Translations under genes and position numbers: made by a program
The notes under the pieces: generated by a model
Databases searched by the model: none
Seen by the model: the letters and a program-made list of their open reading frames with translations, nothing else
Told to the model about the DNA's origin: nothing
Shown: positions 1-64,000 of the stretch, in pieces
Layout of the letters: every line of letters begins with the position of its first letter
Numbering within the stretch: position 1 is the stretch's first letter
NCBI RefSeq assembly: GCF_037974265.1
Contig: NZ_CP150233.1
Span: 4,092,001-4,156,000 of the forward strand
Length of the DNA stretch: 64,000 nucleotides
Direction: 5' to 3'
DNA from: Paenibacillus sp. FSL R5-0623
GTDB lineage: Bacteria; Bacillota; Bacilli; Paenibacillales; Paenibacillaceae

Positions 1-68
1 CGCCTTATGTGTTGGCTATTCGCCACTTCCTTCAAAGGTTGCTGCTCCATATCTTCCGTAGCTATCAT
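1..68 (-). CDS. 5' end of an unidentified minus-strand gene, cut by window edge
   Basis: On the minus strand an ATG at 68 opens a frame that stays open to the window edge and begins MIATEDMEQQ. A second in-frame ATG lies six codons later, behind GGAAG, but too close to it to be an ideal ribosome binding site. Only about 22 codons are visible, too few to identify. It lies 44 bases downstream of the amidoligase-like gene on the same strand, so it could be the next gene of that transcript. It could also be chance. Confidence 0.25.
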   Translation of the reverse strand, partial: MIATEDMEQQPLKEVANSQHIR

Positions 69-112
69 TTAAACAGACTTGTTTCTTATTATATCAAAAA
101 AACGTCCGTACT

Positions 113-1363
113 TCATGAACCTGCCCGAATATTCCAGAGTTTGCGAATATCGCGGCTCTCATCCCATGTTCTTCCCAGTTTTAATTGAAGGATCAACGGA
201 GACGCATACCGTTCATAACGTGCATATCCATCCAACCTCTTCAGATCATCTACGAGGGCTGGGATGTGTTCCTTAATCACTTCGCGCTTTCCTTCATAAA
301 AAGCGGCATGGACCTCAGCTTTTGCCAACGGACGCTGCCGTAATTGAGTATACTCTCTCGCGATCAGACCTGCCAAGGCCACAACACCTTTCGCAACAAG
401 GGGTGACACAAGAAAGCTGGGTAACGTACGATACTCAAACCCACCATAGGATTTCAGACGAAAATCACCAAGTGCTCCATAACGGGGTCGCCTTCCCGAT
501 CCACGGGGGTCTTGAAGAAATGCCAATGGCAATGCCAGATAATTGTCCAGTGCACGGAGCAGTTCCCCGGTAAGATTCACGTCGCTAAAATGAATATGAC
601 CACCAAGAGGTAACCCCCGCTGTGGCATCCCTCCTGCCTGCCAGATGAGCGAGTGATCACTGATGCTGCGGGAAGCGGCTGCGAATGCCCTCATCAGATG
701 AGCCAGTAGCTCTCGTGGTTCGGAGCTGGGAGCAGGCCGCAATTCGGCAACCGGATATATGCGCCGTCCACCAATCGTCACGGAATCACAGCCTGCCATT
801 CCGCTACGTTCAAGAAATTTGGAGGCGGGTACGATTTTGGATTCCGGCATTTGAACCAGCAGGAACTCGGGGTCCATGCCAAGTATCGGAGTGGGTCTGT
901 GATTCGCCTCCTCATCCAGCAGTTCCTGATGCAGCTTCCAGCTTTCCCTATAGGTAGCAGCAAGGTTGGTCACCCCTTTCCAGGGACACGGGTCGATCGA
1001 AATCACTGCACAACCGCCGTTCCCTGAGGACTCCATTCGAACAGATCCATGATCCAGCCCTAGCGTATACAGCGTTTTGATCGCAAGTCGTTCTATGCGC
1101 TTGTATAAGGTCGAACTCGCTTCACGCTCCAACAGAGTTTCCTGCGCCCCTCCCATGCCACTAGTATCCTTGCGCTTGATCCGAATTGCCTGCATACAGC
1201 TTATCTCTACGTCATAGCGTACACGCAAGCCTGGTTCACGTTTACGCCGATCGTGCAGTGACAGTACTTCAATGCCTGCCTGTTTCAGCCGTTCTGAACG
1301 TTCTCCGGCAGTCATCCTTTCATAGCGGCGCAGCGCTTCCTCCGCTTGTTCCATCACATTCAT
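113..1363 (-). CDS. Putative amidoligase (COOH-NH2 ligase type 2) domain protein
   Basis: The 416-residue protein carries a GMDPEFLL segment near residue 160 and a GGHIHF segment near residue 255. These are hallmarks of the phage phiEco32-type COOH-NH2 ligase family, a glutamine-synthetase/glutamate-cysteine-ligase-fold group thought to form amide bonds using ATP. No signal peptide or membrane segment is seen, so it is probably cytoplasmic. The ATG at 1363 follows a very strong GGGAGGGGGG ribosome binding site. It lies downstream of cotE on the same strand, separated by a terminator-like hairpin, so it may share a sporulation context, but that is inference. The substrate is unknown and the family assignment is from memory of the motifs. 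Confidence 0.75.
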   Translation of the reverse strand: MNVMEQAEEALRRYERMTAGERSERLKQAGIEVLSLHDRRKREPGLRVRYDVEISCMQAIRIKRKDTSGMGGAQETLLEREASSTLYKRIERLAIKTLYTLGLDHGSVRMESSGNGGCAVISIDPCPWKGVTNLAATYRESWKLHQELLDEEANHRPTPILGMDPEFLLVQMPESKIVPASKFLERSGMAGCDSVTIGGRRIYPVAELRPAPSSEPRELLAHLMRAFAAASRSISDHSLIWQAGGMPQRGLPLGGHIHFSDVNLTGELLRALDNYLALPLAFLQDPRGSGRRPRYGALGDFRLKSYGGFEYRTLPSFLVSPLVAKGVVALAGLIAREYTQLRQRPLAKAEVHAAFYEGKREVIKEHIPALVDDLKRLDGYARYERYASPLILQLKLGRTWDESRDIRKLWNIRAGS

Positions 1364-1487
1364 TACGTCCCCCCTCCCGGATCATGCCCAAAAATAAAAA
1401 TAACCCCGCAATGCGGAGCCTTCCCGTGAAAGGTATTCCAGGCACATTGCGAGGCTCATTACCACCCATTTTTCAATATTTAAGAAG

Positions 1488-1509
1488 AAAGAGGGCTTAC
1501 GCCCTCTTC
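1488..1509 (-). terminator. Intrinsic terminator after cotE
   Basis: AAGAGGGC and GCCCTCTT form a perfect stem around a four-base loop. Read on the minus strand the stem is followed by a T-rich tail (TCTTTCTTCTT). It lies about 55 bases beyond the cotE stop codon and before the amidoligase-like gene. Confidence 0.7.
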
Positions 1510-1563
1510 ACCGCGCCTTCTGGCGCATATGATACATTAGGTTATCAAATACAGGCGTCAAAC

Positions 1564-2124
1564 TCACAGCTCATCGTCGAGCAGATCGGGATCGAGATCG
1601 TCATAATCTCCATCGCCACTGCCGAAGTCATAGTCCTTGTCTTCGTAATCACCGCATCCATCTGTGCAGACCTTCACACAAACTTTAGTCTCGGCAACGA
1701 GTTCCACAGCGAATTCCCGTTCTACCCGGATAATTACACTGCTTCCACCTGCTGATACTGTGGCTTCCACACAGCTAGGTTCCTGCGTTGCATCCGCAGA
1801 TACCTCTACTGTGGAAGTCCGGTGTTTCGGGTCCAGATAGGACAAAGGCACATGTTCTACATACGAGACCGTTTCTTTGGCTACATCCGTCTGAGAATTT
1901 TTGTCGTAGGAATACCAAATGTTGATATCGTAAGTACCAATAACTTCAATTCCGTCACCCGCTGATACGGCTTCATATTGGTGGTTGATAATCCAAGCCC
2001 CCAAAATACTTGTCGGACCATTTGGCGGAGTCACGGTATGTGTTACGGTAGAGAACTTACGACCTTTGCCGCAGATCGCCTTCGTGATAATCTCTCTACA
2101 TTGATGTTTATGACTCAATGACAT
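1564..2124 (-). CDS. cotE: Outer spore coat morphogenetic protein CotE
   Basis: CotE organises assembly of the outer spore coat in endospore formers. The protein has the expected N-terminal REIITKAICGKGRKF block, the SILGAWIINH and GTYDINIWYSY blocks, a CVEATVS segment, and the very acidic C-terminal tail rich in Asp and Glu. At 186 residues it is close to the roughly 180 usual for the family. I chose the ATG at 2124 because GGAGGAGGT sits six bases upstream; a longer frame starting at 2145 would put that site inside the gene. Internal Cys residues near the acidic tail (CVKVCTDGC) are a minor variation. In Bacillus cotE sits near mutS; here the neighbours differ. Confidence 0.95.
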   Translation of the reverse strand: MSLSHKHQCREIITKAICGKGRKFSTVTHTVTPPNGPTSILGAWIINHQYEAVSAGDGIEVIGTYDINIWYSYDKNSQTDVAKETVSYVEHVPLSYLDPKHRTSTVEVSADATQEPSCVEATVSAGGSSVIIRVEREFAVELVAETKVCVKVCTDGCGDYEDKDYDFGSGDGDYDDLDPDLLDDEL

Positions 2125-2199
2125 CTTTAAACCTCCTCCATACAATCATTCACTACAAGTGTATGCAGGGCATTCGTCTAGGGTGACAACTATTTTCTA

Positions 2200-3177
2200 T
2201 TATTCGTTTGTAGATTGGGACCGGTCCGAGATTGGGGACGGCGCTTTGTCCTTCTTCGCGACTTTCAGATACAGCGCGAGTTCACGGCACAGCTGGAGAA
2301 TTGCAGAACGAATCTCGAATTCTTCCCTTGTATCCGGCAGCTCCATACGTTTGAATTCTTCTTGCACATCCGCAAGAAGTTTTTCAGTTCGTCCAGTGTA
2401 GGATTCAGTAAGTACATCCTGACTAAGCTGATCGAACAGCTCCGACACCATTTCCGCATGTGGCATCTTCTGATAGATCTGGGACACCAGATGCATCATG
2501 TGCTGGATAGAGTCCAACTGCGTTTTGCGCATATAGAAGTAGACACTCCATTCCTCATTCGGATGAATCACCTGATTCTCCAGAGAACGCTTGGCCGCAT
2601 CAATACCGCCAAGGATCGCTTGATCTGCTTCAATCAGCTCTCTCCCCGCCCATGCTTCATTGGGATTACGCAGCGTGGCAGCAAATTCCTTGAAAATTTT
2701 CGAGAAGAGTTCATCGATTCGTTTCCGAATGCGAAGCATCTGCGGATCTGCTGCCGGCATATAGGCCAGGTTAACCGCCATTGCGGAACCAAGACCAATT
2801 AACAGCAAAGCAATTTGTACGAGGACGACATGCACGTCCATCTCCCCGCCGCCGAACACCCGAAACACCACAACAGAACCTGTAACAATACCTTCTTTGA
2901 AGCCTACCCGGACAATAGCCGGGAATGCGATCAATATGTATACCCCCAGCACCCAATAATGGAAGCCTAGAAAGTGAAAAAGTACACTTGCAAATAAAAG
3001 TCCAACTACGGAAGCAAAGAACCGCGCCGATATGGTGCGAATACTTCGTTTTCTCGTTACATCCACGCCAAGAATGGCAAGCAATCCCGCTGATGTTGGT
3101 CCCGGCAAGCGACACCAGTCTGCAATCAATACAGCCATTAATGCGGCGATTGCAGTTTTAATTACCCTAAAACCCAT
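2200..3177 (-). CDS. Aromatic acid exporter family (ArAE_1) membrane protein
   Basis: The 325-residue protein resembles Bacillus YqjA. The N-terminal half has about four hydrophobic segments (residues 5-25, 45-75, 80-105 and 115-140), with the family-like start IKTAIAALMAVLIADW and a GLLAILGVDVTRKRS stretch. The C-terminal half is a soluble helical domain typical of ArAE_1 proteins. Members are proposed to export aromatic carboxylic acids across the plasma membrane; the actual substrate is not known here. The ATG follows AGAGGAGATGG. It appears to be a single-gene unit between cotE and the ABC transporter genes. Confidence 0.85.
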   Translation of the reverse strand: MGFRVIKTAIAALMAVLIADWCRLPGPTSAGLLAILGVDVTRKRSIRTISARFFASVVGLLFASVLFHFLGFHYWVLGVYILIAFPAIVRVGFKEGIVTGSVVVFRVFGGGEMDVHVVLVQIALLLIGLGSAMAVNLAYMPAADPQMLRIRKRIDELFSKIFKEFAATLRNPNEAWAGRELIEADQAILGGIDAAKRSLENQVIHPNEEWSVYFYMRKTQLDSIQHMMHLVSQIYQKMPHAEMVSELFDQLSQDVLTESYTGRTEKLLADVQEEFKRMELPDTREEFEIRSAILQLCRELALYLKVAKKDKAPSPISDRSQSTNE

Positions 3178-3523
3178 TTAATATTCCATCTCCTCTAAGC
3201 TGCAAAAAAATTCTTAGCCAGCTCGTCGCCTCTTTCATTATCATGACTAGTATGTCTCATCCAAAAGTAAACTAGACGACATCAACCGACATGCGCATGC
3301 ATGCCGGTCACAGCAACACGCCCCGAATGAGGGACGCTGGCAAGTTAGATCGTTGCGACAGAACCTCAAGGCCCTCTTCTCCAATCATCGCATTCATTCC
3401 GGATCTGCGCGGAATAATCATACTAAATATGGTACTTGATTTTACGGTATCGGGCAACGTGACACCCCTTGTGAAATTGTATACATATCATACCCGGTCA
3501 CATTACGAGTAAAACACTACGAA
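3178..3523. other. Intergenic region without a recognised gene
   Basis: Between the ABC permease stop and the ArAE start codon lie about 345 bases. The only open frame of note (plus strand, 3291-3512) has no ribosome binding site and no protein-like pattern. The ribosome binding site of the exporter gene is at the left edge. I see no clear terminator or riboswitch. Confidence 0.5.
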
Positions 3524-4357
3524 TCACCTGCGGCCAGCCAGCATTTTGCGTTCTGCATAGACAACAAGTTGGTACATGGCTGTTGCAACAGCAGCAATAA
3601 TTAACAGACTTGATAATACAAGCGTGAAGTTGAATACCTGGAATCCGTAGATAATCAGATAACCGAGCCCTTGTTTTGCGACCAGAAACTCACCTACAAT
3701 TACACCCACCCAAGCCATGCCAACGTTCACTTTCAAGGTGGATACAATCGCCGGAAAAGAAGCAGGTAATACAACTTTTGTAAAAATCTCGGAACGGTCT
3801 CCACCAAACGTACGAATGACTTTAATATAATTGGGATCCACTTCATTGAAGCTGTTATACACGACCAATGTCGTGATAATGACCGTGATGGACAATGTGG
3901 TCATAACAATGGCTGTAAAACCCGCGCCGAACATCACAATAAAGATCGGGCCAAGTGCTACCTTTGGCATACTGTTGAACACAACCATATAGGGGTCCAA
4001 CACTTTTGACAAAAAAGGAGACCACCAAATTAAAACCGCAAGCAAGGTTCCCACCAGTGTTCCCAATAAAAAACCAACTGCCGTTTCCCCTACGGTTACC
4101 CCAACATGTGCCCACAACTCGCCACTAGCGATGTCCTTGCCAATCTGGGCAAAAACCTTACTCGGATAACTGAATAACAGTACATCAATCCAACGAAGCC
4201 TGCCTGCCACTTCCCATAACAAAAACATACATACCAACATAGATAACTGTACGGCAAGCACTTGATGTCGCCATCTGGCCACCTGCTGAATATGATTCCG
4301 ATGCAGCTGCCCCATCCATTCGTCACGCTTTTCCTGCTTCGGATTCATTGGATTCAC
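3524..4357 (-). CDS. NitT/TauT-type ABC transporter permease
   Basis: A 277-residue integral membrane protein of the SsuC/TauC/ThiX group with about six transmembrane segments. The permease EAA-type loop is seen around VVYNSFNEVDPNYIKVIRTFGG, and an AWVGVIVGEFLVAKQGLGYLI block is typical of this family. It would form the membrane channel for the ATPase and lipoprotein encoded just upstream. The GTG start at 4357 overlaps the TGA of the ATPase gene (GTGA) and has GAGG seven bases before it. An ATG at 4348 is possible but lies further from the ribosome binding site. Translational coupling with the ATPase gene is likely. Confidence 0.88.
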   Translation of the reverse strand: MNPMNPKQEKRDEWMGQLHRNHIQQVARWRHQVLAVQLSMLVCMFLLWEVAGRLRWIDVLLFSYPSKVFAQIGKDIASGELWAHVGVTVGETAVGFLLGTLVGTLLAVLIWWSPFLSKVLDPYMVVFNSMPKVALGPIFIVMFGAGFTAIVMTTLSITVIITTLVVYNSFNEVDPNYIKVIRTFGGDRSEIFTKVVLPASFPAIVSTLKVNVGMAWVGVIVGEFLVAKQGLGYLIIYGFQVFNFTLVLSSLLIIAAVATAMYQLVVYAERKMLAGRR

Positions 4358-5148
4358 GCGTCTTCCTCACCTCCCCCCGACTGATCCAGTTCACTCCATA
4401 ACGCCTGAAACAACACATTGAATCCTTCTTGTTCCCTGGCATGAAACGGCTGAGCCTTCCGAATTCCATCGGGGATTACAAACTCACGACGGATGCGGCC
4501 GGGATTGCGATCAAGCACAATGACTCGGTCACTGACCGCAATGGCTTCAGACAAATCATGGGTGACGAGAACAGATGTTTTGCCAAACTGTTTTAACGTG
4601 TCCGAGACCAAATCCTCCAGTTGCAGCTTGGTTTGATAATCAAGTGCTGAGAATGGTTCATCCAACAATAAAATTCCCGGATCGGTTGCCAACGTTCGCA
4701 CCAGAGCCACTCGCTGTCTCATACCCCCTGAAAGCTCTGAAGGGTACTGATTCTCCGTTCCGGCCAACCCCATACTTACCAGCAGTTCCCGTACACGCTC
4801 ACGGCTCCGTTCATCAAGTCTGCCTGTCAGTTCAAGACCAATCAATGCATTATCCAGAATGGTCCGCCACGGGAACAGATAGTCCTGTTGAAGCATATAA
4901 CCAATCTGTGCTGAGGGGCCGCCAACAAGTTTGCCTTTAACCTTAACCTCTCCTCGGGTGGGTGTGAGCAGCCCGGCAATGATCGACAACAATGTCGTTT
5001 TACCACATCCACTCGGTCCAACCAGACTGACGAACTCTCCTTTTTGAATCTCCAGACTCAAGTCTTCAAGCACCAAGGAAGCTTCCCGCTCGCTGACATA
5101 TACTTGAGAGATCCCCTCGAGTCGGATCACACTTTCGGATTCAGGCAT
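4354..5148 (-). CDS. NitT/TauT-type ABC transporter ATP-binding protein
   Basis: The protein contains a complete nucleotide-binding domain: Walker A (GPSGCGKTT), Q-loop (LQQDYLFPW), ABC signature (LSGGMRQR), Walker B (ILLLDEPFSALD) and the switch histidine in VLVTHDLSEA. It energises uptake through the neighbouring permease. I prefer the ATG at 5148, preceded by AAAGGAAG at good distance. The longer frame begins at 5178, where TAATG overlaps the stop of the lipoprotein gene, but its nearest SD is 16 bases away. Substrate class cannot be decided from the ATPase; relatives serve sulfonates, nitrate, thiamine precursors and riboflavin. Confidence 0.9.
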   Translation of the reverse strand: MPESESVIRLEGISQVYVSEREASLVLEDLSLEIQKGEFVSLVGPSGCGKTTLLSIIAGLLTPTRGEVKVKGKLVGGPSAQIGYMLQQDYLFPWRTILDNALIGLELTGRLDERSRERVRELLVSMGLAGTENQYPSELSGGMRQRVALVRTLATDPGILLLDEPFSALDYQTKLQLEDLVSDTLKQFGKTSVLVTHDLSEAIAVSDRVIVLDRNPGRIRREFVIPDGIRKAQPFHAREQEGFNVLFQALWSELDQSGGGEEDA

Positions 5149-5177
5149 TCTGCTCACTTCCTTTCCTGAATACCCCA

Positions 5178-6182
5178 TTACTTTGATTTCGTAACCTCTT
5201 CCGCATAGGCATTATCCACAATGGCATTCGAATCCACACGTTCTTTCAACTCTCCGGCGGCACTCATGACATCAAGCAGATTGTTCCACTCTTCCTCATC
5301 AATGATCGGATCCGTTGCATAGCTGCCCTGTTCCTTATAACGGTTCACACTGCTTACCAAAATGACTGGATCGATGTCTTTGAAAAAAGGAGAAATGACT
5401 TCAGCAATCTCTTCAGCCGTATGGGAATCCACCCATGCCTGCGCTTTGTGCAGACCATTCGTAAACTTCTGTACGATATCCTTATTGTCGTTAAGATAAC
5501 TCTGTTTCGTCATGAAGACGGTGTAAGGCAGAAGACCACCTTCTGTGCCAAACGATGCAACAACCTTACCCCGACCTTCTTGTTCAAAGATGGATGCCTG
5601 GGGTTCAAACAGTTGAACATAATCTCCCGTGCCTGAGGCAAAAGCAGACGCAATGTTGGCAAAGTCCACATTTTGAATCAGTTCCAGATCACTTTGTGGA
5701 TCAATGCCATGTTTGTTCAGTGCGAACTCCCCTGCCATTTGCGGCATGCCGCCTTTGCGTTGACCGAGAAATGTGGAATCCCTCAGTTGCTCCCAATCGA
5801 AGCTACCTTCTGTGTTACGAGCGAACAGAAATGTACCATCCGTCTGGGTGAGCTGGGCAAAGTTAATGACCGGATCTTCCGCTCCCTGCTGATAGACATA
5901 TATGGACGTCTCCGCCCCTACCAGTGCGATATCCACCGAACCTGCGAGTAATGCCGCCATCGTTTTGTCACCACCAGCAGTCGTTTGAATATCCACCTCA
6001 AGTCCCTGCTCTTCAAAAAAACCTTGAGCCACAGCGACATACTCCGGTGCGTAAAATACCGAACGAGTCACTTCGCCAATCGTAATCTTGGCTTCATTCT
6101 CTTCCTTATTACAGCTGGTGAGCGCCACAATGATAATCAGCAGAATAACGATGCCCCGGACGAACCATGGCGTGTATTTCAT
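5178..6182 (-). CDS. ABC transporter substrate-binding lipoprotein (SsuA/THI5-like)
   Basis: A lipoprotein signal is clear: Lys near the N-terminus, a hydrophobic run, then the lipobox LTSC with the cysteine at residue 24. The mature part has the NMT1/SsuA-like pattern (YAPEYVAVAQGFFEEQGLEV, then a GxxDIALVGAETS block). It should capture a small organic ligand at the outer membrane face and deliver it to the permease/ATPase pair downstream. The ATG at 6182 has GGAGGG seven bases upstream; the longer GTG frame from 6200 would include that site. No TPP or other riboswitch was visible upstream, so a thiamine-precursor role is not supported. Confidence 0.88.
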   Translation of the reverse strand: MKYTPWFVRGIVILLIIIVALTSCNKEENEAKITIGEVTRSVFYAPEYVAVAQGFFEEQGLEVDIQTTAGGDKTMAALLAGSVDIALVGAETSIYVYQQGAEDPVINFAQLTQTDGTFLFARNTEGSFDWEQLRDSTFLGQRKGGMPQMAGEFALNKHGIDPQSDLELIQNVDFANIASAFASGTGDYVQLFEPQASIFEQEGRGKVVASFGTEGGLLPYTVFMTKQSYLNDNKDIVQKFTNGLHKAQAWVDSHTAEEIAEVISPFFKDIDPVILVSSVNRYKEQGSYATDPIIDEEEWNNLLDVMSAAGELKERVDSNAIVDNAYAEEVTKSK

Positions 6183-6263
6183 GTTGTTTCCCTCCTTCAC
6201 TGGTTTCAGCAGTTTCTCTCTATTATGGATATGCCGATGCCCAACAAAAGGTTAAGAACTTAA

Positions 6264-6299
6264 ATGCAAAAAAGAGCCGGGCAATGATGCCCGACTCTT
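6264..6299 (-). terminator. Intrinsic terminator after the M32 carboxypeptidase gene
   Basis: On the minus strand AGAGTCGGGC, a loop and GCCCGGCTCT form a strong stem followed by a T run. It lies about 45 bases past the carboxypeptidase stop and separates that gene from the downstream ABC transporter operon. Confidence 0.85.
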
Positions 6300-6341
6300 C
6301 AGCTCTTCGAAATGTTATTCAATATGGTATATATGGGATAC

Positions 6342-7856
6342 CTACAGCTTGTAAATCTCGGCGTATTTGGCTTCCAGATAATCGGCCAGATAATCCGGGT
6401 TCAATTCTTCACCCGTTACGGCGACAATCAATTCGGAAGGTGTGCGACTTTTGCCATAACGGTAGATCTTGTCTGTAAGCCATTCCTTAATTGGAATCAG
6501 ATTACCTTTGGCAATGAAGGTATCAAATTCTGGCATTTCCTTGCGTAATGTATGTAGAATTTGAGCTGCATACATATTACCCAGAGAATACGAAGCAAAG
6601 TAACCAAAGTCACCACCAGACCAGTGAACATCCTGAAGAACACCGTCTCCATCATTCGTTGGCATAATACCGAGGTATTCCTTGTATTTTGCATTCCAGG
6701 TCTCCGGCAGGTCTTTCACTTCCAGACCATCGTTGAATAACATTTTCTCAATCTCATATCGGATAATAATATGCAGGTTATAGGTCAGTTCATCGGCTTC
6801 AATTCGAATGAGTGAACTCTCCACCCGGTTGATTGCACGATAGAAATCTTCCAGTTCAACTTCGCTCAGTTGTGGGAAATGCTGCTGCAAATCTTTGTAA
6901 TAACGTGTCCAGAATGGCAGACTACGACCAATCATGTTTTCCCAAAGACGGGACTGGGACTCATGAATCCCCATGGACGTTCCTTCGGCAAGAAGGGTAC
7001 CTGCCAGACTGTCATCAATATTTTGCTCGTACAGGGCATGCCCGCCCTCATGCAGGGAACTGAAGACTGCGCTTGCTACATCATCTTGCAGATAATGTGT
7101 TGTGATCCGCACATCACCCGGATTAAGGCCCGTTGCAAAAGGATGAACACTCTCGTCCAATCGTCCAGCTTCAAAGTCATAGCCCATTTGTTCCAAGATG
7201 AACAGACTGAATTTTTCCTGCTGTTCGGTGTCAAACAACTGATTCAGAAACTCTGTATTGGGCTTGTTTTCTGAAGCATTAATCTTCTCTTGCAGAGGCA
7301 CCAAACGTGCTTTGAGGCGGGCGAACACAGCATCCACTTTCTCAACCGTCAGATCCGGTTCATACATGTCAAGCAGCGTATCATAACGCGTATCCTTCAC
7401 ACCCCAATAATCAATAAACTCCTGTTTGAGCTTAACGATATCTGTCAGATATGGGGAGAACCCTGCAAAATCACTGTTATGTTTGGCATCTTCCCATGCG
7501 GTTTCGGACTTGGCCGTGAGCACGGTATATGCTTGTACTTTTTCCGGTGGTACGGATTGACTGCGATCATATTCTTTCTGGCAATCTTCAACCAGACGAC
7601 GATCTATATCTTCGAGCTGTTCCAATACCGCTGGAGTCGTTAATGCATCCAGGTAAGTCTTCATGTCAGCCGAGGTTTGCAACTTGAATGCTTCGGTGGA
7701 CAACATACCCAGCGTCTCCGAACGAGTCGGAACGCCTTTTTTCGGCGCACCTGTGCGCAGATCCCAGTGAAGCAAACCAATGGCTTCATGATAGCTCTTA
7801 ATTTTACGAGCCAGATTACGGAAGGATTCCAAATGTTCCTGTGTTTGTTTATCCAT
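6342..7856 (-). CDS. M32 family metallocarboxypeptidase
   Basis: The 504-residue protein is a cytoplasmic zinc carboxypeptidase of the thermostable carboxypeptidase 1 (TaqCP/PfuCP, Bacillus YpwA) family, removing C-terminal residues from peptides. The zinc motif HEGGH is at residues 269-273, preceded by the family segment DVRITTHYL near 248-256 and followed by ESQSRLWENMIGRS. Length equals the roughly 500 residues typical of M32. The ATG at 7856 follows GAGGTG. It is a single-gene unit ending in its own terminator. Confidence 0.93.
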   Translation of the reverse strand: MDKQTQEHLESFRNLARKIKSYHEAIGLLHWDLRTGAPKKGVPTRSETLGMLSTEAFKLQTSADMKTYLDALTTPAVLEQLEDIDRRLVEDCQKEYDRSQSVPPEKVQAYTVLTAKSETAWEDAKHNSDFAGFSPYLTDIVKLKQEFIDYWGVKDTRYDTLLDMYEPDLTVEKVDAVFARLKARLVPLQEKINASENKPNTEFLNQLFDTEQQEKFSLFILEQMGYDFEAGRLDESVHPFATGLNPGDVRITTHYLQDDVASAVFSSLHEGGHALYEQNIDDSLAGTLLAEGTSMGIHESQSRLWENMIGRSLPFWTRYYKDLQQHFPQLSEVELEDFYRAINRVESSLIRIEADELTYNLHIIIRYEIEKMLFNDGLEVKDLPETWNAKYKEYLGIMPTNDGDGVLQDVHWSGGDFGYFASYSLGNMYAAQILHTLRKEMPEFDTFIAKGNLIPIKEWLTDKIYRYGKSRTPSELIVAVTGEELNPDYLADYLEAKYAEIYKL

Positions 7857-8205
7857 TGTTATCGTTCACCTCTTCAAAAAAAATGTTATACCCTATTGAT
7901 GATACTTTTTGCATTGCGTATAATCAACTTTTAACAGATGAAAATTGTATTATTCGCCTAAAGATACGTGTTCAAAAAGTCTGATTTTCATTACCGAGAA
8001 GATAGAAATGTCGTTCAACTTCGATGCTGATGATGCCCTCAAGCATGATTCGTAATCAAAAGTGGACTTTTTGAACAACCTCTAAAGGGTTGGAGTAATG
8101 CCATCTGCTGACCGTGAAATACTATTAAAGCAAAGGCGTGTAGGACAAGCTGCATCATATGCAAGTGGCCGTGCTCGTCGTATTGGATAACAGGAGGCAA
8201 TGGAC
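7857..8205. other. Intergenic region holding a candidate dispersed repeat
   Basis: About 350 bases separate the divergent carboxypeptidase and carbonic anhydrase genes. The middle is taken by the inverted-repeat element listed separately at 7970-8076. The GGAGG ribosome binding site of the carbonic anhydrase is at the right edge. No convincing coding frame was found. Confidence 0.5.
7970..8076. repeat. Candidate dispersed intergenic element with perfect terminal inverted repeats
   Basis: GTTCAAAAAGTC at 7970-7981 is the exact reverse complement of GACTTTTTGAAC at 8065-8076, giving 12-bp terminal inverted repeats around an 83-bp core with no coding potential. Inner flanks are only loosely complementary. 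From memory, very similar intergenic elements are scattered through Paenibacillus genomes. Only one copy lies in this window, so its repeated nature is inference. Confidence 0.5.
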
Positions 8206-8781
8206 ATGAACAACATTCAAGAGATTTTGACTTACAACAAATCATTTGTCGAGACCAAAGAATACGAAAAGTATACGGCTGGCAAGTTTCCAACCAAAAA
8301 GATGGTTATCATCACTTGTATGGATACACGTCTGGTGGAATTGCTGCCCAAGGCTATGAACTTGAAAAACGGCGATGTGAAAATCATCAAAAACGCAGGC
8401 GCAATTATCTCTCAGCCTTTCGGGAGTGTAATGCGTAGTGTACTTGTCGCCATCTATGAACTGGGTGCAGATGAAGTCCTGGTAGTGGGACACACGGAAT
8501 GTGGTATGGCTTCCCTTCACGCTGAGACCATGATTGGACATATGGTAGAGCGTGGTGTATCGGAAGAAGTCATGACTACTCTGGAGAATTCGGGCATCCG
8601 TTTGCAAAAATGGTTGCGTGGGTTTGACAGCGTTGAGGAAGGGGTAAAACATACTGTGGAAGTGATCAAAAAGCATCCATTACTTCCTCCCAATGTACCC
8701 GTCCACGGCATGGTTATCGATTCTGCCACAGGTGAACTTGATCTTGTCGCTGAGGGGTATGGACAACAGGCATCTCTCTAA
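8206..8781 (+). CDS. Beta-class carbonic anhydrase
   Basis: The protein interconverts carbon dioxide and bicarbonate with a zinc ion. The zinc and catalytic ligands of beta carbonic anhydrases are present: CMDTR (Cys38, Asp40, Arg42) and GHTECGM (His96, Cys99). It resembles the Bacillus YtiB/YbcF group and is a usual length at 191 residues. Of two ATG codons six bases apart, the second (8206) is eight bases from GGAGG, whereas the first is only two bases away. It appears monocistronic with a terminator directly after the stop. Confidence 0.93.
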   Translation: MNNIQEILTYNKSFVETKEYEKYTAGKFPTKKMVIITCMDTRLVELLPKAMNLKNGDVKIIKNAGAIISQPFGSVMRSVLVAIYELGADEVLVVGHTECGMASLHAETMIGHMVERGVSEEVMTTLENSGIRLQKWLRGFDSVEEGVKHTVEVIKKHPLLPPNVPVHGMVIDSATGELDLVAEGYGQQASL

Positions 8782-8790
8782 ATGGTTTGG

Positions 8791-8820
8791 AGTGCGGACC
8801 TTATGGTTCGCACTTTTTTT
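8791..8820 (+). terminator. Intrinsic terminator after carbonic anhydrase
   Basis: AGTGCG and CGCACT enclose a loop and are followed by seven or more T residues on the plus strand, ten bases after the carbonic anhydrase stop codon. Confidence 0.88.
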
Positions 8821-8954
8821 GTCTAAATTAAGGCAGTTGTTCTGTCAGGTTGTCAAACCATACAGTTTCAGTGTACACTTTTTATGAAAGCGGTCAAAGA
8901 AAGTAAAAACGATTGTTCTCTCTGACCTAGCCCTAATATTAAGGAGACATGTGC

Positions 8955-9521
8955 ATGAACATACTTTCCTACGGATTGCTCGGGCTGCTTACCCGCGAGG
9001 AGTCATCGGGCTATGATCTGATGCTGAAAATCCAGCCTCATTGGCAGGCGAAACACAGCCAGATCTACCCACTCCTGTCCAAGATGGAAAACGATGAGTT
9101 ATTGGCCTCCCGCTGGGTACAACAGTCTGACAAACCGGACAAGAAAATGTACGCAGTTACGGAAAAAGGCATTGAAAAGCTCTTGGAATGGATGATTACT
9201 CCTGTTACCGCACCGGTTACACGCGATGAATTTAATTTGCGTATTTTGTGTGTTGGCATAGCGGAAGACGGAAGCATGAGACGCATTCTTAACGAGCGTA
9301 AAAGCTGGTTTATGGAACGCATACGTTATTTCGAAGATCTGAAGTCACGTATACCTCAGGATAATCTTCGTGTAGGCAACCGAGACTTTGGAAGCTACAT
9401 CCTGGTACAAAAAGGGTTGATGCACGCACAAACAGGCCTGGAATGGTGTCATTGGGTTACCCAATTGCTTGATGGCCAAGCTGCAATTCAAGACCCAAGT
9501 CCAAGTGTTTCAGAAATTTAA
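8955..9521 (+). CDS. PadR family transcriptional regulator
   Basis: The N-terminal winged helix matches PadR proteins: LSYGLLGLLTREESSGYDL, then a QIYPLLSKMENDELLASRW recognition region and a YAVTEKGIEKL wing. A helical C-terminal domain for dimerisation follows (about residues 95-175), as in the longer PadR subfamily that includes phenolic-acid repressors. The ATG at 8955 is eight bases from AAGGAG; an ATG six bases earlier is too close. Its target is unknown. The next plus-strand gene is 98 bases away and may be separate. Confidence 0.88.
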   Translation: MNILSYGLLGLLTREESSGYDLMLKIQPHWQAKHSQIYPLLSKMENDELLASRWVQQSDKPDKKMYAVTEKGIEKLLEWMITPVTAPVTRDEFNLRILCVGIAEDGSMRRILNERKSWFMERIRYFEDLKSRIPQDNLRVGNRDFGSYILVQKGLMHAQTGLEWCHWVTQLLDGQAAIQDPSPSVSEI

Positions 9522-9619
9522 TAAAATTTGAAACGTTGCTGCAAGTTGACCGTATTACATGAGTAAGGTCCATTTTTGGGCGATCCAAACAAATTAATCG
9601 GGGGGTTACGATCTTTACA

Positions 9620-10117
9620 ATGAAGAAAAAATTCGGAGTTAAACATCTAATGATGGTATTTATGGCCTTTACATTATTGTTCGCAACAGTAGGAGTAGCC
9701 AATCCGGATTCAGCGGATGCTAGACGTGGTGGCGGATTCAAATCCGGTACGAAAAGTTATAGCAATACACCTAAGAAATCCGACAGCAATGTAAGCAAAT
9801 CGAATACGAATAACAATTCCAGCAATGGAGCAGCTACAACGAACCGTGGCGGATTCTTCGGCGGTGGCGGCGGATTCATGAAAGGCATGATGCTTGGTGG
9901 TCTTGCTGGTATGATGTTTGGCGGATTGTTCGGTGGCATGGGCGCTCTGGGTAACATCCTTGGATTGCTCGTGAACGTTGCAGCAATTATGTTGATTGTT
10001 ATGCTGGCTATGGCACTCTTCAGAGCCATCTCCAATCGTCGCAAACCTGCAGCGGATGGTCGTTATGACCGTCGCAATGATCGTGATGATGACCGTAACA
10101 GAAACGGACGGTACTAA
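9620..10117 (+). CDS. Gly-rich predicted membrane protein with signal sequence
   Basis: The 165-residue protein starts with a Lys-rich signal sequence and hydrophobic core ending about residue 33. A low-complexity Asn/Ser/Lys stretch follows (about 45-73), then a Gly/Met-rich region (about 75-115), a transmembrane helix (about 113-135) and a highly charged Arg/Asp tail. The pattern recalls Tim44-like or YgcG-like bacterial envelope proteins, but no domain can be named. GGGGGG lies 13 bases before the ATG, which is a long spacing. The next gene begins five bases after its stop, so the two are probably cotranscribed. Confidence 0.75.
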   Translation: MKKKFGVKHLMMVFMAFTLLFATVGVANPDSADARRGGGFKSGTKSYSNTPKKSDSNVSKSNTNNNSSNGAATTNRGGFFGGGGGFMKGMMLGGLAGMMFGGLFGGMGALGNILGLLVNVAAIMLIVMLAMALFRAISNRRKPAADGRYDRRNDRDDDRNRNGRY

Positions 10118-10122
10118 TCTCT

Positions 10123-10401
10123 ATGGTTCTGAGCATGGATGAAATTGTGAATGCAATCTGTATTCATATGGCAGAACGTAAGGGTGTACGTCCAACCGAT
10201 GTGAATGTAGAACTGAGCTGGGAAGAAGATACAGGTTATTCCGCTGAAGTTTGGATTCAAGGCCGTAGTCAATATCTGGTGGAGTCCAATATGATTGAAG
10301 CGATTCTTCGCTACCTGCACAGTGAATACAACATCCGGGCGTACCGTGAGAATGTACGACTTGATCTGGATGAAGAGATCACAGCGATTGTTAATCAATA
10401 A
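10123..10401 (+). CDS. YxcD-like protein (DUF2653)
   Basis: The 92-residue acidic protein begins MDEIVNAICIHMAERKG after a short lead. It contains the VNVELSWEEDTGYSAEVW pattern of the small YxcD/DUF2653 family, whose function is not known. A second ATG at 10135 is an alternative start. Neither has a strong ribosome binding site, which fits translational coupling to the preceding membrane protein five bases upstream. The unit ends in a strong hairpin. Confidence 0.75.
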   Translation: MVLSMDEIVNAICIHMAERKGVRPTDVNVELSWEEDTGYSAEVWIQGRSQYLVESNMIEAILRYLHSEYNIRAYRENVRLDLDEEITAIVNQ

Positions 10402-10429
10402 GATAGGTCACTCACTGGCCTGATATACG

Positions 10430-10480
10430 AAAGACCGTCTCCACTCTGTCACCTGACAGAGATGGAAGACGGTCTTTTTG
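10430..10480 (+). terminator. Strong intrinsic terminator between converging genes
   Basis: AAGACCGTCT and AAGACGGTCTT form the outer stem, with an inner CTGTC/GACAG stem, followed by TTTTTG on the plus strand. The opposite strand also ends in TTTC, so it may serve the converging tyrS transcript as well. Confidence 0.85.
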
Positions 10481-10557
10481 TTTCTGTATTTGTGGCTTTA
10501 TTTGTGTGTCTATTGTAGTCTCTATACGTTTCTGTGTTACGTTCTAATTCTTGGAAA

Positions 10558-11820
10558 CTATGATTGGAGTTTAACCAGGCTGTAGTTCTTCTTACCTTTA
10601 CGGATAATGATGAATTTACCGCCGATGGCATGCTCTGCCGAGACTGTGAATTCAAGCTCCGTGATTTTCTCACCGTTCATGGAGATAGCGCCTTTGGTGA
10701 CATCCTCACGCGCCTGGCGTTTGGATGGCTCCAGCCCCAGATCTACGAGCCAGTCCACGATATTTTTCGCTTCGCCGTCCGTTTCGAATGTTGGCATTTC
10801 CTTGAAACCCTGCTCGATTTCATCTGCTGTCAGGGAACGGATATCACCACTGAACAGCGCCGCTGTAATACGTTTAGCCTGTTCGAGCATTTCTTCGCCG
10901 TGAACGAATTTTGTCATTTCTTCCGCGAGTGCTTTCTGTGCTTCACGTCTGTGCGGCTCTGTCTCTACCTTTTCAGCCAAAGCTTCAATTTCTTCTTTGC
11001 TCAGGAAGGTAAAGTATTTCAAGTATTTAATGACATCCCGATCATCTGTATTCGCCCAGAACTGGTAGAACTCAAATGGTGTCGTTTTGTTCGGATCAAG
11101 CCAAATTGCCCCGCCAGCTGTTTTACCAAATTTCGTACCGTCGGATTTGAGCATGAGCGGAATGGTCAGACCGTACGCCTTCGCTTCAGATCCTTCTTTT
11201 TTACGAATCAGATCAAGACCACTCGTGATATTCCCCCATTGATCCGAACCGCCGATTTGAAGCTGTACATCTTCGTTCTGGAACAGGTGCAGGTAGTCGA
11301 GTGATTGAAGGATCTGGTATGAAAACTCGGTGAACGAGATTCCGCCTTCCAGTCTGCTCGCAACTACATCCTTAGCTAACATTGTGTTGAGGTTAAAGTT
11401 TTTGCCGTAGTCACGCAAGAATTCAATGACATTGATTTTGTGCGTCCAATCGTAGTTGTTCACCATGCGAACCTGATTATCACCGTCTGTTACGAACAAC
11501 TTCTTCATCTGCGCTGTCAGTGCATCCACATTCTCCTGCACTTGTTCCATCGTTTGCAAAGAACGTTCTGCCTGACGACCACTTGGATCACCAATCGTTC
11601 CTGTAGCTCCACCAATCAGAATGACTGGACGGTGTCCTGCCAGTTGAAAACGTTTCAGCATCATGAAGGGAATGAGATGTCCGATATGCATGCTATCCCC
11701 CGTAGGGTCAACGCCGCAGTACAGTGAGATTGATTTGGTTTCAGTCAACTCACGCAGTCCCTCTGCATCTGTCTGCTGGTTAATGGCGTCACGCCACTGT
11801 AGTTCATCAATAATATTCAT
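10558..11820 (-). CDS. tyrS: Tyrosyl-tRNA synthetase
   Basis: This cytoplasmic class I aminoacyl-tRNA synthetase charges tRNA-Tyr. HIGH is present at residues 45-48, the KMSKS equivalent KFGKT at 230-234, the tyrosine-binding QIGGSDQWGNI block near 188-198, and an S4-like RNA-binding domain at the C-terminus (about 355-415). The 420-residue length is normal for TyrS. The ATG follows AAAGGGG. Expression is under a T-box leader with a TAC specifier directly upstream, which supports the tyrosine identity independently. Confidence 0.97.
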   Translation of the reverse strand: MNIIDELQWRDAINQQTDAEGLRELTETKSISLYCGVDPTGDSMHIGHLIPFMMLKRFQLAGHRPVILIGGATGTIGDPSGRQAERSLQTMEQVQENVDALTAQMKKLFVTDGDNQVRMVNNYDWTHKINVIEFLRDYGKNFNLNTMLAKDVVASRLEGGISFTEFSYQILQSLDYLHLFQNEDVQLQIGGSDQWGNITSGLDLIRKKEGSEAKAYGLTIPLMLKSDGTKFGKTAGGAIWLDPNKTTPFEFYQFWANTDDRDVIKYLKYFTFLSKEEIEALAEKVETEPHRREAQKALAEEMTKFVHGEEMLEQAKRITAALFSGDIRSLTADEIEQGFKEMPTFETDGEAKNIVDWLVDLGLEPSKRQAREDVTKGAISMNGEKITELEFTVSAEHAIGGKFIIIRKGKKNYSLVKLQS

Positions 11821-11904
11821 GTGTATAACCCCTTTTCTATCCTCAAGATTCAGTCATGATCTACGTTAAATTGCGAAATAACACCCTGGAACGGCTTTTT
11901 TTGG

Positions 11905-12160
11905 ACACAAAAAAATCGCCTCCTTGTCTTCATTAGACACAGGGACGATTATCATAACCGTGGTACCACCCAAATTGCATGGACAACACGTGAGCTTAAC
12001 ACGTTATCCATACCACTTTTGGCAATATATCGTTTGCCCATCCGCTTGGCATTACCCAAGTACTCCAGAGTGTAATTCGCAGCCCTTGTATGTATCAGGT
12101 TCCATCAACCCCTGACTTTCTGTAACAGGGACAAAGCCGCTACTGCGCTCTATCAACGTG
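11905..12160 (-). promoter_or_regulatory. T-box leader controlling tyrS (tyrosine specifier)
   Basis: Read on the minus strand, a long structured leader begins with a stem I region (about 12155-12060). A TAC codon at 12074-12072 sits in a plausible specifier position. The conserved T-box segment GGGTGGTACCACGG is at 11971-11958. A terminator (arms at 11950-11942 and 11923-11914, then a T run) follows. Uncharged tRNA-Tyr would pair with the T-box and favour the antiterminator, allowing tyrS transcription. The T-box core is unmistakable; the exact stem I borders are estimated. Confidence 0.93.
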
Positions 12161-12263
12161 ATTCATGTATTCAATTTATAGCAAGTATAGCCGAACGTTT
12201 CAGTCATTGCAAGACCAAGTATTAATCTTCGAACAGAACAACGGATGCATAGTTAAAACCAGA

Positions 12264-12713
12264 TTATATGATCATCATGTTCAATATTCCGTGATAATAT
12301 CCATAGGCTTTCTCCGCGATCTGATCCTCATTGTTCCAAAACTGTTGATCTAACGCATCTAACTGCTGCTCTTGTTCCTTTGTGAGGAATTTAGGTATAT
12401 CCCACAGTTCGGTAAGCCTTTTATCCTCTTTCAAGTGCTCAATGCAGCCATATGCTGACGTTATGATCTCCACGGCTTGAGTCGCACCAATGATATGTAA
12501 TGCACGCAACGCGTAACGGTATACCTCTTCCCCCCAGTTGCAGAAAAACTGTATAAAACCGCCATTAAAGACATCCGCCTCTAACAGCCATAGAGCAGCA
12601 ATGTCCTGCTCGTTCGAAGTCAACGAAACCCAGCCCTGTTCAGATTCATTCTTTTTTTTGATAAATAACACAGCATAGTCATACCATACATCATTAATAT
12701 CTTGCTCGCTCAC
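12264..12713 (-). CDS. DMP19 family protein (DUF4375)
   Basis: The roughly 150-residue acidic protein contains ADVFNGGFIQFFCNWGEEV, the central motif of the DMP19/DUF4375 family. Neisserial DMP19 is a DNA-mimic protein that binds a repressor, but many members occur as immunity-like proteins beside toxins. The GTG at 12713 is six bases from GAGGTG; the GTG at 12722 overlaps that site. The gene starts ten bases after the stop of the Imm63-like gene, so they form a pair. Confidence 0.72.
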   Translation of the reverse strand: MSEQDINDVWYDYAVLFIKKKNESEQGWVSLTSNEQDIAALWLLEADVFNGGFIQFFCNWGEEVYRYALRALHIIGATQAVEIITSAYGCIEHLKEDKRLTELWDIPKFLTKEQEQQLDALDQQFWNNEDQIAEKAYGYYHGILNMMII

Positions 12714-12723
12714 GTTACACACC

Positions 12724-13176
12724 TCACTTTTCTTTATCCATGCCCTCTAACTCCTGACGTTTCCCAGTCTGATGCCAATGTAAATACGGATCCCCGATCT
12801 GCTGGAAGGCTTCCAGAACACCCCTGTTCAGGTCCTTCATCACTTCATTTGTATAGTTCAAATGCGTTTGTTTATTATCCACGCCATGTCGTTCCAACAA
12901 TCCTACATGCGTCGCGGTGAAAATAATATCCTCCATCAACCAATAGATGACTTCATCCGGCTGTTTCACCCGTTTCTCCAATGAGAAGAGACCACGTTCG
13001 TATATTCGAACGATATACGTATCTTCTCCAGCCTCTACATAAGGCACCCCATCCCATTTAAAGCTCTCAAACAAGCGGTTAACATAGTTCTGCATCTGTT
13101 CCCTAGGGAAAGATGTACGCTCTAAAAGCTGTAAAAGGATGTCTGCCAATTGTTGTTTACTTAACATGTTGGACAT
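12724..13176 (-). CDS. Imm63-like immunity family protein
   Basis: The 150-residue protein has a KQPDEVIYWLMEDIIFTATHVGLLE segment, which I recognise as Imm63-like, a family predicted to neutralise polymorphic toxins. I placed the start at 13176 (MSNMLSKQQL), downstream of GGCAGGTG. The longer frame from 13305 would overlap the selO end and its terminator. No toxin gene is next to it, so its partner is unknown. Family assignment is moderate and rests on remembered motif similarity. Confidence 0.6.
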   Translation of the reverse strand: MSNMLSKQQLADILLQLLERTSFPREQMQNYVNRLFESFKWDGVPYVEAGEDTYIVRIYERGLFSLEKRVKQPDEVIYWLMEDIIFTATHVGLLERHGVDNKQTHLNYTNEVMKDLNRGVLEAFQQIGDPYLHWHQTGKRQELEGMDKEK

Positions 13177-13217
13177 GAATGCACCTGCCTCTATAAAAGT
13201 AACGTCGATGACAGAAT

Positions 13218-13248
13218 GAAAAAATGAAAAAGCTGCCCAAGGCAGCCT
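13218..13248 (-). terminator. Intrinsic terminator after selO
   Basis: On the minus strand GGCTGCC, a short loop and GGCAGCT form a stem followed by TTTTTCATTTTTTC. It lies about 20 bases past the selO stop and before the immunity-type pair. Confidence 0.85.
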
Positions 13249-13268
13249 CTTCATTCCATACTGGTCAA

Positions 13269-14738
13269 TCAGGTTCCACAAAAAGTCTGGTACGAAGTAT
13301 TGCACTGTGCTGGCAGTTCGGCATATTCAGCCTGCTCAGGTGAGTGCGCGAACGGGTCTGAAAGAACTGCCAAAAGCTTCTCCATCACGCTAAGGTCTCC
13401 GTGATTCTCAGCTCGCTCAAGGGCTTCCTCGACCCGATGATTTCGGGGAATGACGGCTGGATTGCTTGATCTCATCAACTCCTGAGAGACTTCCTTCGCC
13501 CCTCCCTGTCTGTCCAATCTTGCTTTCCACCGCTCATTCCATTCAGCAAATTCTGCCGTGCCAAACAAAGCAGTCCCTTCCAACTTGTCAAAGGTCAATG
13601 CCAGGAACGTATTGGTGTAATCTGCACTATGCTTCTCCATGAGTTCAAGAAGATCCTTGATCAGCGCTTCATCTTCGGCCTCTTCATCGGACAAGCCCAG
13701 TTTGGCACGCACTCCCTTGAGCCAATGATGATGGTACAATTCAGAAAATTGTGCGATAGCATCCTGAGCGAGTTGCACCGCCTGTTCTTCATCTTCATGC
13801 AACAACGGCAGAAGCGTCTCGGCAAAACGAGCCAAATTCCACCCGGCAATATACGGTTGATTACCATAAGCATAGCGACCTTGCCTGTCGATGGAGCTGA
13901 ATACGGTTGAAGGATTGTAAGCATCCATAAAGGCGCACGGACCATAATCGATGGTCTCACCACTAATGGCCATATTATCCGTGTTCATCACTCCATGAAT
14001 GAAACCAACACGCTGCCATTGGGCAATGAGTGCCGCCTGCCGTTTAATCACTTCCTGAAGGAGCAAAAGATAGCGATTCTCAGCTTGGGCAACATCAGGA
14101 AAATGTCGATGCAACGTATAATCAGCCAACGCCCGAAGATCGTCGATAGATCCCCATCTGGCTGCATACTGGAAGGTTGCTACCCGGATATGACTGGAAG
14201 CCACCCGGGTTAAAATGGCACCCGGCCGCTCTGTTTCACGGATAATGTTTTCTCCTGTTGAAACCACCGCCAGACTGCGTGTCGTTGGAATACCCAGTGC
14301 ATACATCGCCTCACTAATAATATACTCACGCAACATGGGCCCTACAGCAGCACGTCCATCTCCCCCACGGGAGTAGGGTGTTCTTCCTGATCCTTTGAGC
14401 TGGATATCCACTCGCTCGCCCTGTGGCGTAATCTGTTCACCCAGCAGCAAAGCACGTCCATCTCCAAGCATATTAAAATTGCCAAATTGATGACCTGCAT
14501 AGGCCTGAGCCAAAGGCTCGGCTCCTTCCGGAATCAAATTACCTGCAAAAATATGCGCTCCTTCATCACTGTCAAGAGACTCCACATCCAGTCCCAGGCT
14601 GGATGCAAGCAGTCGATTGAAAATGATCAGCTTTGGTGATTCAACAGGCACTGCGCCCTGACTTGTAAAAAAGGGTTGCGGTAACTTCGCATAACTATTC
14701 TCCAAGTTCCACCCTTTGTTCAACGTTTCTTGTTGCAT
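13269..14738 (-). CDS. selO: SelO/YdiU family protein adenylyltransferase (AMPylase)
   Basis: SelO proteins are pseudokinases that transfer AMP to Ser, Thr or Tyr of target proteins. The family signatures are present: [34 protein letters not shown], the nucleotide-binding HGVMNTDNM segment and the [12 protein letters not shown] motif. The C-terminus ends in YQTFCGT, and selenoproteins in this family carry Sec at the equivalent Cys. I set the start at 14738 ([10 protein letters not shown]), with AAAGGAG eleven bases upstream. The reading frame continues 81 codons further, but that stretch has no family similarity and runs into the hairpin region. Length 489 is normal. Confidence 0.93.
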
Positions 14739-15054
14739 GGTGATCACAACTCCTTTTCTGTACCACAGGGATATCCCTTGGTTATATTGTAGCCTTGTGA
14801 ACCAATGCTCATTTATGTAGTCGCATGGAAATTCAAAGTAAGATGTTGTTGACTTAAACGAACATCTAAAATGTTCTTGATGAAACTTTAGCATATTTGC
14901 ATGCCTTTTGCATTCCTCATGAATCGTAAGCACCAAAAAATCCAAGAGATTTCTTGGCCAAGTGGAATCATTGTCTTGCATTCCACTTCCCAGAAAACCA
15001 TCTTGGATCTATTTCGCTTACTTAATACTAGATGATACGTCTGTTATACAATGA
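14739..15054. other. Intergenic region with a large hairpin near its right end
   Basis: About 315 bases separate the selO start from the end of the permease gene. The right part (14934-15008) is a nested inverted repeat listed as a terminator. The left part should contain the selO promoter, but no clear -35/-10 pair was chosen. No coding frame with a ribosome binding site was found. Confidence 0.45.
14934..15008 (-). terminator. Large two-stem terminator-like hairpin after the nucleobase permease
   Basis: An outer stem ATCCAAGA/TCTTGGAT (14940-14947 with 15001-15008) encloses a perfect inner stem AAGTGGAAT/ATTCCACTT (14960-14968 with 14980-14988). On the minus strand the outer arm runs into TTTTTT. 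It lies 46 bases after the permease stop. It could equally be a small mobile hairpin element. Confidence 0.6.
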
Positions 15055-16371
15055 TTACGTGTGAGCTTCTTGAGCCTGGACAGGCTGTACTGGCAAGCTT
15101 TCTTTTTTCAAAGCAAGGTTAAAGAAGACATTAAGCAGGATCGCTGACAGGCTTCCCGTGATGATACCATCGCTAACAATAATCCGAATACTTTGAGGAA
15201 GCTGGGCAAACAGGTCGGGTACAGCCGTAACACCGAGCCCAAGTGAAACGGAGCAAGCCACAATCAATAGATTGGATTGTTTGCTGAAGTCGACGTTTTG
15301 CAGCATTTTGATCCCGGATGAGACGACCATTCCAAACAGGACAACAGTCGCTCCTCCGAGGACAGCACTTGGAATAATGGTTGCAAAAGCAGCTACCTTC
15401 GGAATGAGTCCCAGAAAGATTAGAATACCTCCGGCTGCAACAACAACATTGGTCGTTTTTACTTTGGAGAGCTGAACCAAACCAACATTCTGTGCAAATG
15501 TATTGTATGGAAAAGCATTAAAGATGCCGCCAAGGACAAACGCAAGACCTTCCGCGCGATATCCCCGTGCCAGATCTTTTTCATTGATCGGTTGATCACA
15601 GATTTTGCTTAAAGCCATAAATACTCCTGTTGATTCAATGATAACCACCGTACCTACAATAATCATTGTAATGATTGGGCCGATTTCGAAAGTAGGCCAT
15701 CCGAAGTAAAAGGGTTGCGGTAAATGGAACCAGGAGGCTTCCTGTACAGAGGCAAAATTCACTTTTCCCATGATGGCTGCAATGAGGGTTCCCACGATAA
15801 TACCAAGGAGAACAGCCAGGGATTTAACAAACCCGCGGGCATATCTATTCAGGATTAGAATGAAAAGTAATACGCCAAATGAAAGCGCCAGATTGTCCAA
15901 ACTTCCGAAATTCTCACTGTTTGCTCCACCTGCCATGTTTTTAATGCCGGTTGGGATTAGCGCAAGACCGATGATGGTTACCACTGTACCGATCACAACT
16001 GGCGGAAACAATTTGACGATTTTGCTAAAAAATACGGCAAAGATGACGATAAATAACCCGGCTGCGATGATCGATCCATATATGGCAGGAATTCCGTATT
16101 GCGATCCAATCGCAATCATGGGTGTCACCGCTACAAAAGAACTTCCGAGCACCGCTGGCAAACCAATACCCAAATACTTCCCTTTCCGAGCCTGAAGCCA
16201 TGTTGCAATCCCACACGTTAACAGGTCAATGGATACCAGATACGCCAACTGCTCTGCAGTCAGATTTAGTGCTCTGCCCACAAGCAAAGGCACCAGAATT
16301 GCTCCCGCATACATCGCGAGTACGTGCTGAATCCCCAGTGAAAAAACTTTCATCTTTTTGGTTTCTTTCAT
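15055..16371 (-). CDS. Nucleobase:cation symporter-2 (xanthine/uric acid type permease)
   Basis: A polytopic membrane protein of about 438 residues with 12-14 hydrophobic segments. It carries NAT/NCS2 family features: GIQHVLAMYAGAILVPLLVG at the N-terminus, GLPAVLGSSFVAVTP, and an NAFPYNTFAQNVGLVQLSKV segment that in this family shapes the substrate site. The latter is typical of PbuX/PucJ/PucK-type purine transporters, so xanthine or uric acid is the most likely substrate. I prefer ATG 16371, nine bases from GGGGGC; TTG 16401 is a longer option. I looked for a purine riboswitch upstream and saw none. Confidence 0.88.
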   Translation of the reverse strand: MKETKKMKVFSLGIQHVLAMYAGAILVPLLVGRALNLTAEQLAYLVSIDLLTCGIATWLQARKGKYLGIGLPAVLGSSFVAVTPMIAIGSQYGIPAIYGSIIAAGLFIVIFAVFFSKIVKLFPPVVIGTVVTIIGLALIPTGIKNMAGGANSENFGSLDNLALSFGVLLFILILNRYARGFVKSLAVLLGIIVGTLIAAIMGKVNFASVQEASWFHLPQPFYFGWPTFEIGPIITMIIVGTVVIIESTGVFMALSKICDQPINEKDLARGYRAEGLAFVLGGIFNAFPYNTFAQNVGLVQLSKVKTTNVVVAAGGILIFLGLIPKVAAFATIIPSAVLGGATVVLFGMVVSSGIKMLQNVDFSKQSNLLIVACSVSLGLGVTAVPDLFAQLPQSIRIIVSDGIITGSLSAILLNVFFNLALKKESLPVQPVQAQEAHT

Positions 16372-16489
16372 CTCCACGTTGCCCCCTGAAATTAGAATCA
16401 ACAGAACCGCTGCAAAATCATGTTATGTTGATTCACATTATATAAACTATTCAAGGAAGTTCCATGATTCATAACATAGAATTGTGATA

Positions 16490-16518
16490 AGAGATAAAGA
16501 GCCCAACTTAAATTGGGC
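16490..16518 (-). terminator. Hairpin after the NRDE-gene transcript
   Basis: GCCCAA and TTGGGC flank a six-base loop at 16501-16518, followed on the minus strand by TCTTTATCTCTT. It lies about 165 bases beyond the NRDE gene and just upstream of the permease gene, so it is a plausible but weak terminator. Confidence 0.45.
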
Positions 16519-16684
16519 GTGTTATACAAAAGGTACTCTCAAACGGTTTATGTTGCGTTATATTAGTTGACATAGAGAAACGAAAATACTCTTTACACTC
16601 AGAAGAAAAGAAACATGAACTTTGGATTTAACTTCAGTGATTCATGTAAATGCATAATGTTTGAACATCATTTCTTTCATATTC

Positions 16685-17464
16685 TCAGCTTGTCGAGTTA
16701 AGAGGTTTGATGTTAAAACGTTGCTCCATTACCTCTCCGTTCTGGTGAACCCTCTCCGTAAAAAACACTTCTTCTCTGTTCATCAGAACAACGGATGAAG
16801 CTCTGGTTCCATAGTCGAATTTTTCACTTTTTACGAAGATGGGAGAAAGCAAACGTTCCCACTCCAATGGAACACCTGTATGAGGTAGATGCTCATCCAC
16901 TGAAGGGTCTGCCATTTGTAGCAAACCTAATATTTGTTCTGTCAGGGTACCTTTGTCCTCCCCATGGATGATTTTCTCCAGCCCTTCTTTTCCACGTTTC
17001 ACCTTGGGCCAATCCGTATTAATCAAGTGATTACTAATCCCGTATATTCCTGGTTTCAACTTCATCACAACATTACCCACATTAGAATAATAATAGAGGT
17101 TGTCAGGATCACCCACTAACAAATTGTAGCCAGGATAATCATTGCGGCTTTGCTCCGCATGTTGTATATATTGCTCAGGTGTGGGCGTTCCCTTTAAAAA
17201 ATCAGCAACCAGATCTCCTCTTGAGCCTTTGGCATGTACCTCTTCATTTGGATCACGATAATTCGTGACAGCAGCCAGACGCCCCTCTGTTGTTACGCCC
17301 ATCCAGGTTCCCATTTTAGACAAATCCCGGCCAGCCAATATATGAGGATGATCTTCCCAATAGTGTGCTTGAGCCGTAGGCCTATGATAGAATTCATCCC
17401 TATTTGATCCCAATATAAGCGGATACTTTGGATGCATGTTGTAAGCAAATAAAATTAAACACAT
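16685..17464 (-). CDS. NRDE family (TANGO2-like) protein
   Basis: The 259-residue protein begins with Met-Cys (MCLILFAYN), as NRDE proteins do. It contains the diagnostic NRDE tetrapeptide (GSNRDEFYHRP) near residue 24, AGRDLSKMGTWMGV, and a GYNLLVGD block. The N-terminal Cys after Met removal would suit an Ntn-hydrolase-like mechanism, but the biochemical role is not established. The ATG at 17464 is preceded by AGGAG at 12 bases. The TTG at 17476 abuts the same site and would add four residues before the conserved Cys. Confidence 0.88.
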   Translation of the reverse strand: MCLILFAYNMHPKYPLILGSNRDEFYHRPTAQAHYWEDHPHILAGRDLSKMGTWMGVTTEGRLAAVTNYRDPNEEVHAKGSRGDLVADFLKGTPTPEQYIQHAEQSRNDYPGYNLLVGDPDNLYYYSNVGNVVMKLKPGIYGISNHLINTDWPKVKRGKEGLEKIIHGEDKGTLTEQILGLLQMADPSVDEHLPHTGVPLEWERLLSPIFVKSEKFDYGTRASSVVLMNREEVFFTERVHQNGEVMEQRFNIKPLNSTS

Positions 17465-17509
17465 GGGAATCTTCAACTCCTATATGGTTAAACCTCTAAT
17501 TTCGCGCCT

Positions 17510-17809
17510 TTATATCGCATAATCAACTACAATGACATCTTCCACCCAACCATCCAAGGAAGCTACAAATGCCTGATGAGCAGGATGTGGACCATAGGCG
17601 CGCAATGCCTCCTGATCTTCAAACGTCACTCTCAATCCAATGGTATAACCTTGAATACGGTCCGTTTCTTCCGTTGCATTGATCCCTGCGGTCAGCGCGG
17701 TAATCCCCGGTATTTGTTCCGGTAACGCGAGCAATTGACCCACCAATTCCTGCTGTTTGGCTAACGTGGTTTTATCGTTGAATTTAAAAACAACCAAATG
17801 TTCAAACAT
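17510..17809 (-). CDS. Dabb family (stress-responsive alpha/beta barrel) protein
   Basis: This 99-residue ferredoxin-fold protein has the Dabb pattern: MFEHLVVFKF at the start, a central FEDQEALRAYGPHPAHQAFV segment and a terminal VIVVDY strand. Such proteins usually dimerise into an alpha/beta barrel; substrates are mostly unknown. The ATG at 17809 has GGGAGG nine bases upstream, so the 13 extra N-terminal codons of the longest frame were dropped. It follows the TetR gene by about 55 bases on the same strand and may be cotranscribed with it. Confidence 0.87.
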   Translation of the reverse strand: MFEHLVVFKFNDKTTLAKQQELVGQLLALPEQIPGITALTAGINATEETDRIQGYTIGLRVTFEDQEALRAYGPHPAHQAFVASLDGWVEDVIVVDYAI

Positions 17810-17863
17810 CTTGTTATTCCTCCCATGTCCATTCGAATAGTAAGGCATTTTCGTTAAATGAAG

Positions 17864-18445
17864 TTAATTCAACAATTCCAATCCGCCCATCATATAGGGT
17901 ACCACTCTGTTGGCTAATTCAGCCGGGGATTCCTGCCCGCCTTCAATATTCCATCGATAGGTCATCCCATAGATCGACCAGCTTAGCATGGTTGCCGTAA
18001 TTTTCAGCGTTTTGGGATCTACATCTCCCGCTACTTTGCTCATTAATTCAAGAAGGAATTGCTCCAGCTGTGTCTTGATATTTTCTTCAATAATGGGTGC
18101 AACTGTCTCATATTTTTTGATGCATCCATTACTTGAGACGTGGTAATCACATAATGAAAATATAAGTTGCTGTATGGTTTCGGCTGATAACCGGGCATCC
18201 GGGTCTACCCTTTTCGTTACATACTCCATAAAAGCATCCGATAACAAGGCTTCAAGCAGTGCATATTTATCCTGAAAATGGGCGTAGAATGTAGCCCTGT
18301 TAATTGTGGCTTGTTCCGTAATGTTTTGAATCGTAATACTGTTGAAATTTTTAAGATTCAATTGGTTTAAAAACGCATCAAGAATTAATTGACGCGTGCG
18401 GATTACACGCGGATCGTTTGAGTTTGGAGACAATACACCAGACAT
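17864..18445 (-). CDS. TetR/AcrR family transcriptional regulator
   Basis: The N-terminal helix-turn-helix is typical of TetR proteins (RQLILDAFLNQL, then FNSITIQNITEQATINRATFYAHFQDKYALLEALL). A helical ligand-binding domain follows in the remaining 140 residues. The ATG at 18445 lies eight bases from AAGGAGG. It is transcribed divergently from the old-yellow-enzyme gene at 18669, a common arrangement in which the regulator controls both. A palindrome overlapping its own -35 box is a candidate operator. The inducer is unknown. Confidence 0.9.
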   Translation of the reverse strand: MSGVLSPNSNDPRVIRTRQLILDAFLNQLNLKNFNSITIQNITEQATINRATFYAHFQDKYALLEALLSDAFMEYVTKRVDPDARLSAETIQQLIFSLCDYHVSSNGCIKKYETVAPIIEENIKTQLEQFLLELMSKVAGDVDPKTLKITATMLSWSIYGMTYRWNIEGGQESPAELANRVVPYMMGGLELLN

Positions 18446-18490
18446 GTCCCAATCCTCCTTTGTACACAAAATATTTGGTTAGACTCCTTC

Positions 18491-18519
18491 ATTATAGATA
18501 AGTGTTATTTGTTCAACAA
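18491..18519 (-). promoter_or_regulatory. Promoter of the TetR gene with overlapping palindromic operator candidate
   Basis: On the minus strand TTGTTG (18519-18514) and TATAAT (18496-18491) are separated by 17 bases. The palindrome TTGTTCAACAA at 18509-18519 overlaps the -35 box and extends to 15 bp with one mismatched pair. A TetR dimer bound there would block the promoter. This is sequence-based inference. Confidence 0.55.
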
Positions 18520-18668
18520 GTGAAAGTAAGTGCAAAGACAGTATACAATAATCCGTCTCTTTCGCTTAAGCAACAAAATGCTCCGATTGTTGGTTGAGCA
18601 TGCCTATAGACCTTGTTAAGATTGCACTCGTACCCACTGAGAGGTACAACATAATGGAGGTGCTTAGT

Positions 18669-19784
18669 TTGAGTGATCAACAACATAACGTTATTTCTAC
18701 GGAGTTTCTGTTTCAACCATACAGCGTTTCAAAGTTAACCCTGTCCTCGCGCATTGTCATGTCCCCCATGGCTCGTGCCTTCTCCCCGGATGGTATCCCG
18801 GGCCCCGATGTAGCTGCATATTATCGTCGGCGTGCCGAGCATGGTGTTGGACTCATTATTACCGAAGGTGCAACCATTGAGCATCCATCTGCATCAAGTG
18901 AGCCTAGAATCCCTCATATGTATGGAGAAGCAGCTCTTCAAGGCTGGACTGAAGTGGTCAAACAAGTCCATGAAGCCGGCGGCAAGATTTTTCCGCAGAT
19001 TTTACACATGGGAATCGTTCGTCCTTCCGGATCTCAGCCTCACCCCGAGGCTGAATCTCTTAGTCCATCAGGAGTTGATATGGAGGGTACCCAAGTAGGT
19101 GAGCCAATGACGGAGACAGAGATCGCAACTGTGATTCAAGCTTATGCTGATGCAGCAGCCAATACGCAACGCATCGGTTTTGACGGAATCGAGCTTCACG
19201 GTGCACATGGTTTTCTGATCGATCAGTTTTTCTGGAAAACAACGAATAGGAGAACGGACCGCTATGGTGGTGACCTTCAGAAACGAACTCAATTCGCGGT
19301 TGAACTTGTAATGGCAGTTCGTGCTGCGGTGGGCCCTGATTTTCCTATCGCGATGCGGATTTCCCAATGGAAGATGAATGATTATCAAGCCAGACTGTTC
19401 GACACCCCCGAACACTTGGAACAATTCCTTCGTTTGTTAGTTGACGCAGGTGTAGATATCTTCCACTGCTCGACACGACGCTTCTGGGAGCCCGAGTTCG
19501 AAGGATCTGAGCTTGGATTTGCAGGTTGGGTAAGAAAACTGAGTGGCCGAACCACAATTACCGTTGGTTCTGTGGGTATGCCAGATGAACCCGAAGCTGG
19601 AGCAGATAAAGCAACACATCCAGGTATGGGCGAACTCATGAAGCGATATGAGCAACAGGAATTTGATCTGGTAGCTGTGGGACGTGCACTCCTTGGTGAT
19701 CCGGCATGGGCTGCCAAAGTACGCGAAGGCCGCGTATCCGAGATTCAAGCTTTTACACCTGAAGTACTCGCTACGTTACACTAA
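18669..19784 (+). CDS. NADH:flavin oxidoreductase (old yellow enzyme family)
   Basis: An FMN-dependent TIM-barrel enzyme that reduces activated C=C bonds. Family motifs are present: IVMSPMARAF near the N-terminus, FPQILHMG, the active-site and FMN-binding stretch GFDGIELHGAHGFLIDQFF, TDRYGG, and the C-terminal FDLVAVGRALLGDPAWA. I prefer the TTG at 18669, seven bases after GGAGG. The ATG at 18654 includes that SD within the gene. It is divergent from the TetR gene, suggesting response to an electrophile or drug-like signal. The physiological substrate is unknown. Confidence 0.88.
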   Translation: MSDQQHNVISTEFLFQPYSVSKLTLSSRIVMSPMARAFSPDGIPGPDVAAYYRRRAEHGVGLIITEGATIEHPSASSEPRIPHMYGEAALQGWTEVVKQVHEAGGKIFPQILHMGIVRPSGSQPHPEAESLSPSGVDMEGTQVGEPMTETEIATVIQAYADAAANTQRIGFDGIELHGAHGFLIDQFFWKTTNRRTDRYGGDLQKRTQFAVELVMAVRAAVGPDFPIAMRISQWKMNDYQARLFDTPEHLEQFLRLLVDAGVDIFHCSTRRFWEPEFEGSELGFAGWVRKLSGRTTITVGSVGMPDEPEAGADKATHPGMGELMKRYEQQEFDLVAVGRALLGDPAWAAKVREGRVSEIQAFTPEVLATLH

Positions 19785-20010
19785 GAAAAATTACTTATTG
19801 TTCCAGAGATTTTTTCTCCTAATATATATAGGTTTGAACTCATGAATCAACTATACTAAGCAAAGGGCTCGCTTTCCCTCCGGGATTGCGGGTATTTTGT
19901 TTTTAGAGATATCTGTCCGATCAAACACTTCGAGCAATAGCAATATCGTTCAAGAAAATTCCTTCTTTGCAACCTATAATGATCTTAACTTACCAGAAAG
20001 AAGGTGCATC

Positions 20011-20862
20011 ATGACACGGGAAGTCCGGACTGTAGTATTTGATACCGATTTACAGCTAGAAGCTTATCAATTTGAAGGCATTATGCAGAAGTTTCCCAAT
20101 CATTTTCATGACTATTACGTCATTGGATTCATTGAACAAGGCAAGCGACACCTCGTCTGCAACAACGAAGAATACATTTTGAATAGTGGTGATATGATTG
20201 TTTTTAATCCACATGATCCTCATGCCTGCGAACAGGTCGATGGAAGAACCCTCGATTATCGCTGTATCAACGTCCAGCCTGAGGTTATGCGAGAGTATGC
20301 GAGAGAGATTACTGGACAAGCTTACTTGCCACGGTTTACATCCCCTGTTCTCTACCAAAGTGAACTTGTGGGTTCCCTGCACGAGCTGCATCAGATGATT
20401 CTGGAAGAGCAATCGGATTTCTGCAAAGAAGAATTGTTACTCTTACTATTGGATCAATTGCTGAGAGATTATTCAGATGCTGAACCACCTGTTTCCACAC
20501 AGGATGTGACCACAGAGATCAGACGCATATGTGATTACATAGAAGCTCATTACATGGAGAGCATCTCGCTGAACGAGTTAGCCGATTTGACGGAGATGAG
20601 CAAATACCACCTGCTGCGTTTATTCACTCGCCAGAAAGGGATATCCCCTTACCGTTACCTGGAAACGATTCGCATTAATCAAGCCAAACGTCTGCTGGAA
20701 CAAGGTCTGCTGCCGATTGAAGTAGCTGCACAGACAGGATTTAGCGACCAGAGCCATTTCACGAATTTCTTCAAAAAACTGATCGGCCTTACACCCAAGC
20801 AATATAGACGTATCTTCAATCATGATTCGGAGTTGAAACGAACCACCACTAACATCGTATGA
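20011..20862 (+). CDS. AraC family transcriptional regulator with cupin sensor domain
   Basis: Residues 1-150 form a cupin-like AraC ligand-binding domain (FPNHFHDYYVIGFIEQGKR, then GDMIVFNPHDPHAC). Residues 165-275 contain the two AraC helix-turn-helix units (SLNELADLTEMSKYHLLRLF and IEVAAQTGFSDQSHFTNFFKK, then GLTPKQYRR). The ATG at 20011 follows AAGGTG; the longer frame from 19897 has no SD. Its end overlaps the start of the EamA transporter gene by four bases, so the regulator probably controls that exporter, which is typical of YdeC/YdeD-like pairs. Confidence 0.9.
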   Translation: MTREVRTVVFDTDLQLEAYQFEGIMQKFPNHFHDYYVIGFIEQGKRHLVCNNEEYILNSGDMIVFNPHDPHACEQVDGRTLDYRCINVQPEVMREYAREITGQAYLPRFTSPVLYQSELVGSLHELHQMILEEQSDFCKEELLLLLLDQLLRDYSDAEPPVSTQDVTTEIRRICDYIEAHYMESISLNELADLTEMSKYHLLRLFTRQKGISPYRYLETIRINQAKRLLEQGLLPIEVAAQTGFSDQSHFTNFFKKLIGLTPKQYRRIFNHDSELKRTTTNIV

Positions 20863-21797
20863 CAAGTCATCTTGGTCATCAAAACACTAAAGCCTCTACC
20901 GGACATCTACTCGCTTTGTTTACTATACTGATCTGGGGAACTACGTTTGTCTCGACGAAGGTTCTGTTGACTGACTTTACTCCAGTGGAAATTCTATTTT
21001 TCCGTTTCCTGATCGGATATTTGGTACTATTATTGATCTATCCACGTTCACTGCGGATCGCCTCATTCAGAGAAGAATGGTTATTTATCGGAGCAGGACT
21101 ATGTGGGGTGACGTTATATTTTCTTATTGAAAATATTGCTCTGGTGTACACAACAGCTTCCAACGTGGGTGTTATTGTCTCCATTGCCCCGTTCTTCACT
21201 GCCGTGCTCGCACACATCTTCTTAGATGGTGAGAAGTTAACTCGCCGCTTCATTATCGGATTCGGGATTGCCTTGAGCGGCATCCTACTCATCGCACTGA
21301 ACGGCAGATTCATTCTGCAACTGAATCCGACAGGTGATCTGCTTGCTTTCATAGCACCTGCGGTATGGGCGATCTACTCTGTGTTAATGCGGAAAATTGG
21401 CCAGCTTCGTTATCACACCATTGGCGCGACTCGCAAAGTATTCTTCTATGGCCTGATCTTCATGCTACCAGCTCTATTCCTGTTTGAATTCCATTGGGAA
21501 CTCGGACGCTTCACCAATATGAGCAATCTCTCCAATATTCTCTACCTCGGTCTGGGTGCCTCCGCGTTGTGTTTCGTGACCTGGAACCGGGCCGTGAATC
21601 TTCTCGGAGCTATCAACACGAGCGTATATATCTATCTGGTGCCTGTCATTACTGTTGTGTCATCTGCATTGATTCTTCAAGAGCAGATAACCTGGGTGAT
21701 TGTACTCGGTGCGTTCTTAACTCTATTTGGCTCTTACATTTCAGAACAAAAAGGGCGCAAGCTTAACAACAAAAACACTAATCCGCATAGGGGTTAG
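20859..21797 (+). CDS. EamA/DMT family transporter
   Basis: The 312-residue protein has ten predicted transmembrane segments in two EamA repeats (about residues 15-145 and 160-295), with the family pattern FTILIWGTTFVSTKVLL and a conserved Pro/Glu region VEILFFRFLIGYLVLL. Members export amino acids, purines or other metabolites. Start and preceding stop overlap as ATGA, so translation is coupled to the AraC gene. A hairpin overlaps the end of the gene. Substrate unknown. Confidence 0.88.
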   Translation: MTSHLGHQNTKASTGHLLALFTILIWGTTFVSTKVLLTDFTPVEILFFRFLIGYLVLLLIYPRSLRIASFREEWLFIGAGLCGVTLYFLIENIALVYTTASNVGVIVSIAPFFTAVLAHIFLDGEKLTRRFIIGFGIALSGILLIALNGRFILQLNPTGDLLAFIAPAVWAIYSVLMRKIGQLRYHTIGATRKVFFYGLIFMLPALFLFEFHWELGRFTNMSNLSNILYLGLGASALCFVTWNRAVNLLGAINTSVYIYLVPVITVVSSALILQEQITWVIVLGAFLTLFGSYISEQKGRKLNNKNTNPHRG

Positions 21798-21802
21798 TGT
21801 TT
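21773..21802 (+). terminator. Terminator-like hairpin overlapping the EamA gene end
   Basis: AAACACTAA and TTAGTGTTT pair around CC/GG and a short loop. The T-rich tail begins about ten bases later (CATTTTTT). The stop codon lies in the right arm. Confidence 0.55.
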
Positions 21803-21868
21803 GCTTCATTTTTTACTGATATAACTGGACATCATGGTTGACCACCGTTGACATGCAGCAAAACTCAT

Positions 21869-22570
21869 TCATTTTATCTCATTTAATTGAGACAGCAGAA
21901 TCTCCAGTTCCTCTTGCTCCAGATGACGCCATTGCCCCCGCTCCAGTTGATCCAGCGTAATATTCATAATTCGGATGCGCTCCAGCTTTAATACTCGGTA
22001 CCCCAATGCTTTGCACATTCTGCGGATCTGCAGATTGAGCCCCTGTGTCAAAATAATACGAAATACATTGTCACTTTGCCTATACACTTCACAGGGCTTG
22101 GTCACCACGTCCAGAATTTCAACACCTTCAGACATGGACTTCACAAATTCGTCGGTTACGGGTTTGTCTACAGTCACTACATATTCTTTATCATGATTAT
22201 GCTCCGAACGCATCATCTTGTTCACAATGCCTCCGTCATTCGTAAGCAAAATCAACCCCTCAGATGCCTTATCCAGCCTGCCTATCGCAAATATGCGAGA
22301 AGGATAATTCATATATTGAATGATGTTCCCCTTCACATGTTCTGCTGCTGTGCAGACAATACCGATGGGTTTGTTCAAAGCAATGTAGACAGGTTCACTG
22401 TCATTACGAGGAATCTCCTTCCCATCAATGAGGACCACATCGTGATGTTCAACTTCCGCCCCTTTTTCACATACCCTGCCATTGATCGTTATGCGTCCAG
22501 CTGCAATTAAACGGTTCGTTTCCCTGCGGGAGCAGAACCCCGTTTCACTTATGTATTTGTTAATTAACAT
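21869..22570 (-). CDS. rluF: 23S rRNA pseudouridine synthase RluF-type
   Basis: The enzyme isomerises a uridine of 23S rRNA (U2604 in E. coli RluF; specificity here is inferred). The N-terminal S4 domain (LINKYISETGFCSRRETNRLI and an INGRV segment) precedes the RsuA/RluB/E/F catalytic domain with the motif GRLDKASEGLILLTNDG carrying the catalytic Asp. C-terminal LNLQIRRMCKALGYRVLKL is also characteristic. The ATG is at 22570. It converges with the EamA gene. Confidence 0.9.
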   Translation of the reverse strand: MLINKYISETGFCSRRETNRLIAAGRITINGRVCEKGAEVEHHDVVLIDGKEIPRNDSEPVYIALNKPIGIVCTAAEHVKGNIIQYMNYPSRIFAIGRLDKASEGLILLTNDGGIVNKMMRSEHNHDKEYVVTVDKPVTDEFVKSMSEGVEILDVVTKPCEVYRQSDNVFRIILTQGLNLQIRRMCKALGYRVLKLERIRIMNITLDQLERGQWRHLEQEELEILLSQLNEIK

Positions 22571-22773
22571 GTGTCACCGCTTCTCATTATAGTATTGCCA
22601 CTGGTTCTTTGAATGCTGGTACGTTCATTCTCTTTGTGCAATGAGTTAGTACCTTGTACTGATTTTCATTCCACATCATCTCATTTATACTGAAACGAAG
22701 CAATGAATGGTTATATAAAAACACATACAACGTTACATAGGAAAGCCCAAATACACTCTGGAAGGAGTTTCTC

Positions 22774-23406
22774 ATGTACAAAGTTACTCGATTTACAGTT
22801 GACCCCGATAATCCAAACAAAGACTCTGGCATGTGGATTGGTGGAGAAACTGCATACGTTTCCGACTGGCCGCTCAACCCTGAGGGGCAGCCTTTATTAC
22901 ATCTGTTCTCCATCAATTGTAATACACTTTCACAGCAGGTCCATATCCCTTCTTTACCACAAGATAAATATATCTCGGTCTTCTCGACCTACTCCGCCTC
23001 CGAATACTTTCTGGATCAGGTAACCTATACGGGAGATGAGCTGGAATGGAACGAGAATATTCTCGCCGGGTGCACTTATGTCTCGGTATCTTCGCATCCA
23101 CTCACTTCCGTTTGTCCCGTTCCACCCATTCCGTTAAGCGGCGTACGTTTGATAGAATTGGAGTTAGACGATCAGGAGTTCCCTGCATTTTCATTTTTCT
23201 CTCCCACTTTACCAAACGGTGTGAAAGGAATTGACCATTTGGTAGAGGAACATCAACTGGTGTGTCAAATATATTCCGGAGATTTTCCTGATCCTTATCG
23301 GGATATATTAGGTCTTCCCGATGCAAACGGTTATTTATTTTTGCGAAGGGGTCCCGCGTCTGCTCACGCACCTTTCGATGGAATTTTCTTTGTACAGACT
23401 GCTTAA
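22774..23406 (+). CDS. Uncharacterised protein, DUF1963-like
   Basis: A 210-residue soluble protein with GMWIGGETAYVSDWPLNPEG and LLHLFSINCNTL near the N-terminus and DANGYLFLRRGPAS near the C-terminus. The order of IGG, WP and LxFLxQI-type blocks recalls the DUF1963/YwqG family, but I am not certain. The ATG is six bases behind GGAAGGAG. It is a single-gene unit with its own terminator. No catalytic motif could be identified. Confidence 0.65.
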   Translation: MYKVTRFTVDPDNPNKDSGMWIGGETAYVSDWPLNPEGQPLLHLFSINCNTLSQQVHIPSLPQDKYISVFSTYSASEYFLDQVTYTGDELEWNENILAGCTYVSVSSHPLTSVCPVPPIPLSGVRLIELELDDQEFPAFSFFSPTLPNGVKGIDHLVEEHQLVCQIYSGDFPDPYRDILGLPDANGYLFLRRGPASAHAPFDGIFFVQTA

Positions 23407-23450
23407 TGGCGATACGTTGAGGTCAGGTATCATCATATAAAAAGGCTATC

Positions 23451-23489
23451 AGAACGTTTCCCGTCTACTCAGACAGGGAACGTTTTTTT
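23451..23489 (+). terminator. Intrinsic terminator after the DUF1963-like gene
   Basis: AACGTTTCCCGTCT pairs with AGACAGGGAACGTT across a four-base loop, followed by a run of T residues. Confidence 0.88.
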
Positions 23490-23664
23490 GTATATGCACA
23501 TTTTACTATCCTCGATCAATACAGATGCTAAACCCTGTTAAACGGTCATATGAATTGAATCATCTATCCTTTCGACACGAAATCGTTTTAGAAAAAAATA
23601 TAACACGAGAAATATTATCAACCTTCAAAACTTAACATTATTTTACAATAAAAAGCATGTACAT

Positions 23665-23693
23665 TTGCGCATTTATGGTATAAGTTATATATG
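23665..23693 (+). promoter_or_regulatory. Promoter candidate for the azasugar-like operon
   Basis: TTGCGC (23665-23670) and TATATG (23688-23693) are 17 bases apart, about 55 bases before the TTG start of the MFS gene. A sigma-A-like match, moderate quality. Confidence 0.4.
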
Positions 23694-23747
23694 GAATAGA
23701 CATTAATTACATAATATAAAATTTTTATCCAACAAGGAGGCGGGCTT

Positions 23748-24956
23748 TTGAAAAAAATATTCGCTCTAAGCTGCGGTTTTTATCTGTTAATCGGCATAAC
23801 CAGCGTTGTACTCGGTGCACTTCTTCCTGTTTTATTGTCATATTATGAGCGCGGTTACAGTGATGGCGGATTTTTGTTATTTCTGCAGTTTCTTGGATTT
23901 CTTGTCGGTGTAATCGCAGCTCCTGCCCTGACAGTCCGTATCGGAAGAAAAGCGATGCTGACCCTTGCTCTGATCTGTATTGTAGCCGCCTATATAGTAC
24001 TCGGTTTTCTGCCATCCTGGTCTGTAGTTCTTCTTCTCACAATTATCGTAGGTTTCGGTTCAGGTATCATCGAACCCTCTGTAGGTGCATTCACGATCGA
24101 ATTCACTGAGAATCAGAAGGCAGTCGCCATGTCCAAGCTGGATGTCTTCTTTGCTCTTGGAGCACTTCTCATTCCCGCTGTCGCTGCTTTATTTATCTGG
24201 ATGGATCTGTGGCATCTTACTTTTTATACGGTGGCCGTGTTGTCACTGGTTCTCATGCTGCTGTGGATCACGATGCCCCGGCCAGCCGCACTTTATCTGG
24301 AACAGGCTGGCGAGAATACAGTGGCACATGCAGCAGGTAAAGCCCAATATTCGAGAAAACATCTGGGTCTGCTGACGATCTTCGTCATCTTCTTTTTCAT
24401 CTACATGGGATTGGAATTGGGATTGATGAACTTCCTGCCCTCCATACTCGTAGAACGACTGCAACTTCAGGAATCTGTCGCATCGCTGAGTGTCTCCATC
24501 CTGTGGATTGCGATGATCATCGGCCGTCTTTTCTCCGGGAAAATAGCGGAAGCCGTCAACTATATGCCTTTCCTGATCTGGAGTACGGTTGGCACGCTTT
24601 TGTTTACGGTCGCTATGGTATTTGTAACTGGACAATGGGCAACGTATGTGCTCATCTTCGGAACCGGTCTGTTCATGTCAGGGCTGTTCTGTATCGCACT
24701 GGTCTACGCAAATGTTCTGATTCCCGGTATGACCGAGCGGACAACCAGTATCCTGATCGCATCGGGTGGGATTGGAGGTGCCATCTTGCAGTATGTGACT
24801 GGATGGAGTATGAGTACAGGGCCTGTCGTGAATACGATCTGGATTTTGGCCGGATTCTGTCTGATCCTGCTGCTCACATTGATGGTCTCTCATCTATGGA
24901 CTGTAAAAAATAATGCAGTACGTACTGCTCTCGCACAACATAGCAAGGAAATGTAA
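23748..24956 (+). CDS. MFS transporter, first gene of azasugar-like operon
   Basis: A 402-residue major facilitator with 12 transmembrane segments. The family loop pattern is seen at VRIGRKAMLTLALICIVA (between helices 2 and 3), and there is a central cytoplasmic loop near residues 180-200. It starts with TTG, seven bases from AAGGAGG. The head position in an operon with an aminotransferase, a dehydrogenase and a phosphatase suggests export of the product or import of a sugar precursor. Similarity to fucose/glucose permease-type MFS proteins is loose. The substrate cannot be fixed. Confidence 0.82.
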   Translation: MKKIFALSCGFYLLIGITSVVLGALLPVLLSYYERGYSDGGFLLFLQFLGFLVGVIAAPALTVRIGRKAMLTLALICIVAAYIVLGFLPSWSVVLLLTIIVGFGSGIIEPSVGAFTIEFTENQKAVAMSKLDVFFALGALLIPAVAALFIWMDLWHLTFYTVAVLSLVLMLLWITMPRPAALYLEQAGENTVAHAAGKAQYSRKHLGLLTIFVIFFFIYMGLELGLMNFLPSILVERLQLQESVASLSVSILWIAMIIGRLFSGKIAEAVNYMPFLIWSTVGTLLFTVAMVFVTGQWATYVLIFGTGLFMSGLFCIALVYANVLIPGMTERTTSILIASGGIGGAILQYVTGWSMSTGPVVNTIWILAGFCLILLLTLMVSHLWTVKNNAVRTALAQHSKEM

Positions 24957-25045
24957 ACATCGTTTCTTAAGGGAGGTGATGCCCGCATCATCCGGATTGT
25001 TGAGCTTCGTTCGAGCTAGTACACCATTATATTGGAGGAAATCGT

Positions 25046-26284
25046 ATGCAAACTTTAACCAACAACCGCTTCATAGCCGGAAAAGGGATTAAGTTGATTG
25101 ACGATTCAGGTGTTGAATACCTGGATGGCGTGTCGGGCACGTTTAATCTGTCACTGGGCTATAATCACCCACATGTAGTCAGCAAAATTCAGGAACAAGT
25201 CGGCAATCTGACGCATATGTCTTCCTCCTTCACCGAACCGTACGTAAATGAAGTACTTGATCACTTAATCGAATATGCTCCAAACGACATTAATGCCGGA
25301 TGGATGCGGGATATCACTGGTTCAACTGCCAACGAATGTGCAACCAAAATTGCACAGAAGTATACCGAATCAACAGACATCATCAGCCTGTATCTGTCCC
25401 ATCATGGGCAGACCCAATTTGCCACCGGGATTTCGGGGAATGCCTTCCGGCGGAAACGCTTCCCCAATTCGGCTGTGGCTAACGCTGTCCATGTACCTGC
25501 CCCATACTGTTATCGCTGCCCATTCAAATCCTCAAATGGAGACTGCGACTATCAATGCGTTGAAGCTATATCTGATGCGATAGAATATGCAAGTTCCGGC
25601 TCAGTCGCCTGCATGATTATCGAACCCATTCTCGGGAATGGCGGCAATATCATCCCTCCCGCCGGATATTTCAAACGTCTGCGTAAACTGTGTGATGAGT
25701 ACAATATTATTCTTATTGCCGACGAAGTACAGACAGGCATCGGTCGTACCGGAACCATGTTCGCTAGCGAACTGTTTGATATCCAGCCTGATATGATTAC
25801 CCTTGCAAAAGGTCTTGGTGGGATCGGCGTACCTGTTGCTGCGGTATTAATGCAATCCCGGCTGAATGTGCTCGAAAAGCACGAACACTCCTTCACCTCA
25901 GGAAGTAATCTGATCTCCGTAACCGCTGCCAAATCTACCCTGGAAGTGGTATCCGAACCCGGATTCCTGGATGCGGTGAAACGCAAAGGTGAAATTTTGG
26001 GTGAATTGCTGCAAGAATTGGCAATGAAGTACCCAAGTATCGGGGAAGCTCGTGGTGTCGGGTTAATGTGGGGGCTCGAGATTGTAGGTGACGGTAATGA
26101 ACCGGATACGCTAAAAACCAATGCCATTGTTGACCGTGCTTTTACAGATGAGCATCTAATCTTGAGAAGTTCAAGATATGGATTTGGCAACGTTGTTAAG
26201 GTCCGGCCTTCCCTTACCACAACCGAAGACGAACTGGTTGAGATTGTAGAGCGGCTGGATTCAGTGCTCGCCAGCGTTCATTAG
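25046..26284 (+). CDS. Class III PLP-dependent aminotransferase (GabT-like)
   Basis: A 412-residue fold-type I aminotransferase. The cofactor lysine is K255 (ITLAKGLGG), with the PLP-ring Asp226 in IADEVQTGIGRTG. A cysteine cluster at residues 155-171 (YCYRCPF, then C-x3-C) is shared with some GabT-like subfamilies. In the DNJ operon of Bacillus the enzyme of this class (GabT1) aminates fructose-6-phosphate at C2; the same role here is inference from the neighbouring genes. It starts after TTGGAGG with 89 bases between it and the MFS gene. The ordinary role of 4-aminobutyrate or diamine transamination cannot be excluded. Confidence 0.85.
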   Translation: MQTLTNNRFIAGKGIKLIDDSGVEYLDGVSGTFNLSLGYNHPHVVSKIQEQVGNLTHMSSSFTEPYVNEVLDHLIEYAPNDINAGWMRDITGSTANECATKIAQKYTESTDIISLYLSHHGQTQFATGISGNAFRRKRFPNSAVANAVHVPAPYCYRCPFKSSNGDCDYQCVEAISDAIEYASSGSVACMIIEPILGNGGNIIPPAGYFKRLRKLCDEYNIILIADEVQTGIGRTGTMFASELFDIQPDMITLAKGLGGIGVPVAAVLMQSRLNVLEKHEHSFTSGSNLISVTAAKSTLEVVSEPGFLDAVKRKGEILGELLQELAMKYPSIGEARGVGLMWGLEIVGDGNEPDTLKTNAIVDRAFTDEHLILRSSRYGFGNVVKVRPSLTTTEDELVEIVERLDSVLASVH

Positions 26285-26553
26285 TGAGTACTTCATTTAC
26301 ACTCGAACACTACGCAAACAGAACAACCTTTCGATCGTTGTTATCCCCGGATTTTTTTGATTCCCCTTTCCCAAGGGATAAACCCGTTGATAGCATATGC
26401 TTCCGAAGCAGCTTTCTTTCAGAAAGCTTTGAGGCGAACACTTCGCTTCTCCAGAATCGATTTCGTCCCCTTCACTACTTTCGTATCTTGAAAAAACTAT
26501 TTTAAGATGAATCGCTATTTTTATATTTTATATAATTACAAGGAGGTTATATC
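26285..26553. other. Spacer inside the operon with a hairpin
   Basis: The 269-base gap between aminotransferase and dehydrogenase genes contains a perfect hairpin AGCTTTCT/AGAAAGCT at 26410-26428 with a three-base loop and no T run. It also holds an AT-rich stretch before the AAGGAGG of the dehydrogenase gene. A 73-codon frame starting at 26284 has no protein-like features and was rejected. An internal promoter or RNA-processing site is possible. Confidence 0.4.
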
Positions 26554-27603
26554 ATGCTTGCATTGGTATACAAATCGGCTTGGGATGTGGCGCTTGAGGA
26601 ACGGCCTGTTCCGGAAATTACAAGAGATAATCAGGTGTTAGTTCGTATTCGGGCGACAGGTGTGTGTGGTACCGATCTCGGTATTGTCAGCGGCAAATAT
26701 CATGCGGTCCCTTCTGTCATTCTCGGTCATGAGTCTGCCGGGGAAGTCATTGATGTTGGCGCTGCGGTAACGACATTACAACCGGGCGACCGTGTTGTGA
26801 TCGACCCTACCTACTATTGCGGACAATGTGACATGTGCAGAACAGGCAGACAAAATCATTGCACACACAAGTCTGTTACCGAGACAGGTGTGAGTGCTGA
26901 CGGAACATTTACAGATTATTATGTGACCGAGGATCGTTTTTTGTACAAATTGAAGGATCATGTGAGCTATGAAGAAGCAACTTTGACGGAACCGCTCAGC
27001 TGCATGCTGACGGGGATTAATCAGATTCATTTACTGCCGAATTTCAGAACGATCATCCTCGGAGCAGGCCCGATTGGCATTCTGTATAGCTACGCGCTCG
27101 CTTCCAAAGGGGTCACAGGCTGTCTGGTCGACATCTCTGAGGAACGCTTAGCCATTGCTGGTTCCATTGCACCTGATCGTTGGGAAGTTCATTCATCCTT
27201 CGAAAATGCCATAGAATCACTGTCACCCGCAACCCATCAGGTCGATATGATTGTGGATACAACAGGTGTTGTGGGCACACAAGTGCTTTCCCAGCTCGCC
27301 AGTGGCGGTTACCTGATGCTGGTTGGTCTGAGAGATGGAAACACATCCTTCAATCCCAAGGAAGTTGTGGACCGCAGTCTGAAAATTATTGGTTCCATCG
27401 ATTCTCTGGGGACATTTGCTACCGCACATTATATGATTGAACAAGGGATTATTCCGGCAAAAAAAATCATCACCCACTCCTTTCCATTGGAGGATTACGA
27501 AGAGGCTTTCCGCACACTTGGCTGCGATATTCAGGGACGTACACTTCAAGCATCTTCACATGCCATTAAAGTTGTGCTGCAATCCAGCGGTTCCAGTTTC
27601 TAA
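26554..27603 (+). CDS. Zinc-dependent medium-chain dehydrogenase (GutB-like)
   Basis: A 349-residue alcohol/polyol dehydrogenase. The catalytic zinc ligands are Cys38 (GVCGTD) and His59-Glu60 (GHES). The structural zinc site is complete (Cys89, 92, 95 and 103). The Rossmann motif GAGPIGILYSYALASKG binds NAD(P). Relatives include sorbitol and threonine dehydrogenases and GutB1, which oxidises an amino-polyol in 1-deoxynojirimycin biosynthesis. The ATG is preceded by AAGGAGG. Fourteen bases separate it from the HAD gene, so the two are cotranscribed. The substrate is inferred from context only. Confidence 0.88.
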   Translation: MLALVYKSAWDVALEERPVPEITRDNQVLVRIRATGVCGTDLGIVSGKYHAVPSVILGHESAGEVIDVGAAVTTLQPGDRVVIDPTYYCGQCDMCRTGRQNHCTHKSVTETGVSADGTFTDYYVTEDRFLYKLKDHVSYEEATLTEPLSCMLTGINQIHLLPNFRTIILGAGPIGILYSYALASKGVTGCLVDISEERLAIAGSIAPDRWEVHSSFENAIESLSPATHQVDMIVDTTGVVGTQVLSQLASGGYLMLVGLRDGNTSFNPKEVVDRSLKIIGSIDSLGTFATAHYMIEQGIIPAKKIITHSFPLEDYEEAFRTLGCDIQGRTLQASSHAIKVVLQSSGSSF

Positions 27604-27617
27604 GAGGAGGAATACAC

Positions 27618-28355
27618 ATGGCAGCGAACAAAGAATCTAACGGACTGGGAGCGCCCAATGATGACATCATTCAAGCGGTCATTTTTGACATGGATGGTGT
27701 ACTGATTGACAGCGAACCGATTTATTTTGAGATTGAGCGCAGCTCTTTTACCCATTTTGGAGCAAGGGTGACTGATGAAGAACACCACACTTATGTTGGC
27801 GTTACGCTGGAGTCCATGTGGCAGCAAGTATTGGACAAACATCAGCTGACAGCTACGCTGGAAGAAATATTTGCTTATCATCAGCATAATGTGATGCAAA
27901 CCATGCTTGCCCATCCGAATCTGACGGCAATGCCTTCCGTGGAACGCTGGTTAAGCTGGCTGCATGAGCAGCACGTACCCATAGCTGTAGCTTCTTCCTC
28001 TCCACGTGCACTGATTGATCTGATCATGGACAAAACCGGACTTGGACAATACTTTGAGGTGCGAATGACAGGTGAGGAAGTTACAAACGGCAAGCCGGCA
28101 CCAGATATTTTCCTGACCACAGCTGAGATGATTGGTGCATCCCCTTCGAATTGTCTAGTGATCGAGGACTCGCGCAATGGTGTTCAGGCCGCCAAAAGTG
28201 CAGGCATGCGCTGCATCGGATATCGCAATCCGGGATCAGGCAACCAGGACTTGTCCAAAGCCGATCTTCAGATTTCCAGTTACGATGAGTTATGGACATT
28301 GAAGAATACACTGCCTTTTGAAGGCAGATTGCCAAGTTTGTCAAAGATTCGCTGA
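27618..28355 (+). CDS. HAD superfamily phosphatase (beta-phosphoglucomutase/YniC-like)
   Basis: A 245-residue HAD hydrolase with motif I FDMDGVLIDSE, motif II near VASSSPRAL, motif III Lys in NGKPAPDIF and motif IV VIEDSRNG. The helical cap after motif I is that of sugar-phosphate phosphatases. In the operon it could remove the phosphate from an aminated sugar phosphate, the step assigned to an inositol-monophosphatase-type enzyme in the Bacillus DNJ operon. The ATG is nine bases from GAGGAGG. It is the last gene before a strong terminator. Confidence 0.88.
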   Translation: MAANKESNGLGAPNDDIIQAVIFDMDGVLIDSEPIYFEIERSSFTHFGARVTDEEHHTYVGVTLESMWQQVLDKHQLTATLEEIFAYHQHNVMQTMLAHPNLTAMPSVERWLSWLHEQHVPIAVASSSPRALIDLIMDKTGLGQYFEVRMTGEEVTNGKPAPDIFLTTAEMIGASPSNCLVIEDSRNGVQAAKSAGMRCIGYRNPGSGNQDLSKADLQISSYDELWTLKNTLPFEGRLPSLSKIR

Positions 28356-28399
28356 GAAGATCGTAATAAAAAGATCGTAATTTCGGAATGAGTATTTAG

Positions 28400-28452
28400 A
28401 AAAACAACCCAAACGGCTTCAATTCATTCGAATTGGAGCTGTTTGGGTTTTG
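28400..28452. terminator. Bidirectional terminator between the HAD gene and the lipopeptide locus
   Basis: AACCCAAAC at 28406-28414 pairs with GTTTGGGTT at 28441-28449, extended by GCT/AGC and CAATTC/GAATTG. On the minus strand the stem is followed by GTTTTT; on the plus strand by TTGC. It closes both the plus-strand operon and the minus-strand yjfB-like gene. Confidence 0.85.
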
Positions 28453-28496
28453 CTTGCTGCAATGGGTTTTACATGAGGACACATGCTGTATTTCAA

Positions 28497-28679
28497 CTAA
28501 ACCGAAAGATCGAGACTTCCACCCAGATTGGGATGAGGAGCAGGCACTGACTTCAACATTTCCGCCATCTGCTGGCCTTGCTGCTGTGCCATGTCTTTTG
28601 TAATCGACATCACTTGCAAGCTTGCCGACTGCACTACTGAAGCTTGGCTCATCGCCATTGATAATGCTGCAATATCCAT
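28497..28679 (-). CDS. YjfB-like small protein (putative motility family)
   Basis: A 60-residue protein, MDIAALSMAMSQASV at the start and a PHPNLGGSLDLSV-type end. This matches the Bacillus YjfB family (annotated as putative motility protein, often sigma-D controlled). The ATG at 28679 has AAAGGAG eight bases upstream; a GTG six codons earlier overlaps that site. It lies 190 bases downstream of the NRPS stop codon on the same strand. No terminator lies between, so readthrough from the NRPS transcript is possible. It has no evident link to lipopeptide synthesis. Confidence 0.8.
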   Translation of the reverse strand: MDIAALSMAMSQASVVQSASLQVMSITKDMAQQQGQQMAEMLKSVPAPHPNLGGSLDLSV

Positions 28680-28872
28680 GTTCTGCACTCCTTTCACTTT
28701 CTGATTACATAGATGTACTTATTATATATCGGTCAGAAGGGAGGAATTGTTAAAAGGTCGATCAAAATGTATACGAAAATCCATTCCATTCAATCCCAAC
28801 CACCCCAGGTCTATGGTGTAACGAATCACAGAGACGTTATTTCGTCGATTGGATCGTTTTTTTACTTGTGCA
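28680..28872. other. Spacer directly downstream of the NRPS genes
   Basis: I translated the minus strand past the NRPS stop codon in the two frames that stay open furthest and found no adenylation-domain, carrier or thioesterase residues. No intrinsic terminator was seen. TTAACA and GATATA 17 bases apart may form a weak promoter for the yjfB-like gene. The region therefore gives no sign of a frameshifted continuation of the assembly line. Confidence 0.5.
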
Positions 28873-31800
28873 TTAATAACTGTTCGACGTAATCGATGCA
28901 AGTTCGTTTATTTTAACTTCCGAGTTACTTACCACCTGTTGAATCATGGAAATAAAGTGTTTTTGAATCTGTTCAACAGTAGATGGGTCATACACATTCG
29001 CATTGTACATCAAAATGATCTTCATATTTTCATGGGGTTTGACGATCAAAGTAAAATCAAAACTATTATGTTCTGTACCCCCAATATTCATAATCTCAAG
29101 CGGTGTTTCACCTTTCTGACCCAGACTCTCCATTCGGTTCTCTACCGGGAAGTTCTGATACACAACAACATGGTTAATCAGAGATTGTTTTTGCTTGGTC
29201 AGATTTTGAATATCATATAACGAATACGTATCATATGCATGTGACTCCACAGCTTGTGCCTGATTCCTTTTCATTAGAGATATAAATGACTCATCGGCCT
29301 GAGCCTGGATACGAACAGGAATCGCATTAATAAATAATCCAATCATACTTTCGATCCCAGGAATGACAGGTGGTCTGCCCGACACAACACTTCCGAATAC
29401 AACATCATTGCTTTCATTGTATTGCTGCAACAATACACCCCAGGCAGTCTGCACTAACGTATGGAGCGTTACATGCTGCTGTTCCGCAATCTGTTTCATT
29501 TGCTCGATTAGTAAATCATCCAAATAACAGTTTAGCGTTCTGGAATCCTGTCTTTCATGTTTTGGTTTGATTTTTTCTCCAGGCAATTTCGTTTGCCCTT
29601 CATAACCTTCCAGGTAATGACTCCAATACGTTATTGCACCTTGATGATCTTGCTGTTCCAGCCATTCAATGAATTGACTATAAGGTGTTAATAGAGTCAC
29701 TTGAGGCTTTCTATTTTCCCGAATCGCAAAATAATTCTCAAATATCTCTTTGCTTACCAGAGACATACACCAGCCGTCCATCAAAATATGGTGAAAACTC
29801 CATATGACGCGGTATTCCTCATGGTTTGTTCGTAAAACAGACATACGTATTAGCGAATCTCGTTGTAAGTCAAATCCTCTCGCCTTGTCTTGCTCGATAT
29901 ACTCGTCAACATACGTTTTACGTTGCAACTCACTTGTACCAGCTACAACTTCATAGTTAAATTCAAATTTCTTCTCTTGATACACGATTTGAAGAGGGAT
30001 ATCCACAAAATCACTGTAAAAATTAGTTCTTAATATCGCATGCCTTTGCATTAATTGATCCAAACTTTGTGCAAAAGAGGTAACATCCAAATCTCCACGC
30101 ATATCAAACATGATTTGTACAAAGTACGCGCCCGAAATTGGATTCCGTTCACTTTCGTACAACATTTCCTTCTGTAATGGTGTAAGTGGGTACACATTTT
30201 CGATTCGACCGATGTGCCCAGTTTGTTCCACGATTTGATCCAATTGATCAATGGTTAATGACTTGCATGAAATATCACTTGGCGTCAGCTCGGTTTGTTC
30301 CTTCGTTACACAATGTTCAACGACTCTATTAAGACCTTCCTTATAGAGACAAGCCAATTGCTCCATCGTTTCCCGGCGATATTGTTTTGAACTATAGTTA
30401 ATGGACAGCGACAACTGACCCTCTGTAACAATGCCATTGATATTAAGCACAAATGGTCTCTTGTTGTTTTCACTTACGGATGGCCCGCTGGAATAATGCG
30501 AGAATTTAATGCCATCTTGGCCCGAATCCTGATTCACCTGTCCCATATAGTTGAAACTAATTTCGGGATTTTTCTCTAACTTGAATCCTTCATTTCCATG
30601 TGACAAATACCTCGAAATCCCGTAACCAATGCCCTTGGTTGGGATCTGGCGCAGTCCTTCCTTGACGGTCTTAATCTTCCTTGATAAGTCAGCCCCGGAC
30701 TCCATCGTAATCATAACGGGGTACATACTCGTAAACCATCCCACTGTACGCATAATGTCCAGCTCTGGCAGGATGTCTTCTCTACCATGCCCTTCCAAGT
30801 TCACGAGGATTTCTCCCATGCCTGTCCAATCATGAACAGCCATTCCTAATGCCGTTAGCAATATATCATTAATTTCCGTATGGTACGCATGATGTGTTTG
30901 CTTTAATAATTGCTCGGTTTCCGCTGTGGTCCAATGAATGGTGATCGTTTCACTATCTTTGCCAATCGTCTCATCACAATCCATATCTTTAGGCAGTGGG
31001 CTTAGCTGGGCCTGCTCCACACGACTCAAGTATGGATTCTCTTGCTTCATCGCCGGGCTGTCTGCGAACGTAGACAATTGTTCTGCCCATTGTTTAAACG
31101 AGGTCGTTTTTTGAGGAAGCCGGATTTCTTCACCTCTTAAGAACTGGTCTTGCCCTGTCTGAATATCTTCATATAAAATACGCCATGATACCCCGTCTAC
31201 CAACAAATGATGAATGGCAATAAGCAGGTGATCCCCTTCAGCACATTGGAACAACCCAAGTTTGATCAAAGGTCCGTGAGACAGATCCATACCACTCTGA
31301 ATTTCTTTTGCTTTATTTTCAATGAACGATGCAGGATATGCTTCTGTTTTGAGGTCAACGATTTCAAGGCTGTATAATCCATCTTCGTCTGCCCCTCGAT
31401 TCCACGCTTCATATCCGCCTTCAGGCGCTTGTCGATAAAGGATGCGGAGAGCATCATGCTGTTTCACGATCTGATCCATGATGCTGTGAATGAAGCGGAC
31501 ATCAAACCCTTTTTCACGAAAGAACATCATTTCCTGATTGTAATGATGTGCGTCCACCATATTTTGATCAAAGAACCAGCGCTGAACAGGTGTCAGTATC
31601 ACTTGTCCCGTAACTTCCCCTTGGTCAGAAATAGTGCTCACGGATGTAACGTGTTCACTCAACTCTGCTACTGTCGGATAGGTGAAGAAATGCTTCATTT
31701 CCACTTTATACCCTGCTTGAAGCAGTCGTGAGGAAACTTGAATACATTTAATCGAATCGCCCCCGAGTTCAAAGAAATGATCTGATGTGCTAACCTGCTG

Positions 31801-34800
31801 AACACCAAGCACAGCTTCCCAGGCAGAGACGATCGCTTGTTCTACAGCGTTCTGCGGCGCCATATACTCGGTCCCTTTTTGCATATGTTCTTGTGGAGAT
31901 GGCAATGCCTTTCGGTCAACCTTTCCATTAGATGTTAACGGTATATGCTCTAATTGAATAAAATAAGACGGGATCATATAATCCGGAATTTCATGAGATA
32001 ATGCCATTCTGATTTTCTTCGCTGTCAGTGAACTGTCGCCTTTCCAATACGCACACAACTGCTTCGAACCATCCTCATGCTCACGGGCAATAACGACCGC
32101 TTCCTGAATGGAGTCCATTTGCAAAAGCGCAGTTTCCACTTCACCAAGCTCAATTCGGTAACCTCGAATTTTCACTTGATGATCGATTCGTCCCAGATAT
32201 TCCATATTTCCATCCGGCAGCCATCTTGCGGCATCTCCTGTGCGATACATTTTCCCTTCTGTAATCCAGGGATGATCAACAAATTTCTCTGCGGTTAAAT
32301 CAGGCCGGTTCAGATAACCTCTGGCAAGGCCCTCACCTGCTACAACTAATTCTCCCTGAACACCGATCGGTTGAATGCGTTGATGTTTATCCAAAATATA
32401 GGTCTGCAACGTCGGGATTGGTTTTCCAATATTGCTCTTTCCAGCATGTATTTCAATGTCGGTTATTTCCTTATACGTTACATGAACCGTTGTTTCGGTT
32501 ATCCCATACATATTAATTAACTGGATAAATGGATATTTCAGCTTCCATTCCTTCAATAACACGGGATTGAGGGCTTCTCCTCCAAAAATCACTTTTCTTA
32601 ATTTCAAATCTGCTGCATGACCTGCCAGTTCTTCCTGAAGAAGATGATAGAAATACGTTGGCGTTTGATTCAATATCGTCACTTGCTCGATTTTTAACAA
32701 TTGTAGAAATTGTTCCGGACTTTTGGCCGTCATTTGAGGTACGATAACCAGTTTTCCGCCATAGAGCAATGCTCCGTACATCTCCCATACCGAAAAATCA
32801 AAACAAAAGGAATGGAATAATGTCCATGTATCTGATGCATTAAAATCAAACAAATTTTTACTGTTGAACAACAATCGCACCACATTTTTATGTTCAATAC
32901 ATGTCCCTTTTGGTTTACCTGTCGTTCCTGAAGTATAGATCACGTAGGCCAAGCCTGTTGATGTAGCAGTAACTCCCAAGTTCGAATGATCTTCATGATA
33001 GGACTTAGGTTGATCCAGGCAAACGACCTCTCCTGCAAAAGAGATGCGTTCTTGCAAATGACTTTGCATTAATAATACAAGTACACCCGAATCCTCAAGC
33101 ATGTAGTTTATACGATCCTCCGGATATTCAGGATCAATCGGCACGTATGCGCCACCCGCTTTCAATATCGCAAGGATTCCTACAACCATGTCTAGCGAAC
33201 GATCAGCGATGATCCCGATTAACTGATCATTTTGAATGCCTTTAGCCTTCAGCGTTCTTGCCAATTGGTTGGCTTTCTCGTTCAGCCCTTGATAGGTCAA
33301 ATGTTGATCCTCAAATACAACCGCAACGTGTGCAGGAGTCCTTGCTGCCTGTTCCTCAAACAGTCCATGAATCGTCTTGTCCTTTGGATAATCAGCCATG
33401 GAATCATTAAACTGTTCCAAAATTTGTGTTTTCTCCTGTGTTGTGGTCAAGTCAATGTCGTGGATCGGAATATTCGGATTGTTGACCACTTGCTCCAACA
33501 TCTGAATCAAGTGACCTTGAATGCGTTCTACGCTTGCCCGATCATAGACGTTAGCATTGTAATAGAACATACATTTCATGGATTGGCCTGGTTTAATAAT
33601 CAGGTTAAAGTCATAATTCGTTTGTTCATCTGCTTCTACATTCGTAATCCGAAGAGCTGTCTCTTCCCGATCCCCAAACTGTTCCATAATGCCCTGTACA
33701 GGATAATTCTCGAATATCAGGATATGATCAATCAAATTTTGCTTTTGCGATGTTTCCGCTTGAATCTCGTATAACGGATACGTGTCATGTGGATGCGAAG
33801 CGACAGCATGTTCCTGATTCCGCTTCATAATCGCTGCAAATGTCTCGTTACCTTGAGTCTGAACGCGTACAGGAATGGTATTGATGAATAAACCAATGAT
33901 TCGCTCCACTCCAACAATCGCCGCAGGTCTGCCCGACACCACGCTTCCGAATACAACATCCTCACTGCCGTTATATATCTGTAGCAACATTCCCCACGCT
34001 GTCTGCATGAACGTATTCAACGTCACCTGATTCTGACTGGCCACTTGTGCGATTTGTCCGGTTAATTCCTGACTAAGTGTACAAATCATATGCTCTGAAT
34101 GATATTCATCACTCTTCGTAATTGAATGTTCTTTTGGCAAAGTGGTCTGCTCATCATAACCTTGCAAATAGTCACGCCAGTATTTCAGGGACTCTTCATG
34201 ATCTTGGTTGTCCAGCCATTCAATATAGTGTTTGTATGGAATCGTACTCTTTGTCTCCAGTTTTCGTTGTTCCTGAATAGCAAAGTATCCATCAAACAAC
34301 TCCTGGATTACAAGAGACAGGCACCAGCCATCCATTAAAATATGATGATAATTCCAAATGAAACGATAGGTTTGGTCTTGCGTTTGCAAGATCGAGATAC
34401 GCATTAACACATCCTGAGACAGGTCGAAACCTTTTATTTTATCTGCTCTTGTATAGTCTGCCACGTATGCTTTACGATCTTTTTCATTCATCTCACGCAA
34501 ATCTTCGTATATAAGCCCATTCCGTTTATGACGATATACCACTTGCAGAGGTCCATTCTTCCATTTGCTGTGGAAATTCGTTCTGAGAATCGAATTACGC
34601 TGCATCAACTGATCCAGACTCTTCGTAAAAGCTTCCACGTCTAACGAACCATGAAGATCCAGCGTGGTTTGAAGGAAATACGCTTCAGACTTTGAATGAA
34701 GCAGATGATGAAAGAACATCCCATTTTGCATCGGTGACAAAGCATATATATCTTCGATTTCACCAATGTGTTCCGATTCTTGAACAAATCCTTCTAATTC

Positions 34801-37800
34801 TTCAATCGTAATTCCTTTTAACGTTAGATCACTTGGTGTACATTCCGGCTTCTCTTTTGTCACACAATGCATTACGATTTCTTGCAGATGATCTCTAAAA
34901 TATGTTGCCACTCGCTCCATCGTTTCTTTTCGATATTGGGTGCGACTATACCGAAGTGACAACGTCAATTTGCCTTCCACAATTAAGGCATTCATATCGA
35001 TAAGGACATTTCTTCTGTGATTGTCGCTTGCTGTTGCTCCGCCTGGATAGGGAGAGATCTGCATCCCGCTATTCTGAAGATCCTGATCAAATTGACCCAA
35101 ATAGTTAAAACTAATTTCAGGATTCAAGGTAAAGGGCGCTTCTTGCTGATGTGCACTTAAATATCGTAAAATACCATAACCAATCCCTTTTTTAGGGATT
35201 TGACGAATCATTTCTTTGTTTGTTTTGATGAAAAGAGACATATTTGAACTTGCTTCCATATCAAGTACAACCGGATACTGGCTCGTAAACCATCCGATCG
35301 TTCGTGTAATATCGAGATCCGGTAAAATTTGTTCTCTTCCATGTCCCTCCAGATTGACCAGCACTTTATCCATGCCTGTCCATTGGTGAATAGACATGCC
35401 TAATGCATGGAGCAGCAAATCGCTAATCTCCGTTTTATACGCACGATTCGCTAGTTTTAATAATTGCTCCGTTTCTGCCGCTGACCATTCCATGGTGATC
35501 TCTTCGCTGTCTTTTTCCAGTGCATGATCCGCTTCGAAATCTGTAGGTAACGGCTTATAGGTTGCTTTTTCAATTTCATTCCAATATGCAAACTCTTGCG
35601 TTATCGCATCACTGTTCGCATACAACTGGAGCTGTTCTGCCCATAATTGAAAGGAAGTCGTTTTTTGCGGTAGTTGAATGGGTTCTCCATCACTTAATTG
35701 TTCATAGCCCCTCGATAGGTCTTCGATGAAAATTCGCCACGAAACTCCGTCGATGACGAGGTGATGAATAACGATTAATAGATGATCTCCATCTGTACAT
35801 TGAAACACGCCCAGCTTCATCAAAGGTCCACGTTCCAAAGTAAACGTGCTTTGCATTTCATTTGCCTTCTTCTCGATTTCTTGAGACGGATCTGCTAATG
35901 ATTTGAAGTCCATCACTTCAAGTGTGTATAAGGGTTCCTTTTCCTGCCCTTCATTCCACGCTTCATAACCCTGTTCTGTGAGGCGATATACCATACGAAG
36001 TGCATCATGATGCTCACTCAGTTTATCGAATACACGGCGAAGTGTGGCTTCGTGAAAACCTTCTTTCCGATACAGCATCACGGACTGATTATAATGATGG
36101 GCGTCCACCTTGTATTGCTCAAAAAACCAATGCTGGATTGGAGTCAGCATCACTTTTCCAGTGATGATTCCCTGTTCTGACAGGGTACTTATGGATTTAA
36201 CATAGGGAATCAAGCTTGCTATGGTTGGATTTTTAAACAGATGATCCATCTGCACCTGGTAACCCGCTTGATATAACCTCGAAGAAACTTGAATGGATTT
36301 AATCGAATCTCCTCCAAGCTCGAAGAAATTATCCAAAATCCCAATGTTCTCTACCCCAAGTACCTCTTCCCAGATCGATACAAGTTGTTGTTCCACCATC
36401 GTTCGGGGTGCTTCGTACTCCATGCCCTTCAACATATGTTCTTTGGGAGCAGGCAAAACTTTGCGATCGATTTTCCCGTTAGACGTGAGCGGCATCTGAT
36501 CCAGCTGTACAAAATAGGACGGAATCATGTAGTTTGGCAGCTGCTGGGACAGCGTCTCCCGCAGTTCCCCGATCGTGATTGCATCCTCTCCTACCAGGTA
36601 CGCACATAATTGTTTGGTTCCTGTTTCATCTTCTCTGGCTATGACGATGGCCTCTTTTATCTGGGTACTATTTAGAAGAGCCGTCTCTACTTCACCAAGT
36701 TCAATCCGGTGTCCACGAATTTTCTCTTGATGATCTACCCTTCCTATATACTCTATGTTCCCATCTGGCAGCCATCTTGCGAAGTCACCTGTCTTGTACA
36801 TTTTTGCTCCCGAAACAAATGGATCATCCACAAATTTCTCCGCAGTCAGATCTGGACGGTTCAAGTAACCTCTGGATAGCCCTGCTCCGGCCACACATAA
36901 TTCTCCCTGAACTCCAATAGGCTGCAATTCATTCCGTTCTCCTAAAATGTAGACTCTATTGTTCGCAATAGGCTTCCCGATTGAGATATTTTGATCTGCC
37001 GACTTGATCGACAGAACTGTGGATACAACACTATTTTCGGTTGGACCGTATTCATTACACACTTCGATGCGTGGATTGATGCGCTGCAATTTGTGTATCA
37101 AGGCAGGAACAATCTTCTCTCCCGCAGCCACCACATTTTTCATGGATGCCCAATCTTCCGCGCTTACTTGTTCCAATAGGGTCATCAAGAAACTGGGTGG
37201 ACTTTGGATGTGCGTGATTTGCTGTTTTTTGACCATCGTATTGATAGCTATAGCATCTTTACACTGTTGCTGGTTTAACAAATACACTGTCGAGCCAGAT
37301 ATCATCGGACCAAAGAAATGAGTAATAAATGAATCAAAAACGAAAGGATTCAGCATTAATACCCGATCATCTCCGGTAAAATGATAAAAATCCGATTTCC
37401 ATTGCAGGGAATTCACAATGCTGGCATGTTCAATCATTACGCCTTTGGGATGACCTGTTGTTCCAGACGTGTAGATCATGTATGCCAAATCACTGGAGAT
37501 CGCTCCATCTACCAAATTTAAATGATCCTCATAGTGATTTATTTCAGAATCCAGAATGACACATGTCCCTGCAAAATGTTCAGGTTCCTGTATATGACTT
37601 TGATGCAGCAACCAAGCCACTTTTGAATCCTCAAGGATGTAATGAATACGATCTGCCGGATATTCCGGATCGATTGGGACATATGCCCCGCCAGCTTTTA
37701 GAATACCGAATAGACCTATGATCATCTCAAATGAGCGCTCTGTCATAATGCCAACGAACTGACCCGCCTGCACCCCCTTAGCTTGAAGCAATCGGGCCAA

Positions 37801-38694
37801 TTGGTTGGATTTTTGATTTAACTCTCTGTACGTTAACTGTCTATTCTCAAATACGACTGCCGGATGATCCGGTGTTCGCTCCACCTGTTCTTCAAATAAT
37901 TGATGCATCGTCTTGTTCTGTGGATACTCAACCCTTGTATCGTTAAAGTCATATAACAGCTTGTTTCGATGAAACTCTGATAACATATCAACTTGACTTA
38001 GCTCCAGATCAGGTTGGTTCAGCACAATGGAAAACAATTGGTCAAGATGCTCTACAATTTGAACCATATAATCGCGATCATAACGATCATCATCATAAAC
38101 TAATCTTAACTGAATGGAGTCGTTCTCCAGATCAAAGTGGAACATTGTCGCCGCTTTTACGTTATTTTCATCAAGGGCTGGATGAATTTCATTCAACGAA
38201 ACCAAGGTATGAATTAGAGGTACATGGTTCGAATCATACTGAACATTTAAACGTTCAACCATTTTTCTGAAAGGGATTCGTTGATGCTGAATGGCTTCCG
38301 TTAAACTGGTCTTCACTTGATTAAATACGGACTTGAATGACATCGCATGATTGATATTATTTTTTAAGACAAGAACCTTATTCGAGAGCGATAGATCATT
38401 GTTCTTTTCTTCCATCGTTGGTATGCCAATAATCATCTTGGTTTCATTCGTGTATTTATATAACAGACACTGAACTCCCGTTAATAATATCGTGTAAATG
38501 GCCATAGGCGCATTACGCGACATGGACTTGATTTTATATGAAACATCGGCTGACATAGGCTTATATATATAATTATGGCGCTGCGTATCGTCTAAGTGCT
38601 TGGAGATTGTCTTGCAATAAGGCAAATGAACAAGATGATCATCATCTTCAAATCGGCTTGCCCAATACGATTCCTGTTTCTTAAAAATAGACAT
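28873..38694 (-). CDS. NRPS (MycB/ItuB-like), partial C-A-PCP-E-C-A-PCP-E-C, no release domain
   Basis: A 3273-residue peptide synthetase. Domain order: C-terminal half of a C domain without HHxxxDG (1-235); A1 (255-750); PCP (Ser797 in LGGDSIKS); E (848-1290, HHLVIDG); DCL-type C (1313-1750, HHILMDG at 1450); A2 (1772-2265); PCP (Ser2314); E (2365-2805, HHLLVDG); DCL-type C (2832-3260, HHILMDG at 2968). It should add two residues and epimerise both to D. My reading of the A2 code is DFWNIGMVHK, the classic Thr code. A1 reads DSTQVAEVVK, which I cannot assign; it shares D-S and A-E-V with a remembered His code. The stop follows the last C domain directly: no further module and no thioesterase. 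It starts 48 bases after the upstream synthetase gene (GGGGTG SD). Canonical MycB/ItuB has four modules, so this is about half that size. Confidence 0.93.
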   Translation of the reverse strand: MSIFKKQESYWASRFEDDDHLVHLPYCKTISKHLDDTQRHNYIYKPMSADVSYKIKSMSRNAPMAIYTILLTGVQCLLYKYTNETKMIIGIPTMEEKNNDLSLSNKVLVLKNNINHAMSFKSVFNQVKTSLTEAIQHQRIPFRKMVERLNVQYDSNHVPLIHTLVSLNEIHPALDENNVKAATMFHFDLENDSIQLRLVYDDDRYDRDYMVQIVEHLDQLFSIVLNQPDLELSQVDMLSEFHRNKLLYDFNDTRVEYPQNKTMHQLFEEQVERTPDHPAVVFENRQLTYRELNQKSNQLARLLQAKGVQAGQFVGIMTERSFEMIIGLFGILKAGGAYVPIDPEYPADRIHYILEDSKVAWLLHQSHIQEPEHFAGTCVILDSEINHYEDHLNLVDGAISSDLAYMIYTSGTTGHPKGVMIEHASIVNSLQWKSDFYHFTGDDRVLMLNPFVFDSFITHFFGPMISGSTVYLLNQQQCKDAIAINTMVKKQQITHIQSPPSFLMTLLEQVSAEDWASMKNVVAAGEKIVPALIHKLQRINPRIEVCNEYGPTENSVVSTVLSIKSADQNISIGKPIANNRVYILGERNELQPIGVQGELCVAGAGLSRGYLNRPDLTAEKFVDDPFVSGAKMYKTGDFARWLPDGNIEYIGRVDHQEKIRGHRIELGEVETALLNSTQIKEAIVIAREDETGTKQLCAYLVGEDAITIGELRETLSQQLPNYMIPSYFVQLDQMPLTSNGKIDRKVLPAPKEHMLKGMEYEAPRTMVEQQLVSIWEEVLGVENIGILDNFFELGGDSIKSIQVSSRLYQAGYQVQMDHLFKNPTIASLIPYVKSISTLSEQGIITGKVMLTPIQHWFFEQYKVDAHHYNQSVMLYRKEGFHEATLRRVFDKLSEHHDALRMVYRLTEQGYEAWNEGQEKEPLYTLEVMDFKSLADPSQEIEKKANEMQSTFTLERGPLMKLGVFQCTDGDHLLIVIHHLVIDGVSWRIFIEDLSRGYEQLSDGEPIQLPQKTTSFQLWAEQLQLYANSDAITQEFAYWNEIEKATYKPLPTDFEADHALEKDSEEITMEWSAAETEQLLKLANRAYKTEISDLLLHALGMSIHQWTGMDKVLVNLEGHGREQILPDLDITRTIGWFTSQYPVVLDMEASSNMSLFIKTNKEMIRQIPKKGIGYGILRYLSAHQQEAPFTLNPEISFNYLGQFDQDLQNSGMQISPYPGGATASDNHRRNVLIDMNALIVEGKLTLSLRYSRTQYRKETMERVATYFRDHLQEIVMHCVTKEKPECTPSDLTLKGITIEELEGFVQESEHIGEIEDIYALSPMQNGMFFHHLLHSKSEAYFLQTTLDLHGSLDVEAFTKSLDQLMQRNSILRTNFHSKWKNGPLQVVYRHKRNGLIYEDLREMNEKDRKAYVADYTRADKIKGFDLSQDVLMRISILQTQDQTYRFIWNYHHILMDGWCLSLVIQELFDGYFAIQEQRKLETKSTIPYKHYIEWLDNQDHEESLKYWRDYLQGYDEQTTLPKEHSITKSDEYHSEHMICTLSQELTGQIAQVASQNQVTLNTFMQTAWGMLLQIYNGSEDVVFGSVVSGRPAAIVGVERIIGLFINTIPVRVQTQGNETFAAIMKRNQEHAVASHPHDTYPLYEIQAETSQKQNLIDHILIFENYPVQGIMEQFGDREETALRITNVEADEQTNYDFNLIIKPGQSMKCMFYYNANVYDRASVERIQGHLIQMLEQVVNNPNIPIHDIDLTTTQEKTQILEQFNDSMADYPKDKTIHGLFEEQAARTPAHVAVVFEDQHLTYQGLNEKANQLARTLKAKGIQNDQLIGIIADRSLDMVVGILAILKAGGAYVPIDPEYPEDRINYMLEDSGVLVLLMQSHLQERISFAGEVVCLDQPKSYHEDHSNLGVTATSTGLAYVIYTSGTTGKPKGTCIEHKNVVRLLFNSKNLFDFNASDTWTLFHSFCFDFSVWEMYGALLYGGKLVIVPQMTAKSPEQFLQLLKIEQVTILNQTPTYFYHLLQEELAGHAADLKLRKVIFGGEALNPVLLKEWKLKYPFIQLINMYGITETTVHVTYKEITDIEIHAGKSNIGKPIPTLQTYILDKHQRIQPIGVQGELVVAGEGLARGYLNRPDLTAEKFVDHPWITEGKMYRTGDAARWLPDGNMEYLGRIDHQVKIRGYRIELGEVETALLQMDSIQEAVVIAREHEDGSKQLCAYWKGDSSLTAKKIRMALSHEIPDYMIPSYFIQLEHIPLTSNGKVDRKALPSPQEHMQKGTEYMAPQNAVEQAIVSAWEAVLGVQQVSTSDHFFELGGDSIKCIQVSSRLLQAGYKVEMKHFFTYPTVAELSEHVTSVSTISDQGEVTGQVILTPVQRWFFDQNMVDAHHYNQEMMFFREKGFDVRFIHSIMDQIVKQHDALRILYRQAPEGGYEAWNRGADEDGLYSLEIVDLKTEAYPASFIENKAKEIQSGMDLSHGPLIKLGLFQCAEGDHLLIAIHHLLVDGVSWRILYEDIQTGQDQFLRGEEIRLPQKTTSFKQWAEQLSTFADSPAMKQENPYLSRVEQAQLSPLPKDMDCDETIGKDSETITIHWTTAETEQLLKQTHHAYHTEINDILLTALGMAVHDWTGMGEILVNLEGHGREDILPELDIMRTVGWFTSMYPVMITMESGADLSRKIKTVKEGLRQIPTKGIGYGISRYLSHGNEGFKLEKNPEISFNYMGQVNQDSGQDGIKFSHYSSGPSVSENNKRPFVLNINGIVTEGQLSLSINYSSKQYRRETMEQLACLYKEGLNRVVEHCVTKEQTELTPSDISCKSLTIDQLDQIVEQTGHIGRIENVYPLTPLQKEMLYESERNPISGAYFVQIMFDMRGDLDVTSFAQSLDQLMQRHAILRTNFYSDFVDIPLQIVYQEKKFEFNYEVVAGTSELQRKTYVDEYIEQDKARGFDLQRDSLIRMSVLRTNHEEYRVIWSFHHILMDGWCMSLVSKEIFENYFAIRENRKPQVTLLTPYSQFIEWLEQQDHQGAITYWSHYLEGYEGQTKLPGEKIKPKHERQDSRTLNCYLDDLLIEQMKQIAEQQHVTLHTLVQTAWGVLLQQYNESNDVVFGSVVSGRPPVIPGIESMIGLFINAIPVRIQAQADESFISLMKRNQAQAVESHAYDTYSLYDIQNLTKQKQSLINHVVVYQNFPVENRMESLGQKGETPLEIMNIGGTEHNSFDFTLIVKPHENMKIILMYNANVYDPSTVEQIQKHFISMIQQVVSNSEVKINELASITSNSY

Positions 38695-38742
38695 ATGGCA
38701 CCCCGATCACATTTATATTTTTGAGACACGTCCTAGGTTATT

Positions 38743-50646
<11,904 letters not shown>

Positions 50647-50694
50647 TCATCTCTAACATGCTTATCTAATTATTTACACATATTTCAAGCAAAA

Positions 50695-50750
50695 TTTTAC
50701 CATAGAAATATATGTAAAATCAATCAATTTATTGTTACTATATGGTAAAA
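50695..50750 (-). promoter_or_regulatory. Promoter of the hybrid synthetase operon with inverted repeat
   Basis: On the minus strand TTGATT (50727-50722) and TATGGT (50704-50699) are 17 bases apart. The -10 lies in TTTTACCATA (50695-50704), whose exact reverse complement TATGGTAAAA is at 50741-50750 upstream of the -35. A degenerate third copy (TATGTAAAA, 50711-50719) lies between. The paired 10-mers could bind a regulator around the promoter. No regulator gene is nearby. Confidence 0.5.
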
Positions 50751-50828
50751 AATAGAGATTGATTCGTAAGTTATTGACATATTTAATACCAAACATCTGA
50801 AGTTTCAACAAGTTTAGATGCATTAAAA

Positions 50829-50861
50829 GACAAAAAGACTACCTTATAAAAAGGCAGTCTG
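50829..50861 (-). terminator. Intrinsic terminator after the MAT gene
   Basis: AGACTGCCTT and AAGGTAGTCT pair with one mismatch across a short loop; on the minus strand TTTTTGTCTTT follows. It lies about 40 bases past the MAT stop, so MAT and the synthetases are probably separate transcripts or linked by partial readthrough. Confidence 0.8.
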
Positions 50862-50900
50862 TCGCTGTAATATAGATCTTGCAAAAGAAAAGTTCGGGTA

Positions 50901-52106
50901 CTAGATTGCATCAATCAACGCTGTTCCATCCAATGGAATTTTCTTTGCTATAATAATGGAATGACATACCTGTAGAGCATCATTTATCTCTTCTTCACTG
51001 AGTTCGTATCCATTCTTGTGTATTTGTTCCTGTACCCGTTGTAAATGATGAAATAATGGCTCAACCATTTGGGCATATGATATCGAATCTTGGTTATAAT
51101 TCCGTGAAGTGAGTGCGGTTACCATTAGTTCTGATAACAACTTTTTACGAATCGTTAACCGTTTATTTTTCCTTTCTTGTGTATTTGTAAGCATTAGTAA
51201 ATCGGAAGGTTGACTTAGCGAGTAAGGTAGAATACTCTTCGTTATTTTACTCATAAGACTAACTAACACATGTTTAGAACCCAACTCTATAACTTCATTA
51301 ACCCCATTTGCAACCAGATAGCGCATAGACTCTGACCATCTTACAGACATCGTCATCTGCATGTTTAAGTAATCCACGACAGATCGATCAGACTCATAGG
51401 GTGCTGCTGTAACATTGGAAATAATCGGGTATTTTGCATGGGCATATTGATATTGATCCAATTCAACTTTGAATTGTTCTGCTGCGGTTTGCATCATAGG
51501 TGAATGATAGGGACCACTTACATTGATATAAGAATGTTTTGTTCCCAGGGTTTCTGTCCTTTTAATAATTTCTTGTATAGAGTGCCGATGTCCCGAAATG
51601 ACAAACTGCTGGTCAGCGTTCATACAAGCCACACAGGCAGGGCGTTCTTTTGTTGAAACTTCTTCGCATATGTTTTGAAGTGTATCTAATCGAATGTGTG
51701 AAATGGCCACCATGGTCCCTTGCTGATCCGGGTCTGCATTGTGCATAATGATCCCTCGTTGTCTCACAAGTTTAATAGCGTCACGAAAAGATAGAACACC
51801 AGCGCATACCAGAGCCGAATATTCTCCCAAACTATGCCCAGCCAAATAAGCGGGTTCCATCCCTATTTCTTGCATATAAACTTGATAAGCAATGACACTA
51901 ACAGTCAAAAGTGCAGGCTGAGCGTTCATCGTCATTGTCAAATCATTCATACTACCTTCAAAACATAACTTTCTCAAATCGAAAGAAATGGCTTCACTGG
52001 CTTCTTCAAATAACTTCTTAGCCACATCGAAGTTATTCCAAAAGTCTCTACCCATCCCAACCATCTGGGAACCTTGTCCAGGAAACAACAGAGCTACATT
52101 ACTCAT
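50901..52106 (-). CDS. Malonyl-CoA:ACP transacylase of the lipopeptide locus (FenF/ItuD-like)
   Basis: A roughly 401-residue trans-acting acyltransferase. The catalytic serine motif GHSLGEYSAL is near residue 90, the N-terminal LFPGQGSQMVGMG block is present, and the general-base His sits in VSGPYHSPMM. After the standard MAT domain (about 290 residues) a helical C-terminal extension of about 100 residues follows, as in FenF/ItuD/BmyD of iturin-type clusters. It should load malonyl onto an ACP of the KS module, which lacks its own AT. The ATG at 52106 has GGAGG seven bases upstream. It looks notably AT-rich. It ends in its own terminator before the synthetase promoter. Confidence 0.92.
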   Translation of the reverse strand: MSNVALLFPGQGSQMVGMGRDFWNNFDVAKKLFEEASEAISFDLRKLCFEGSMNDLTMTMNAQPALLTVSVIAYQVYMQEIGMEPAYLAGHSLGEYSALVCAGVLSFRDAIKLVRQRGIIMHNADPDQQGTMVAISHIRLDTLQNICEEVSTKERPACVACMNADQQFVISGHRHSIQEIIKRTETLGTKHSYINVSGPYHSPMMQTAAEQFKVELDQYQYAHAKYPIISNVTAAPYESDRSVVDYLNMQMTMSVRWSESMRYLVANGVNEVIELGSKHVLVSLMSKITKSILPYSLSQPSDLLMLTNTQERKNKRLTIRKKLLSELMVTALTSRNYNQDSISYAQMVEPLFHHLQRVQEQIHKNGYELSEEEINDALQVCHSIIIAKKIPLDGTALIDAI

Positions 52107-52247
52107 CCAGCATCCTCCATGTATCAACTTTATATTTCATACACATCGACAACCAAAAACCAATAAATTCCTTGTTTGCAAAATTTATAATAAACTTTCA
52201 TTGGGAGTTATGCAATAATAAAGTCAAAAGGAGGGTCTTCTATTCCT

Positions 52248-52345
52248 ATGAACGAAAAAAATTCGTGATCATTTATGGGCTCCTTGTTGGCCTCTGTGTC
52301 GGGGCATTTAGTGTAGTTCTATACTGGATATTAACTGAAGCCTGA
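52248..52345 (+). CDS. Candidate small single-helix membrane peptide needing a -1 shift at an A7 run
   Basis: AAAAGGAGG precedes an ATG at 52248 (13-base spacing). The zero frame stops after six codons (MNEKNS). In the -1 frame, open from the A7 run, a hydrophobic stretch reads FVIIYGLLVGLCVGAFSVV and ends with an aromatic/acidic tail and TGA at 52343-52345. The shift point reads A AAA AAT, a classic slippery heptamer. A frameshift, transcriptional slippage, a one-base deletion or a sequencing error would all explain it. With one more A the product is a 32-residue membrane peptide. A hairpin follows. Function unknown. Confidence 0.3.
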
Positions 52346-52357
52346 ACATGGCAAATA

Positions 52358-52386
52358 GACATCTCCAATACGGAGATGCCTGTTTT
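52358..52386 (+). terminator. Hairpin after the small-peptide frame
   Basis: CATCTCC (52360-52366) pairs with GGAGATG (52372-52378) around a five-base loop, followed by CCTGTTTTG on the plus strand. Moderate terminator; its position 13 bases after the peptide frame supports a short plus-strand transcript. Confidence 0.5.
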
Positions 52387-52515
52387 GTTCTGATCTGATC
52401 ATTCGATGCTTATTATTCCTCATTATCTTAAGTATCTGAATACACTAATTTCAAGTTCAACGACAATTTCTTCAGACAATTTTGTTACCATCTTTTTCGT
52501 GTGAATCGGATTACC

Positions 52516-53376
52516 TCATCCTTCAATCAATCCATACTTCACAAAACTATGATACAATCCATCTTCCTCGACTGTTCCAGTAATATCATCTGCAATGGCT
52601 TTCAGTCCAGGCTTTGCATTACCCATGGCAATTCCAATGTTACAGAATTCCAACATCTCGGCATCATTCATGCCATCACCGATGGCAAATGTATCTTCTT
52701 GGGACATGCCCAGATGCTTCAGCAGATCAGCGATCGCAATGGCTTTGTGAATGCCAGGGATCATCAGCTCACCACTTCCTTCACCAAAGATCGGCACGGT
52801 GCACTGAATGACTTCGAATTTTCCTTCAAACTCTTGCTTGATCCGCTCAAACGGGATGGCTGAGCTCTCCAAGAAACATACTTTGTTCACATCATCCTTA
52901 TACAGGTCGGCCTCTCCATATGTTAATCCGGCAATAAACGGATGCGGTTTCAGCTCTTTCTTCTCTCTGGCTACAGGGTCATTCTCCACATCACCATAGA
53001 TACGGCGTTCCAGGTGAGGTTGAAGATTGTTACTCGCATACAATGCCGAATTGGATTCAAGGTAGAAGTCAATGCCATTTTCATTAAAGAAATCGACCAT
53101 ATGTCGAACATCTTCCGCTGTTACCCTTTTGTGATATAACACGTCCTTGCCAAACTCCACATAACCCCCACCTGCACCAATCAGACCATCGAATCCGACA
53201 TCCCAGATGGAATCATAAATTTCTGCTTTGGATCGGCCTGTACATAAATAGAGCAGATGTCCGTTCTCTCTAGCCTGTCTACAAGCCTTCTGTGCTGACA
53301 ACGGAATGTTTCCATCATCGTCGACCAATGTGCCATCAATATCAATAAAAACAATTTTTCGCTTCGTTTCGTTCAT
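52516..53376 (-). CDS. Cof-type HAD phosphatase
   Basis: A 286-residue HAD hydrolase of the Cof/YkrA-like group with a C2 cap. Motif I is FIDIDGTLVDDDG, motif II LCTGRSK, motif III Lys in IHKAIAIADLL and motif IV FAIGDGMNDAEML. Members dephosphorylate sugar phosphates and other small phosphates. Single-gene minus-strand unit next to, but not evidently part of, the lipopeptide locus. Confidence 0.9.
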   Translation of the reverse strand: MNETKRKIVFIDIDGTLVDDDGNIPLSAQKACRQARENGHLLYLCTGRSKAEIYDSIWDVGFDGLIGAGGGYVEFGKDVLYHKRVTAEDVRHMVDFFNENGIDFYLESNSALYASNNLQPHLERRIYGDVENDPVAREKKELKPHPFIAGLTYGEADLYKDDVNKVCFLESSAIPFERIKQEFEGKFEVIQCTVPIFGEGSGELMIPGIHKAIAIADLLKHLGMSQEDTFAIGDGMNDAEMLEFCNIGIAMGNAKPGLKAIADDITGTVEEDGLYHSFVKYGLIEG

Positions 53377-53492
53377 CTGCTTATGCCCCCATCATGTATC
53401 TCGTATCCCTATACCATCCATCACAATGCAAATTTCACTATTTGTTGGAACTTGTTATAGCACAAGGTTTTAGGTTTGTCCGTTTCCAATGG

Positions 53493-54023
53493 TCACTTAC
53501 ATGCCAACTTGTCCATATGTACGGTTTGCCAGTCATCATCCTGCTCAGCAATAACCGTAAACCCTTGGCGTTTCCAGAAATCTACGGCTCCCGGCAAGAA
53601 GCGATGTGTATGCAAATACAGCGTCGTATAGTGCATATCCTTTACCACATTCTCCAGTTCGTTCATCAGCATCGAACCAATGCCAAACCTACGATACGCG
53701 GGATCTACATAACATTTTACTATTTCGGCAGCCGATCGAGCTGCATATCGACCTTCCACAGCTTCGATACGTCCATCATAAGGTAATATTCCAATAGAAC
53801 CGACGATGCCCGCATCCTCCATCATTGCAACAAGAAAGATCGAACCATCGGAGTGCAGATAATGTTCTCTGAACTGCTCGAAGTCCACAGGCAATTTCGT
53901 GTGATCCATCATCGGAAACACTTCTCTGCGTACACGCATGGCAAAATCAATGGCATCATGAATCTGGTGTGCCTGAACTGGTGTGACTGTCGGTATACTC
54001 TGAAGTTGTGTCAATAAATCCAC
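53493..54023 (-). CDS. GNAT family N-acetyltransferase
   Basis: A 176-residue acetyl-CoA-dependent acyltransferase. The acetyl-CoA pyrophosphate-binding segment is RRFGIGSMLMNEL (Q/RxxGxG/A pattern), preceded by strand beta4 AAEIVKCYVDPAY and followed by LYLHTHRFLPGAVDFWKRQGF, the usual motif B. The acceptor is unknown. It stands alone on the minus strand between a Cof phosphatase and a divergent subtilisin gene. Confidence 0.85.
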   Translation of the reverse strand: MDLLTQLQSIPTVTPVQAHQIHDAIDFAMRVRREVFPMMDHTKLPVDFEQFREHYLHSDGSIFLVAMMEDAGIVGSIGILPYDGRIEAVEGRYAARSAAEIVKCYVDPAYRRFGIGSMLMNELENVVKDMHYTTLYLHTHRFLPGAVDFWKRQGFTVIAEQDDDWQTVHMDKLACK

Positions 54024-54235
54024 ATTCCTTATCCTCTGTATTAGGAGTTGCTTCTTGGCCCTTCCTTAAATCTTGTTCATGCCAAGGTCGGCTCTCTTCA
54101 TCTCATCTTACCGAATTTGTCCCCTCCTATCAATCTATCTACACTACTAACTAAATTAAAAAAGTGCCCACACAGTCTGATAGAGTTCGCATACGATAAG
54201 GCGTGTCACAATCCATGTTGGAGGGGGAAACGCTC

Positions 54236-55396
54236 ATGTGGTTATGGTTAGGTGTTTTTGGTTTCATTTCGCTAGCAATAATCGGGTTCGTGTATCGTTA
54301 TCTGAACCAACTTGCCGAGAGCAAGTTTCACCCTCACGCTCCCAAGCAGCTCTTAGTCAAATTCAAGGAAGGTACAACCGAGGATGAGATGCATACCCTT
54401 CACAAAAAAGGGAGATGTAAAGTCGCTGAGACATACGAAGATTTAGGATGGTACCGTGTGGAATCCCGCAAAAAAATGCACCGGATGCTGAAACGTTACA
54501 AAGATCATGAGCTTATTGAACATGCAGAGCCGAATTACCTCGTTGAAGCATCCTTCACTCCCAATGACCCTTTCTTTCCTTATCAGTATAACCTGTCCAA
54601 AATCAATGCACCCGCTGCATGGGACATTACTCAGAGTAACAGCTCTGTCAAAATCGCCATTATCGATACCGGTGTACAGTTGAACCATCCAGAATTGGCC
54701 TCGAAGCTCCTCCCCGGTTATGATTATGTTGATTATGATAACATCCCTGAGGACGGGAACGGCCACGGCACCCATGTAGCCGGGATCGCTGCCTCCGTAA
54801 CCAACAATGGTTTGGGTATCGCCGGCGCTGCACCGCTCGCATCCATTGTTCCGCTCCGGGTGCTGGATAACAACGGGCAAGGAACGATAGGGAATGTCGG
54901 TAACGGGCTTGTCTTTGCTGCCAACAACGGTGTACAGGTTGTTAACCTGAGCCTTGGTGGGCCAATGGGAAATGCTTTCCTTCAAGCTGCCGTACAGTAT
55001 GCTTGGGATCGAGGAGCTGTGATTATTGCCGCAGCCGGTAACGACAACACTTCTTTCCCAATCGTACCCGCATCGTATCCCAATGTGATTGCCGTCGCTT
55101 CAACCAATCCCTCCGATCTCAAATCCAATTTCTCCAACTACGGTTCCTGGGTCGATATGGCTGCACCGGGTGATACCATTCTATCCACATACCTGGGAGG
55201 TTCCTATGCCTACCTTAGCGGGACGTCCATGGCTGCCCCTCATGTGGCTGGAGTGGCTGCACTTCTCGCTGCACAAGGGAAAACAAATGCTCAGATTCGG
55301 GATGCGCTGTGTTTCGCTTCTGATCCAGTATCAGGCTCCGGGATCTACTGGACATATGGTCGACTGAATGCTTATCAGAGCTTGCAGGTGCCATAA
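54236..55396 (+). CDS. Membrane-anchored S8 subtilisin-family serine protease
   Basis: A 386-residue thermitase-like subtilase. Catalytic triad: Asp144 (IIDTGV), His177 (GHGTHVAG) and Ser331 (GTSMAAPH), with oxyanion Asn269 (AAAGND). Residues 1-20 form a hydrophobic helix with no obvious signal-peptidase site, so it is probably a membrane anchor. Residues 35-105 form an inhibitor_I9/fervidolysin-like propeptide (LLVKFKEGTTEDEM, HAEPNYLVE). The ATG at 54236 lies eight bases from GGAGGGGG; the longer frame at 54203 was rejected. Monocistronic, converging on a shared terminator. Confidence 0.92.
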   Translation: MWLWLGVFGFISLAIIGFVYRYLNQLAESKFHPHAPKQLLVKFKEGTTEDEMHTLHKKGRCKVAETYEDLGWYRVESRKKMHRMLKRYKDHELIEHAEPNYLVEASFTPNDPFFPYQYNLSKINAPAAWDITQSNSSVKIAIIDTGVQLNHPELASKLLPGYDYVDYDNIPEDGNGHGTHVAGIAASVTNNGLGIAGAAPLASIVPLRVLDNNGQGTIGNVGNGLVFAANNGVQVVNLSLGGPMGNAFLQAAVQYAWDRGAVIIAAAGNDNTSFPIVPASYPNVIAVASTNPSDLKSNFSNYGSWVDMAAPGDTILSTYLGGSYAYLSGTSMAAPHVAGVAALLAAQGKTNAQIRDALCFASDPVSGSGIYWTYGRLNAYQSLQVP

Positions 55397-55462
55397 TACA
55401 CCCACCTACTATCGCTCATGATTGTCACACAGGGCATATCCTTTCCATTTTTACACAAATTA

Positions 55463-55504
55463 AAAAACGAAGGGGCATCTGTAAGTAAGATGCTCCTTCG
55501 TTTG
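55463..55504. terminator. Bidirectional terminator between protease and RidA genes
   Basis: AAACGAAGGGGCATCT pairs with AGATGCTCCTTCGTTT (one bulge) around a short loop. Both strands give T-rich tails, serving the two converging genes. Confidence 0.88.
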
Positions 55505-55522
55505 GTTAAAAAGTATTCGATG

Positions 55523-55921
55523 TTACACTTTTGCTGCCCAAAGCTCTATTTCAATTTTAATCTCTGGTAGACCTAACGCCGTAATATATCCAATCGTCAT
55601 TGCAGGATAATCCGTACTAAATAATTGTCCCCACTCGGCGTATAAGAAATCCCAATCGATTTTCTCGGTTGCCCAGACGTTCACTTTGATAATATGTTCA
55701 GCATCTAAATGCTCAGATTCGAGCACTGTTTTAATATTATTAAATGTATTAGTGACTTGCTCATTCAGACTCTCTGGAAAGAGTCCATCACGATCTGCTC
55801 CAATTTGACCCGAAGTCACAAATAACTCTGCATTTCTCGGGATTCTTGTAATATGCGTGTACTGACCTACAGGAGCTGGCATATTTGCTGGATTTTTTCT
55901 AGTAATTTTGTCCATATTCAT
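55523..55921 (-). CDS. RidA/YjgF-like protein lacking the canonical arginine
   Basis: A 132-residue Rid-superfamily protein with FVTSGQIGADRDGLF near residue 35, an INV/VNVWATEKIDW block and EIKIEIELWAA at the end. RidA imine deaminases carry an essential Arg in a PxR motif; here the equivalent segment reads YPAMTIGY, so that Arg is Met. Deaminase activity on 2-aminoacrylate is therefore doubtful, and it may belong to a diverged Rid subfamily. The ATG at 55921 is seven bases from GAGGT. Upstream lies a good promoter with a small open frame in the leader. Confidence 0.85.
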   Translation of the reverse strand: MNMDKITRKNPANMPAPVGQYTHITRIPRNAELFVTSGQIGADRDGLFPESLNEQVTNTFNNIKTVLESEHLDAEHIIKVNVWATEKIDWDFLYAEWGQLFSTDYPAMTIGYITALGLPEIKIEIELWAAKV

Positions 55922-56009
55922 CTGGATTACCTCGTCATTCTTAAGATTTTTCTGCGATATTTTCTAGTTTTCTTCCGATTTTGGGCAGACTTCACCCTTT
56001 GAATAGATT

Positions 56010-56075
56010 CTAGAAAAAGACAGCAGTGGAGTATCCATATCCCGAAGATATAAACGCAAGTGATTTTTTCTTCAT
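56010..56075 (-). CDS. Candidate 21-residue peptide upstream of the RidA-like gene
   Basis: The ATG at 56075 follows GGGGAG by nine bases, under a good promoter 49 bases upstream. The peptide starts MKKKSLAFISSGYGYS and ends AVFF before a TAG. The Lys-rich start and hydrophobic residues recall the beginning of an exported peptide. It could be a leader peptide for the RidA-like gene 89 bases downstream, a small membrane-active peptide, or chance. No family is recognised. Confidence 0.3.
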   Translation of the reverse strand: MKKKSLAFISSGYGYSTAVFF

Positions 56076-56123
56076 GAGTGGATGCTCCCCTTTCTTAAGT
56101 GACAAGATTCTCTTCATTTATTT

Positions 56124-56153
56124 ATTATATCGGAAAGCCACATCATGGGTCAA
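56124..56153 (-). promoter_or_regulatory. Promoter for the small ORF and RidA-like gene
   Basis: On the minus strand TTGACC (56153-56148) and TATAAT (56129-56124) are 18 bases apart, a near-consensus sigma-A promoter. Confidence 0.65.
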
Positions 56154-56167
56154 ATTCATCCCCTCAT

Positions 56168-56209
56168 AAACAAAGAGCAATCCCGTAATAACGAGACTGC
56201 TCTTTGTCT
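56168..56209 (-). terminator. Intrinsic terminator of the beta-glucoside operon
   Basis: ACAAAGAGCA and TGCTCTTTGT are exact complements flanking an 18-base loop with partial pairing; TTTGTTTATG follows on the minus strand, 28 bases after the glucosidase stop. Confidence 0.8.
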
Positions 56210-56234
56210 ATCCTAAAACGTCGGACAGCTTGTA

Positions 56235-57701
<1,467 letters not shown>

Positions 57702-57711
57702 TTAGTTTGAA

Positions 57712-59640
<1,929 letters not shown>

Positions 59641-59670
59641 CTAAGTAGACTCCCCATGAATTTTTGAAAC

Positions 59671-59771
59671 AAATAAAACCTGAACCACTGAACATACACA
59701 ACATACCGGATCGTCCGGAAATCAGTCGTGTTATTCAGCAATTCAGGTTTTGCCCTTAACGGTTGCAACCC
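59671..59771 (-). promoter_or_regulatory. RAT antiterminator site and overlapping terminator before PTS copy 1
   Basis: On the minus strand a 26-base RAT (59771-59746) starts GGGTTGCAACC and ends GGGCAAAACC. Its last bases form the left arm of a terminator: AAACCTGAATTGCTGAA pairs with the TTCAGTGGTTCAGGTTTT arm ending near 59673. LicT bound to the RAT would prevent terminator formation. The site is 46 bases upstream of the PTS start. Confidence 0.88.
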
Positions 59772-59853
59772 TGTAAGGCTGTACACATTGGTATTTAATT
59801 ATTTGGATAACGAAAGTAAGTTACATTCCATACCCTCTGAACTGAGGATGGTC

Positions 59854-59882
59854 GGCATTGCCTGATTGAACAGTTACAATCC
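59854..59882 (-). promoter_or_regulatory. Second, promoter-proximal RAT-like site upstream of PTS copy 1
   Basis: A 29-base segment beginning GGATTGTAACTG and ending CAGGCAATGCC (minus strand) matches the LicT-type RAT and differs at only a few positions from the RAT in the licT leader. It is followed by a CATCCTC/GAGGGTATG hairpin but no clear T run, so its partner terminator is weak or lost. Confidence 0.75.
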
Positions 59883-59888
59883 GATTGA

Positions 59889-59902
59889 TGTATGCGCTTA
59901 CT
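59889..59902. promoter_or_regulatory. cre-like catabolite repression site near the PTS copy 1 promoter
   Basis: TGTATGCGCTTACT matches the cre consensus TGWAARCGYTWNCW at 13 of 14 positions. It lies about 10-23 bases downstream of the -10 box, where bound CcpA would act as a roadblock. Confidence 0.65.
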
Positions 59903-59912
59903 TCTTGAACTC

Positions 59913-59941
59913 ATCATAGTACATCTGAACTACGTTTGCAA
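59913..59941 (-). promoter_or_regulatory. Promoter for PTS copy 1 and bglH
   Basis: On the minus strand TTGCAA (59941-59936) and TATGAT (59918-59913) are 17 bases apart, followed by the cre-like and RAT sites. Confidence 0.65.
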
Positions 59942-59983
59942 CACTTATTTTTATTAAGTTCGCAAATACATTGGAGTGACCGA

Positions 59984-60027
59984 AAATGAAAAAAAGAGAC
60001 CACTTCGAAAACATCAAAGTGGTCTCT
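59984..60027 (-). terminator. Intrinsic terminator after PTS copy 2
   Basis: AGAGACCACTT pairs with AAGTGGTCTCT around a short loop; a long T run follows on the minus strand, about 45 bases past the PTS copy 2 stop. It insulates the two PTS genes, giving the second its own promoter. Confidence 0.88.
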
Positions 60028-60071
60028 ATGAAGCTAATGTTCAGATTAATAAAATACCCACTAAAGCAGAA

Positions 60072-62009
60072 TTAACCTATAACCGTAACCAATTTATCCT
60101 TTTCTTGCACTTCACGACTTGTTGTAGCAACCACGTCCAAATAATCAGCCGTATTCGTTACAATAATCGGTGTTACGGTCTCATAACCCGCCTCAATAAT
60201 AGCCTGCAGATCGAATTCAACGATCAGATCGCCAACACTCACCCGATCCCCATCTTTCACATGGGCAGTGAAATGTTGACCTTTGAGCTGTACCGTATCC
60301 TGACCGATATGGATCAGAATCTCTACACCTTGATCATCTACCAGACCAATTGCATGTTTGGTACGGTATATCGTCTGTACCACACCATTAATCGGGGATA
60401 CAACTCTTCCACTGGTTGGGCGAATAGCAATCCCTTTACCCATATGTTCACCAGCAAATGTAGCATCATTAATTTCTTGCAAAGGAACTACCTCACCCGT
60501 CATCGGGCTGGTAATTTCGTAGCGATTGTTGGGATTAGGCTCAAGTGCAGCCTTCTCTTCTTTTACTGGCTCTGGAGCCTGTTTGGCAGCCTCTGGATTA
60601 GCAGGATCTTTGAATCCTACAAAATAAACGAGAACAAAACCTAGTACAAAAGCAATGATAGTGGCAATCATGGCCATCCAGAATTCATAGTTGATCCCCT
60701 CTGTGGGACTAATCAGCGCTGGAACACCAAAGATTCCTGAAGCAAATACAAACATTTTGGAACCTGCGAAGCCAATAATACCACCAGCCGTTGCAGAAGC
60801 AATACAACTCATAATAAATGGTTTTTTCAATGGCAACGTAAGGCCATAAATAGCAGGCTCAGTTACACCAAAAATCCCGGACACAAAAGCAGGAACACCC
60901 AGTGATTTAAGTTTGGTATTTTTTGTTTTAAGCATAACCCCAAGAACGGCACCAATCTGAGCAAAAGAAGCAGCAAACATCATCGCCAGAATCGGATCTG
61001 CTTTCAGAGTGGACAGATTGAGCAACATGATTGGTACGATACCCCAGTGTAACCCGAAGATAACCAATACTTGCCACAATCCACCAACAACAATACCAGT
61101 CACCAACGGACTCAAGTCATAGATGCCCGATACCCCGGCACCAATCAGCTGACTTGCCCATGTCGCGATTGGACCAATCAAAAGGAATGTTACAGGTACA
61201 ACAATCAGAATTGTAAAGAATGGCGTGAGGAATGTTCTCACAACAGAAGGAATGATTTTTTTGAAGAACGTTTCTACCTTTGCTCCAAAATAAGCAGCAA
61301 TAATAATCGGAATGACGGATGAGGAATAACTCATCAAGATAACGGGAATACCCAGGAACGTGATATGAATCGGTGATTCAAACAATGTGCCTGCAAACAG
61401 CGTATAGAGCGGTTCCCCACCACTAAGACCTGATAAGGTCGGATATACTAGTGATGCTCCGATGGCCATCCCGAGGAATGGAGATCCACCGAATTTTTTC
61501 ATAGCTGTGTAACCCAGGAAGATTGGGAAGAAGTAGAACAGACAGTCTCCTGCAGCATTCAACAATTGATATGTTCCTGAAGCCGGGTCCAGCCATTCGA
61601 GAGAAGTGAACATGGACAGGAAACCTTTGATCATCCCTGTTGCAGCTAGCAATCCGAGAATTGGTGTAAATACACCTGAGATCAAGTCGATAAACTGACC
61701 CAAGAGACTCTCTTTTTTACCGGAAGATTCTGAATCAGCAGTTGAGACCGGTTCATCCGCATTCATATTACCCACCTGTAACAAGGCTTTATACACATCA
61801 GACACTTCGTTACCCACAACGACCTGGTATTGCCCCCCGCTTTGCATTACCGTTATGACTCCGGGCAGATTTTTGAGCTCGTCTGTTTTGGCATTATTGT
61901 CATTTTTTAATTTGAAACGAAGTCTGGTCGCACAGTGCACCACGCTGTTAATGTTCTGTTTACCACCAACGCCAGACAGAATGTCCTTGGCTAATTGCTC
62001 GTGTTTCAT
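60072..62009 (-). CDS. Beta-glucoside-specific PTS enzyme IIBCA (copy 2)
   Basis: A 645-residue IIBCA protein with the same layout as its neighbour. EIIB has Cys26 (VHCATRLRF), EIIC spans about 100-480 and EIIA has His567 (LIHIGQDTV). Copies 1 and 2 are near-identical over long blocks (for example [20 protein letters not shown]) but differ in the IIC-IIA linker, which here is Glu/Pro/Ala-rich. A tandem duplication followed by divergence is likely. I set the start at 62009 (MKHEQLAKD), with AAGGAAG eleven bases upstream; the longer frame runs into the terminator. Controlled by a RAT/terminator unit behind licT. Confidence 0.92.
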   Translation of the reverse strand: MKHEQLAKDILSGVGGKQNINSVVHCATRLRFKLKNDNNAKTDELKNLPGVITVMQSGGQYQVVVGNEVSDVYKALLQVGNMNADEPVSTADSESSGKKESLLGQFIDLISGVFTPILGLLAATGMIKGFLSMFTSLEWLDPASGTYQLLNAAGDCLFYFFPIFLGYTAMKKFGGSPFLGMAIGASLVYPTLSGLSGGEPLYTLFAGTLFESPIHITFLGIPVILMSYSSSVIPIIIAAYFGAKVETFFKKIIPSVVRTFLTPFFTILIVVPVTFLLIGPIATWASQLIGAGVSGIYDLSPLVTGIVVGGLWQVLVIFGLHWGIVPIMLLNLSTLKADPILAMMFAASFAQIGAVLGVMLKTKNTKLKSLGVPAFVSGIFGVTEPAIYGLTLPLKKPFIMSCIASATAGGIIGFAGSKMFVFASGIFGVPALISPTEGINYEFWMAMIATIIAFVLGFVLVYFVGFKDPANPEAAKQAPEPVKEEKAALEPNPNNRYEITSPMTGEVVPLQEINDATFAGEHMGKGIAIRPTSGRVVSPINGVVQTIYRTKHAIGLVDDQGVEILIHIGQDTVQLKGQHFTAHVKDGDRVSVGDLIVEFDLQAIIEAGYETVTPIIVTNTADYLDVVATTSREVQEKDKLVTVIG

Positions 62010-62063
62010 GAAGTCTTTTTCTTCCTTTCTGGCTAGACACGGATTCGAAGCATATTGGAGAGA

Positions 62064-62158
62064 ATAAAAAAACCTGAACATCTGAATGTATGGAACATCC
62101 GGTTAACGGTATGTTCTGTCATTCAAGCGTTCAGGTTTTGCCCTAGTGGTTGCAACCC
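62064..62158 (-). promoter_or_regulatory. RAT antiterminator site and overlapping terminator between licT and PTS copy 2
   Basis: On the minus strand a 25-base RAT (62158-62134) starts GGGTTGCAACC and ends GGGCAAAACC. It overlaps the terminator arm AACCTGAACGCTTGAATG, which pairs with CATTCAGATGTTCAGGTT and is followed by a run of T residues. The RAT begins 20 bases after the licT stop. Confidence 0.9.
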
Positions 62159-62177
62159 TGCAAGCTGATCTATGGGA

Positions 62178-63020
62178 TTATTCAGAAGTTGCATTCACAA
62201 CTCTCTCAATATGGATCGTTAAGTACATCAATTCTTCGTCAGTTAGTTGATACGTGTAGTTGCTTTCAATGAATTTCTTGATTTTCTCCGAGCACTTGTG
62301 CGCTGCTGGATACTTTTTCTGAATCATCAGGAACAGTTCATCATCGTTGTTGCTCTTGTAATGTTTTCCCTTCACCAAACGTTGGGCGAAAAACTTCAAA
62401 TGTGTCACAAAGCGATAAAATGTCAGCGAGTTCTCATCAAAATCAATCTTGAAATGATACTTGATGATTGTCAAGATCTCCTGCATGACCTGCGTCATAC
62501 TCTTGATGTTGGGCATTTCCTCATTCAACGCTGCATTGACAAAGTGAAGTGCCATAAAACCGGCTTCGTCCTCGGGCAGGATTACACCAAACTGATCACA
62601 GATCATATTGAGCGCTTCCATTCCGACTTCGTATTCCTCTTTGTATAACTGCTTTGTCTCCCAGATCAACCCGTTGCGTATAGGCAGATTCTTGCGATAC
62701 CGCTCAATGGCAAAGTGAATATGGTCTGTGAGATGTAAGTAAATGCTCTCATTCAGTTTCTTGCCAAGTTTTAATTTGGCATAAGCGATAATTTCCTCGG
62801 ACACTTTCATGTATTCCAGAGGAATGCTTGAGATTAATGCCTTGAAGTTTTCCTGAATATCTTCATTCTGTAAAGTAAATATCTTATCGATATGCTGCTC
62901 GGAAACCATATCACCCGCCCGCTTCTGATAAGCAATCCCCCGGCCAATGATAATAACTTCCTGTTGTTCGTCATTCATCGCAACTACAGCATTATTGTTC
63001 AGCACCTTCTCGATTTTCAC
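62178..63020 (-). CDS. licT: LicT/BglG family transcriptional antiterminator
   Basis: A 280-residue RNA-binding regulator. Residues 1-55 form the CAT domain (KIEKVLNNNAVVAMN, IIGRGIAYQKRAGD) that binds RAT hairpins. Two PRD domains follow (about 65-170 and 172-280) with conserved histidines (HLTDHIHFAIER, MALHFVNAA, YLTIHIERV) that are phosphorylated by the PTS to set activity. I chose the GTG at 63020, seven bases from GGAG, because the CAT domain then begins exactly at residue 1. It controls the two PTS genes and its own leader. Confidence 0.93.
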   Translation of the reverse strand: MKIEKVLNNNAVVAMNDEQQEVIIIGRGIAYQKRAGDMVSEQHIDKIFTLQNEDIQENFKALISSIPLEYMKVSEEIIAYAKLKLGKKLNESIYLHLTDHIHFAIERYRKNLPIRNGLIWETKQLYKEEYEVGMEALNMICDQFGVILPEDEAGFMALHFVNAALNEEMPNIKSMTQVMQEILTIIKYHFKIDFDENSLTFYRFVTHLKFFAQRLVKGKHYKSNNDDELFLMIQKKYPAAHKCSEKIKKFIESNYTYQLTDEELMYLTIHIERVVNATSE

Positions 63021-63039
63021 TTTATCACTCCAATATACA

Positions 63040-63104
63040 GAAAAAGACAAACCAATCCCTTTTCTCAAGGTATACGGCTTTGCCTGATTCAACAGTTACA
63101 ACCC
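63040..63104 (-). promoter_or_regulatory. RAT site and weak terminator in the licT leader
   Basis: A 29-base RAT (63104-63076) begins GGGTTGTAACTG and ends CAGGCAAAGCC on the minus strand. A hairpin AAAGCC/GGTTT with inner CCTT/AAGG and the tail GTCTTTTTC follows. LicT would thus promote its own transcription. The ribosome binding site lies just beyond. Confidence 0.8.
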
Positions 63105-63111
63105 GATATGT

Positions 63112-63125
63112 TGTACGCGCTTCCC
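63112..63125. promoter_or_regulatory. cre-like site in the licT promoter region
   Basis: TGTACGCGCTTCCC agrees with the cre consensus at 12 of 14 positions. It sits immediately downstream of the licT -10 box, as in the PTS copy 1 promoter. Confidence 0.5.
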
Positions 63126-63127
63126 TC

Positions 63128-63156
63128 ATAATATTACAAAATTCTACACAGTGCAA
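63128..63156 (-). promoter_or_regulatory. licT promoter
   Basis: On the minus strand TTGCAC (63156-63151) and TATTAT (63133-63128) are 17 bases apart. Confidence 0.65.
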
Positions 63157-63251
63157 CAAAAAGTTAATATCGAATTAGCATGACTCCCGATCTAGGTAAA
63201 TATACTCACAGGAGTAAGTAAATCAAGATTTTTTTTACAAGGATTTACGGT

Positions 63252-63551
63252 TTATTGTTTTTTGCTGTCTTTCTCCAGTTCCGCTTCGATTCTTCGATTA
63301 ATCATGTTCATTTCTTCTGAGCTCAATTGATCAACTTGCGTATATTCTTTATCCAACTCGTACTCTTTCGCCTCATTATTGTTCAGTAGCCCCAGATGAT
63401 TCTTGATATCCCGGATATCTTCACGCATATGCATCGTCTGACGGTAATGATCTATCACAAGTGCGAAAACAATCCCCCCAGCCAAAATCGGACCAAATGG
63501 GATCAGATAACATAAAACAAGTCCTATGAGCAAAAATAAAACAAAGTACAT
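63252..63551 (-). CDS. Small membrane protein of unknown function
   Basis: A 99-residue protein with one or two hydrophobic segments at residues 2-35 (YFVLFLLIGLVLCYLIPFG, then AGGIVFALVI). A charged, probably helical tail with many Glu and Lys residues follows. No domain is recognised. The ATG at 63551 sits behind an AGAGGGG-type ribosome binding site. It is transcribed in the same direction as the kinase-like gene, 57 bases downstream of it, and may share its transcript. Confidence 0.65.
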   Translation of the reverse strand: MYFVLFLLIGLVLCYLIPFGPILAGGIVFALVIDHYRQTMHMREDIRDIKNHLGLLNNNEAKEYELDKEYTQVDQLSSEEMNMINRRIEAELEKDSKKQ

Positions 63552-63608
63552 GATGTAATGCCCCTCTCATATAAAGTATCTACTCTGCTAAGATAAAAGT
63601 TTCATAGA

Positions 63609-64000
63609 TTACAAATTAAATCGTTCCTGAATTAACTTTGCCACCTCATCCGGGCTCTTATGTGTGTTATCAATCCTTATGTAGTGTTCATGCATGATTT
63701 CTCCCGGTTCCGAATTCAATCGATAATGCTTCATCGTATCTAGCAAATCTCGCTCAGACCACGCAATGTCACGCTTGGTTGGCTTATGTAACAGACGATG
63801 CGGACTTTTATTGCGCTCTAGTCTTTCCGATGCATCGGCCTCCAGTTCCACATAACAGACCTGACCCCCTTGAGATGTAAACAACTCACTGATCTTACGG
63901 ATGTATTCACCATCTGACTCTGCGTCCAAAGCCCACACAAATGTAAAAATCAGACCCGGCAAATCACTCTTTGCCACTTCTTCAAAAATCTCCTGCCGGA
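63609..64000 (-). CDS. P-loop nucleotide kinase-like protein, 5' end outside window
   Basis: The frame stays open to the window edge, so the N-terminal part with the P-loop is missing. The visible 130 residues include LIFTFVWALDAESDGEYIRK, GGQVCYVELEADASERLERN and a C-terminal IRIDNTHKSPDEVAKLI. This pattern fits the C-terminal half of AAA/shikimate-kinase-like ATP-binding proteins common in Firmicutes. The substrate is unknown. Confidence 0.7.
   Translation of the reverse strand, partial: RQEIFEEVAKSDLPGLIFTFVWALDAESDGEYIRKISELFTSQGGQVCYVELEADASERLERNKSPHRLLHKPTKRDIAWSERDLLDTMKHYRLNSEPGEIMHEHYIRIDNTHKSPDEVAKLIQERFNL

Follow-up and report, generated by a model that had tools for sequence, protein, structure and literature searches.

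The window, a 64,000-nucleotide stretch of the Paenibacillus sp. FSL R5-0623 chromosome, carries a cassette that we take, with a probability of roughly 0.6, to be a complete iturin-derived lipotripeptide line (beta-aminoacyl-Glu-X-Thr) in which a specialised terminal condensation (C) domain would release the product, most likely by cyclisation through the beta-amino group. By analogy with known systems, release by this domain in some form is probable; cyclisation as its particular mode is a tentative assignment, at a little below even odds. Slightly more tentative again is the full picture of a bacterial macrocyclising C domain, born in an iturin line and making 13-membered cyclic lipotripeptides without a thioesterase, in a two-gene cassette spread among Paenibacillus-related genera.

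Architecture of the cassette

All parts of the cassette lie on the minus strand: a trans-acting malonyl-CoA:ACP acyltransferase of the fabD/ituD type (50901..52127, with an ATG at 52106; TIGR00128, E 2.4e-91, 306 bits); gene A, a 3961-aa NRPS/PKS hybrid of the ItuA/MycA type (38743..50628); and gene B, a two-module NRPS of 3273 aa (28873..38694). Genes A and B are uninterrupted frames whose domains were assigned with Pfam, and gene B was also compared with ItuB. A first-pass annotation, made from the sequence alone, had described the loader order AL-ACP-KS-ACP-AMT-C-PCP-C-A-PCP-C with a trans MAT, and our domain searches agree: gene A contains KS, class-III aminotransferase, two AMP-binding and three C domains together with PCP stretches. 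The AL-ACP-KS-ACP-AMT loader (approximate limits 44899..50628; PF00501, PF00550, PF00109/PF02801 and PF00202, with a DTACSSS motif) is predicted to make and aminate a beta-keto fatty acid. It is followed by the adenylation domain A1 (40369..41931), by a C-terminal C domain of the LCL type (38839..40116; PF00668, 417 bits; HHIIADG) and by an acidic-hydrophobic docking tail (38746..38796) of the kind also seen on ItuA, ItuB, PmxE-like, PmxA-like and other C-ending subunits that have partners.

Gene B contains five C/E stretches, two AMP-binding and two PCP domains by Pfam, in the order partial C-A-PCP-E-C-A-PCP-E-C. The two A/PCP/E modules and the intact terminal C domain with HHILMDG had been called and placed correctly in the first pass, to which we add the N-terminal partial C domain on the docking side (37975..38694; PF00668 positions 191-456); such a start is also found in true ItuB, and PmxA-like and PmxB-like subunits begin with similar partial C matches. 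The remaining domains are A2 (36415..37947), the epimerisation domain E2 (34870..36177; HHLVIDG), an internal DCL condensation domain (33475..34767; PF00668, 398 bits), A3 (31855..33447), E3 (30310..31617; HHLLVDG) and the terminal C domain (28891..30213), which bears no docking tail. Both E2 and E3 group with E domains in the tree.

Adenylation codes were read by hand, including the last variable letter, at which the script proved unreliable on iturin controls; the same reading returned Asn, Tyr, Asn, Gln, Pro, Asn and Ser for the iturin-type cluster of genome G673, and the method is thereby checked. It gives DAKDLGVVDK (Glu) for A1, DSTQVAEVVK for A2 and DFWNIGMVHK (Thr) for A3, so the line does not have iturin's Asn-Tyr-Asn start. 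The A1 code is the same in every cassette with an intact gene A, and those of A2 and A3 are identical in 15/15 cassettes. We assign no substrate (X) to A2, the positional counterpart of iturin Tyr2, whose code had no match in the open-licence literature. From these codes and the E domains, the incorporated residues would be L-Glu, a D-residue and D-Thr.

The G673 cluster consists of fabD and three synthetases: ItuA of 3982 aa, ItuB of 5361 aa, and ItuC, which has 2616 aa and the thioesterase motif GYSAG. Both lines have a trans malonyltransferase, the same loader order, an A-to-B junction of the same kind, and E domains in their second and third modules; the start and domain order of gene A equal those of true ItuA, and gene B corresponds to ItuB through its second module, together with the C domain that comes next. 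The window's line differs in having three modules where iturin's has seven, Glu-X-Thr where iturin's has Asn-Tyr-Asn, and an altered terminal C domain; it lacks ItuC and a thioesterase, and its gene B bears no docking tail. Pfam scans of genes A and B detected neither a thioesterase nor a reductase domain, and the scans together with the neighbouring genes bear out the first-pass statement that the window lacks a third synthetase and a thioesterase. It likewise lacks an Sfp gene, as had been reported; an Sfp-type PPTase sits elsewhere in the genome, at 6738039.

Between fabD and gene A (50836-50860, minus strand) there is a hairpin of 10 pairs that, with its T run, resembles a terminator, and fabD may thus have its own transcript, or the operon may be attenuated. 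A simple scan found no terminator 3' of gene B, where a small gene for a putative motility protein of the YjfB type (PF14070; 28497-28697) follows on the same strand.

Conservation of the end point

Fourteen genomes, the window's among them, have intact copies of genes A and B, at about 75-97% identity to the window's. Of the 75 genomes of the genus, 12 have a relative of gene A at 80-96% identity, a count that includes the window's own and a frame-broken copy in G054; gene B also reaches a second genus (G179/P. glacialis, G217 and G236) and a member of another family (G451). When the order was searched with the terminal C domain (395 genomes, best four candidates per genome scored), cassette members appeared at 78-100% identity, after which identity fell to 53%.

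Across 15 genomes, which represent three genera and at least four genomic settings, gene B stops at the same place, 305-307 residues past the last HH motif in all copies (306 aa past the first His of HHILMDG in the window), and the flanks vary among the common site, G053, P. glacialis, G217 and G451. An assembly break or frameshift at the end of gene B, which the first pass had allowed for, does not account for this end: the frame is open, the end recurs in 15 genomes, and the window sits in a single 6.97-Mb contig that is the whole genome (99.99% complete), which excludes an assembly end. A third iturin-family subunit with a C-terminal thioesterase was absent from the window and from up to 9 kb downstream of every copy (less at contig or locus ends), and no NRPS remnant resembling ItuB modules 4-5 or ItuC was detected within up to 9 kb downstream of each copy by a search that did detect its positive control.

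A fabD homologue adjoins the cassette in most same-genus copies and is missing from that position in G053, L084 and G217. Flanking genes for HAD, alcohol dehydrogenase, aminotransferase and MFS proteins were rejected as pathway members: they lie on the opposite strand and do not adjoin the cassette at L084, G217 and G451. Downstream of the G053 copy, about 0.9 kb from gene B and on the same strand, is a 4'-phosphopantetheinyl transferase gene (PF01648; L107:9500-10171). In P. glacialis, the genes after gene B encode a type II thioesterase (PF00975) and a protein of 235 aa that matched nothing in Pfam (L084:32623-34092).

Selection and sequence change in the terminal C domain

The terminal C domain has a dN/dS of 0.072-0.115 across nine genome pairs (Nei-Gojobori; in the widest pairs dS approaches saturation), equal to or lower than most other domains. 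In a tree of bacterial C domains its copies form one clade beside the internal DCL domain of the same protein (the careful tree supports this at 93/92). The stem of the terminal C domain measures 0.60, that of the internal DCL 0.32; the two domains of gene B are 50% identical. Ten columns (E2843, E2847, F3008, H3078, A3124, S3158, N3210, S3211, F3212 and H3221) read EEFHASNSFH in the 15 terminal copies, with one single-residue exception, whereas other DCL domains, iturin's included, read GHYNTPTNYG there with few exceptions. As a control, columns conserved elsewhere were fixed differently in 14/96 cases in the terminal C domain and in 4/96 in the internal DCL. At the sequence level, this pattern is one of functional change followed by constraint, rather than decay.

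Modelling of the domain gives a full C fold at a pLDDT of 82.8, closest to the SrfA-C condensation domain (Z 44.8), and the structural match lists show a normal C fold and nothing beyond that. Among the bacterial C domains compared, the domain is by sequence and fold a DCL relative and probably not a fungal-type CT, a point against our proposal. Matching model residues 14-445 to chain residues 2565-2999 of the PCP-C structure 7KVW places E2843 (model residue 26) on R2577, by range arithmetic and if the start is ungapped. According to a review, this residue regulates the channel for the acceptor Ppant arm and is Arg in LCL domains and Gly or another small residue at the corresponding position of DCL and other C domains (PMC11546977); by the same range arithmetic, this acceptor gate position changes from G to E in the terminal C domain. 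The changes at 3210-3212 fall near the putrescine-binding residues of the glidonin C domain, a rough position counted from the catalytic His with no alignment (PMC10587159). Together, E2843 and the 3210-3212 changes suggest a domain that has ceased to serve an aminoacyl-PCP acceptor.

These data bear directly on the view that the locus is a non-functional truncated relic of an iturin or paenilarvin cluster; the first pass, too, had considered a truncated relic. In architecture gene B equals the first two ItuB modules with one C domain added, as such a relic might, and frame-broken copies do exist: gene B is in three ORFs beside an intact gene A in G037 (L100-L101), and gene A is broken into several ORFs beside an intact gene B in G054 (L085), an 89% complete assembly in which the breaks may be sequencing errors. 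Against this stand 14 intact copies across the wide divergence given above, strong purifying selection on every domain, unchanged substrate codes and the lack of any remnant downstream. Neither relaxed selection nor general breakage of frames, as expected of a decayed cluster, was found, and the first-pass argument that uninterrupted genes speak against decay is strengthened by intact frames in 14 genomes and a dN/dS of 0.07-0.12 in the terminal C domain. We regard a relic as very improbable.

Subunits that could follow gene B

Every examined C-ending subunit that precedes a partner with a partial-C start carries an acidic-hydrophobic tail: DLIEVDF on gene A, DSIQLNF on ItuA, STIELDF on ItuB, EVIDIIF on the PmxE-like and DTIEFAF on the PmxA-like subunit, DLDFNF on a 3041-aa protein at 5.99 Mb, SIELSF in G063 and EAEIDFAF in G274. 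Gene B has no such tail in 15/15 copies and ends in NELASITSNSY or similar. In two near-complete genomes, G016 and the single-contig G042, a PF00668 search found gene B's own start to be the only partial-C start, so there is no hand-over partner of the partial-C type in either.

The first pass had also suggested that the pathway may continue elsewhere on the chromosome and that a continuation gene with a thioesterase be sought. Other NRPS clusters with thioesterases do exist in the window's genome, and its partial-C starters comprise two polymyxin-type subunits and one subunit in the 5.98-6.02 Mb cluster; these already have upstream partners of their own, with docking tails. Thioesterase domains occur only within other clusters or alone, with two stand-alone thioesterases in the genome. 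The polymyxin-type, 2.85-2.90 Mb, 4.89 Mb and 5.98-6.02 Mb clusters were each rejected as a continuation, having docking tails and their own partners and no counterpart in G042 or G016. With gene B tail-less in 15/15 genomes and no other partial-C subunit in G042 and G016, a pathway split between the cassette and a distant NRPS is highly unlikely; possible acceptors are carrier proteins without a partial-C start. Among the three readings left open by the first pass, then, relic and continuation have both lost ground, and a compact lipotripeptide line released by its terminal C domain has gained it, through a conserved stop and fixed, lineage-specific residues.

Proposed product and release

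We propose that fabD and the AL-ACP-KS-ACP-AMT loader supply a beta-amino fatty acid, that three modules add L-Glu, the D-residue X and D-Thr, and that gene B is the last subunit of the line. Its terminal C domain, the sister of the internal DCL, keeps HHxxxDG and would have had its acceptor side re-shaped and become a release domain; it would take the D-Thr thioester, on which the beta-amino group of the fatty acid, made by the AMT and the nearest amine, would attack to give a 13-membered cyclic lipotripeptide.

Two other outcomes of the same anatomy have to be weighed against cyclisation. The terminal C domain might join the lipotripeptide to a free amine, such as a polyamine or a decarboxylated amino acid, giving a linear amide. 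The C domain C13 of glidonin does this with putrescine (PMC10587159), and a C domain is also the last domain of rhabdopeptide-type lines; the newly acidic E2843 and E2847 could hold a cation, and the change to NSF lies near the glidonin putrescine pocket by the same count from the catalytic His, made with no alignment. Yet none of the sites where the cassette occurs has an amine-making gene beside it, common metabolites though polyamines are, and the chain already has a built-in beta-amine, leaving amine capture a rather unlikely second. The product might instead be a linear free acid, if the terminal C domain hydrolysed the D-Thr thioester, for which the fungal IvoA CT is a precedent (PMC11546977), or held the chain for a stand-alone thioesterase; such thioesterases occur in the genome, and the P. 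glacialis copy has one directly downstream of it. A C domain that stalled and left hydrolysis to a type II thioesterase would indeed give partly the same anatomy, which weighs against our proposal. Stand-alone thioesterases are, however, unlinked to the cassette in the window and at most other sites, and a C domain that merely held the chain would not be expected to fix new residues in core motifs; we consider the linear acid more unlikely still. By analogy with known systems, cyclisation would thus rank first, amine capture next and hydrolysis last.

Relation to known systems

According to reviews, bacterial NRPSs normally release their products by means of a thioesterase or a reductase, and terminal C domains that cyclise are a fungal trait. 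Fungal CT domains cyclise peptides (PMC8949500, PMC11546977), and that of IvoA hydrolyses (PMC11546977). Those of the TqaA type resemble the proposed domain in being terminal, C-folded and TE-less in release, with a within-chain amine as nucleophile (PMC8949500, PMC11546977); they differ in being fungal, whereas the window's domain is a bacterial DCL relative. The glidonin NRPS of Schlegelella brevitalea is alike in that a C domain of the terminal module, instead of a thioesterase, performs release, with putrescine joined to the chain (PMC10587159), and unlike in that C13 is followed by a partial A, T and TE, the product is a linear dodecapeptide and the nucleophile is proven to be putrescine. 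The chain-ending C domain of gene B, with an intact HHxxxDG and no thioesterase behind it, has the anatomy of bacterial terminal-C amine release. Another relative in this respect is L087, which we take to be a rhabdopeptide/xenortide-type synthetase of Xenorhabdus: its final subunit also stops at a C domain without a thioesterase, but its subunits are short, with one to two modules, its match to the query is about 32%, and a beta-amino fatty acid loader was not seen.

A paenilarvin-like cluster of three genes, with 49-60% identity to paenilarvin proteins and the fourth gene missing, was reported in 2024 from Paenibacillus strains S231-2 and S293, which also carry polymyxin genes, and its structure was called 'certainly different' from paenilarvin (PMC11233627). 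This cluster is very probably the window's cassette. The report used antiSMASH only, leaving the missing gene unexplained and the domain end, conservation and release mechanism unaddressed (PMC11233627). Orthologues of every paenilarvin gene have been reported in P. amylolyticus GM1FR (PMC5786679), and full paenilarvin clusters may therefore also exist in the group. Among open-licence papers we found no lipotripeptide of this kind, and no report of a product, a conserved stop or a specialised terminal C domain.

If our reading is true, a bacterial lipopeptide line has lost its thioesterase and turned a standard DCL domain into one for release, and gene B offers, in its internal DCL and its terminal C, a natural before-and-after pair for locating the residues that turn elongation into release. 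The reading predicts undescribed small beta-amino lipopeptides in plant-associated Paenibacillus, from clusters that annotation pipelines label 'paenilarvin-like with a missing gene'.

Other clusters and neighbouring genes

Further synthetases were noted in the same set of genomes. The polymyxin-type cluster of the window's genome (G000:C1:6046174-6087323; L040-L042) encodes subunits of 6328, 1179 and 5019 aa, with Dab-type codes in several modules and a thioesterase in the 1179-aa subunit. G053 also has a lipopeptide cluster that is larger than the cassette, distinct from it and equipped with its kind of loader (L155-L156, G053:C1:1397528-1432313; 5287, 2592 and 3686 aa), and PF00668 matches suggest a similar one in P. 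glacialis (G075:C47). Within the window, two similar, consecutive PTS-permease-like genes (57712-62081) lie next to a PRD/CAT antiterminator gene (62178-63092), the one gene of this group covered by the Pfam check, and near a family-1-glycosidase-like gene (56235-57677).
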